A DNA stretch of 34,852 nucleotides from Candidatus Woesearchaeota archaeon. Its GTDB lineage: Archaea; Nanobdellota; Nanobdellia; Woesearchaeales; GW2011-AR9. Below are positions 1 through 34,852 of the stretch, piece after piece. How positions within the stretch are numbered: position 1 is the stretch's first letter; each line of letters starts with the position of its first letter. The position numbers were made by a program, and so were the translations under genes. Under the pieces are notes generated by a model. It ran no database searches and was not told where the DNA came from. It saw only the letters and a program-made list of their open reading frames with translations. Location: positions 1 through 34,852 of the forward strand of contig JABHRR010000051.1 in the NCBI GenBank assembly GCA_018670095.1, read 5' to 3'.

Positions 1-1
1 T

Positions 2-877
2 GAAGAAAAAGGTTTCTTTGGTAAAGTTAAACAATCATTTACTACAAAAACAATTTCTGCAGATAAGTTCGAAACATTATTTTGGGAATTAGAGATTGCT
101 TTATTGGAAAGTAACGTTTCTGTAGAAGTTATTGAAAAGATCAAAGAGGACCTTAACGAAGAATTGGTTGACAAGCCGCTTCCGAGAGATGTTCCTAAAA
201 AGATTGAAGAAACTTTAAAGAGAACATTAACAGAAATTCTTACCTTTGACAAAATTGATATTCTTAAAAAAGCAAACGATAAAAAACCTTTAGTGATTGC
301 TTTCTTTGGAATTAATGGTTCAGGAAAAACAACTTCCATTGCGAAGTTAGCTAATTATCTTAAAGAAAATAATTTATCTGTAGTGCTTGCAGCTTGTGAT
401 ACATTCAGAGCAGCGGCTATCCAGCAATTAGAAGAGCATGCAAACAAATTAGAAGTGAAGATGATCAAGCACGATTATGGAAGCGATGCAGCAGCAGTAG
501 CTTTTGATGCTGTTAAATACGCAGAGAAACATAAAGTCGATGTGGTTTTAATTGATACCGCAGGACGTTTACATAGTAATACTAATTTAATGGCAGAACT
601 GGAAAAGATTATTCGAGTTACAAATCCAGATCTGAAAATCTTTATCGGAGAATCAATTACTGGAAATGATTGTATTGAACAAGCAAGAAAGTTTAATGAA
701 ATAGTAGAAATGGATGGTGCGATATTAACAAAAGCTGATGTGGATGAGAAAGGTGGAGCGCCATTAAGTATTGCTTACACCATCAAGAAACCAATTTTAT
801 TCTTAGGGATGGGTCAAGAGTACAAAGATTTTGAAGCGTTTGATAAGAATGTTATTCTAGAAAGATTAGGGTTTTAA
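2..877 (+). CDS. ftsY: Signal recognition particle receptor FtsY (5' end cut by window edge)
   Basis: This is the GTPase that docks the SRP-ribosome complex at the membrane. The frame is open from base 2, and that upstream part reads as the helical N domain, so the gene starts outside the window. The TTG at 104 is an internal codon, not the start. The NG domain motifs are in order: GINGSGKTT (P-loop, from about base 308), DTFRAAA, DTAGR, TGND and TKAD, then the closing GMGQ loop. The stop overlaps the stop of the convergent PHP gene by 4 bases. The family is certain from these motifs; the only thing missing is the N-terminus. Confidence 0.95.
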   Translation, partial: EEKGFFGKVKQSFTTKTISADKFETLFWELEIALLESNVSVEVIEKIKEDLNEELVDKPLPRDVPKKIEETLKRTLTEILTFDKIDILKKANDKKPLVIAFFGINGSGKTTSIAKLANYLKENNLSVVLAACDTFRAAAIQQLEEHANKLEVKMIKHDYGSDAAAVAFDAVKYAEKHKVDVVLIDTAGRLHSNTNLMAELEKIIRVTNPDLKIFIGESITGNDCIEQARKFNEIVEMDGAILTKADVDEKGGAPLSIAYTIKKPILFLGMGQEYKDFEAFDKNVILERLGF

Positions 878-1749
878 TCAAATTGTTCCATTACACTATC
901 ATCAATTTCTAATTGGCCGATCTGTTCTCTTTCGCCACCATGATGATCTGTTCCACCAGTAATGATCAGATTATTTTTTTTAGCGAAGTTAATATAGAAT
1001 TCTCTTTGTTCTTTAGTATGGGTCCAATAATAACATTCAATCCCATCAATGTAATCTAACATTGAAATGATAATTTTTTCTTGAACTTTTAAGTCTGTAG
1101 TAAGGTCTGATAAAGAATGACTTCCTCCATTTCCTGGGTGTGCCAATATTATTTTACCACCTGCTTTCCTGATTAATTTTGAACCTTCTTCTAAAGTTAT
1201 TATTCTTTTAGGAACGTTTAATTCTACAAGATAGGAATTGAAAGCTTCATTAAAGTCTTTAACAATTTTTTTGTCAACAAGTAATTGAGCAAGATGTGGT
1301 CGTCCAACAGCACCTTTAGTTTTATTAATCATTTCTTGACTTTCACTCTCAGTAATTAATGGTTGATTGTTTTCTTTTAATACTGCATTAACTTTTTCTA
1401 CCATTTTTAGAATTCTTTTTAATCTAAATTCTTCATTTATTTTTAGTTCATGATGAAGTGTTTGATCATCTTTATCAAAGCCATATCCTAAAACGTGCAA
1501 TTCAAATGGTTTTTTACCTTCTTTATAGTAAGGGGTATTAAACATCACACTTAACTCAACACCATTAACAAATTTAATTTTTTCTTGGTCACATAATTTT
1601 TTAGTTAATTCTAAAGAATCAATATTATCATGGTCAGTAATGGAAATCATTTTTATACCTAATTCTTTAGCTTTTCTGACAATAATTTCAGGGGTATCTT
1701 TACCATCTGAAGAAGTAGTGTGCATGTGTAAGTCGACTTTATTTCCCAT
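874..1749 (-). CDS. PHP-domain metal-dependent phosphoesterase
   Basis: A 291-residue protein of the PHP family (TrpH/RNase AM-like), whose members are metal-dependent phosphoesterases acting on nucleotides or nucleic acid ends. Visible metal ligands are DLHMHTTSSDG at the N-terminus (residues about 6-16), ITDHDN near 37-42, an HPGNGG motif near 204 and GGTDHHGG near the C-terminus. On the minus strand a TATA-like ATTTTAAAC at about 1772-1782 lies 25 bases before the ATG, fitting a leaderless transcript. It converges on ftsY with a 4-base overlap. The substrate cannot be told from the sequence. Confidence 0.85.
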   Translation of the reverse strand: MGNKVDLHMHTTSSDGKDTPEIIVRKAKELGIKMISITDHDNIDSLELTKKLCDQEKIKFVNGVELSVMFNTPYYKEGKKPFELHVLGYGFDKDDQTLHHELKINEEFRLKRILKMVEKVNAVLKENNQPLITESESQEMINKTKGAVGRPHLAQLLVDKKIVKDFNEAFNSYLVELNVPKRIITLEEGSKLIRKAGGKIILAHPGNGGSHSLSDLTTDLKVQEKIIISMLDYIDGIECYYWTHTKEQREFYINFAKKNNLIITGGTDHHGGEREQIGQLEIDDSVMEQFD

Positions 1750-1846
1750 ATTGTTTTAAAATATGTTTCCGTTTAAAATGTTTATGGTTTAAAGATTGTT
1801 GATTTTAATGATAATCTTTATAAATGCCCTTTCTTCCGATATTTTT

Positions 1847-3118
1847 ATGACTAAAATTTACATTGAAACTGCTGGTTGCAGCCATAATTTTGCTGATTCT
1901 GAGCAGATGGCAGGATTATTAGACCAGGCTAAATTTCAAATAATTGATGAGATAGAAGAAGCAGATGTAATTATTCTTAATACTTGTACTGTGAAGACTC
2001 CAACGGAAAATGCTTTTTATAAAAAGTTAGAAGAAATAAAAGTACAACATCCATACAAGATTGTTATCATTGCGGGTTGTATCCCTCAAACTAGTCGAAT
2101 GAATTTAAAAGAATATTCCCTGATTGGAACCAAACAGATTCACAATATTGTTGAAGTGGTAGAAGAAGCTTTAAATGATAATATTATTCATGCTTTAGAA
2201 ACTGGAGAAATGCCCCATTTAAATTTACCCCGGGTGAGAAAGAATCCGGTAGTGAGTATTATTCCTATTTCTCGAGGTTGTTTAGGTGCTTGTACTTTTT
2301 GTAAAACAAAAGCGGCAAGAGGAAATTTAATCTCTTATTCTATTGAAGATATCAAAAATGAAGTTCTTCTATCATTAAAAGATGATGTTAAAGAAATCTG
2401 GTTAACTTCTCAAGATACAGGGTGTTACGGTTTTGATATTGACACGAACTTAGCTAAATTATTAAAAGTATTAATTAATCTTCCTGGACAATTTAAAATC
2501 AGAATTGGGATGATGAATCCAAATCATTTAATCAAATTTAAAGATGAATTCTTAGATGTTTTTAAGTCTAATAAAATTTTTAAGTTTATTCATTTACCTG
2601 TTCAAGCAGGAAATGATGAAGTATTAAAAGCAATGAATAGAAAGTATAAAGTAGAAAATTTTATTTCTTTAGTTAAAGAAATCAAAGAAAAATTTTTCCG
2701 AGTGACAATTGCAACTGATATTATCATTGGTTTTCCGGGAGAGACCGATGAACAACATTGGGACACTCTTAATTTGTTAAGGAATTTATCTCCTGAAATT
2801 GTTAATATTTCTAAGTATTGGCCAAGACCGAAAACAAAAGCAGCAGAGATGAAACCTTTGCCAACAGAAGTAGTTAAACATCGTTCTAAGATCATTACAG
2901 ATATTTGTAAAAATATTTCAAGCTTACAAAATGAACGTTGGGTAAATTGGGAAGGGGAAATCATTATTGATGAAAAAGGAAAAGAGGAAAATCAATGGAT
3001 TGGAAGAAATGGTTCTTACAAACCAGTTATTGTTAATGGTAATTATAAATTGGGTCAAATATTAAGAATTAATGTTAAAAAAACTACTGATTGGGATTTA
3101 AGAGGAAAAGCAATTTAA
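1847..3118 (+). CDS. mtaB: tRNA (N6-threonylcarbamoyladenosine37-C2) methylthiotransferase, e-MtaB/CDKAL1 type
   Basis: A radical-SAM enzyme that adds a methylthio group to t6A at position 37 of ANN-decoding tRNAs. The N-terminal UPF0004 domain carries three Cys for the auxiliary Fe-S cluster (AGCSHN, NTCTVK, AGCIPQ). The SAM cluster motif is GCLGACTFC (C-x3-C-x2-C), and the C-terminal 60 residues look like a TRAM domain. An in-frame ATG at 1796 would add 17 residues. I prefer 1847 because TTTATAAA at about 1818 lies some 25 bases before it, inside the longer reading, and because family members begin next to the TKIYIETAGC strand. The e-MtaB rather than MiaB assignment rests on archaeal context and the NFADSEQMAG sequence. 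Confidence 0.88.
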   Translation: MTKIYIETAGCSHNFADSEQMAGLLDQAKFQIIDEIEEADVIILNTCTVKTPTENAFYKKLEEIKVQHPYKIVIIAGCIPQTSRMNLKEYSLIGTKQIHNIVEVVEEALNDNIIHALETGEMPHLNLPRVRKNPVVSIIPISRGCLGACTFCKTKAARGNLISYSIEDIKNEVLLSLKDDVKEIWLTSQDTGCYGFDIDTNLAKLLKVLINLPGQFKIRIGMMNPNHLIKFKDEFLDVFKSNKIFKFIHLPVQAGNDEVLKAMNRKYKVENFISLVKEIKEKFFRVTIATDIIIGFPGETDEQHWDTLNLLRNLSPEIVNISKYWPRPKTKAAEMKPLPTEVVKHRSKIITDICKNISSLQNERWVNWEGEIIIDEKGKEENQWIGRNGSYKPVIVNGNYKLGQILRINVKKTTDWDLRGKAI

Positions 3119-3202
3119 AGATTTTTTAGTATTAAATAAATGATTGACTGGTTATAATGCTTTATTTACTGCTTAAAAATTAATTAACCAATTTAATTTT
3201 AA

Positions 3203-3829
3203 TTAATCTTTGATTAATTTTTTTAGTTCATTCTTTTCTTTTTTAATGTCTTTTTTCAATTCTTTTTCAACTTGTTTTTTAATTTCTTCTTCCATTCTTG
3301 GTTTGCCTAATTCTCCTTGATAAGAATTTAATAATCCTTTTATTTTTGCATAAATGTATGCTGTGTCTTGGGCTAGTTTACCACCTGTTTCTGCTTCTAA
3401 AGGATTTTTATAAACAAATTTGTTCATGAGTCCTTTTAAAAAGTAAAACCAGGGTTTCATCCCCCAACGATTATGGTAGTTTGATAAAACCCAACCATCA
3501 AAAGCAATTAAAACATCTCCCTGTTGATAAATTCTTTTTTCTGATTTATGTTCTACTGGACTTTCAGTAACATTATCCAAAGTGATTTTTATTTTTATCA
3601 TCAATGTTAAGTAATTGGTAATTACTCGATATGGTCTTAATTCAACATAGATTCTTTTACCTGTTTCGGTTACTGTTTCTTCACTTTTTTTCTCTCTTTT
3701 AGTATAATCTTTTTCTTCTAATGCTCTATTAACAGTACTGAAAATATCGTCAGCTCTGAAGATCCCTTTATAACTTAGTTGTCGGTTATTTATCCGCAGG
3801 AACTTTTCATAGTTGATTTCGTTTATCAT
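3203..3829 (-). CDS. Conserved hypothetical protein, paralogue of the next upstream gene
   Basis: A 208-residue soluble-looking protein that I do not recognise. It aligns along its length with the protein at 3870-4382: both have an SY(K/E)G(I/L)F motif near the N-terminus, a GK.I.(V/I)...P strand, a Y..(M/K)..KIK..L segment, a (Q)G...I.FD..V strand and a W..KP(W/F)(F/Y).FL helix. The last 35 residues are a Lys/Glu-rich helix absent from the paralogue. It lies 40 bases downstream of that paralogue on the same strand, so they probably share a transcript. The regular strand pattern and the duplication suggest a structural or binding protein, but no function can be assigned. Confidence 0.75.
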   Translation of the reverse strand: MINEINYEKFLRINNRQLSYKGIFRADDIFSTVNRALEEKDYTKREKKSEETVTETGKRIYVELRPYRVITNYLTLMIKIKITLDNVTESPVEHKSEKRIYQQGDVLIAFDGWVLSNYHNRWGMKPWFYFLKGLMNKFVYKNPLEAETGGKLAQDTAYIYAKIKGLLNSYQGELGKPRMEEEIKKQVEKELKKDIKKEKNELKKLIKD

Positions 3830-3831
3830 TT

Positions 3832-3862
3832 TTTTATTAGTTTTTTATTAGTTTTTTATTTG
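3832..3862. repeat. Short AT-rich tandem repeat between two paralogous genes
   Basis: The 40-base gap holds three near-copies of the 11-mer TTTTTTATTAG (the third ends in TTG). On the minus strand this is an A-rich run ending at the start codon of the 3203-3829 gene. It could help ribosome access or be replication slippage; nothing more is visible. Confidence 0.6.
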
Positions 3863-3869
3863 TATTAGG

Positions 3870-4382
3870 TCATGTTTGGTACATATATTTGTAAGTGTTA
3901 AGGAATGATTTTATTTTATATAATAATTCGTCAATATCATGTTTAACCCAATGTTCAGATTTATCATAATTACTTTTGAAAAAATATTTGTCAAAGATAA
4001 CTGTTAGGAACCAATAAAAAGGTTTTTTTGCCCAAACATCTTTCCGATCATTGAAAACATAAGCATCAAAAGTCATTCTAATTAATCCCTGATTTAATTT
4101 TAATGTTTCTTTTTCGTGTTCAATCTCTACATCTTTTAAATCAGTAAGGTTTAATTTAATTTTAGTTTTAATTTTATAATAATCACTAATATTTTTCCAA
4201 GGTTCAAAAACAATCTTTATTTGTTTGCCTTCAGGAGTTATCAGTTCTTCGTTCATTTTTTGATGCCAATCCCAACCTCTACTATAGAAAAATTCTGCAA
4301 TTAGGGCATGAAGTTCAGTGGCATTAAATAGTCCTTCATAACTAAATTTTAGATGGTCTATAACAATATTTTTATCTGCCAT
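3870..4382 (-). CDS. Conserved hypothetical protein, paralogue of the gene at 3203
   Basis: A 170-residue protein, middle member of a three-gene minus-strand group. It shares spaced motifs with the 3203-3829 protein (FSYEGLF, GKQIKIVFEP, KTKIKLNL, QGLIRMTFDAYVF, KPFYWFL) but ends right after the common region. The aromatic-rich W/Y/F content of the last third is notable. There is no signal peptide or clear membrane span. Its first 11 bases overlap the end of the upstream small membrane peptide, which points to translational coupling. Not a family I can name. Confidence 0.75.
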   Translation of the reverse strand: MADKNIVIDHLKFSYEGLFNATELHALIAEFFYSRGWDWHQKMNEELITPEGKQIKIVFEPWKNISDYYKIKTKIKLNLTDLKDVEIEHEKETLKLNQGLIRMTFDAYVFNDRKDVWAKKPFYWFLTVIFDKYFFKSNYDKSEHWVKHDIDELLYKIKSFLNTYKYMYQT

Positions 4383-4488
4383 GACTTTTCCCCTCTAATT
4401 TTTCTTCAAATTTCTTTTTACCAAAGAATAACCAGTACAAACTTAAGTTGCCCATTACAATTAAAATTAATAACAAAGCTGTATCCAT
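4372..4488 (-). CDS. Predicted 38-residue single-pass membrane peptide
   Basis: A short reading frame starting MDTALLLILIVMGNLSLYWL, followed by FFGKKKFEEKLEGKSHGR. It has one hydrophobic helix at residues about 4-23 and then a basic tail, the layout of a small N-out/C-in membrane peptide. Three things support it as a gene: a TATA box (AATTTATAAG, minus strand, 4520-4511) about 25 bases before the ATG, a stop codon overlapping the start of the next gene by 11 bases, and the lack of any other start near that promoter. It is probably the first cistron of the three-gene group. No homologue is recognised. Confidence 0.6.
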   Translation of the reverse strand: MDTALLLILIVMGNLSLYWLFFGKKKFEEKLEGKSHGR

Positions 4489-4507
4489 ATTACTGATAAT
4501 TATTTTT

Positions 4508-4555
4508 TTACTTATAAATTATTCTGTTTAAATTAGGAAAAAATATATAAATGAT
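4508..4555. promoter_or_regulatory. Divergent pair of TATA promoters
   Basis: Two TATA boxes lie back to back. On the minus strand AATTTATAAG (4520-4511) drives the small-peptide group starting at 4488. On the plus strand ATATATAAAT (about 4543-4552) drives the DUF1003 gene at 4574. Both are 22-30 bases from the start codon, so both transcripts should be leaderless or nearly so. Confidence 0.6.
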
Positions 4556-4573
4556 AAGATATTCATTTTAGTT

Positions 4574-5035
4574 ATGGCAAAAAAGAGGTTGAAGAAGAAA
4601 GAGAGTTCTACTGATAAAAAAAGTTCATCTTCTCAACGTTCTAATCATTTTACAAAACATGAACATCATCCTGTATTTCGGCAAGAATTAAATATCGGGC
4701 AGAAAGCAGCTGATAAAATTGCTACGTTCGGTGGTAGTTGGACCTTTATTATTACATTTTTTGTGCTTTTAATAATTTGGATGGGGGTTAATAGTTGGGT
4801 ATTATTAAAAAGACCTTTTGATCCGTATCCATTTATTCTTTTAAATTTAGTTTTATCTTGTTTAGCAGCGATTCAAGCGCCAATAATTTTGATGGCTCAG
4901 AATAGACAGGCGGAAAGAGATCGAATTGATGCTAATTATGATCACGCCATTAATCGTAAAGCTGAGAGAGAGAACCAGCAGTTACAGAAAGATTTTAATA
5001 AAGTTATTCGAATGTTAAGAGAGATGAAGAAGTAA
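4574..5035 (+). CDS. DUF1003 family membrane protein
   Basis: A 153-residue protein with the DUF1003 layout: a Lys/Ser/His-rich N-terminal tail of about 35 residues, a conserved segment (IGQKAADKIATFGGSW), two membrane helices (about residues 57-77 and 86-107) separated by the KRPFDPYPFILLN loop, then IQAPIILMAQNRQAERDRID, which is the family hallmark, and a charged C-terminal helix. The family's function is unknown. The gene is preceded by a TATA box about 25 bases upstream and seems monocistronic. The imperfect hairpin after the stop may end its transcript. Confidence 0.85.
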   Translation: MAKKRLKKKESSTDKKSSSSQRSNHFTKHEHHPVFRQELNIGQKAADKIATFGGSWTFIITFFVLLIIWMGVNSWVLLKRPFDPYPFILLNLVLSCLAAIQAPIILMAQNRQAERDRIDANYDHAINRKAERENQQLQKDFNKVIRMLREMKK

Positions 5036-5050
5036 TTTCTAAAAGCCACT

Positions 5051-5084
5051 ACCCACGAGAAAATTAAAATATTTTTCTGGGGGT
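5051..5084 (+). terminator. Imperfect hairpin downstream of the DUF1003 gene
   Basis: ACCCACGAGAAAA (5051-5063) can pair with TTTTTCTGGGGGT (5072-5084), 11 of 13 positions counting G-U pairs, with an 8-base loop. It lies 16 bases after the stop codon and 17 bases before the next TATA box, so a 3'-end role is more likely than a leader role. It has no strong T run after it. Confidence 0.35.
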
Positions 5085-5100
5085 TCTGTAAAATTTTCCT

Positions 5101-5208
5101 TTTATAAAACCCACTGGTCAGGTGCGGACAAAGTTTATTAATGATTAGTTCTGTAAGATATCTACTAATTAAAACAATTTTTGTTCATTACAAGATCTTG
5201 GAGGGGAC
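5101..5208 (+). promoter_or_regulatory. Promoter and about 78-base leader of the LAGLIDADG gene
   Basis: TTTATAAAA at 5101-5109 is a good TATA box; initiation would fall near 5130. Unlike most genes here this one would have a leader, and it carries a strong Shine-Dalgarno sequence (GGAGGGG) a few bases before the ATG at 5209. ATTAGT and ACTAAT in the leader can form a weak 6-bp stem. Confidence 0.5.
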
Positions 5209-6144
5209 ATGAATAAACAAAAGATAATTTTGGAACTGAATCACATCTTAAACACTTATAAGAAAAGAACACCCTGTTCCCAAATAAAAGTTCTTGAAGA
5301 TAGGAAATGGCTTCCATTATTTAATAATTCTAACTTGTCTAGTGAGTTTGCTTACTTAATTGCAAAAGTAATGGGTGATGGACATTTAGACTCTAATTTT
5401 ATAGTAAAGTTTTCTGGACAAGAAAAAGAACTTAAAAAATTAAAGAAAATAGTTTCTTCTATTTTAAACATTAATATTAAGAAATTTAAAATATTTACAA
5501 GTAAAGCAAAAGGAATTGCTTATACTTTAAATGTTAATGATGCTCTTCTTGGAAGAACATTGTTTTGTTTAGGGGCTCCAATGGGGAATAAAACAAAAAG
5601 CAATTTTTTAGTGCCAAATTGGATTATTGAATCTAAAAGGAATAGCCACTTGTTTTTACAAGGTTTATTAGAAGATGAACTTTCAACCGTTAAGATAGAA
5701 AAGAAAACTCATTCTAATAAACCAAGACTGAAGCTTGCTAAGTCTGAAGAATTATTACCTAATTTAAGAAAATTTTTAAATCAAATTAGGATGATGTTAT
5801 ATGCTTTCAATGTAAATTGTAGTGTAATACCTAAGAAAGCTAATCATAGGGATGATCAAACTACTAGAGACTTGTATTTCGATATTCACAGAGATAAAGA
5901 AAATATTATCCGATTCGGTGATAATGTGGGATTTAGGGTTTATGAAGAGAAATTAAAAAAACTAAATGAATGTGTTGAAATTCTAAAAAAGACAAGACAT
6001 ATTAGAAAACCTGTGATTGATGTTTCAGAAATTGTTAGATTAAGAAAAATGGGGCATAGTATTAGAAAAATAAGTAGGGAAGTAAATTTAAACAAAACTT
6101 CTGTTCATAATGTTATTAAAAAAAGTGCGGGGGAGGAGATTTGA
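5209..6144 (+). CDS. LAGLIDADG-type homing endonuclease-like protein with C-terminal HTH
   Basis: A 311-residue protein with two spaced LAGLIDADG-like helices: FAYLIAKVMGDGHL (about residues 47-60) keeps the acidic residue and GDG end, while FLQGLLEDELST (about 148-159) is more divergent, so activity is uncertain. The last 45 residues form a basic resolvase-like helix-turn-helix (RLRKMGHSIRKISREV...). Free-standing archaeal LAGLIDADG proteins are either mobile endonucleases or domesticated regulators. The last 19 bases of the gene lie antisense to the 3' end of tRNA-Leu, and the HTH-coding segment contains that tRNA's T-run terminator on the other strand. Arrival near the tRNA followed by tail capture is a possible explanation. 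Confidence 0.7.
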   Translation: MNKQKIILELNHILNTYKKRTPCSQIKVLEDRKWLPLFNNSNLSSEFAYLIAKVMGDGHLDSNFIVKFSGQEKELKKLKKIVSSILNINIKKFKIFTSKAKGIAYTLNVNDALLGRTLFCLGAPMGNKTKSNFLVPNWIIESKRNSHLFLQGLLEDELSTVKIEKKTHSNKPRLKLAKSEELLPNLRKFLNQIRMMLYAFNVNCSVIPKKANHRDDQTTRDLYFDIHRDKENIIRFGDNVGFRVYEEKLKKLNECVEILKKTRHIRKPVIDVSEIVRLRKMGHSIRKISREVNLNKTSVHNVIKKSAGEEI

Positions 6145-6147
6145 ACT

Positions 6148-6178
6148 TTTCCGCAAAAAGTATTTTCACACTTTCTGT
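6148..6178 (-). other. Non-canonical tRNA intron in the T arm of tRNA-Leu
   Basis: The bulge-helix-bulge fold is complete. The central 4-bp helix is UUCG (6184-6181) with CGGA (6153-6150). The 5' bulge is GG^A (cut between 6179 and 6178) and the 3' bulge is AA^A (cut between 6148 and 6147). An 8-bp inner helix joins 6177-6170 to 6161-6154 with an 8-base loop. This is the standard substrate geometry of the archaeal splicing endonuclease. Confidence 0.85.
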
Positions 6179-6202
6179 CCCGAACCCACTAAGAGACAGG
6201 AT

Positions 6203-6234
6203 ATCTTTCGTTGGCCGAAACCAATTGTTGATGA
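6203..6234 (-). other. Canonical-position (37/38) intron of tRNA-Leu
   Basis: The central helix is CUUA (6240-6237) with AAAG (6208-6205), three of four pairs. The 5' bulge is AG^U and the 3' bulge is AU^A, giving cuts after 6235 and before 6202. The intron also has a small UUGG/CCAA hairpin (6224-6221 with 6214-6211). Confidence 0.8.
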
Positions 6235-6423
6235 CTTAAGTCCTGCGCATTTGACCAGACTTTGCTACCCCCGCATGTCTAGAACACAGGTGTCTTTTTA
6301 TTAGTGGGTGAAGATGTAAAAATGGGGGTTATTTATAAAACTTATCTTAAAAGATTTGTTTATTGAAAATATTCCCTCACACTTTTTTTCATTAATTATT
6401 TAAACTAGCGAACTTCTGGTTAT

Positions 6424-6741
6424 ATGATGAAGCCAATCCCTAATTCCATTGTTGTAAATACTGGTGAACAAGTTACAGTTACAAATACTATTGATGATTT
6501 TTTTGTTGAAACTGAACGGTTTGTTCTGGATAATTATAATGTGCAAAAATCAGAGTTTGAAATTAAATCTGGTGGGTTAGCGGCTGATTTTTCTCAAATG
6601 TCAAATGACCGAATTACTTATTTATGTTATCAAGATATGGTTCTTGCTAGTGTTTTTGAAACTCGAACAGAATTTAATTATGTGAGATATACATTTTTTA
6701 GAAATTTAGGGTCGCTTAATGAATTAACGTCTCGAGAATAA
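6424..6741 (+). CDS. Hypothetical protein, 105 residues
   Basis: A short soluble protein that I do not recognise. It starts MMKPIPNSIVVNTGEQ and ends LGSLNELTSRE, with no signal peptide, membrane span or Cys pair. Predicted alternation of strands and turns is all that can be said. It is supported as a gene by a TATA box (TTATTTAAAC, 6396-6405) about 20-25 bases before the ATG, fitting the leaderless pattern seen elsewhere, and by codon choice like its neighbours. The next gene has its own TATA box, so this one is probably transcribed alone. Confidence 0.6.
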   Translation: MMKPIPNSIVVNTGEQVTVTNTIDDFFVETERFVLDNYNVQKSEFEIKSGGLAADFSQMSNDRITYLCYQDMVLASVFETRTEFNYVRYTFFRNLGSLNELTSRE

Positions 6742-6786
6742 TTTTTTTTTCTAAACAATTATATACTCTTAACATTTCTTTTAGTT

Positions 6787-7461
6787 ATGCAAGAAGATCA
6801 CAAACACGAAGAAGATCAAGAAGAACATCATGAAGAACACTTTGATGATCATCAATCTTGGTATAAAGGTCCGATGAAAGTTATCATGGGCTTATTTCTG
6901 ATATTGATATTGGTTCTCTGGTTAGTTCCGTATTACGGGATCAAACAGAATCCGGAACCTAATTATCTGCCGACGATAGCAGACTTAAATATTCCGGAAA
7001 TGGTTATTCCTGAGATAAATTCTGGGAAAATAACTGCTTATGTCTCTGTAACTCCAGAAATCAAACAAATTGCTGACAAGATTGTGACTTTATCTTGCCA
7101 AGAGACACACAAAGTTTGTAATGCGAAAGCAATGTTTTATTTTGTACAGAAGAATTTTAATTATCTTAATGATCCTTTAGCTTTTGAGTATTTCAAAACT
7201 CCTCAGGAATCACTGAAATCAGATTCTGGAGATTGTGATGATAGTTCAATATTATTATCTTCGTTATTACAATCAATCGGTTTACAGACAAGATTTGTTT
7301 TTGTTCCTGGACATGTTTATGTTCAAGTGAAACTTTCAGAAGCAGTTTCTGCTTACAAAACAGAAGACGATTGGATTAACTTAGACACTACTTGTTTTAA
7401 TTGTGAATTTGGCGAGATTCATTATAGTTATGTGGATAGTCATAAGAGTTATTTAGGTTGA
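6787..7461 (+). CDS. Membrane-anchored transglutaminase-like cysteine protease/transferase
   Basis: A 224-residue protein with a His/Glu/Asp-rich N-terminal tail (residues 1-28), a single membrane helix (about 33-50) and an exported transglutaminase-like domain. The catalytic triad is visible: Cys150 in GDCDD, His176 in PGHVYVQ and Asp200 in NLDTT. Two extra cysteines after the Asp (TTCFNC) and two before the catalytic Cys (SCQETHKVC) could form disulfides outside the cell. The His-rich tail would be cytoplasmic and could bind metal. The TATA-like ATTATATAC (about 6758-6766) lies some 25 bases upstream. The substrate is unknown; cell-surface protein processing or crosslinking is a reasonable guess. 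Confidence 0.8.
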   Translation: MQEDHKHEEDQEEHHEEHFDDHQSWYKGPMKVIMGLFLILILVLWLVPYYGIKQNPEPNYLPTIADLNIPEMVIPEINSGKITAYVSVTPEIKQIADKIVTLSCQETHKVCNAKAMFYFVQKNFNYLNDPLAFEYFKTPQESLKSDSGDCDDSSILLSSLLQSIGLQTRFVFVPGHVYVQVKLSEAVSAYKTEDDWINLDTTCFNCEFGEIHYSYVDSHKSYLG

Positions 7462-7526
7462 ATAGGAGTAACTTTAATTCTTAAATTTTAATTATAACAA
7501 TTCTTAGAAATTTAGGAAAAAGAAAA

Positions 7527-7574
7527 AAAGGTTCCAATGAGGGGGTGAGGGTGGTAGAAATCTTGGAACCCTTT
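7527..7574 (+). other. Hairpin with G-rich loop in a 270-base intergenic stretch
   Basis: AAAGGTTCCAA (7527-7537) pairs with TTGGAACCCTTT (7563-7574), 11 bp with one bulged C. The 25-base loop holds runs GGGGG, GGG and GG, so a two-layer G-quadruplex is conceivable. It is not followed by a T run. The rest of the 7462-7732 gap contains a TATA-like AGTATATAAAT (7604-7614) with no reading frame close by, so an untranslated RNA starting near 7638 is possible but unproven. Confidence 0.4.
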
Positions 7575-7732
7575 GATTGTGATATTGTTACAAAAGTACA
7601 ACAAGTATATAAATGTTACGTTTTTGTATACTGGTGACATATAACCTACAATTAGTAACTTAATAGCTATTTCTCTTAAGTGCCTAATTCTGAGGCTAAA
7701 TTCTTTTATAGTTTGGAAATATTCTTGTAAAT

Positions 7733-8059
7733 ATGACTATTTGTTCTTATTTGAGATCTAAACGTTGTAGGAGTGCTTGTTGTTATAGAAGAAAGAAATG
7801 GGTTGATTTAGATGAGGTTTCTAAAATTGGTTTAGAAAATGTTGTTCAAGAAGGTGAGAGATATCGTCTTAGAAACAAAGAAGAATTTTGGGCTGGAGGA
7901 ATTTGTGCTTTTCTTGATGAAGAAACATTACTCTGTGATATTGTACATAAAATGCCCTTAAAATGTCAAATTCATAATTGTTATGGGGAACTAGACATTG
8001 AAAGATTCTTAGAAGAAGTGGATCATTATCGTAAAAAAAGAGGACTTACCCCTCCATAA
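7733..8059 (+). CDS. YkgJ-like (UPF0153) cysteine-cluster protein
   Basis: A 108-residue protein matching the putative Zn/Fe-chelating YkgJ family. It has an N-terminal C-x3-CC cluster (CRSACC, residues 12-17) and the second half pattern GICAFLDEETLLC followed by KCQIHNC near residues 57-83. The family is small, cytoplasmic and of unknown function; the eight or so Cys probably hold a metal centre. TTTTATAG at about 7704-7711 lies 25 bases before the ATG, suggesting a leaderless message. Its last 14 bases overlap the end of the convergent helicase gene. Confidence 0.75.
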   Translation: MTICSYLRSKRCRSACCYRRKKWVDLDEVSKIGLENVVQEGERYRLRNKEEFWAGGICAFLDEETLLCDIVHKMPLKCQIHNCYGELDIERFLEEVDHYRKKRGLTPP

Positions 8060-9950
8060 AGAATTCTTTTAACAATTTATCATAATCTTTACTAACAATC
8101 AATCCTTCTCTTGGTAGACAAGTATAATAATTTTGCCAACTGAATCGTTCATCTAAGAAAATCACAGCTCCTTTATCAGTTCCGCTACGAATACATCTTC
8201 CTGCTGATTGGATACATTTAGACATGGCTGGATAAATATATCCATAATCCCATCCTTTTCCATATTTGTCTTCATAGAATCTGATGATTTGTCTGTTTTT
8301 TAAAGAAGGTCTGGCTAAAGGTAACCCAACAACGACTACTCCTTTTAGTAAATCTCCTGGCAGATCGATTCCTTCAGCAAAGTTTGCACCAGTAACACCT
8401 AACAAGACTCCACCTTTATCTTTTTCTTCTCGAAACGAATTTAAGAATTCTTCTTTATCTTCTTTACTCATTTCACTTTTTTCTAAGAATTTCTTTTTTT
8501 CTGTAGAAATGAAATAACTTACTTGATCTCTTAAAGCATATGAAGGAAAGAAAAAAGCCACATTGCCCGGAATTAATGAGGAGAACTCTGAACATTTCTC
8601 AGCAATTCTTCTAAACATTGCTTCTCCTCTTAAATTATATTTTGTAGAAGTTTCTGGAACGATTAAATTTAATTTATTTTCTGGTGGGAAAGGTGATTGA
8701 TATTCTTTCTCAATTCCTCTTTCAATCCCCAAAACATCTTTATACATGAAAGTAGGTTTCAATGTTCCACTCATAATTAAACCGGCATGAATTCTTTCAA
8801 AAACAGGTTTAGTAATAATACTAGGATCTAAACAAGAATAACTTAAAATAATTTGCGGGCCATACTTACTTTCTTTCTCAGCAATGATTCTGGTAAACCC
8901 TTCCTCGGGATTGTTCCATTCTTCCAGAAAGTGGGAGATACCACCTAAAAAACTTTTACGTTGTTTTTTTCTGATTTCATCTGCAGCTAATTCTAATTCA
9001 TTAATCAATTGATCATAATCAACAGTTTTGTTAACTTTATCCGAGAACTGTTCTTTTAATACTAATTTTTCTTTAGCAAAATCATTTCCTTCAAATTCCG
9101 CGAGTTTGTTAATAATTGAATTTAATTCTTGCAACCAAATAATCAATCCGTTATAATGGAATTTTTTTGCTTCTTGAATAGCATTCTTAATCATATAAGT
9201 TGTTAAGTTAGAACTTAACATTTCTGTTACTCTATTAGGAAGGTTATGCCCTTCATCTAGAACTAAGATTACGTCTTCCATCTCCAATTCTAATTTATTA
9301 AAAATTGTTGATTGCACAAAAGGATTAAACAGATAATAATAATCACCAATAATTACTTGGGCGCCTTTAGCAAGAGCGAAAGCGATTTCATAACTACATT
9401 TTTTTTCATCTTTACAAATGGATATTAATTCTTCGTTATGTAACGGTCCTTTTTGTTTTAGTTCTTTTATTAATTTCTTCGCTTCAACGGTCAATTCTTT
9501 TTTTGATCTTACTTTATTGTAAAATTCGCATTCTCCTTTCTCTACAACTGCTTTACAATATTCATTAAATTCATTACCAAACAAACCAGCAACTTCTTGG
9601 GTGCACATCCATCTTTTTCCAATCAAGTCTGCACATGATATCTCGTGAGAAGTTTGTTTGTTGATCATCTTTAAAGTGTCAACAGCAATTTGATGTTGGG
9701 TATGTCTGTTAGTTAGAAAGAAAATAGTTTTCTTTTTTTCTAAAGCGAATTGTAATGCTACTGATAAGGCAGAGGCAGTTTTTCCTAAACCGGTCGGGGC
9801 ATGTGCTAACAATATTTTTTCGTTAGAAAAAGCTTCTTCCGTGTCTTTAATTAATTCATCTTGTCCTGCTCTAATTTCTTGATGAGGGAAGAATTCTTTT
9901 TTTAATGGAGAAGTCATAGTTTTGTGAAAAGTTGAGTCATTTAAAAACAT
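8046..9950 (-). CDS. XPD/Rad3/DinG-family Fe-S DNA helicase
   Basis: A 634-residue superfamily 2 helicase that would unwind DNA 5' to 3', for repair or replication restart. The Walker A motif is APTGLGKT (residues 51-58). The four Cys expected for the 4Fe-4S domain are at 106, 116, 132 and 141. The DEAH-box variant is LVLDEGHNL, and motif VI is QSAGRCIRSGTDKG near the C-terminus. Archaeal XPD has the same order and a similar length. The start at 9950 is supported by the TATA-like TTTTAAAATATT at about 9961-9972; an ATG eleven codons in (MTSPLKKEFF) is the alternative. I call it XPD-type without choosing between XPD and a DinG-like archaeal helicase. Confidence 0.88.
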   Translation of the reverse strand: MFLNDSTFHKTMTSPLKKEFFPHQEIRAGQDELIKDTEEAFSNEKILLAHAPTGLGKTASALSVALQFALEKKKTIFFLTNRHTQHQIAVDTLKMINKQTSHEISCADLIGKRWMCTQEVAGLFGNEFNEYCKAVVEKGECEFYNKVRSKKELTVEAKKLIKELKQKGPLHNEELISICKDEKKCSYEIAFALAKGAQVIIGDYYYLFNPFVQSTIFNKLELEMEDVILVLDEGHNLPNRVTEMLSSNLTTYMIKNAIQEAKKFHYNGLIIWLQELNSIINKLAEFEGNDFAKEKLVLKEQFSDKVNKTVDYDQLINELELAADEIRKKQRKSFLGGISHFLEEWNNPEEGFTRIIAEKESKYGPQIILSYSCLDPSIITKPVFERIHAGLIMSGTLKPTFMYKDVLGIERGIEKEYQSPFPPENKLNLIVPETSTKYNLRGEAMFRRIAEKCSEFSSLIPGNVAFFFPSYALRDQVSYFISTEKKKFLEKSEMSKEDKEEFLNSFREEKDKGGVLLGVTGANFAEGIDLPGDLLKGVVVVGLPLARPSLKNRQIIRFYEDKYGKGWDYGYIYPAMSKCIQSAGRCIRSGTDKGAVIFLDERFSWQNYYTCLPREGLIVSKDYDKLLKEFFMEG

Positions 9951-10025
9951 TGCTAAAACGTTTTAAAATATTAATAACTTGTTTCTCCTCTATGCTTTTA
10001 AAGAAAAAGATTTTTCTTTAGAAAC

Positions 10026-10184
10026 CTTTAAATATAGGCGCTTCCAAGATAGATATTAGGATAGTTAAGTGTTTGAAAATCATAAAAATGCAATTAACTT
10101 ATCGCATTTTTAGGATCCCAAAAAAATGTTACACTTTTTTTGTGGATAACTATCGTAATTAACTTTTTTTGAGGGGGGTGAAAG
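10026..10184 (+). promoter_or_regulatory. Promoter and structured leader (possible three-way junction) of the winged-helix gene
   Basis: CCTTTAAATATA (10025-10036) is a TATA box; initiation would fall near 10055-10060. From exactly there GATAGTTA (10060-10067) pairs with TAACTATC (10147-10154), closing a domain with two further hairpins: TAAAAATGC/GCATTTTTA (10083-10091 with 10104-10112, 9 bp) and CAAAAAAA/TTTTTTTG (10119-10126 with 10135-10142, 8 bp). A T7 run (10164-10170) follows, then the Shine-Dalgarno sequence GAGGGGGGTG before the ATG at 10185. This could be an attenuator, a riboswitch-like leader or an operator region. Confidence 0.55.
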
Positions 10185-10487
10185 ATGGAAAACCAATTGC
10201 GAGGTGTCAAATTGATTAAAACTAATAAATCCATCTTTGAGGTATTTTTTCGAGAAAAACCAGCTATGATGTTGGTAGAACTAAAGAATGCAAACTCTAA
10301 CGTTTACGCGTCAGTGTTAGCAAAACAAATAGATTGTACTTATTCTCATGTTGTGAAGATTTTGCAAGAAATGCAGAAGTCTGACCTGATTAAGTTTAAG
10401 AAAGAAGGTCGATTGAAGTTGTTAGAACTTACCAAGAAAGGTACAGATATAGCAACAAACATTGAAAATATCAGAACTATGTTATAG
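10185..10487 (+). CDS. Winged helix-turn-helix transcriptional regulator (MarR-like)
   Basis: A 100-residue single-domain DNA-binding protein. Residues about 27-95 read as a winged helix: a first helix (AMMLVELKNAN), then YASVLAKQIDCTYSHVVKILQEMQKSDLIKF, which is the HTH with its recognition helix, a wing (KFKKEGRLKLLELT) and a closing helix (KKGTDIATNIENIRTML). No ligand domain is present. It has a long structured leader and a strong Shine-Dalgarno sequence, in contrast to the leaderless genes around it, so its level is probably controlled after initiation or by itself. The target genes cannot be inferred. Confidence 0.8.
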   Translation: MENQLRGVKLIKTNKSIFEVFFREKPAMMLVELKNANSNVYASVLAKQIDCTYSHVVKILQEMQKSDLIKFKKEGRLKLLELTKKGTDIATNIENIRTML

Positions 10488-10528
10488 TTTTTATTTTTTT
10501 TCTTTTTAATAATTTTTTTTAATAATTT
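10488..10528 (+). terminator. T-rich terminator after the winged-helix gene
   Basis: Four T tracts (up to eight T in a row) follow the stop codon with no hairpin, the usual archaeal form of a transcription terminator. Confidence 0.5.
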
Positions 10529-10529
10529 T

Positions 10530-10748
10530 TCATATTGGTTTATTTACACATAAAGAATATTCTGTGCTAGGGTTTTTACAGAAATCTGTTGTTTCTTCGT
10601 TATGATCGTTACAATCTTTATCCTCGAAGCAGGAGACACTTTTAATGATTATTCCTCCTGTGATTCCACCAGCAGTGAAAAGCACGCTAGCGATGAAAAT
10701 GAACGTTACTACTACTGCAAATATTAAATATAATTCTTTACGTTCCAC
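10530..10748 (-). CDS. Small exported or membrane-anchored Cys-rich protein
   Basis: A 72-residue protein starting with GTG (10748). An N-terminal hydrophobic helix (residues about 7-25) after MERKE is followed by AGGITGGIIIKS and a short outer domain with four Cys (SCFEDKDCNDHNEETTDFC...LC), probably two disulfides or a metal site. The ITGG segment resembles the TGA(V/A)IG segment found after the N-terminal helix of the two big surface proteins in this window. Function unknown. The start codon is the least certain part; no ATG is available upstream in frame before the A-rich leader. Confidence 0.65.
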   Translation of the reverse strand: MERKELYLIFAVVVTFIFIASVLFTAGGITGGIIIKSVSCFEDKDCNDHNEETTDFCKNPSTEYSLCVNKPI

Positions 10749-10873
10749 TTTTTTTTTAACCTCAACATAAAAAGAAAGAAATAAAAATTTTAAAATATTT
10801 TTAATCTTTCCTCTCTTATTTAGTAAAGGAAAGAAAAGAAAGAATAAAAACCTTTCGGAAATTTACTCTTACT

Positions 10874-11326
10874 TTATTCCAGATACATCTTTAATCTGTC
10901 TGGACTGAATTTCCAATCAGCGGCTAAGCGTTTATTCTTTTTATAATACTTAATTAAACGCATAATCTTTGATTGAGTTAATTGCAAACCTCGTTTAGAA
11001 GTCATATCTTGTCTATTCTTATCAAAGTGTGCTTTTACGTCAACCATCTTTCTGATTAGGTTTAAAAGATCTTCAGGTAGAATCTTAACTAAACCATTCT
11101 CTTCAAGGATTTGGTTAACTTTTTTACTAGTTAATGCTTTAACACTATTGATTCCATAAGCGTCTCTCAGAATCATTCCTATTTCTGATGTACTTTTACC
11201 TGCTTTAGAAAATTTGATTACTAATTTCTCTACTTCTTTCTCTTTATATGGTGCCCAGGAAGGGATTTTCTTTGCTGGTTTAGTTGAACCAGATTTTCCT
11301 TTATCTCTACTATGCATTCTTGCCAT
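10874..11326 (-). CDS. rps15: 30S ribosomal protein uS15 (archaeal/eukaryotic type)
   Basis: A 150-residue protein with the archaeal S15 (eukaryotic S13) sequence: the N-terminal extension MARMHSRDKGKSGSTKP with PSWAPYKEKEVEKLV, then the core three-helix domain binding 16S rRNA helix 22, including the LTQSKIMRLIKYYKKNKRLAADW stretch. The length is typical for archaea. It has its own promoter (minus-strand CTTTATAAA, 11453-11445) and a leader of roughly 95 bases, longer than most here. S15 is autoregulated through its leader in several bacteria; whether that holds here is unknown. Confidence 0.95.
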   Translation of the reverse strand: MARMHSRDKGKSGSTKPAKKIPSWAPYKEKEVEKLVIKFSKAGKSTSEIGMILRDAYGINSVKALTSKKVNQILEENGLVKILPEDLLNLIRKMVDVKAHFDKNRQDMTSKRGLQLTQSKIMRLIKYYKKNKRLAADWKFSPDRLKMYLE

Positions 11327-11332
11327 TTTATT

Positions 11333-11401
11333 TTACCTTTTGTTTTTATATTTTAATAAGAAGAATAAGATTATCTTACCCTTCCAGTATACGCAAGCCA
11401 T
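11333..11401 (-). CDS. Possible upstream reading frame (22 codons) in the uS15 leader
   Basis: Within the leader an ATG at 11401 opens 22 codons (starting MACVYWKGK) that stop 6 bases before the uS15 start, in the same frame. GAGAGG about 10 bases upstream could act as a Shine-Dalgarno sequence. The ATG lies in the loop of a 5-bp hairpin, TACGC (11411-11407) with GCGTA (11394-11390). It may be a regulatory uORF or chance. Confidence 0.3.
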   Translation of the reverse strand: MACVYWKGKIILFFLLKYKNKR

Positions 11402-11444
11402 GACCGGCGTACCTCTCAAAGTATTACTCTAATTGTGGTGTTGG

Positions 11445-11453
11445 TTTATAAAG
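11445..11453 (-). promoter_or_regulatory. TATA box of the uS15 gene
   Basis: CTTTATAAA on the minus strand. Initiation about 25 bases on, near 11420, places the hairpin at 11411-11390 at the very 5' end of the message. Confidence 0.5.
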
Positions 11454-11541
11454 TTTTTCTTCATTTTTTGTGATTTATAATAGAATGATTTTTAAATAAT
11501 GATTAATTGTTAAATTAAATATCACAATCGAGGTAATAAAT

Positions 11542-13275
11542 ATGAAAATCTTAACAATCCATGCGGACTTTATTGAATTTGAAGTAAAGAAGAAAGCTTT
11601 CAAAGGTGCTGAAGAAGATGTTGAAAAAGGCAAGAAAGAAAGAGTAGAAGAATGTTTAGTTGTTTTTACAGCAGTTGAAAAGAGAGATGAAAATAATGTT
11701 AAAGCAATTGTAAAAAAATACATTTCTGAAATTAAAGATATTGCTAAGCAAGTTAAAGCTGAAAATATTGTTCTTTATCCTTACGCACATCTAAGTTCTG
11801 CTTTATCTAATCCCAAAACAGCTGAAGAAGTAATGAAAGAAGCTGAGAAATTATTGAAAAAAGATTTTAAAGTTTCTCGGGCACCATTTGGCTGGTACAA
11901 GAGTTTTAATGTTTCTTGTAAAGGTCATCCTCTGTCAGAATTAAGCAGAGAATTTTCGGTTGAAGAAGGAAAAGAAGGCAATGGTTCAAAAAAGATTGTT
12001 GAGAAAGAGTTAAGTCAGGAAGAGATTGCTCATTTATTAAAACAAATTTCTCGTTCTCGGTTAGACACTTCAAAATTAAAAGATAATGATCATCGAATTA
12101 TTGGTAAAGATTTAGATTTATGGGGTTTTAATGAAGTTGCTCCAGGAATGGTTTTCTGGCATGATAAAGGATTGACAATTAAAAATCTGTTAGAAAATTA
12201 TTGGCGAGAAATTCATCGGGGAAATGGTTATCAAGAAATTTCTACTCCCCAAATTCTTGACAAGAAGTTATGGTTACTTTCAGGACATTGGGCAAAGTAT
12301 CATGAGAACATGTTTATTAGTGATTATGAAAAAAGAGAATTTGCAGTTAAACCAATGAACTGTCCTGGAGGAATGTTAGTTTACAAAGCTTCATCTAAGT
12401 CGTATAAAGATTTACCTTTACGGGTAGGAGAATTAGGTGTGGTTCATCGACAAGAATTATCTGGGGTATTAGCAGGATTGTTTAGAGTAATTCAATTCAC
12501 GCAGGATGATGCGCATATCTTTTGTACGGAAGAACAACTTGAAGATGAAGTTGGTTACATCATTGATATTATCAAAGAAATGTTTGCTACATTTAATTTA
12601 GATTTTCATCACATTGAATTATCTACTCGGCCAGAAAAAAGAATCGGTAGTGATAATGTGTGGGATTTTACTGAGAAAGCTTTAGAGAAAGTTTTGAAGA
12701 AAAAGAAAATCAAATTCAAAGTTAATGAAGGGGACGGAGCATTTTATGGTCCGAAGATTGATTTTCATTTGCAAGATTCTTTAGATCGAACTTGGCAGTG
12801 TTCTACGATTCAATTAGATATGTCTCTTCCAGAAAGGTTTGATTTGAATTATACTGATAAAGATGGCAAAGAAAAACGGCCAGTAATTTTACATCGGGTA
12901 GTTTATGGGGCAGTTGAACGATTTATTGGAATTCTTACTGAACATCTTAACGGGAAATTTCCAGCGTGGTTAAGTCCGGTTCAAGTTAAACTTGTTACAA
13001 TTACAGATGATAATCTTCCTTTTGCTAAGAAAGTTATGCAGCAATTAGTTGATGTTGGTATTCGAGTAGAATTAGACGATCGAATGGAATCAATGGGCAA
13101 AAAGGTTAGAGATGCACAAATGGAGAAAGTTAATTACATTGTTACCATTGGTGACAAAGAAGTTGAGAAGAAAACTTTAGCTGTGCGGAATCGAGAAGGT
13201 AAAACTAAGTTTGATGTCAAAGTTGATAAGTTTGTTGATGATTTATTGAAAGAGATTCGAGAGAAGAAAGTTTAA
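11542..13275 (+). CDS. thrS: Threonyl-tRNA synthetase, archaeal type
   Basis: Charges tRNA-Thr. Residues 1 to about 140 are the archaeal editing domain, related to D-aminoacyl-tRNA deacylase (start MKILTIHADFIEFEVK, with YPYAHLSS near 73), which removes mischarged serine. The class II catalytic core follows: the zinc Cys in MNCPGG, motif 2 in VVHRQELSGVLAGLFR, DDAHIFC, and motif 3 around HRVVYGAVERFIG. The C-terminal 110 residues are the anticodon-binding domain (PVQVKLVTI...). At 577 residues it is slightly shorter than the usual 610-640. A Shine-Dalgarno GAGGT precedes the ATG. Its stop overlaps that of convergent queA by 4 bases. Confidence 0.95.
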   Translation: MKILTIHADFIEFEVKKKAFKGAEEDVEKGKKERVEECLVVFTAVEKRDENNVKAIVKKYISEIKDIAKQVKAENIVLYPYAHLSSALSNPKTAEEVMKEAEKLLKKDFKVSRAPFGWYKSFNVSCKGHPLSELSREFSVEEGKEGNGSKKIVEKELSQEEIAHLLKQISRSRLDTSKLKDNDHRIIGKDLDLWGFNEVAPGMVFWHDKGLTIKNLLENYWREIHRGNGYQEISTPQILDKKLWLLSGHWAKYHENMFISDYEKREFAVKPMNCPGGMLVYKASSKSYKDLPLRVGELGVVHRQELSGVLAGLFRVIQFTQDDAHIFCTEEQLEDEVGYIIDIIKEMFATFNLDFHHIELSTRPEKRIGSDNVWDFTEKALEKVLKKKKIKFKVNEGDGAFYGPKIDFHLQDSLDRTWQCSTIQLDMSLPERFDLNYTDKDGKEKRPVILHRVVYGAVERFIGILTEHLNGKFPAWLSPVQVKLVTITDDNLPFAKKVMQQLVDVGIRVELDDRMESMGKKVRDAQMEKVNYIVTIGDKEVEKKTLAVRNREGKTKFDVKVDKFVDDLLKEIREKKV

Positions 13276-14267
13276 CGAAAAATCAACATCGCATCTCCTA
13301 ACGTGTAGAATCTGTAATTTTCTTTTACTGCTTCATTATACGCATCTAGTAATAGTTCTTTTCCGATGTAAGCAGATGTTAATAATAAAAGAGATGATTG
13401 TGGTAAATGGAAGTTAGTTAACATCGCTTTAATGTTTGCTTTGAACTGATGGCCGGGTTTAATGAATGTTTCTGAGATGCCGGTTGTTGCTTGAATCTGA
13501 TTACTTTTTTTGTCTTCATTTAATTTCCAATCACAAGATTCTAAACATTTGACAACAGTTGTTCCTACCGCAATCAATTTTCCGTTTGCGGAATTGATGA
13601 TATTGGCGTTTTCTTTGTCAACAGAAAAGTATTCTTTTCCTGTAGAATGATCTTCAAAATCTCTGATAGGTAAAAAAGTTTCAAAAGAAATGTCTAATTG
13701 GATTTTAGCAATCTTAATCCCTTTCTCTGCGATTTTTTGGAGTAGTTCGGGAGTAAAGTGTAAGCCCGCAGTAGGTGCGGCTAAAGAACCAGGGATTTTA
13801 GCATAGATGGTTTGATAATCTTCTTCCGGAACGTTTTCTTTAATGTATGGTGGAGTTAGTAATTCACAATCTTCTTCTTTAATCTCATTGTCAAATTCTA
13901 ATTCAAAAATGTCATAATCTTGTTTTATAATTTTAGCGGAATTGTTTTGGAAATATAATTTAATTCCAGGATAAGGGTTTCTGCCTTTAACTCTGGCAAC
14001 AAACTTATTATTTTCTAGTGGTTTGATTAAAGTAACTTCTACAGGACTGCCTGATTCTTTTTTGCCAATCAATTTACAGCGTTTTACTTTTGTTTCATTG
14101 ATAACAAGAACATCTCCTGATTCTAAGTAGTCAATAATATTGTAGAATTTTTTGTGAATAATTTTATTATTTTTAAGAATTAATAATTTACAGTGATCTC
14201 GGGGTGAGAATGCTTTTTGAGCGATTAGTTCTTCCGGGAGATGGTAGTTGTATTGGTCGAGGTTCAT
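13272..14267 (-). CDS. queA: S-adenosylmethionine:tRNA ribosyltransferase-isomerase QueA
   Basis: Converts preQ1 already in the tRNA anticodon into epoxyqueuosine, using the ribosyl part of SAM. The family is clear from the start (LDQYNYHLPEELIAQ), VLVINETKVKRCKL, the hallmark GSLAAPTAGLHFT and the C-terminal LTNFHLPQSSLLLL and FYTLGDAMLI motifs. Length is about 331 residues, normal for bacterial QueA. I use the ATG at 14267, which overlaps the tgt stop in an ATGA, rather than the ATG three codons earlier. QueA belongs to the bacterial queuosine pathway; the archaeal counterpart modification is archaeosine, which does not need it, so this gene is probably of bacterial origin. Confidence 0.93.
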   Translation of the reverse strand: MNLDQYNYHLPEELIAQKAFSPRDHCKLLILKNNKIIHKKFYNIIDYLESGDVLVINETKVKRCKLIGKKESGSPVEVTLIKPLENNKFVARVKGRNPYPGIKLYFQNNSAKIIKQDYDIFELEFDNEIKEEDCELLTPPYIKENVPEEDYQTIYAKIPGSLAAPTAGLHFTPELLQKIAEKGIKIAKIQLDISFETFLPIRDFEDHSTGKEYFSVDKENANIINSANGKLIAVGTTVVKCLESCDWKLNEDKKSNQIQATTGISETFIKPGHQFKANIKAMLTNFHLPQSSLLLLTSAYIGKELLLDAYNEAVKENYRFYTLGDAMLIFR

Positions 14268-15391
14268 CCCAACCACTTTCTCTTCAACTCCATAAATGTT
14301 CCATTCTCAATACTTTCTCGAATTTCATCCATCATTCTTTTGAAGAAGTAAAGATTATGGTAAGTTATCAAAGTATAAACTAGTAATTCTTTAGCTTTGA
14401 ACAAATGATGAATATATCCTCTGCTGAAATTTTTACAAGTATAACAATCGCAATTTTCATCTAATGGTTTTAAATCTTCTTTATATTGGGTATTAATAAG
14501 TTTATAGCGGAATCTATTTTCTTCGGTACCGCCAGATTCTGGACGGAAGAAGATATAACCTGATCTTGCTAATCTTGTTGGTAGAACACAATCAAAAGTA
14601 TCTAATCCTAATGATACATAATTAAAAATATCTTCCACCGCACCAATACCAAGAAGATGTTTAGTTTTTTCTTCCGGAAGAAATTGCATGGCATGCTTAA
14701 CAAGAGCAAAACTTTCTTCTTTAGGATCGCCGAAGATTGAGCCAATAGCAAGGGTATCGAAATCAAGTGAGGCAATAAATTTTGCACTTTCTTCTCGAAG
14801 ATCTTTGAATCTTCCTCCCTGAACAATTCCACAGAGTGCTTGTTTATTATCAACATTCAGTTTCTTAAATTCAGCCAGGCTTCTTTCTTCCCAAGAATGT
14901 GTTCTGGCCAAAGATTCTTTGGTTGTTTCGTAATCAGCATTAATATCTAAACATTGATCAAATGCAAAAATTAAATCTGCACCTAACTTACGTTGAATTT
15001 GCATAGATTTTTCTGGTGTGAATTCATGTTTAGAAGCGTCAATGTGGGATTTGAAGATGACTTTATCATCACTAACTTTACAAAGTCCGTCGTTTAAACT
15101 CATGACTTGAAATCCTCCAGAATCAGTAAACATTGGTTTATGCCAGGCAGAGACTTTTTGTAACCCACCTAATTTTTCAATAATATCTGCGCCTGGTTGT
15201 AAGTAGAGGTGATAAGTATTACTAAGAATAGCATCAAAACCAATTTCATTTAATTGTGCTGGGGTGAGAGCTTTTACTGTTGCTTTAGTAGCTACGGGAA
15301 TGAAAGCAGGAGTTCTAATTTCTCCATGGGCAGTCTTAATTATTCCTGTTCTTGCTTGTCCAGACTTGTGTTTAATTTCGAATGAAAACAT
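14264..15391 (-). CDS. tgt: tRNA-guanine transglycosylase, bacterial type (queuine/preQ1)
   Basis: Exchanges guanine-34 of GUN-anticodon tRNAs for a 7-deazaguanine base. Asp90 in DSGGFQ and the nucleophile Asp267 in FDCVLPTR are present. The zinc site is Cys314, Cys316, Cys319 and His345 (CDCYTC...H). The length of 375 equals the bacterial enzyme, and the PUA and extra domains of archaeal ArcTGT are absent. The base-binding region reads FDQC where FDEC is usual, and AIGSIFG where bacteria have AVGG. A roughly ten-residue insertion (around PESGGTEENRFRYK) follows the nucleophile region. It is coupled to queA by a 4-base overlap. With QueA beside it, preQ1 is the likely substrate. Confidence 0.93.
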   Translation of the reverse strand: MFSFEIKHKSGQARTGIIKTAHGEIRTPAFIPVATKATVKALTPAQLNEIGFDAILSNTYHLYLQPGADIIEKLGGLQKVSAWHKPMFTDSGGFQVMSLNDGLCKVSDDKVIFKSHIDASKHEFTPEKSMQIQRKLGADLIFAFDQCLDINADYETTKESLARTHSWEERSLAEFKKLNVDNKQALCGIVQGGRFKDLREESAKFIASLDFDTLAIGSIFGDPKEESFALVKHAMQFLPEEKTKHLLGIGAVEDIFNYVSLGLDTFDCVLPTRLARSGYIFFRPESGGTEENRFRYKLINTQYKEDLKPLDENCDCYTCKNFSRGYIHHLFKAKELLVYTLITYHNLYFFKRMMDEIRESIENGTFMELKRKWLG

Positions 15392-15409
15392 ACTTTATTA
15401 CATTTACAT

Positions 15410-15427
15410 AACATTTTTAAAAATGTT
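15410..15427. promoter_or_regulatory. Palindromic TATA region shared by two divergent genes
   Basis: AACATTTTTAAAAATGTT is a perfect 18-base palindrome containing the only TATA-like sequence for both tgt (ATG at 15391, minus) and the small gene at 15446 (plus). Its centre is 27.5 bases from the first base of each start codon. Confidence 0.6.
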
Positions 15428-15445
15428 CCCCTTTTGAATAGTAAA

Positions 15446-15799
15446 ATGGACATAGAAAGTGAAGTACAATCTAAAGAAGATGAAGTTTTTGTTTATCTTA
15501 ATAGGCAACTTAAACAATTTGGACTGGAAGGAAATGTTATCTCTATTCTTGCTCTTGATAGAAAAAACCAAGAGCTTAGTTGCTATGGAAGAAGAATAGA
15601 AAAAGAAGATGTTCTTTCTAGACTAAATTTTAATGACGTTAATGATGTTCTTTATCCTGAAATTGAGCAATTGGATTCTTATCGGGAAGGGTGTTTTACT
15701 TATGCTAGTGCTTTTTTAATTGAAGAAAAGAAAACTTATGTTGCTTTAGTAAATATTTCTGTTAGTGGTACTGCTGAGGTTTTTCCATATCCTAGATGA
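15446..15799 (+). CDS. Hypothetical protein, 117 residues
   Basis: An acidic cytoplasmic protein starting MDIESEVQSKEDEVFVYLNRQL; not a family I recognise. It has a predicted helix, then alternating strands (NVISILALDRKN, KTYVALVNISVSGTAEVFPYP) suggesting a small alpha/beta fold. A TTG four codons upstream (15434) would also be in frame, but the ATG at 15446 matches the leaderless spacing from the shared palindromic TATA region. It is divergent from tgt-queA; a link to tRNA modification is only possible by position. A hairpin terminator follows 42 bases after the stop. Confidence 0.6.
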   Translation: MDIESEVQSKEDEVFVYLNRQLKQFGLEGNVISILALDRKNQELSCYGRRIEKEDVLSRLNFNDVNDVLYPEIEQLDSYREGCFTYASAFLIEEKKTYVALVNISVSGTAEVFPYPR

Positions 15800-15803
15800 A
15801 ACT

Positions 15804-15820
15804 TTTACATTTAATGTAAA
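15804..15820. repeat. Inverted repeat TTTACATT-T-AATGTAAA
   Basis: A perfect 8-bp inverted repeat with a single-base centre, 5 bases after a stop codon. A half-match (GCATTTAC) recurs at 15828-15835. It may be a protein-binding site upstream of the T2SF gene or part of a 3' end structure. Confidence 0.4.
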
Positions 15821-15841
15821 TGATATTGCATTTACTATTTC

Positions 15842-15861
15842 AAAGCCCGAAGGGCTTTTTT
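15842..15861 (+). terminator. Intrinsic-terminator-like hairpin with T run
   Basis: AAAGCCC (15842-15848), GAA loop, GGGCTTT (15852-15858), then further T. This is the bacterial rho-independent form, uncommon in archaea, located between the hypothetical gene and the T2SF gene. Confidence 0.65.
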
Positions 15862-15909
15862 ATCTTAGTAATATTTTTAAACAGATAAAATAACCTTATT
15901 GTTTGATAG

Positions 15910-18105
15910 ATGAAAGACGATGAATATGCAAAGCTTTTAGAGAAGTATAAATCTAAAATAAAAGAGGAATTTGGTGAGACCTCAGCTAAAGGTCCACTTA
16001 AAGTTAGTTCTAAAGAATATACTGAATTTAAGAGTGAACTTTATCCTGCTAGTTACAGTTTATATGAGAGAGCTTGTAATTTTTCAGAGAACTTATTGAA
16101 ATTAACAGTTGACCCAAAAAAAACTGAAAAAATTAATAAGAATATTTCTGCCTGTCATCTGAATGTTACGCCTTCCGGTGTACAATCGTTTGCTATTCTT
16201 TTACCACTTATAGTTATTGTCATTGGTTCGTTTATTGGTTTTGCGTTACCAATTCTTCTTATTGGTGAGCCAATGATGTTTTTTGTAATCTTTTTTCTTT
16301 TTGGTGGAATGTTAATGATTCCTGCTTTACAAAGAGTTCCCGATTTTATGGCCAATTCTTGGCGAATGAAAGCTTCTAACCAAATGGTTCAAAGTATTTT
16401 TTATGTGGTAACTTACATGCGGCACACTTCTAATTTAGAAAGAGCAATAGAATTTGCTTCTGACCATTTGGAACAGCCATTATCGCTTGATTTTAGAAAA
16501 ATTCTGTGGGATGTTGAAACACAGAAGTTTGGTAATATTAGAGATTCTGCTGATGCTTATTTACAAACTTGGAAAGATTGGAATAAAGAATTTGTAGAAG
16601 CATTTCATTTAGTAGAATCTTCTTTATTTGAAGGTTCAGAAGATCGACGTTTGTCTTTGTTAGATAAATCGCTTGATGTAATTCTTAACGGTACTTATGA
16701 AAACATGTTACATTATGCCCATGATTTAAAATCGCCAATGACCATGTTACACATGTTAGGGGTTATTTTACCTATTTTAGGTTTAGTTATTTTACCTTTA
16801 GTAGTAAGTTTTATGGGTGGTGGTGAAGGTTCAAATCCTTTTATGACTGCAATTTATATTTCTGTACTTTACAACATCAGTTTGCCAATTGGAGTATTTT
16901 ATTTGGGTAAGACTATCCTTTCTAAACGCCCAGCTGGTTATGGTGCCGTAGATATTGGTAATAATCCGGGGATGAAAAAGTATAAGAATGTTAATATTAA
17001 ATTTGGAAAAGCTTTTGCGATAAGTGTTAATCCATTTTATTTTTGTTTAATGATTTTTATTGTGGCAATGTTAATTGGTTTTAGTCCACTAATTTTACAT
17101 GCTCTTGGTTCACCGGATTTTGCTTTTGATGAAGATGGTCAATTTAAAATGTTAGATTATGTTTGTGCTGACTCGGGTTGTGAAGACGCTGACCGAGTAG
17201 GTCCTTATGGTATTGGGGCTTCACTATTATCGTTGATGGTTACCATTGGTTTTGGTGGTTCATTAGGTTTGTTTTATTCACTTCGTTCAAAGAATGTTGT
17301 TAAAATTAGAGAACAAACAAAAGAGTTAGAGAACGAATTTTCTTCTGCTTTATTTCAGTTAGGTAATCGTTTAGGTGATAGTATCCCCGCAGAGATTGCT
17401 TTTGCAAAAGTTGCTGATACGATGAAAGGGACCACTTCTGGAGATTTTTTTAATCTTGCTGAGAGGAATATGACTAAATTAGGGATGGGATTGGAACAGG
17501 CTGTATTTGATCCAAAAGTTGGTGCAATAGCAAGTTATCCTTCTACAGTTATCAAATCTTCAATGAAAGTATTAATTGAAAGTGTTAAGAAAGGGCCAAG
17601 AATTGCTGCTCAAGCTTTATTGTCAATGTCAAGGTACATTAAAGAAATTCATCGGGTAGAAGAGAGATTAAAAGATTTAATGGCAGATGTTATCTCTTCG
17701 ATGAAAGCGCAGGTAAAGTTTTTAACGCCAGCAATTGCGGGAATTGTTATTGGAATAACTTCAATGATTTCTACAATCTTAACTAAGTTAAGTGCTCAAT
17801 TGACTTCCTTTGCTGCTCAAGGAGAACAGTCGGGTGGTTGGGCAGACATGCTGAAAATATTTGGGATTGGAATTCCTACATTTCATTTTCAAGTCATTGT
17901 TGGGATTTATATTGTTCAAATTGCTTTTATTTTAACTTCTTTAGTTAGTGGAATTGAGAATGGTTCCGATAAATTGGGTGAAAGATATGCTTTAGGTAAG
18001 GGCTTAATTTCCAGCACGTTCTTATTTTGTTTCATTGCAGGGACAGTGATGTTATTATTTAATTTGTTTGCGATGAATATTATGAAAGGGACTTTAGGCG
18101 GTTAG
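15910..18105 (+). CDS. Two-domain T2SF/FlaJ-TadC-like membrane protein (archaeal pilus assembly platform)
   Basis: A 731-residue polytopic membrane protein with two copies of the T2SF domain, as in archaeal FlaJ/TadC platform proteins that assemble type IV pilus-like filaments or secretion machines. The first half has helices near residues 95-140, a long cytoplasmic helical domain (NQMVQSIFYVVTYMRHTSNLERAIEFA...) and helices near 290-340. The second half repeats this: FSSALFQLGNRLGDSIPAEIAFAKVA, then SSMKAQVKFLTPAIAGIVIGI and two or three further helices to the end. No partner ATPase or pilin lies nearby, so it is an orphan here. A TATA-like AATATTTTTAAAC precedes it by about 30 bases. Confidence 0.8.
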   Translation: MKDDEYAKLLEKYKSKIKEEFGETSAKGPLKVSSKEYTEFKSELYPASYSLYERACNFSENLLKLTVDPKKTEKINKNISACHLNVTPSGVQSFAILLPLIVIVIGSFIGFALPILLIGEPMMFFVIFFLFGGMLMIPALQRVPDFMANSWRMKASNQMVQSIFYVVTYMRHTSNLERAIEFASDHLEQPLSLDFRKILWDVETQKFGNIRDSADAYLQTWKDWNKEFVEAFHLVESSLFEGSEDRRLSLLDKSLDVILNGTYENMLHYAHDLKSPMTMLHMLGVILPILGLVILPLVVSFMGGGEGSNPFMTAIYISVLYNISLPIGVFYLGKTILSKRPAGYGAVDIGNNPGMKKYKNVNIKFGKAFAISVNPFYFCLMIFIVAMLIGFSPLILHALGSPDFAFDEDGQFKMLDYVCADSGCEDADRVGPYGIGASLLSLMVTIGFGGSLGLFYSLRSKNVVKIREQTKELENEFSSALFQLGNRLGDSIPAEIAFAKVADTMKGTTSGDFFNLAERNMTKLGMGLEQAVFDPKVGAIASYPSTVIKSSMKVLIESVKKGPRIAAQALLSMSRYIKEIHRVEERLKDLMADVISSMKAQVKFLTPAIAGIVIGITSMISTILTKLSAQLTSFAAQGEQSGGWADMLKIFGIGIPTFHFQVIVGIYIVQIAFILTSLVSGIENGSDKLGERYALGKGLISSTFLFCFIAGTVMLLFNLFAMNIMKGTLGG

Positions 18106-18170
18106 AATGGGATGGGAACTTAGTTCTAAAAACCATTAGTTTTTTAAATCATTCTTATTCTAAGATCATT

Positions 18171-19232
18171 ATGACTCAATATACTGATTTAGATCCGTTT
18201 AACCATGGAATAGCAACGGTAAAGTATGAAAAAATGCCTACTGCTGAGTCTTCTCGTTTAGCTACAATTTTGAAAGAAGGTTGGGGAAGAGATGAAGTAG
18301 ATATTTTGCGATTATCTGCGGGTGCCGAAAAGAATAGTAATAATTTTCGTGTAGAGACAAAGTCCGGTGTTTATCTTTTGAAACATAGCCACATTAACAA
18401 ACCAGAAGTTCAAGATGTAGTCAATAGAGCTGTTGCTTATCTTAAAGATAATGGGATAAAAACTCCCACAGTAATTCCTACTACTAAAGGAACGACTTTT
18501 GATGTTACTGATGAGGGGGTTTTTTGTTTTTATGATTTCATTGAAGGAGAAAATTTTGACGGATCACAATCAGAACTTAGCAATGTTGCGGCTGAAATTG
18601 GAAAATTTCATAAAATTCTTGCAACAATTCCTTACGAAGCTGAAATAAAAAGATTTAATGATTCGATTTTTGCTCATAATAGAGAAGAACTTGTAAGAAT
18701 AATTAAAGCAGTAAAAGAACATGGTGAACAAACTGTTTTTGATTCTTATGTTTTAGGGATTCTTGATGAAGTTGATGAACTTTCACAGGTAATTGTTGAG
18801 GCGAAAGTTGACCATTTACCTTCACAGATTGTTCATTATGATTTACATCCTCATAATGTTTTGTTTAATGGTTCTTCTAAAGAATTATTGGCATTACTTG
18901 ATTTTGATCCTTTGAGATATTCCCAAAGGGCAAGAGATGTTGGATTTGGAATGCATAGATTTGCAAGAACTTGTGGGGCAAAAACTGAGAGGAAGAATGA
19001 TGTTAGTGTGGATATTAGGGATAGAGCTAGATTATTTCTTGATTCTTATGTTGCTGAAAATGAATTGACAAATGAAGAGATAAAAGTGTTACCCCTAGCA
19101 ATTCAAGATGAAGCAATGAGAAGAGTAATGATTGTTTTAGGAAATCATTATTTAAGAAACGATACTACTTGGAGTTTTGATTTACCAAAACAAGTAACGA
19201 CATTACGAGAAGGGGGATTTTTCTCTTTTTGA
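18171..19232 (+). CDS. APH-family (aminoglycoside phosphotransferase fold) small-molecule kinase
   Basis: A 353-residue kinase-fold protein. The N-lobe holds the ATP-binding strand and lysine (GVYLLKHSH), a hinge region (FCFYDFIEGENF), the catalytic HYDLHPHNVLF (Brenner motif, about residues 222-232) and the metal-binding LLDFDPLRYSQRARDVGFG. Relatives phosphorylate homoserine, choline, fructosamine or antibiotics; I cannot say which applies here. It is leaderless by position (TTTTTTAAATC at about 18140-18150). It has no co-directional partner close by: tRNA-Phe follows 70 bases after the stop with its own promoter. Confidence 0.8.
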   Translation: MTQYTDLDPFNHGIATVKYEKMPTAESSRLATILKEGWGRDEVDILRLSAGAEKNSNNFRVETKSGVYLLKHSHINKPEVQDVVNRAVAYLKDNGIKTPTVIPTTKGTTFDVTDEGVFCFYDFIEGENFDGSQSELSNVAAEIGKFHKILATIPYEAEIKRFNDSIFAHNREELVRIIKAVKEHGEQTVFDSYVLGILDEVDELSQVIVEAKVDHLPSQIVHYDLHPHNVLFNGSSKELLALLDFDPLRYSQRARDVGFGMHRFARTCGAKTERKNDVSVDIRDRARLFLDSYVAENELTNEEIKVLPLAIQDEAMRRVMIVLGNHYLRNDTTWSFDLPKQVTTLREGGFFSF

Positions 19233-19269
19233 ATTTTGATGAAGTACTACTTTCTATCTGCAAAAACAT

Positions 19270-19277
19270 TTATAAAG
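19270..19277 (+). promoter_or_regulatory. TATA box of tRNA-Phe
   Basis: TTTATAAA lies about 26-33 bases upstream of the first base of the tRNA at 19303, the normal archaeal distance. Confidence 0.65.
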
Positions 19278-19322
19278 TGGCAGTTTATTTTGAATGTTAG
19301 TTGGGGCTGTAGCTCAATCTGG

Positions 19323-19349
19323 ATTGTCTTTTTTTAGAGGCAAGGGAAA
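19323..19349 (+). other. Non-canonical tRNA intron in the D loop of tRNA-Phe
   Basis: A bulge-helix-bulge-like fold: 5' bulge GG^A (cut after 19322), 3' bulge AA^G (cut after 19349), central helix AUCU (19317-19320) with GGGA (19344-19347), three pairs of which two are G-U, and inner helix UUGUC/GGCAA (19324-19328 with 19339-19343). The fold is of the relaxed kind. Confidence 0.72.
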
Positions 19350-19367
19350 GAGAGCACTAGACTGAAG

Positions 19368-19387
19368 ATACAATTGTTGTAATTGAA
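19368..19387 (+). other. Canonical-position (37/38) intron of tRNA-Phe
   Basis: A 20-base insertion with inner helix UACAA/UUGUA (19369-19373 with 19377-19381) and bulges AG^A and AA^A. The central helix is weak (C-G and G-U only). A shift of the intron by one base is equally compatible, since A flanks both cuts. Confidence 0.7.
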
Positions 19388-19475
19388 ATCTAGGTGTTCG
19401 GGGTTCAAATCCCCGCAGCCCCACATTTTTCTTAACGTTAATCTTTTTAATTTATTAAATAATATTGATATTGTA

Positions 19476-19503
19476 TGTTACAAAATAGTAACATTTATAA
19501 ATT
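19476..19503 (+). promoter_or_regulatory. Operator-like inverted repeat next to the smc TATA box
   Basis: TGTTAC-N6-GTAACA (19476-19493) is a perfect 6-bp inverted repeat touching the TATA box TTTATAAAT that starts at 19494. It covers the position of the TFB recognition element, where a bound protein would block initiation. The same 14-base core with one mismatch occurs at the same offset before the tandem-HTH gene. Confidence 0.6.
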
Positions 19504-19543
19504 AAAAACAAAACGTTATATCCAATAAAGAGAGTGGTTTATT

Positions 19544-22500
19544 ATGACTAAAATAAATAGAATTGCAATTCATGGATTTAAGAGTTTTGCTCACAAGACA
19601 GATGTTCCTTTTGATAGTAAATTTAATTGTATTCTTGGTCCTAACGGTTCTGGGAAATCAAATATTGGGGATGCACTTTGTTTCGTTTTAGGTAGAATTT
19701 CAGCTAAATCAATGCGGGCAGAGAAAGCAGCCAATTTAATTTTTAATGGCGGTAAGAAAAAAACACCTGCTCAGAAAGCTTATGTAGAGATTGCTTTTTG
19801 TAATAAGAATAAAGTTTTCCCTCATCAAGATAAAGAAATTGTTGTTAACAGAGCGATTACAAAAAAAGGAGCAAGTACTTACCGGATCAATGGTAAAAAA
19901 CATACTCGGTCAGAGGTGTTAGATTTACTTTCTATTGCTAAAATTAATCCTGACGGACATAATATTGTTTTACAGGGAGATATTATGAAATTTGTTGATA
20001 TGTCTCCAGTAGAAAGAAGAAAAGTTATTGAAGAAATTAGTGATGTTTCTGCTTACGAAGAAAAGAAACATAAAGCAACTTTAGAATTGAATAAAGTTGA
20101 AGATAAATTAAATAATGCTGAAATTATTCTTAAAGAAAGAAAAACTTATTTGCGAGAATTAAAAAAAGATCGTGATCAGGCTTTGAAGTTTAAAGCATTA
20201 AAAGATCAAATTGATTCTTACAAAGCTACTAATTTACATTTACAAATTCAAGAGAAAGAAAAGATCAAAGCGAAGCATGACCAAGAAATGGGTAAGAGTC
20301 ATGGCAAGATTGGTTCTGCGGAAAAACAAATTGAAAATTTATTAGCTACAATCAAAGTTAATAGAGAAAAAGTTTCTACAATTAATAAAGAGATTGAACA
20401 GAAAGGTGAGAAAGAACAATTAACAATTCATCGTGAAATTGAAGATTTAAAAGTTGCTCTTACCAAAGATAAAGCTCGAGTCTCAACATTAAAAGATGAA
20501 ATTAATAAGATTCAACAAAGGAAAGATCAGTTTGGTCAAGAATTAACAGATTTGGATGAAAAGTTTTCTTCTTCTGGAGAAAAACAAAAAGATTTACGGC
20601 AAAAGATTCAACAAAAAAATAGAGAAATTGAAGAGTTGAATAGAAGTATTGCTGCATTCAAAAAGAAAAATAAGATTGAATCTTCTCAAGAGATTGAAGA
20701 AGAATTAGAAGATAAAGATAAATTGATTGAACGGAAACAGGAAGAAGTACAAAAGATTCGTCAGGGACAACAAGAATTGTTAAGAGAAAAAGATAAGATT
20801 GAATATCAATTGGAAACGATTGATGAGAAAATTAAGAAAGTTAAAGAAATTGAGAAAGAAAGTAAAGGACAATTAAAAGAGTTACAAGATAAAAAAACTA
20901 ATTTCAAACAATCAACATTAAGATTAAACCAATGTTTAGATCAAGATAGTGGTTTTGCTTCTCAACTTGCTAATGCTCGTCGAAATTTAGTAAGTTTACA
21001 GGAAAAATATTCACAATTAAATGCAAAAACCATGTCTATCCAGGCAGGATTATCAAGCAACCGAGCAGTTTCTTCAATCTTAGAAAATAAGAAAAAGTTC
21101 AAAGGGGTGCATGGAACCATTTCTGAATTGGGACAAGTAAAGAAACAGTTTGCTACTGCTTTAGAAACTGCTGCTGGTGGAAGATTACAACAAATTGTAG
21201 TTGACAATGAACAAGTTGCTGCTGATTGTATTAAATATTTGAAAAATAATAAGTTAGGTTCTGCTTCGTTTATCCCTTTAAATAAAATTCGTTATCGTGA
21301 AGTTTCTTCTGATGATAAAAAGTTATTGAATACGAACGGAGTACAAGATTTTGCAATTAATTTAGTTTCATTTAAATCACAATATCAAAAAGCGTTCGCT
21401 TATGTTTTTGGTAATACTTTAGTTGTAGATAATATTGATGTGGCCAGAAAAGTTGGTATTGGCAAAATTAAGATGAGTACTATTGATGGAAATATTGCTG
21501 AAGCTAGTGGAGTAATGCGCGGCGGTTTCTTAGCTAGAAGATCATCTGTAGGATTTAAAGAAAAAGATTCTTTAGAACGGTTAGAGGGTATAGAAAGAGA
21601 AATTGCTGAGATAGAAAATGTTATCTCTGCGGTGGAATCAAAAAGAGCAGCGAATGAACAAGAAATCAGTTCTTTAAGAAACTTGAAAGGAGAGTTAGAA
21701 GTTGAGGTGATCAAGTTAGAGAAAACTTTACATTTAGATGGTTCAGATTTATCGATGACTAGTGATTTGAAAAAAGAGTTACATGATAAGTTAAAAGAAG
21801 TTAATGAGAATTTAGGGGGTATTGGGAAAAATATCTCTGTTATTAATCAAGAATTAGCGGGATTAAAAACAAAAAAACATACTTTAAGATCACAAATTTC
21901 TGAATTAAGAAATCCACGTTTATTAGCGCAATTAAGTGCCTTTGAAGAATCTAAACAAAGCAGTAAAGAAGATTTGATTCGTTTAGAAAATGAATTCAAA
22001 AACAGTTCAGAGCAAGTTAGTCAGTTAATTTCTCCCGAGAAAGAGAAAATTAAAGAAATTCTTAAACAGCATCAGAAAGAAGAAGTAGAATTCAATTCTG
22101 AAATTAAGAAGTTGTCTGAACAGATTAAAGTTGGCGATAAAGAGTTAGAACAAAAAGAAAAGAATAGTAAAGAGTTTTATTCTAAATATCGAGAATTATT
22201 TAACCAACGGGAAAAATTCAGTACAGAAACTAATAAAGCTGAGAATGAAATGGAAAATGTTCGAGAGAAAGTTCGTACTGGTGAGCGAGAGATTAATTTA
22301 GTTTCATTAAAGAATGCAGAAGTGAAAGCGCGACTTGCTTCTTTGAAAGAAGAGTTTTCCAAATATAAAGATGCTAAGATTCTAAAAGAAAGAAGTAAAG
22401 AAGAATTACAACGAGAAATTAATAAGTTTGAAGTTATGCTTGGACAAATGTCTGCTGTAAACATGAAAGCGTTAGAAGTTTATGAAGAGGTAGAAAAAGA

Positions 22501-23038
22501 ATATACCAAACTTGTTAACAAGAAAGATTCTTTAGGAACAGAAAAAGTTGATGTTTTATCATTAATGAACGAAATTGAAACTAAGAAAAAAGATCAGTTT
22601 ATGAAAACATTTAATGATGCTAATGAGAATTTCAGAACAATCTTTGAAAGTTTGTTTAAGAAAGGTAAAGCTTATTTGCAATTAAATAATCTTAATAAGC
22701 CGTTTGAGGATGGTTTAAGTATTAAAGTTAAACTTACTGGGACAAGATTTATGGACATTAAATCTCTTTCTGGGGGAGAGAAAACGCTTACTGCTTTATC
22801 GTTCATTTTTGCAATTCAAGAATATCAACCAGCTTCATTTTATATTTTAGACGAGATTGATGCTGCACTTGACAAACATAATTCTGATACTCTGGCGAAA
22901 TTGATTAGAAATTATTCTGGCAAAGCTCAATATTTAGTAATTTCGCATAATGATGCGTTGATTTCAGAAGCAGACAATCTTTATGGGGTTTCGATGAACG
23001 AGCATGGGATTAGTAAAGTTACTAGTTTGAAGATATAG
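19544..23038 (+). CDS. smc: Chromosome segregation ATPase SMC
   Basis: A 1164-residue SMC protein that dimerises and entraps DNA loops to organise and segregate chromosomes. The Walker A motif is LGPNGSGKS (about residue 31). A long coiled coil runs to about 500, the hinge spans about 515-660 (GVHGTISELGQV... through SGVMRGGF), a second coiled coil returns, and the ABC signature LSGGEKT (about 1075) and Walker B YILDEIDAALD (about 1100) close the head. The length is normal. The ScpA/ScpB partners are not in the window. A short leader with GAGAGTGG precedes the ATG. The inverted repeat at its TATA box suggests repression. Confidence 0.96.
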   Translation: MTKINRIAIHGFKSFAHKTDVPFDSKFNCILGPNGSGKSNIGDALCFVLGRISAKSMRAEKAANLIFNGGKKKTPAQKAYVEIAFCNKNKVFPHQDKEIVVNRAITKKGASTYRINGKKHTRSEVLDLLSIAKINPDGHNIVLQGDIMKFVDMSPVERRKVIEEISDVSAYEEKKHKATLELNKVEDKLNNAEIILKERKTYLRELKKDRDQALKFKALKDQIDSYKATNLHLQIQEKEKIKAKHDQEMGKSHGKIGSAEKQIENLLATIKVNREKVSTINKEIEQKGEKEQLTIHREIEDLKVALTKDKARVSTLKDEINKIQQRKDQFGQELTDLDEKFSSSGEKQKDLRQKIQQKNREIEELNRSIAAFKKKNKIESSQEIEEELEDKDKLIERKQEEVQKIRQGQQELLREKDKIEYQLETIDEKIKKVKEIEKESKGQLKELQDKKTNFKQSTLRLNQCLDQDSGFASQLANARRNLVSLQEKYSQLNAKTMSIQAGLSSNRAVSSILENKKKFKGVHGTISELGQVKKQFATALETAAGGRLQQIVVDNEQVAADCIKYLKNNKLGSASFIPLNKIRYREVSSDDKKLLNTNGVQDFAINLVSFKSQYQKAFAYVFGNTLVVDNIDVARKVGIGKIKMSTIDGNIAEASGVMRGGFLARRSSVGFKEKDSLERLEGIEREIAEIENVISAVESKRAANEQEISSLRNLKGELEVEVIKLEKTLHLDGSDLSMTSDLKKELHDKLKEVNENLGGIGKNISVINQELAGLKTKKHTLRSQISELRNPRLLAQLSAFEESKQSSKEDLIRLENEFKNSSEQVSQLISPEKEKIKEILKQHQKEEVEFNSEIKKLSEQIKVGDKELEQKEKNSKEFYSKYRELFNQREKFSTETNKAENEMENVREKVRTGEREINLVSLKNAEVKARLASLKEEFSKYKDAKILKERSKEELQREINKFEVMLGQMSAVNMKALEVYEEVEKEYTKLVNKKDSLGTEKVDVLSLMNEIETKKKDQFMKTFNDANENFRTIFESLFKKGKAYLQLNNLNKPFEDGLSIKVKLTGTRFMDIKSLSGGEKTLTALSFIFAIQEYQPASFYILDEIDAALDKHNSDTLAKLIRNYSGKAQYLVISHNDALISEADNLYGVSMNEHGISKVTSLKI

Positions 23039-23075
23039 TTGGAATAATTTTTAAATTATTTAGAATTTATTTTTG

Positions 23076-24023
23076 TTACAACAATCCTAGCACTTTAGGT
23101 TGCACTTGTTTTTTTCGAGACACTATTTTTGGTAGATAAATAATTCCACCATTTAATCCGGTAATGGTTTCTACTTTTTTATTAAACAATTTTTTAATCT
23201 TATTTTCGTTTCCGGCGAAGAATAAATAAGTATTACCAGCAACAATATCTGTAACCATCAAAAACATAGCTTCATGATTTCTTTTTTGCAATCTGATTAA
23301 TTCTTTCAAGATTTCTTCTTTACGTTCCATGATTTTCTTGAAACCAATTACAGGGGCTTGTCCAATTCCTTCTTTTTTTGTTCCGTTACGATACGTTTTG
23401 AAGTCGGTAAGAATGATTTTATTGGCACTATGTTTGATGGTATCACAGCCAGCTTCTAATAGTTCATGGCCATATTTTTGCAGATTGACTTTGGCAATCT
23501 TGGCTAACTTTTTGGCTAAAACCCTATCTTTTGGGGTAGTAGTAGGGCTTTTTAATAGTAAAGTATCTGAAATTATTGCAGAAAGAATCATTGCAGCGAT
23601 TTTTCTACTGAATGGGATTCTGAACCAGCTATATCTATCAGCAATGATTGAGGCAACAGCTCCTCTTGGTTCGTTTTCAAACGGAATTGGATGGATTGTT
23701 TCTACATCACCAATACGATGATGGTCTATAATTTCTAAGATGTTAGCTTCGCGGATATTTTTTATTGCTTGTTCAATTTCGTTATGGTCAATAATAATGA
23801 TATTTTTATTTGTGGCATCTTTTAATAGAACGGGAGTTTTGATTTTCCATTTTTTTAAAATGAATTTTGTTTCAGAATTTAATTCTCCTGCTCTTGCGGG
23901 AACAACGTTATGTTTATGTTTTTCTTTTAAGAAATGGGCGTAAGCAATTGCGCCACAGACTGAATCTGTGTCTGGATGTAAGTGTCCAATGACATAAATA
24001 TTTTTATCACGCACTTTTTTCAT
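23076..24023 (-). CDS. ppaC: Manganese-dependent (family II) inorganic pyrophosphatase
   Basis: Hydrolyses pyrophosphate, pulling biosynthetic reactions forward. The DHH-family metal motifs are visible: GHLHPDTDS near the N-terminus, IIIIDHNE, and EIIDHHRIGD (the DHH motif). The C-terminal DHHA2 domain ends in LPKIVSRKKQVQPKV, whose SRKKQ is the substrate-binding signature. I choose the ATG at 24023 (MKKVRDKNIYVIGH): the TATA box CATATTTAAACC (minus, 24055-24044) is 25-30 bases before it, and the 20 residues of the longer reading from 24083 would be transcribed upstream of the promoter. The protein is then 315 residues, typical for the family. Confidence 0.92.
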   Translation of the reverse strand: MKKVRDKNIYVIGHLHPDTDSVCGAIAYAHFLKEKHKHNVVPARAGELNSETKFILKKWKIKTPVLLKDATNKNIIIIDHNEIEQAIKNIREANILEIIDHHRIGDVETIHPIPFENEPRGAVASIIADRYSWFRIPFSRKIAAMILSAIISDTLLLKSPTTTPKDRVLAKKLAKIAKVNLQKYGHELLEAGCDTIKHSANKIILTDFKTYRNGTKKEGIGQAPVIGFKKIMERKEEILKELIRLQKRNHEAMFLMVTDIVAGNTYLFFAGNENKIKKLFNKKVETITGLNGGIIYLPKIVSRKKQVQPKVLGLL

Positions 24024-24078
24024 ATTTCTAGAGAAAGTTTTGAGGTTTAAATATGTTTTGTATTGGGGGAGAAATAAA

Positions 24079-24134
24079 AACATTTATAAATAATAATATA
24101 TTAGTTGTATTATATAAAAGGGTGATAAAAGTTA
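24079..24134 (+). promoter_or_regulatory. Promoter and leader of the first surface-protein gene
   Basis: CATTTATAAAT at 24079-24089 and TATTATATAAAAG at about 24108-24119 are both TATA-like. The first would give a leader of some 25-30 bases containing the Shine-Dalgarno sequence GGTGAT (24121-24126) before the ATG at 24135, so it is preferred. Confidence 0.45.
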
Positions 24135-27113
24135 ATGGATAGTAGATTTAATCAATTGTTTTCAGTTTTTGCTATATTTATTGTAGTGATTGGTTTCGGA
24201 GTTTTACTTAATTTAGATGATTCTCAGCTTAATAATTCTGGATTAGATTTTAAAAATGTATTTGGGTCAGAAGGAAATGTTCTTACCGGTGCGGTTATTG
24301 GGATAGAGTCTGAAGAGGATTTAGTAGTAGAAGATATAGTAATTGAAGAAGAAATTGTAATTGAAGAAAGTGGGGATTTAGGATTACAAGTAGATTGTGG
24401 TGACGGACCCGGCACTTGTGCTTGTGGTGATACACTTAAAGAAAATTATAATTTATCTTTTGATTTAAGTTGTACTGATAGTGGTATAACTATTGGTGGT
24501 CCTAATCTTGTTTTTGATTGTAGGGGGCATAGTATTACTGGGGATGGTGGTGGTGGTCCGGATACTGGTTTTATAAATACTGGGGGTTTTAGAAATATCA
24601 CCATTAAGAATTGTGTTATCGGGGGATTTGCAAAAGGCATTGAGTTTATGCATGCATTTAATGCTACTATCTGGAATAATACTATTGGCCATATTAATCT
24701 TACTGAACCTAATTGGGGGATTAGTTTTGCTAATTGTTCTGGTGCAAATATTTCTAATAATATAATTACTAACATGACTTCTACTGCTATAGATAGTGTT
24801 TTTGGTATTCAGTATGCTGAAGTTCCTACTGTTGCTAGTCTTAATGATGTTGTTATTTATGGGAATAATATTTCCCGAATTTATGGTACTAATGAGTTTC
24901 TTCCAATTGCGATGGGTATTGGTGATGCAAATTTTCCTACTCTTGATAATGTTAAAATCGATAATAATATCATTGAGAATATTAATTGTACTACTGGTAG
25001 TACTGGTCTTTGTGCAACTTTTGGTGGTGGTATTGGTCTTAAAATTAGCAGTGGAACAAATTTTAATATTTCCAACAATCAATTTAATTATTTGGGGACG
25101 GGGATTATGCCTGACCAACCTAATTTAAGAATTGTTAATAATACTTTTAAATCTAGTCTTAATGGTATTTATAATTTAAATAGTATGGGGGCTGCAACTA
25201 CTCGTTTTAATCATAGTTGGATTGTGAACAATACTTTTGATGGGTTAACACAGGGTGTTTATCTTCTTGGAAATAATCATAATAACACTTTTTTGAATAA
25301 TAATTTTAGTAATATTTTACAGTTTTCAATTTTAGATTTTAGTGTTGGTATTACTAATAATACTGTGATTTACAATAGTTCTATGGGTGAAATCAAATGG
25401 GATAAAGCAAATATTACTACAAATCTTACATTGCATGTAAATTCTTCAGACCTTTACATTGAGAATGGTACGATTGGGTTAATTAATGATCTTAACACTT
25501 TTAAGTTGAATGATACTGCTCAAATAACATTTAAAGGTTTATTTTATCCAGTAATTCCTTGGTTAATGAAAGATGGTGTTAGATGTGATAATGGTGATGC
25601 TTGTAATATTAGTTATGATTCTAGTCTTGGAGTTTTAACAGCTAACGTGAGTTCGTTTAGTAATTATACATTACAAGAAACAACCCCTCCTTATTTTGAT
25701 CCTACTCCTATGGATCAATTAGTTCAATATAGTGATCCATTTACTTATGATGTGGATGGTGTAGATGATACTGCTGTGGGGAATTATTCGGTTAATGATA
25801 CTACTCAATTTACCATTAATGGTAGTGGTGTGATTACTAATCTTATTCCTTTACATTACGGTCCAATAACTCTTAACATATCTTTGAATGATACTTTTAA
25901 TAATGTTAATAGTACGGTTATTATTGTTGATGTAACTGATACTACTCTTCCAGTTTTCACTGAACCACCTGCTGCTCAAAGTGTTGCTGATGATGTAAAT
26001 TTTGTTTATGACCTTAATGCTACAGATAATTATAATATGAGCAGTTTTACTGTTAATGACACTACTCGATTTAGAATTAATTTTAGTGGTCATTTGTCTA
26101 ATAATACTATTTTAACTGTTGGCGACTATAATATTAATGTTACTATTAATGATACTTTTAACAATAGTGATTCTCTCTTTTTCACTTTAACTGTTACAGG
26201 TAAATCAGCTGTAACAGCTGCTGCTGCTGCTGCAGCAGCCAGTAGTAGTTCTTCTAGTAGTTCTTCTAGTAGTGGTGGTTCTGGTTGGGGTATTTGTGGA
26301 GATACGCTTTGTAATGATGGTGAGACCTGTACAAATGATGAAAATATTAATGAGAATGGTGGTGCTTGTTTCAAAGATTGTGGGTTCTGTCGAGAGGATA
26401 GTCTTGTTGCAGAATTAGTTGATGGAGAAAAAGATGAAGAAGAAAAAAGTTCTACTGTAAAAAGTGTTACGGATAAAGTTGGTGAAAAAGTCTTTGGAGC
26501 AACAGGATGGGATAAATACCGGGATATTATTGTTAGTTTAAGTGGGATTCTGGTTGGGATTTTTGTTCTGGTAATTATTGGCAGTTTATTTCTTAGGTCA
26601 CATCATGATCTTTTGTTGAAAAGAAAATATAATACCGGGGAAAGTAGTTGGTCAAAGATTAAAATGTTTTTTAGGGATAATCAGAAAAGCGTGAAATTAA
26701 TTTTAATGATGATTGTTGGTTTATTATTCTTAGGGTTGTTAGTTTATTTAATTTATTCTTCATGGTCTCAAATTGTTTCATTTTTAAGCAAGATATGGTC
26801 TTGGTTGTATAATATTGGAGTTTTGAATCGATTTAGAGGCATTTTTATAGCATTAATTATTTTGCTTGTTATTGGTGCTTTGTTTATTAGCTCTCATCAT
26901 GAATTTTTGTTGAAAAAAAAATATAAAACGGGACAAGTTTCTAAAAAATTGAAAATTAGAATGTTTTTAAGAAAACACAAAGAAATTGTTAAATTGGTTT
27001 CAGTAATTGTTGTGATCTTATTAGTTTTGGGAGTTATAATTTATTTAATTTATTTTTATTTTTCAGCTATTAGTTCTTTTTTTAGTGGGATTTGGTCTTG
27101 GTTGTTTAATTAG
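24135..27113 (+). CDS. Surface protein with parallel beta-helix, two Ig-like repeats and four C-terminal membrane helices
   Basis: A 992-residue secreted membrane protein. An N-terminal helix (about 10-26) precedes LTGAVIGIE and an acidic stretch. From CGDT (about 97) to about 515 run short N-I-(T/S)-x-N-N-x-(F/I) turns typical of right-handed beta-helix (PbH1) domains. Two cadherin/Ig-like repeats of about 88 residues follow, each beginning at a P-x-F motif. Next come an Ala/Ser/Gly low-complexity linker (about 693-717), a Cys-rich CGDTLCNDGETC segment and four membrane helices arranged as a tandem duplication of a two-helix unit (about 800-877 and 902-980, each with SHH(D/E) and WSWL). N-x-S/T sequons are very abundant, fitting heavy N-glycosylation. 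Carbohydrate binding or attachment is a guess. Confidence 0.82.
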   Translation: MDSRFNQLFSVFAIFIVVIGFGVLLNLDDSQLNNSGLDFKNVFGSEGNVLTGAVIGIESEEDLVVEDIVIEEEIVIEESGDLGLQVDCGDGPGTCACGDTLKENYNLSFDLSCTDSGITIGGPNLVFDCRGHSITGDGGGGPDTGFINTGGFRNITIKNCVIGGFAKGIEFMHAFNATIWNNTIGHINLTEPNWGISFANCSGANISNNIITNMTSTAIDSVFGIQYAEVPTVASLNDVVIYGNNISRIYGTNEFLPIAMGIGDANFPTLDNVKIDNNIIENINCTTGSTGLCATFGGGIGLKISSGTNFNISNNQFNYLGTGIMPDQPNLRIVNNTFKSSLNGIYNLNSMGAATTRFNHSWIVNNTFDGLTQGVYLLGNNHNNTFLNNNFSNILQFSILDFSVGITNNTVIYNSSMGEIKWDKANITTNLTLHVNSSDLYIENGTIGLINDLNTFKLNDTAQITFKGLFYPVIPWLMKDGVRCDNGDACNISYDSSLGVLTANVSSFSNYTLQETTPPYFDPTPMDQLVQYSDPFTYDVDGVDDTAVGNYSVNDTTQFTINGSGVITNLIPLHYGPITLNISLNDTFNNVNSTVIIVDVTDTTLPVFTEPPAAQSVADDVNFVYDLNATDNYNMSSFTVNDTTRFRINFSGHLSNNTILTVGDYNINVTINDTFNNSDSLFFTLTVTGKSAVTAAAAAAAASSSSSSSSSSSGGSGWGICGDTLCNDGETCTNDENINENGGACFKDCGFCREDSLVAELVDGEKDEEEKSSTVKSVTDKVGEKVFGATGWDKYRDIIVSLSGILVGIFVLVIIGSLFLRSHHDLLLKRKYNTGESSWSKIKMFFRDNQKSVKLILMMIVGLLFLGLLVYLIYSSWSQIVSFLSKIWSWLYNIGVLNRFRGIFIALIILLVIGALFISSHHEFLLKKKYKTGQVSKKLKIRMFLRKHKEIVKLVSVIVVILLVLGVIIYLIYFYFSAISSFFSGIWSWLFN
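26208..26282 (+). repeat. Ala/Ser-coding trinucleotide low-complexity tract
   Basis: In-frame GCT/GCA then AGT/TCT repeats code for eight Ala, eleven Ser and two Gly. Such a tract is prone to in-frame length change and acts as a flexible linker between the Ig-like region and the Cys-rich segment. Confidence 0.7.
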
Positions 27114-27248
27114 TTTATTTGTGATTATTCTTTATTGAAGAGAAAATAGGTAAAGTTTAAAACGTAGGCTTCTTTTTGTTAATTGTAATGAATTTTGAAG
27201 AAATATCACTATTTCTGAAGTTCATTTACCTAAAAAAATAAATTTAAA

Positions 27249-28214
27249 ATGAACTTTCAAAATATACCTCCTGTGGAAACGAACAAGCAATTACTAGATT
27301 TAGCTTTTTCTAAAGCTAGAGTTAAAGGTAAATCCAAGAAATTAAAAGGGAATTGGTTACAAATTATTCGACAAAAAGAGGCATTAAAATTAGATATTGT
27401 CAAAGATACAGTTGTTCCTCGGCTTGATAAAGTTTTAAAGTCTTTTCCAGCAACTATTGATTTATCTTCATTTTATACTAAATTAATGGATCTAACTTTA
27501 GATCATTTTCAATATAAGAAATCTTTAGGAGCAGTTAATTGGGCAATTGGAAAAATTAGAGTTTTGCATAAGAGTTATGTCTCTAAAATAATTAAATGTA
27601 AAGAACGTCAAGACATTAAAAATCTTTCAAAACAGTTTTATGGTCGGTTATCTTCGTTACTTAAACAGATTTCTGTTAATCTTACTTATTTAGAAACATC
27701 TAGAAGAATTATGAAAGATTACCCCGATATTAAAGAGTTGTTTACTGTTTGTGTCTATGGGTTTCCTAATGTAGGTAAGACTACTTTACTTAACAAATTA
27801 ACCGGGACTAAAGCACAAGTTGCTGCTTACGCTTTTACCACAAAAAGTGTTAATGCTGGTTATTTTAAAGTAGACGATAAAAAAGTACAAGTGTTAGATG
27901 TTCCTGGAACTTTAGCTAGAAAAGAAAAGATGAATGTTATTGAATTACAGGCAGAATTGGTGGTTAAAGAACTTGCAGATGTAATTGTTTATGTTTTTGA
28001 TTTAAGTGAGCAGGGTGGTTTTTCTATCAAGCAACAGGAAAAGTTATTACAGAATTTAGGACAGAAAAAGAAAGTGTTGGTATATTTAAGCAAATTAGAT
28101 TTAGTTGGGCCTGAGGTTCTTGCTAGTTTTAAGGAAAAGTATTATTCTATAGATGATATTAAAGAAAAGATTATTTCTTTTGTAGAAATTGACCCTGAAC
28201 CAGTGGTTGATTAA
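27249..28214 (+). CDS. NOG1-like GTPase (archaeal)
   Basis: A 321-residue GTPase of the Obg/NOG1 group; in eukaryotes NOG1 acts in 60S ribosome assembly, and the archaeal form is assumed to do likewise. An N-terminal helical bundle (residues 1 to about 165) holds the NOG1 sequence (FQNIPPVETNKQLLDLAFSKA at the start). The G domain follows: GFPNVGKTTLLN (G1), AYAFTTKS (G2), DVPGT (G3) and LSKLD (G4, with Ser where Asn or Thr is usual). It ends soon after the G domain, as archaeal members do. A TATA-like AGTTTAAAACGT (about 27155-27166) lies far enough upstream to give a leader of about 60 bases. Confidence 0.88.
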   Translation: MNFQNIPPVETNKQLLDLAFSKARVKGKSKKLKGNWLQIIRQKEALKLDIVKDTVVPRLDKVLKSFPATIDLSSFYTKLMDLTLDHFQYKKSLGAVNWAIGKIRVLHKSYVSKIIKCKERQDIKNLSKQFYGRLSSLLKQISVNLTYLETSRRIMKDYPDIKELFTVCVYGFPNVGKTTLLNKLTGTKAQVAAYAFTTKSVNAGYFKVDDKKVQVLDVPGTLARKEKMNVIELQAELVVKELADVIVYVFDLSEQGGFSIKQQEKLLQNLGQKKKVLVYLSKLDLVGPEVLASFKEKYYSIDDIKEKIISFVEIDPEPVVD

Positions 28215-28249
28215 TTATATTGTTAACTATTGATTCTTTTACTTTTTAT

Positions 28250-28499
28250 GATTTCGATTATTTGTTGATTATTTCTGATGTTTTTTAATCTTATTTGGGT
28301 TACATAGTAGTAATAAATGACTACATAGTGGCACATTGGGTGTTGGATAGCCTAAAAAAATTGTGATTTTATTTTGATTATTAATTTATTACTTATTTCT
28401 AGTTCTTTTGGTCTTGTCTGGGCTACATAATAGTAAAAAATAGTTACATGGTGGTAAATACTTTGCTAAATGACCTAAAAAATGGTTACATAATAGTAA
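28250..28499 (+). repeat. Tandem duplication (unit about 123 bp) carrying phased TTAC-N6-GTAA sites
   Basis: This fills the 319-base gap before the tandem-HTH gene. Unit 1 (about 28250-28372) and unit 2 (about 28373-28499) align at an offset of 123 bases, for instance GGGTTACATAGTAGTAA with GGGCTACATAATAGTAA and CCTAAAAAA at 28351 and 28474. Sites: 28300-28313 TTAC/GTAA, 28321-28334 (degenerate CTAC/GCAC), 28423-28436 CTAC/GTAA, 28444-28457 TTAC/GTAA and 28486-28499 TTAC/GTAA. Spacings are 21, 102, 21 and 42 bases. The sixth expected site near 28363 has decayed. Confidence 0.75.
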
Positions 28500-28510
28500 G
28501 ATTTATAAAG
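28486..28510 (+). promoter_or_regulatory. Promoter with adjacent operator for the tandem-HTH gene
   Basis: The last TTAC-N6-GTAA site ends 2 bases before the TATA box TTTATAAAG (28502-28510). The TTG start codon lies 24 bases after the TATA box, so the message is probably leaderless. Confidence 0.65.
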
Positions 28511-28533
28511 ATAATAAAGATTCTTTATTTAGT

Positions 28534-29019
28534 TTGAAAGTACAAAAAGAAGAGGAAATAGTAAAAGTAATCTCTCGGCTAGCTAATCTTCTCTCTGATG
28601 AAAACAAAAAAGCGCTTGCTAAAGAACTTGTTGGAGCTGTAAAAGAAGATAAAGTAAGTCTTCCAATTTCTATTTTTAAAACAAAATTGTCTGCTTTAGG
28701 TGCAATTGTTGTTTATCTTAAAGATGTTCAGAAATTAAAAGTTAAAGAAATTGCATCGTTATTAAATAGGGAATTAAGCACGATTTATACCACCTATGAA
28801 TTGGCTAAAACTAAGTTGAAGAAAGAGATTGATATCTCTGATGATTCCGTATTAGTTCCATTATCTATTTTTTCTAATCGTAAATATGCAGTTCTTGAAT
28901 CTTTAGTATTTTATCTTAAAAATGAAAAGAAATTTTCTATGACTGAAATTAGTAAAATTCTGAATAAGAGTTATAGCACGATTAAAACTTCTAATAAGAG
29001 GTATAATGATAAGAAATAA
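28534..29019 (+). CDS. Regulator made of two tandem helix-turn-helix repeats
   Basis: A 161-residue protein starting with TTG (28534). After an N-terminal helix (residues 1-38) come two copies of a roughly 55-residue unit: LPISIFKTKLSALGAIVVYL with KVKEIASLLNRELSTIYTTY (about 42-95), and VPLSIFSNRKYAVLESLVFYL with SMTEISKILNKSYSTIKTSN (about 106-158). Each second half is an HTH resembling sigma-70 region 4. Two HTH domains in one chain fit binding to the paired sites 21 bp apart in its own promoter. Its last 14 bases overlap the start of the giant surface-protein gene, so both are likely one operon. I know no named family; DNA binding is inferred. Confidence 0.72.
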   Translation: MKVQKEEEIVKVISRLANLLSDENKKALAKELVGAVKEDKVSLPISIFKTKLSALGAIVVYLKDVQKLKVKEIASLLNRELSTIYTTYELAKTKLKKEIDISDDSVLVPLSIFSNRKYAVLESLVFYLKNEKKFSMTEISKILNKSYSTIKTSNKRYNDKK

Positions 29020-32000
29020 TAAAAAAGAGGGCTGGAAGAGGAAAGCTGAGAATATTAGTTCAGGAAATAAAGCTTTCTTAGTCTTATCATTAGTCTTAGC
29101 TTTCTTTGTTATCTTTTCATTAAGTTATGGTTATTTGAATGATTCTGACTTTGGTAATTATGAAACTAATTTAATTACTGGTGCAGCTATTGGAATACAA
29201 GATCCGGGTGTTGTTGGAGAACCTGTTATCGTAGAACCGATTGTTGAAGAGCCAGTGATTGAAAATGTCGTTGAAGATGTTGGTGTTAGTGAAGATGTTA
29301 ATATTGGCGTTAGTGAGAGTGAACAGGGTTTGGGTCTGGCTGCTGTTAATACTTGTAATACTTGCGGTGATTGTCGTGATAAAGCAGTAGCGGGCGTTAA
29401 CTTACAATTAACAGCAAATATCGTGAATTTAACTGGAAATTGTATTGAAACTACCGTTGGAGATTTAGTCATTGATTGTAAAGGATATAATATCACAACT
29501 GATAATGATTTTGGAATTGATATTGCTTTCGGAGACAATAATGTTACCATTAACAATTGTAGTTTTTATAATGCGGGTAGGGGCGTACAAGCTCTTAGCC
29601 ATAATGTTACTGTTGATAATTCTTCATTTTATCATAATAATATCGGTTATGATGCAAGTGGAACTGATCATCTGATTGTAAACAATTATTTTTATAATAA
29701 TACTGAAGGGATTAGTCTTAATGATGCTCATAACGTTGTAGTTAGAAATAATGTTATTATTGGTCATGGTAATGATGATGGGATTGTTAATTCTGCTTCG
29801 CCAGATTATGTGACTATTGATGGTAATAGCATTTATAATACTACTTTTGCCATTGTTTTAGTTTCTGGTTCTGAGAAAACTAATGCTAGAATTGTTAATA
29901 ATTATATTTACAATACTACTTCACAAAGTGTGCGTATAGGGGAATTGGAACCAAATTTATATTTTGGAAATAATACTATTAATCTCTCTGAGAATGATTG
30001 TTTTGAAATTGCTTCTGGTTCTAGTAATAATGTTAACCAAACATTTATTGATAATAAGTTTTTGAATTGCAGTGCTTTATCATTAGATATACAATTTTCT
30101 AGTACTTGTACAGACTTTTATTTTATTAACAATAGCATTGATCCAACTGTTCAATTAAGGTATGATCAAAATTGTCCTGCATATTTTATTAATAATTCGT
30201 TTAATAAAAGTTGGATTAATCTGCCTACTGCTATTGGTAGGACTAATGCAAAGTTTACAGTGCAATGGTATTTAGACGTACATGTTCAGGATACTGCTGC
30301 TGCTGCTATTGCAAATGCTAATGTTTCAGTGTTTAATGTTACTGGGGATTTGTTTAATATTAGTCAATCTGATGCGAATGGTAATGCTCCAAGATTAGTT
30401 GTTACAGAATTTTATCAGAATAATACTAATGTTAAGTTCTATGAAACACCGCACAATATAACTGCTAATTTGACAGATTATATCATAAATTATACTTCTG
30501 TTAATTTTACTAACAATGAGAGCACTATACTGACGATTGTCTTACCTTCAGCTGCAACTAGCTGTGGTGATACAATTACTGCTACTACTACTTTAACTGC
30601 TGCTTTAAATGGTTGTACTGGTGATGGGATTACTATTGGTGCTTCAGATATTATTCTTGACTGTGCTGGTTATCAGATTGATGGGGATGGAGGTGGTCCT
30701 GACACGGGTGTTTTAGATAGTGGTGGTAGCAATATTACCGTTAAGAATTGTGTAATCAAAAATTTTGGAACGGGGATTAAATTTGAACAAGTGGTTAATG
30801 CTACTATCTGGAATAATACAGTTGGACATATTAATCTTAGCCAACCAACTTTTGGAATTAATTGTGCTAATTGTTCTGAGGCAAATATTTCTAATAATAT
30901 TATTACTAATATGACCTCTAGTGCTATTGATAGTGCTATTGGTATTTTGTATGCTGAAGCACCTAATAGTGCTCTTTATGATGCTGTTATTTTCGGAAAT
31001 AATATCTCTAAAATTTATGGTGTTGATGATTTTCCTCCTTTTGCTATTGGTATAGGGGATAATAGTATTCTTGATCTTGACAATGTTAAAATTGATAATA
31101 ATATTATTGAAAATATAAATTGTACTTCTGCTAGTGGTGGTTCTGTTTGCGAATCTTTTGGTGGTATTGGGATTAAGATCCGTTCCGGAACAAATGTTAA
31201 TGTTACTAACAATAACCTGAGTTATTTGGGAACAGGAATTCTACCTGCCCAATTTGGTTTAAGAATTGTTAATAATATCTTTAAACATAGTATGAATGGT
31301 ATTTATGCATTAAATAATATAGGATCAGCTAGTACTCGTTTCAATCATAGTTGGATTGAAAATAATACTTTTGATGGATTAAATCGAGGCGTATATCTTT
31401 TTGAAAATAATCATAATAATACATTTTTGAATAATAATTTTAGTAATATTTTGGAATTTTCTATTCGAGATGATACTTATGGAATTATTAACAATACTTT
31501 GATTTACAATAGTTCTATAGGAGAAATTAAGTGGGATAAATCTAATATTACTACAAACATTACTTTAGGAGTTAATTCATCTGATCTTTATATTGAAAAT
31601 GGTACAATTGGTTTGATTAATGATATTAATACATTTAAATTAAATGATACTGCTCAAATAACTTTTAGGGGATTAGCTTATCCTGTTACTCCACAACTAT
31701 TGAAAGATAATGTTAGATGTGATGATGGAAATACTTGTAATATTACTTATGATTCTACTCTTGGAGTTTTGATAGCTAATATTAGTAGTTTCAGTAATTA
31801 TACATTACAAGAGGGAACTCCTCCTTACTTTGACCCTACTCCAACAAATCAGACGGTCCAATATATTAGTGAGTTTAATTATGATGTTAATGGAACTGAT
31901 GATACAGCTATAGGGAATTATTCTGTAAATGATACTGCTCAGTTTAGAATTAATGGAAGTGGTATGATTAGTAATGCTACTCATTTACATTATGGGTTTT

Positions 32001-34852
32001 ATGGTTTAAATATATCTATTAATGATACTTTTAACAATGTTAATAGTACAATAATTTTCATCAATGTAACTGACACTACTTTACCATATTTTAACCCTAC
32101 TCCTACAAATCAAACTGTCCAATATTCATCTAATTTCTTTTATGACATAAATGGTTCTGATAATTATAACATCAGTAGTTACTCTGTTAATGACACTATT
32201 CAATTTAAAATTAATAGTAGTGGTGGTTTGACTAATGTTAGTACTCTTCATTATGGTGTGATTCCAATTAATATTAGTATTAATGATACTTTTAATAATA
32301 CTAATAGTACAATTATATTTGTTAACATCACAGATACTACTGCTCCAACATTTAGTCCAACGCCAAGTGATCAGAGTGTTCAGGTTGACAATCAGTTCTT
32401 GTACGATGTAAATGCTACGGATAATTATAACATTAGTAGTTTTACTGTGAATGATACTACCTTGTTTAAGATTAATATTAGTGGTACTATTTTGAATAAT
32501 ACTATTCTTGTAGTTGGAACTTATAATTTGAATATTAGTGTTAATGATACGTTTAATAATACTAAATCTAGTGCGATTATTGTTACTGTTACTAGTGCCC
32601 CTCCGCCCGCTGAAGAAGATGGTGGTAGTTCTTCAAGACCCACTCCTACTCCTATTCCAATTAGACCTACTCCTACTCCTGTTCCAATTAGACCTACTCC
32701 ACCACCGGTAGATCCGAGAGATGTTCTTACAGAAAGAGAAGTTCAGGAGATTCTTTCTGATATGCGTGTTGATATTAGGGTTCCACCTACTGAAAGAGTG
32801 GTTACTGATCCAGTCAAGGAGGGACCAATTGCTGATAGAGGCGAAGTTCAAAGAAGAGCAATATCGGATGTTGAAAGAGTATTAGTGGAAATTTATAACC
32901 CAGGTGACAAAGATTTAGTAGTTACGCCTAGATTAAGAGAAGATAAATTTGAACTTAAAGATGAGGAAAGGGTTGAAGATATTTTACGTGAGAGATTACT
33001 TGATGAGTTTAAAGATATTAATGAAGATGAACTTCGACAAAAAATTGAGGAACGTAAAAAAACTGTTGCTTTGATTGAAAGAGAAAATGTTGATTTTATT
33101 AGTGTTGGTAAAACTGCAAGTTTCTTTAGAGGAGAAGTGGAGATGTATTCTGGTGATCATACCTCTGGAAGATTCTTAAGAAATTCATTATTAACTGAAG
33201 AGATTGTTGTTAAGCCTAAAGAAACTTTAGAAACAGAATTATTCTTAAAAAGAGGGATCTCATTAAATCCTGAAGATATAGAAATAATTTTAGAATCAAA
33301 AGGTGTTTTATTAGAAGAGAAAAAGATAGAACCAGATGATGGAAGTTTGATTGGTACAGATATTGACTTTGGTGAAGAAGATAATATCATGGATGTTTAT
33401 GTGTTAATACCTAAAGAGGTTTCTGCGGTAGAGGGTGAAAGTAAATATCATCTTGAAATGGATATTAATCAGCGTGCTTGGGAACAAAAAGATCTTGAAA
33501 ATATTATTGTTCCAAAATTTGTTAGTTCGTTTGCTGAATTTTATGGTCCTTATGATGTCTTGCCTGATGAAGGGGCTTTCTTGGCACAGGAAATAGTCTA
33601 CAAGTTTGATCCTAGAAGTGATTATGTTATCAAAAGTAGAATCTACAAAGACGGAACACTTGTTTCAGAGCATGAATTTGAACGCCTTGCTATAGAGAAA
33701 GTTGCAAAAGATGAGTTTTATGATTCTCCTGCTTTAGTGGGTAGGGCATTTGGTACGGCAGTAAAATTCGTACCATTTGGTTATCGTGCTTATTGGATGG
33801 CTTTAGCGGTTTTATTCCTCTTAATTATCATTACTATTTATTTGGGAATAAGATTGTATAAAATATATTGTTGTAAAACCATCAAGAGAAAAGGAGTATT
33901 TGATGATTTAGAAGAAGCAAAGATTGAATTGACTAAAAAGATTAAAGTAGCTCCTACATTCAAAAGAGGAAAAATTGCTTCTTTAATTATTGTTAAGCGT
34001 CGTTTAATTAAAGCAGCTTTACTAATCTCTTTTGCAATAACGTATCCATTCGTTGCTTTGTATCGTGGATTTAAATTTGTTAAAGACTTGATTGTTCGAC
34101 AGTTTATGAAATTGTTCAGACATTCTACTAAGATGTCTGCAGAGGTTAGTGATAATTATGCTGATGCTGTGCGTGATAATAATCGTTTCGTAAGAAAAGA
34201 GATTAGGCATACTGAGAAGAAGTTGTTTAAGTTCTTATTAGCAATTGGATTATCTGTTCGAGCAGCTAAGAACTGGATTAAACGACAGTTCAGGAAATTG
34301 TTCAGACGTTCTGCTAAGATGTCTGCAGGGGTTAGTGATAATTATGTTGAAGCTGTTCGTGATAATAATCGTTTTGTAAGAAAAGAAATTAGACGCACTG
34401 AGAAGAAGTTGTTCAAGTTCTTATTAGCAATTGGACTCGCTATTGGATTAGCTCTTCGGGCAGCTAAGAATTGGACTAAGCGACAGTTCAGGAAGTTGTT
34501 CAGAAGAACTGTTAAAGTTTCTGAGAAAATTGAAGATCATTCATTAGCTGTTGTAAAGAGTAGTAAGAAATTTGCAAAGAAAGAAATTAAGCATACTGAG
34601 AAGAAGTTATTTAAGTTCTTATTAGCGATAGGATTATCTCTACGTGCAGCTAAGAATTGGATTAAACGACAGTTCAGGAAATTGTTCAGAAGAACTGCGA
34701 AGATGTCTACAAAAGTTAGTGAACAATCTTCTAAGGCTGTGCGTGATAATAATCGTTTCGTAAGAAAAGAAGTTAGACGTACTGAGAAGAAGTTATTTAA
34801 GTTCTTATTAGCGATAGGATTATCTCTACGTGCAGCTAAGAATTGGATTAAA
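29006..34852 (+). CDS. Giant surface protein: two beta-helix regions, three Ig-like repeats, TM, C-terminal 62-residue repeats (3' end outside window)
   Basis: The frame is open from ATG 29006 to the window end, 1949 codons. Order: N-terminal helix (about 23-44), LITGAAIGIQ and an acidic V/E/P stretch (to about 105), CNTCGDC, beta-helix 1 (about 118-415), an Ig/carboxypeptidase-regulatory-like domain (about 422-513), CGDT and beta-helix 2 (about 518-930, closely similar to that of the 24135 gene), three Ig-like repeats of 86-88 residues (about 940-1198), a Pro/Thr-rich linker (about 1205-1230), a charged domain of about 360 residues with no recognised fold, a membrane helix (about 1595-1617), a second hydrophobic stretch near 1672, then 62-residue repeats from about 1698. 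Sequons are abundant. Surface adhesion or host contact is inferred. Confidence 0.82.
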   Translation, partial: MIRNNKKEGWKRKAENISSGNKAFLVLSLVLAFFVIFSLSYGYLNDSDFGNYETNLITGAAIGIQDPGVVGEPVIVEPIVEEPVIENVVEDVGVSEDVNIGVSESEQGLGLAAVNTCNTCGDCRDKAVAGVNLQLTANIVNLTGNCIETTVGDLVIDCKGYNITTDNDFGIDIAFGDNNVTINNCSFYNAGRGVQALSHNVTVDNSSFYHNNIGYDASGTDHLIVNNYFYNNTEGISLNDAHNVVVRNNVIIGHGNDDGIVNSASPDYVTIDGNSIYNTTFAIVLVSGSEKTNARIVNNYIYNTTSQSVRIGELEPNLYFGNNTINLSENDCFEIASGSSNNVNQTFIDNKFLNCSALSLDIQFSSTCTDFYFINNSIDPTVQLRYDQNCPAYFINNSFNKSWINLPTAIGRTNAKFTVQWYLDVHVQDTAAAAIANANVSVFNVTGDLFNISQSDANGNAPRLVVTEFYQNNTNVKFYETPHNITANLTDYIINYTSVNFTNNESTILTIVLPSAATSCGDTITATTTLTAALNGCTGDGITIGASDIILDCAGYQIDGDGGGPDTGVLDSGGSNITVKNCVIKNFGTGIKFEQVVNATIWNNTVGHINLSQPTFGINCANCSEANISNNIITNMTSSAIDSAIGILYAEAPNSALYDAVIFGNNISKIYGVDDFPPFAIGIGDNSILDLDNVKIDNNIIENINCTSASGGSVCESFGGIGIKIRSGTNVNVTNNNLSYLGTGILPAQFGLRIVNNIFKHSMNGIYALNNIGSASTRFNHSWIENNTFDGLNRGVYLFENNHNNTFLNNNFSNILEFSIRDDTYGIINNTLIYNSSIGEIKWDKSNITTNITLGVNSSDLYIENGTIGLINDINTFKLNDTAQITFRGLAYPVTPQLLKDNVRCDDGNTCNITYDSTLGVLIANISSFSNYTLQEGTPPYFDPTPTNQTVQYISEFNYDVNGTDDTAIGNYSVNDTAQFRINGSGMISNATHLHYGFYGLNISINDTFNNVNSTIIFINVTDTTLPYFNPTPTNQTVQYSSNFFYDINGSDNYNISSYSVNDTIQFKINSSGGLTNVSTLHYGVIPINISINDTFNNTNSTIIFVNITDTTAPTFSPTPSDQSVQVDNQFLYDVNATDNYNISSFTVNDTTLFKINISGTILNNTILVVGTYNLNISVNDTFNNTKSSAIIVTVTSAPPPAEEDGGSSSRPTPTPIPIRPTPTPVPIRPTPPPVDPRDVLTEREVQEILSDMRVDIRVPPTERVVTDPVKEGPIADRGEVQRRAISDVERVLVEIYNPGDKDLVVTPRLREDKFELKDEERVEDILRERLLDEFKDINEDELRQKIEERKKTVALIERENVDFISVGKTASFFRGEVEMYSGDHTSGRFLRNSLLTEEIVVKPKETLETELFLKRGISLNPEDIEIILESKGVLLEEKKIEPDDGSLIGTDIDFGEEDNIMDVYVLIPKEVSAVEGESKYHLEMDINQRAWEQKDLENIIVPKFVSSFAEFYGPYDVLPDEGAFLAQEIVYKFDPRSDYVIKSRIYKDGTLVSEHEFERLAIEKVAKDEFYDSPALVGRAFGTAVKFVPFGYRAYWMALAVLFLLIIITIYLGIRLYKIYCCKTIKRKGVFDDLEEAKIELTKKIKVAPTFKRGKIASLIIVKRRLIKAALLISFAITYPFVALYRGFKFVKDLIVRQFMKLFRHSTKMSAEVSDNYADAVRDNNRFVRKEIRHTEKKLFKFLLAIGLSVRAAKNWIKRQFRKLFRRSAKMSAGVSDNYVEAVRDNNRFVRKEIRRTEKKLFKFLLAIGLAIGLALRAAKNWTKRQFRKLFRRTVKVSEKIEDHSLAVVKSSKKFAKKEIKHTEKKLFKFLLAIGLSLRAAKNWIKRQFRKLFRRTAKMSTKVSEQSSKAVRDNNRFVRKEVRRTEKKLFKFLLAIGLSLRAAKNWIK
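34097..34852 (+). repeat. Tandem 186-bp (62-codon) repeats within the giant surface-protein gene
   Basis: Four units begin with CGACAG at 34097, 34283, 34481 and 34667; the next would begin at 34853, just past the edge. Spacings are 186, 198 and 186 bases, the 198 unit having an in-frame AIGL duplication. The consensus includes RQFRKLFRR, AVRDNNRFVRKE, TEKKLFKFLLAIGLS and RAAKNWIK. In the third unit the DNNRFVRKE part is replaced by a different Lys-rich sequence. Units are highly similar at base level, a sign of recent expansion or gene conversion. Confidence 0.85.

What the first reader, a model, noticed from the sequence alone, without database searches (positions are those of the whole stretch)
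6126..6274. tRNA-Leu(UAA) with a second intron splitting the T stem
The unspliced T arm cannot pair (AAAAG against CUCCU), while removal of 31 bases restores GGGAG/CUCCU. The insertion itself folds into a textbook bulge-helix-bulge: a 4-bp central helix with all positions paired, 3-base bulges on opposite strands cut as GG^A and AA^A, and an 8-bp inner helix. Multi-intron tRNAs with introns outside the anticodon loop are mainly known from Thermoproteales; finding one in what looks like a DPANN archaeon is unusual and implies a splicing endonuclease with relaxed specificity.
Basis: partly seen in the sequence, partly recalled or inferred. Interest (0 to 1): 0.75.

Follow-up and report, generated by a model that had tools for sequence, protein, structure and literature searches.

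The report
Mobile-nuclease-linked tRNA-Leu with two introns
A leucine tRNA gene in a tiny uncultured archaeon really is interrupted twice. In this archaeal order such odd tRNA interruptions tend to sit beside genes for homing endonucleases that run into the tRNA gene, which points to a DNA-cutting selfish gene as the way archaeal tRNA introns are gained.

Summary
Confirmed: window 6126-6274 (minus) is tRNA-Leu(UAA) with a 32-nt intron at 37/38 and a 31-nt intron at 51/52 in the T stem. A congener (G001) lacking both introns encodes exactly the predicted 86-nt mature tRNA. The T-stem insert forms a 3-4-3 bulge-helix-bulge. No other tRNA-Leu(UAA) was found in this 84%-complete genome. The host order is Woesearchaeota-like DPANN; there T-arm introns are common (18 of 51 tRNA-Leu genes), so 'unusual' holds only against the literature. 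'Relaxed endonuclease' is not required: the genomes carry one short alpha4-like EndA, and 28/32 noncanonical introns have a perfect core. New: ORF 5209-6144 is a LAGLIDADG homing endonuclease whose stop codon lies in the tRNA T-loop, 3 bp from the intron. All nine relatives adjoin a tRNA-Leu. Two further nuclease groups behave alike: HEG2 with 8/9 introns (4/4), and HEG3, which runs into tRNA 5' ends (24/28 versus 9/326 controls), mostly with D-arm introns (19/24). Nuclease and intron co-vary in the genus for all three pairs. Likely mechanism: homing by exon-overlapping nucleases installs spliceable mini-introns. Cleavage and splicing are inferred; a partial precedent exists in Caldiarchaeum (2012).

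The parts
6126..6274 (-). tRNA-Leu(UAA) gene, two introns, no encoded CCA
6203..6234 (-). intron 1, 32 nt, canonical position 37/38 (core 3/4, outer helix 6 bp)
6148..6178 (-). intron 2, 31 nt, T stem 51/52 (core 4/4, 10 inner bp, no outer helix)
   Evidence: absent in G001
6181..6184 (-). 5' strand of central BHB helix (exon UUCG)
6150..6153 (-). 3' strand of central BHB helix (intron CGGA)
5209..6144 (+). HEG1: LAGLIDADG homing endonuclease with C-terminal HTH, convergent with the tRNA; the last 19 bp lie in the tRNA gene (antisense of acceptor 3' strand, T stem and T loop)
6142..6144 (+). HEG1 stop codon TGA inside the T-loop exon, 3 bp from intron 2

Best explanation
The gene makes an ordinary tRNA-Leu(UAA) after EndA removes two BHB introns and RtcB joins the exons (splicing inferred from structure, exact intronless orthologs and the presence of EndA and RtcB genes). 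The T-stem intron is most likely a mini-intron installed by homing. The adjacent LAGLIDADG nuclease HEG1 would cut the T-arm region of intronless tRNA-Leu genes. Repair from a HEG1-carrying chromosome would then copy the nuclease gene and the intron together, and the intron would make the allele uncuttable while BHB splicing keeps the tRNA functional. The nuclease gene lies beside the intron rather than in it, overlaps the conserved exon and ends 3 bp short of the intron, so the two should be inherited together. Shown: adjacency in all relatives, exon overlap, LAGLIDADG fold, co-variation of nuclease and intron in the genus, and the same pattern in two further nuclease groups. Inferred: DNA cleavage, gene conversion, and that HEG1 is responsible for the 51/52 intron in particular.
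For: Intron. HEG1 fold: best PDB hits are the archaeal intron-encoded nucleases I-Tsp061I and I-DmoI (model pLDDT 85); NCBIfam match to an RtcB intein, E 2e-21. HEG1 linkage: nine close homologs (G000, G002, G043, G112, G213, G145, G085, plus L139 and L140), all next to a tRNA-Leu in at least three arrangements; T-stem intron in 4/9 (3 of 8 lineages) versus 2/47 without HEG1 (p 0.018 by lineage). HEG2: all 4 testable loci have an 8/9 intron versus 4/52 others (p 2e-4). HEG3: stop codon within 60 bp of a tRNA 5' end in 24/28 versus 9/326 control stops (p 7e-26); Rfam finds no tRNA at 18 EndA control loci; D-arm intron in 19/24 versus 8/50 (p 2e-7). Empty site: G001 has peptidase, intronless tRNA-Pro, L37Ae; G000 and G002 have HEG3 and a D-loop intron at the corresponding tRNA-Pro, with the same flanking genes seen in G002. 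Direct repeats of the tRNA 5' half flank HEG3 in several loci; in three Gln loci they are exact over 22 nt and end at about the splice site.
Against: For HEG1 the pairing with a T-stem intron is partial: G213, G145, L139, L140 and G085 have HEG1 without it, and G019 and G048 have the intron without HEG1. HEG1 copies show no clear duplication of the tRNA 3' end (only L140 is suggestive). Sample sizes for HEG1 and HEG2 are small. The D-arm scoring and the comparison sets were made by me after seeing the pattern, and the D-arm comparison mixes tRNA species. No cleavage or RNA data.
Confidence: 0.55

Rival explanations
1. The introns are genuine but unrelated to the nuclease. tRNA genes are simply a frequent landing site for homing endonuclease genes, and the introns spread by another route (reverse splicing, or transposition as proposed for Thermoproteales).
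For: HEG1 occurs without T-stem introns and such introns occur without HEG1; 37/38 introns are common everywhere.
Against: Side and position agree: 5'-side nucleases go with 8/9 or D-arm introns, and all three nuclease-intron pairs co-vary within one genus. Exact 5'-half repeats end at about the D-loop splice site.
Confidence: 0.3
2. The introns protect tRNA genes against integrating elements, as suggested by Randau and Soll; the nuclease genes are the attackers and the introns are host-selected resistance rather than cargo.
For: An intron inside a recognition site would block cutting; 8/9 introns also occur without an adjacent HEG2 (G028, G048).
Against: Nuclease and intron are found together and as one physical unit, with the HEG3 stop codon inside the tRNA-Pro intron. 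Resistance alone does not predict co-inheritance.
Confidence: 0.12
3. The gene is a decaying or unspliced tRNA, made non-functional by the T-arm insertion.
For: No RNA data; MAG assembly.
Against: Only copy found, exact 86-nt mature identity with congeners, and an intact BHB conserved in G002.
Confidence: 0.03

Closest known systems
Archaeal BHB tRNA introns at noncanonical positions (Thermoproteales, Thaumarchaeota, N. equitans, ARMAN-1/2)
   Same: Short inserts bounded by a bulge-helix-bulge, more than one per gene, T-arm positions included.
   Different: Host lineage not covered in the held literature I searched; EndA appears to be a single alpha4-like chain without CSL/ASL; one relative (L138) shows four introns in one tRNA, whereas PMC8450103 states up to three.
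Caldiarchaeum subterraneum tRNA-Thr(GGU) insertion (Sugahara et al. 2012, PMC3293823)
   Same: tRNA 5' fragment, then an 813-bp ORF, then the full tRNA with a D-arm (24/25) intron; intron gain through a mobile element proposed there.
   Different: Its ORF was read as a putative recombinase and linked to pNOB8-type plasmid integrases; here the ORFs are LAGLIDADG nucleases, recur across a whole order and several tRNA species, and overlap the tRNA. Whether that ORF is also LAGLIDADG was not tested.
Archaeal rRNA BHB introns encoding LAGLIDADG nucleases (I-DmoI, I-Tsp061I)
   Same: Nuclease fold, BHB splicing, assumed homing.
   Different: Here the nuclease gene is outside the intron, beside or overlapping the exon.
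Collaborative homing / free-standing HEGs of T4-like phages
   Same: Nuclease gene next to its presumed target, with an intron that it does not lie in.
   Different: Group I introns and phage genes there (from general knowledge); protein-spliced BHB mini-introns in cellular tRNA genes here.

Membership tests
Archaeal BHB tRNA intron | 3-nt bulges around a 4-bp central helix | tested here: met
   4/4 core, 10 inner bp; outer helix absent
Archaeal BHB tRNA intron | Removal restores a normal tRNA found uninterrupted at those sites in relatives | tested here: met
   86/86 identity with G001
Archaeal BHB tRNA intron | Splicing endonuclease and RtcB ligase in the genome | tested here: met
   EndA (cut by the contig start) and RtcB (partial match only)
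Archaeal BHB tRNA intron | Excision seen in RNA | not testable with these tools
   no transcriptome
Broad-specificity EndA (CSL or ASL type) | (alpha-beta)2 or epsilon2 make-up with an extra loop | tested here: not met
   one short chain per genome, no loop-sized insertion against the M. jannaschii chain; N-terminus missing in G000 itself, G002 used
LAGLIDADG homing endonuclease | Two LAGLIDADG motifs and fold | tested here: met
   motifs AYLIAKVMGDGHLD and FLQGLLEDELST; PDB fold hits I-Tsp061I, I-DmoI. HEG2 and HEG3 pass Pfam LAGLIDADG_3; window HEG1 does not pass a Pfam cut-off
LAGLIDADG homing endonuclease | Cuts the allele lacking the element | not testable with these tools
   needs enzyme assay
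Classical mobile BHB intron | Nuclease encoded inside the intron | tested here: not met
   intron 31 nt; HEG1 lies outside it
Integrase-type tRNA element (SSV / pNOB8) | Tyrosine recombinase next to the tRNA | tested here: not met
   Pfam hits to LAGLIDADG or HTH only in the ORFs scanned
Split (trans-spliced) tRNA | Halves encoded apart | tested here: not met
   one contiguous gene

The most novel reading that the evidence does not exclude
Woesearchaeal LAGLIDADG genes that overlap tRNA genes form a distinct class of mobile element. They insert at a tRNA loop, bring their own copy of the interrupted tRNA half and leave a spliceable BHB mini-intron, and they are the main source of noncanonical tRNA introns (possibly of split tRNAs) in these archaea.
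Probability: 0.45. Interest if true: 0.9.

Novelty: new variant of a known kind. Interest (0 to 1): 0.78.

Why it matters
How archaeal tRNA introns are gained and moved is a long-standing open question (PMC4496867 says little is known of their transmission; PMC3293823 proposes mobile elements from one locus). If these nucleases are the agents, the question becomes testable with one enzyme and one tRNA gene fragment. It would join homing endonucleases, BHB splicing and possibly split-tRNA origins in one mechanism. It also shows that a common tRNA finder can miss such genes: ARAGORN found no tRNA in this window although two are present.

Tried and rejected
RF00005 over the genome missed the window's own tRNA-Leu; the census of all tRNAs in G000 is therefore incomplete and I give no genome-wide intron rate. 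A possible split tRNA at C13 (L017) was tested by searching for its 3' half; nothing convincing was found. A mirrored duplication of the tRNA-Leu 3' end beside HEG1 was sought: absent in the window and in most relatives, suggestive only in L140. My first control for tRNA adjacency was biased by tRNA-centred loci (13/219) and was replaced (9/326); some of those nine are themselves other nuclease ORFs. Pfam alone did not identify HEG1; NCBIfam and the fold did. BHB boundaries for some D-loop introns of tRNA-Gln remain uncertain by a few bases.

Full report
OBSERVATION. The minus strand of 6126-6274 encodes tRNA-Leu(UAA). Rfam RF00005 reaches 29.4 bits on the unspliced gene, with two T-stem pairs marked broken. 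ARAGORN finds nothing unless the 31 bases 6178-6148 are removed. The insert forms a 3-4-3 bulge-helix-bulge: UUCG/CGGA core, bulges GG^A and AA^A, ten consecutive inner pairs, no outer helix. Chance is low: 20 of 200,000 shuffles reach a 4/4 core with 8 inner pairs.

COMPARATIVE PROOF. In relatives of the same order, orthologs were aligned with an intron-aware script. G000 and G002 carry introns at 37/38 and 51/52. Congener G001 carries neither, but has one at 8/9. All three give an identical 86-nt mature tRNA. Of 51 tRNA-Leu genes, 18 have T-arm introns: T stem in G000, G002, G019, G043 and G048; T loop in the others, G017 being seen by eye. Of 32 noncanonical introns, 28 have a perfect 4/4 core and all have at least 3/4; of 40 introns at or next to 37/38, 17 are perfect. 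One relative, L138, has four introns in one tRNA-Leu, including 51/52.

HOST AND SPLICING ENZYME. Named relatives are Woesearchaeota and Nanoarchaeota MAGs. The genome has one PF01974 hit, cut off by a contig start. Relatives have one short chain each with few exceptions. It resembles the N. equitans catalytic subunit and M. jannaschii EndA, with no insertion of CSL or ASL size (loops described in PMC12397907). An alpha4 enzyme is therefore inferred. Because the introns have regular cores, relaxed specificity is not needed to explain them, though the missing outer helix leaves this open. RtcB is present as a partial match.

THE NEIGHBOUR. ORF 5209-6144 (+), 'HEG1', runs convergently into the tRNA. 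Its last codons are the antisense of the acceptor 3' strand and T stem, and its TGA stop (6142-6144) lies in the T-loop, 3 bp from intron 2. It has two LAGLIDADG motifs, an NCBIfam match to an RtcB intein, and a confident model (pLDDT 85) whose best PDB matches are I-Tsp061I and I-DmoI. Strong homologs were found at nine loci in the order and in GTDB genomes; all adjoin a tRNA-Leu, either convergent, downstream or upstream. Four of nine (three of eight lineages) have T-stem introns against 2 of 47 without HEG1 (p 0.018 by lineage). This pairing is suggestive, not strict.

TWO MORE CASES. HEG2, a different LAGLIDADG gene (Pfam LAGLIDADG_3), lies directly upstream of tRNA-Leu in G001, G010, G207 and G219, all with an intron at 8/9 (9/10 in the alignment of G010); two further copies sit at contig ends (p 2e-4). 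HEG3 occurs in the window's own genome: on contig C49 its frame enters tRNA-Pro and stops inside that gene's D-loop intron. In congener G001 the locus has the flanking genes seen in G002 (Xaa-Pro peptidase, L37Ae), no nuclease and an intronless tRNA-Pro, 73/75 identical to the predicted spliced form; the two differences form one compensated acceptor pair. In G000 the contig begins just before HEG3, so only the L37Ae side is visible there. Across the order, 24 of 28 testable HEG3 relatives end within 60 bp of a tRNA 5' end (Gln, Pro, Val, Ser, Gly) against 9 of 326 control stops. An independent Rfam scan found tRNAs directly 3' of the nuclease at 9 of 18 such loci and none at 18 EndA loci. D-arm introns occur in 19 of the 24 (scored by eye) against 8 of 50 tRNA-Leu genes.

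FOOTPRINT OF INSERTION. Upstream of HEG3, a second copy of the tRNA 5' half is present in L190, L191, L192, L196, L205 and L207, and in shorter or weaker form in L199, L202 and L213. In L192, L196 and L205 the repeat is exact for 22 nt and ends at GGTCAA, at or within a base or two of the intron's likely 5' splice site. This suggests that a unit of nuclease, tRNA 5' half and mini-intron was inserted at the D-loop. For HEG1 no such repeat is clear.

MECHANISM. The simplest reading is homing: the nuclease cuts an intronless tRNA gene, repair copies nuclease and mini-intron, the intron blocks re-cutting, and BHB splicing keeps the tRNA alive. Shown: physical linkage, overlap, co-variation in the genus, statistical association, insertion footprints for HEG3. 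Inferred: cleavage, conversion, splicing, and the causal role of HEG1 for the 51/52 intron.

LITERATURE. Multi-intron tRNAs are known from Crenarchaeota, N. equitans and ARMAN (PMC4033280); up to three introns per archaeal tRNA are stated in PMC8450103. Sugahara et al. 2012 (PMC3293823) describe in Caldiarchaeum a tRNA-Thr 5' fragment, an 813-bp ORF and a tRNA with a 24/25 intron, and propose intron gain by a mobile element of pNOB8 type. That is the same anatomy with a different enzyme assignment. My searches of the held library found no report of homing endonucleases tied to archaeal tRNA mini-introns; subscription papers are not covered.

Noticed in passing
window 19303-19423 (+): A second tRNA (looks like Phe, GAA) with apparent inserts in both the D-loop and the anticodon loop; ARAGORN misses it, Rfam finds it. 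Exact BHB boundaries not settled.
   Followed up: partly
L138 3684-3900 (G112): tRNA-Leu(UAA) with four introns (8/9, anticodon stem, 37/38, 51/52), next to a HEG1 relative.
   Followed up: partly
L017 (G000:C13:3177-3232): tRNA-like 5' part with a GGC (Ala) anticodon that breaks off in the T loop; no 3' half found nearby or by pattern search.
   Followed up: partly
L020 (G000:C7:5474) and L022 (G000:C84:3595): Further tRNAs of the same genome with an anticodon-loop intron plus an apparent T-loop intron.
   Followed up: partly
5' flanks of L200, L202, L206, L209, L211, L212 and HEG1 loci L138, L116: A recurrent ACTGGACA-like motif upstream of the nuclease genes; possible promoter or element-end signal.
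   Followed up: no
L109, L114: Other LAGLIDADG ORFs distantly related to HEG1 also appear to end within 60 bp of a tRNA 5' end, so the pattern may extend beyond HEG1-3.
   Followed up: no
window 6424-7461 versus L084: tRNA-Leu is inverted relative to a conserved neighbour gene between G000 and G001, a local rearrangement at this locus.
   Followed up: no
window 24135-27113 and 29006-34852: Large surface-protein-like ORFs with related repeats; the second ends in a repeated RAAKNWIKRQFRKLFRR module.
   Followed up: no

Follow-up and report, generated by a model that had tools for sequence, protein, structure and literature searches.

Does a gene for tRNA-Phe(GAA) that is broken in its D loop as well as in its anticodon loop encode a working tRNA, and what would the removal of two inserts demand of the cell that carries it? 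The gene lies in a window of 34,852 nucleotides, the whole stretch of DNA analyzed here, which corresponds to contig C89 in a MAG of Candidatus Woesearchaeota (DPANN; 1.21 Mb in 90 contigs, 84% complete; hereafter G000). An Rfam scan of the window located the gene as a match to RF00005 (gathering score 29) that has insertions in both the D loop and the anticodon loop (Table 1). ARAGORN reported no tRNA in the window with its intron options on or off. The window contains no Rfam intron match, and the two tRNA-Phe inserts, just 27 and 20 nt long, show no group I catalytic core. A weak tRNA-like Rfam match at 16807-16849 sits within an open reading frame (15910-18105) and was discarded.

Table 1. 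Features of the window and positions of the non-canonical tRNA introns in G000. G001 is a congener of G000; a slash within a motif marks the cut.
Feature	Coordinates in window	Strand	Details
tRNA-Phe(GAA) gene, two introns	19303-19423 (121 nt)	+	RF00005 50.9 bits, E = 3.1e-8; mature product 74 nt
tRNA-Phe exon 1, positions 1-19	19303-19322	+	spliced-query positions 1-20 match at 100%
tRNA-Phe D-loop intron, position 19/20 (non-canonical)	19323-19349 (27 nt)	+	relaxed BHB: GG/A bulge, 3 of 4 central pairs, 8-bp inner helix
tRNA-Phe exon 2, positions 20-37	19350-19367	+	anticodon GAA 19364-19366
tRNA-Phe intron, position 37/38 (canonical position)	19368-19387 (20 nt)	+	relaxed BHB: 2 of 4 central pairs, 5-bp inner helix, 5-bp outer helix
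tRNA-Phe exon 3, positions 38-73	19388-19423	+	
TATA-box-like TTTATAAA	19269-19276	+	27-34 nt upstream of the tRNA-Phe 5' end; from sequence
tRNA-Leu(UAA) gene, two introns	6126-6274 (149 nt)	-	mature product 86 nt
tRNA-Leu intron, position 37/38	6203-6234 (32 nt)	-	site empty in G001
tRNA-Leu(TAA) T-stem intron, position 51/52 (non-canonical)	6148-6178 (31 nt)	-	4 of 4 central pairs, 10-bp inner helix; site empty in G001
tRNA-Pro(TGG), non-canonical intron			19/20
tRNA-Glu(TTC), non-canonical intron			15/16
tRNA-Gln(TTG), non-canonical intron			10/11
tRNA-Ile(GAT), non-canonical intron			30/31
tRNA-Arg(TCG), non-canonical introns (three in one gene)			20/21 or 20a/21, 30/31, 45/46

With the acceptor at 19303-19309 and the D stem at 19312-19315/19352-19355, all exon stems of the gene are intact, and taking out both inserts leaves a perfect 74-nt tRNA-Phe with its cloverleaf restored. 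As a preliminary description of the window had claimed, removal of the D-loop insert alone shortens a 36-nt D loop to the 9-nt AATCTGGGA, and a profile alignment that makes no use of folding also puts the junction at 19/20. The coordinates it gave agree with the RF00005 match, with the sequence and with the relatives described below, and the window's other tRNA gene, tRNA-Leu(UAA), does have two introns as well. Several features place the tRNA-Phe inserts among archaeal BHB tRNA introns: they lie inside a tRNA gene, their removal gives a cloverleaf, and the genome holds genes for EndA and RtcB. The TATA-like TTTATAAA is probably the promoter element of the gene, a role assigned from general knowledge of archaeal promoters.

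We compared the gene with its relatives using a position profile of 11 intronless tRNA-Phe genes (seven from outside the family and four from within it), against which introns are charged a fixed cost and folding plays no part. Alignment of 48 candidate loci to this profile yielded 40 tRNA-Phe genes, of which 29 belong to the family and 11 to other families of the same order; the loci of G015, G061, G033, G064, G024, G022, G025 and G020 scored below 20, are other tRNAs and were dropped before counting. A D-loop intron is present in 12 of the 29 family genes and five have no intron at all (12 of the 49 family genomes gave no tRNA-Phe candidate, and the count may miss heavily interrupted genes). 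The D-loop intron sits at 19/20 in G000, G001, G002 and G013, and at 20/21 in G005, G012, G016, G021, G035, G066, G070 and G071. Of the 29, 14 carry an intron at 37/38 (the alignment puts that of G071 at 38/39, the BHB rule at 37/38), three at 30/31 and seven in the T arm. Outside the family none of the 11 tRNA-Phe genes has a D-loop intron, and seven are intronless. One locus of G035 (L150, contig C157) holds a tRNA-Phe with three introns, at 20/21, 37/38 and 59/60.

The spliced tRNA-Phe of G000 is identical to those of G001, G002, G005, G012 and G071, the intron sets differing. The two inserts are separable, because G005 has the D-loop intron without the one at 37/38. Both introns are found again in G001 (97% complete) and G002, which belong to the same genus as G000. 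Whether the D-loop intron is recent had been left for such a comparison to decide: since the three genomes of the genus all share it, as does G013 of another genus, it is not very recent. The SMC protein adjoining the tRNA-Phe region is 79% identical to that of JABHQW01 (isolate SI039_bin115, G001) and 94% identical to that of JABJOX01 (SI075_bin52, G002); we take the "SI" of these isolate names to stand for Saanich Inlet. In none of 14 named loci do the 700 bases upstream of SMC hold a tRNA-Phe. A whole-locus scan found the gene anywhere in four of the 14 (L067, L069, L070 and L072), with a 19/20 intron in L070 (contig JAFCEA010000007.1).

The splice motif of the D-loop intron corresponds in part to the 3-base bulges first reported at its cut sites. 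Three bases do form the 5' bulge (GG/A), but on the 3' side there are five, in a loop (AAA/GA), and two of the three central pairs formed are G-U. The strict BHB, with two 3-nt bulges and a 4-bp helix, is the canonical form and is not required of relaxed members; it is seen at neither tRNA-Phe intron, and the junctions conform to the relaxed hBH/BHL forms that the literature includes. The plain MFE structure of the D arm (-12.5 kcal/mol) has other pairing than the BHB fold (-9.0 kcal/mol), and the D-arm piece folded alone is no better than most shuffles, with a z of -1.57 (16 of 200 shuffles are as good). Such folding is compatible with the intron as well as with its absence. Across the family, the GG/A bulge opens 12 of 12 D-loop introns of tRNA-Phe genes, and the scores of their central and inner helices add up to 105; when the introns were shuffled 2000 times, this sum averaged 28 and never exceeded 48. 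The eight 20/21 introns of the relatives show the strict motif with four of four central pairs in each (32/32 cells); their inner cells are paired in 30 of 32 cases with 16 pair types, an inner value reached by 2 of 5000 permutations. In the four 19/20 introns, which are relaxed, 12 of 16 central cells pair. Permuting the central helices (1807 and 2456 of 5000) carries no information, because the exon side hardly varies and the sequences are too alike; their likeness makes the test of the inner helix of the 19/20 introns (1245 of 5000) equally uninformative. The D-loop motif of our tRNA-Phe is thus a relaxed BHB, whereas the 20/21 introns of the relatives are strict.

Folding does not fix the D-loop cut, because the 3' loop is 5 nt. 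A 3' cut at AA/AGA would lengthen the mature D loop, and in a free two-intron search an intron at 15/16 ties with one at 19/20 (73.0 each); either bond would give a different mature D-loop sequence. We nevertheless regard a bond other than 19/20 as unlikely, given that 19/20 is the only junction that restores the GGGA loop of most intronless relatives. Much less probable still is that the insert stays in the mature tRNA-Phe, enlarging the D loop to 36 nt and adding a hairpin to it. The insert alone does form an 8-bp hairpin, but the D-loop inserts of the relatives vary in length (20-43 nt), in sequence and in junction between equal flanking exons, the loop of intronless relatives measures 9 nt, and the D-loop insert of tRNA-Pro in the same genome is missing in the congener. 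We give least credence of all to a decaying pseudogene with random insertions, with another, intact tRNA-Phe serving the cell. Such a copy could be missing from a MAG that is 84% complete; however, the exons of the present gene have intact stems and are identical to those of relatives, both of its introns recur in G001 and G002, and a Phe-specific query of G000 and G001 found no further tRNA-Phe gene.

Our preferred reading, to which we assign a probability of roughly 0.93, is a working tRNA-Phe gene with two BHB introns, at 19/20 and 37/38, as one example of a heavy and rapidly turning-over intron load in the family. The gene would be transcribed, its pre-tRNA would be cleaved at both introns, most likely by EndA, and the exons would be joined by RtcB. 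From the gene content, the single EndA is the predicted agent of cleavage at these bonds. The introns must be cut out before the tRNAs of this archaeon can function.

That introns are widespread in this genome had been suggested from the two tRNA genes of the window, and a genome-wide reading agrees. We assembled 21 tRNA genes, an incomplete list, from 16 Rfam matches, four genes found with the T-loop motif GTTCRANYC (39 chosen of 83 hits inspected) and the tRNA-Leu of the window, and placed introns by a splice solver with hand checks. Seventeen of the 21 genes are interrupted, by 24 introns in all, and nine introns in seven genes are non-canonical (Table 1). The exact bond is uncertain by 1-2 bases for several introns (Ser, Arg, Asn of G001). 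For tRNA-Pro, a free two-intron search favored other solutions, and the one-intron reading at 19/20 agrees with the congener. The term "invasion" in the preliminary description, taken to mean copies jumping between tRNA genes, finds no support: when 23 of the 24 introns were aligned pairwise, no two resembled each other more than shuffled introns do, the best score being 19 compared with a null mean of the maximum of 18.3. The tRNA counts of Woesearchaeota are underestimated because tRNA finders overlook many such genes; the Rfam model at its normal threshold misses five of the 21 genes read, and ARAGORN detected none in the window.

Comparison of G000 and G001 revealed intron sites that are filled in one species and empty in the other. 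The mature tRNA-Leu(UAA) is identical in both (86/86), and the sole intron of the G001 gene (L175, C1:35850-36250, minus strand) has 31 nt and lies at 8/9, at the acceptor/D-arm boundary; the tRNA-Leu match of G002 is interrupted at the same places as in G000. tRNA-Pro(UGG) has its D-loop intron in G000 and an empty site in G001; 73 of 75 exon bases agree, and the remaining two make up a single compensated pair of the acceptor. tRNA-Lys is interrupted in G000 (L005) and uninterrupted in G001 (L163), and tRNA-Gly(GCC) has an intron in G001 (L172) and none in G000 (L001), so that canonical 37/38 introns too come and go between the two species (Gly, Lys). These filled and empty pairs (Leu, Pro, Lys, Gly) provide the best evidence that such inserts are precisely bounded introns; turnover of tRNA introns in the genus is fast. 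How tRNA introns move becomes testable in sister species whose tRNAs (Leu, Pro) are otherwise identical but differ in whether a site holds an intron. Next to the tRNA-Leu gene, an open reading frame of 311 aa (5209-6144, plus strand) resembles a LAGLIDADG-type endonuclease by eye, and Pfam gave no match for it at E 0.001; the 3' ends of this frame and of the opposite-strand tRNA-Leu gene overlap at 6126-6144.

To characterize the splicing enzymes, we searched for RtcB (PF01139), which is present in five of five genomes, and for EndA (PF01974), which is present in 58 of 60, including G000. Both genes are incomplete in G000 and complete in G001 and G002. PF01974 has a single match in 57 of the 60 genomes, two partial matches in G020 and none in two genomes; the partial matches overlap (C13:12297-12618), perhaps through a frameshift or sequencing error. 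The family EndA is a single catalytic unit of ∼185 aa with a lysine-rich N-terminal extension. At the site of Y160-K161 in ARMAN-2, the loop has 8-10 residues in 32 of the 33 family proteins in which it is readable (the G000 protein is truncated at the loop region; that of G006 counts 12 residues by pattern, started at an earlier G, and 9 by eye), and most members have the loop lysine (GKVEL). ASL and CSL loops comprise 11 to 18 residues according to PMC12397907; a loop of this size with a Lys beside the active site, as in broad-specificity EndA, is lacking in the family. Searches at E up to 10 yielded no second EndA-like gene in 7 of 9 and in 12 of 13 genomes tested, most of them well assembled. 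A further weak PF01974 match turned up in each of G018 (E 0.014) and G034 (E 0.12), and G013 gave two weak matches at the protein level (E 0.09 and 0.17). EndA in this lineage is apparently a single-gene, alpha-type enzyme without a loop of CSL/ASL size.

According to PMC6379350, only (alpha-beta)2 and epsilon2 enzymes efficiently remove relaxed-BHB introns. If the single EndA gene makes up the whole enzyme, the family contradicts this rule. A cryptic, diverged beta subunit, which would make the lineage no different from other (alpha-beta)2 cases such as Nanoarchaeum equitans, is a serious contender that falls only a little short of even odds. Among solved chains, the G001 EndA comes closest to the alpha chain of N. 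equitans (136.8 bits), followed by those of M. kandleri and M. jannaschii (species of the solved chains taken from PMC6379350). Because the beta chains of the A. pernix and P. aerophilum enzymes do not turn up in this search, a diverged beta can escape it, and the weak extra matches in G018 and G034 point in the same direction. On the other hand, the same query does find the N. equitans beta chain (E 3.7e-13), and G001, as well as G046 and G055, whose genomes are closed or almost so, return one EndA match even at E up to 10. A seemingly plain alpha-type EndA alongside many relaxed, non-canonical introns makes it testable whether enzyme architecture limits intron diversity.

Crenarchaeota, Thaumarchaeota, N. 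equitans, ARMAN and a few others are known to carry non-canonical and multiple BHB introns, those at 20/21 in the D loop included (PMC4090602, PMC4033280, PMC8450103); for Thermoproteales and other Crenarchaeota, the same articles cite Sugahara 2008 and Fujishima 2010. The introns reported here are of this known kind, and what is notable is their density, the lineage and the enzyme question. Position 20/21 is listed in PMC4090602, and 19/20 is not in its quoted list, which ends in "etc." We found no published report of woesearchaeal tRNA introns in the open-licence literature. As in Thermoproteales and other Crenarchaeota, the introns are short, occupy D, anticodon and T positions, occur several per gene and combine canonical and relaxed BHB motifs. 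The lineage here is DPANN, however, and the 24 introns in 21 genes of G000 amount to 1.14 per gene found, a rough value from an incomplete tRNA list, compared with averages of 0.84 in Thermoproteales and 0.21 in archaea given in PMC8450103. In contrast to the transposition case of Thermoproteales, the tRNA genes of this genome give no sign of sharing intron copies.

In Caldiarchaeum subterraneum, PMC3293823 describes intron heterogeneity within a population at one locus, tRNA-Thr(GGU), linked to a mobile insertion. There too the intron content of one tRNA gene differs among close relatives, whereas here four loci (Leu, Pro, Lys and Gly) differ between two congeneric species and no insertion element was noticed in passing. 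N. equitans, with its (alpha-beta)2 EndA and split tRNAs, shares with our lineage the broad DPANN branch, the nearest solved EndA chain and relaxed BHB substrates; unlike in N. equitans, no beta gene was found here and the genes read need no split tRNA. ARMAN-2 is likewise a DPANN archaeon with non-canonical introns, and has an epsilon2 EndA with an ARMAN-specific loop (PMC12397907), whereas the EndA studied here has one catalytic unit and its loop is shorter than the 12 residues of ARMAN-2 by the same measure. We tentatively propose, rating the odds as somewhat against it, that the woesearchaeal family may be a hot spot where tRNA introns are gained and lost, the second after Thermoproteales, independent of it and equally dense, in which relaxed and non-canonical introns would be spliced by a one-gene, alpha-type EndA without a beta subunit or a CSL/ASL loop. 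If this is true, the rule restricting relaxed-BHB removal to (alpha-beta)2 and epsilon2 enzymes would be broken, and intron movement could be traced directly through identical mature tRNAs with wholly different intron sites in sister species.

Three of the tRNA loci read have unusual features of their own. A tRNA with anticodon GAC (Val) occurs in G000 (L010, 1501-1573) and in G001 (L174), with C33, T37 and G55 in both, which is unusual for a translating tRNA; the G001 gene additionally holds an intron of about 20 nt. The best splice of a further G000 locus (L007, 1501-1591, contig C71) yields anticodon AGT (Thr, A34), which is rare in archaea, and places an 18-nt intron at 37/38.
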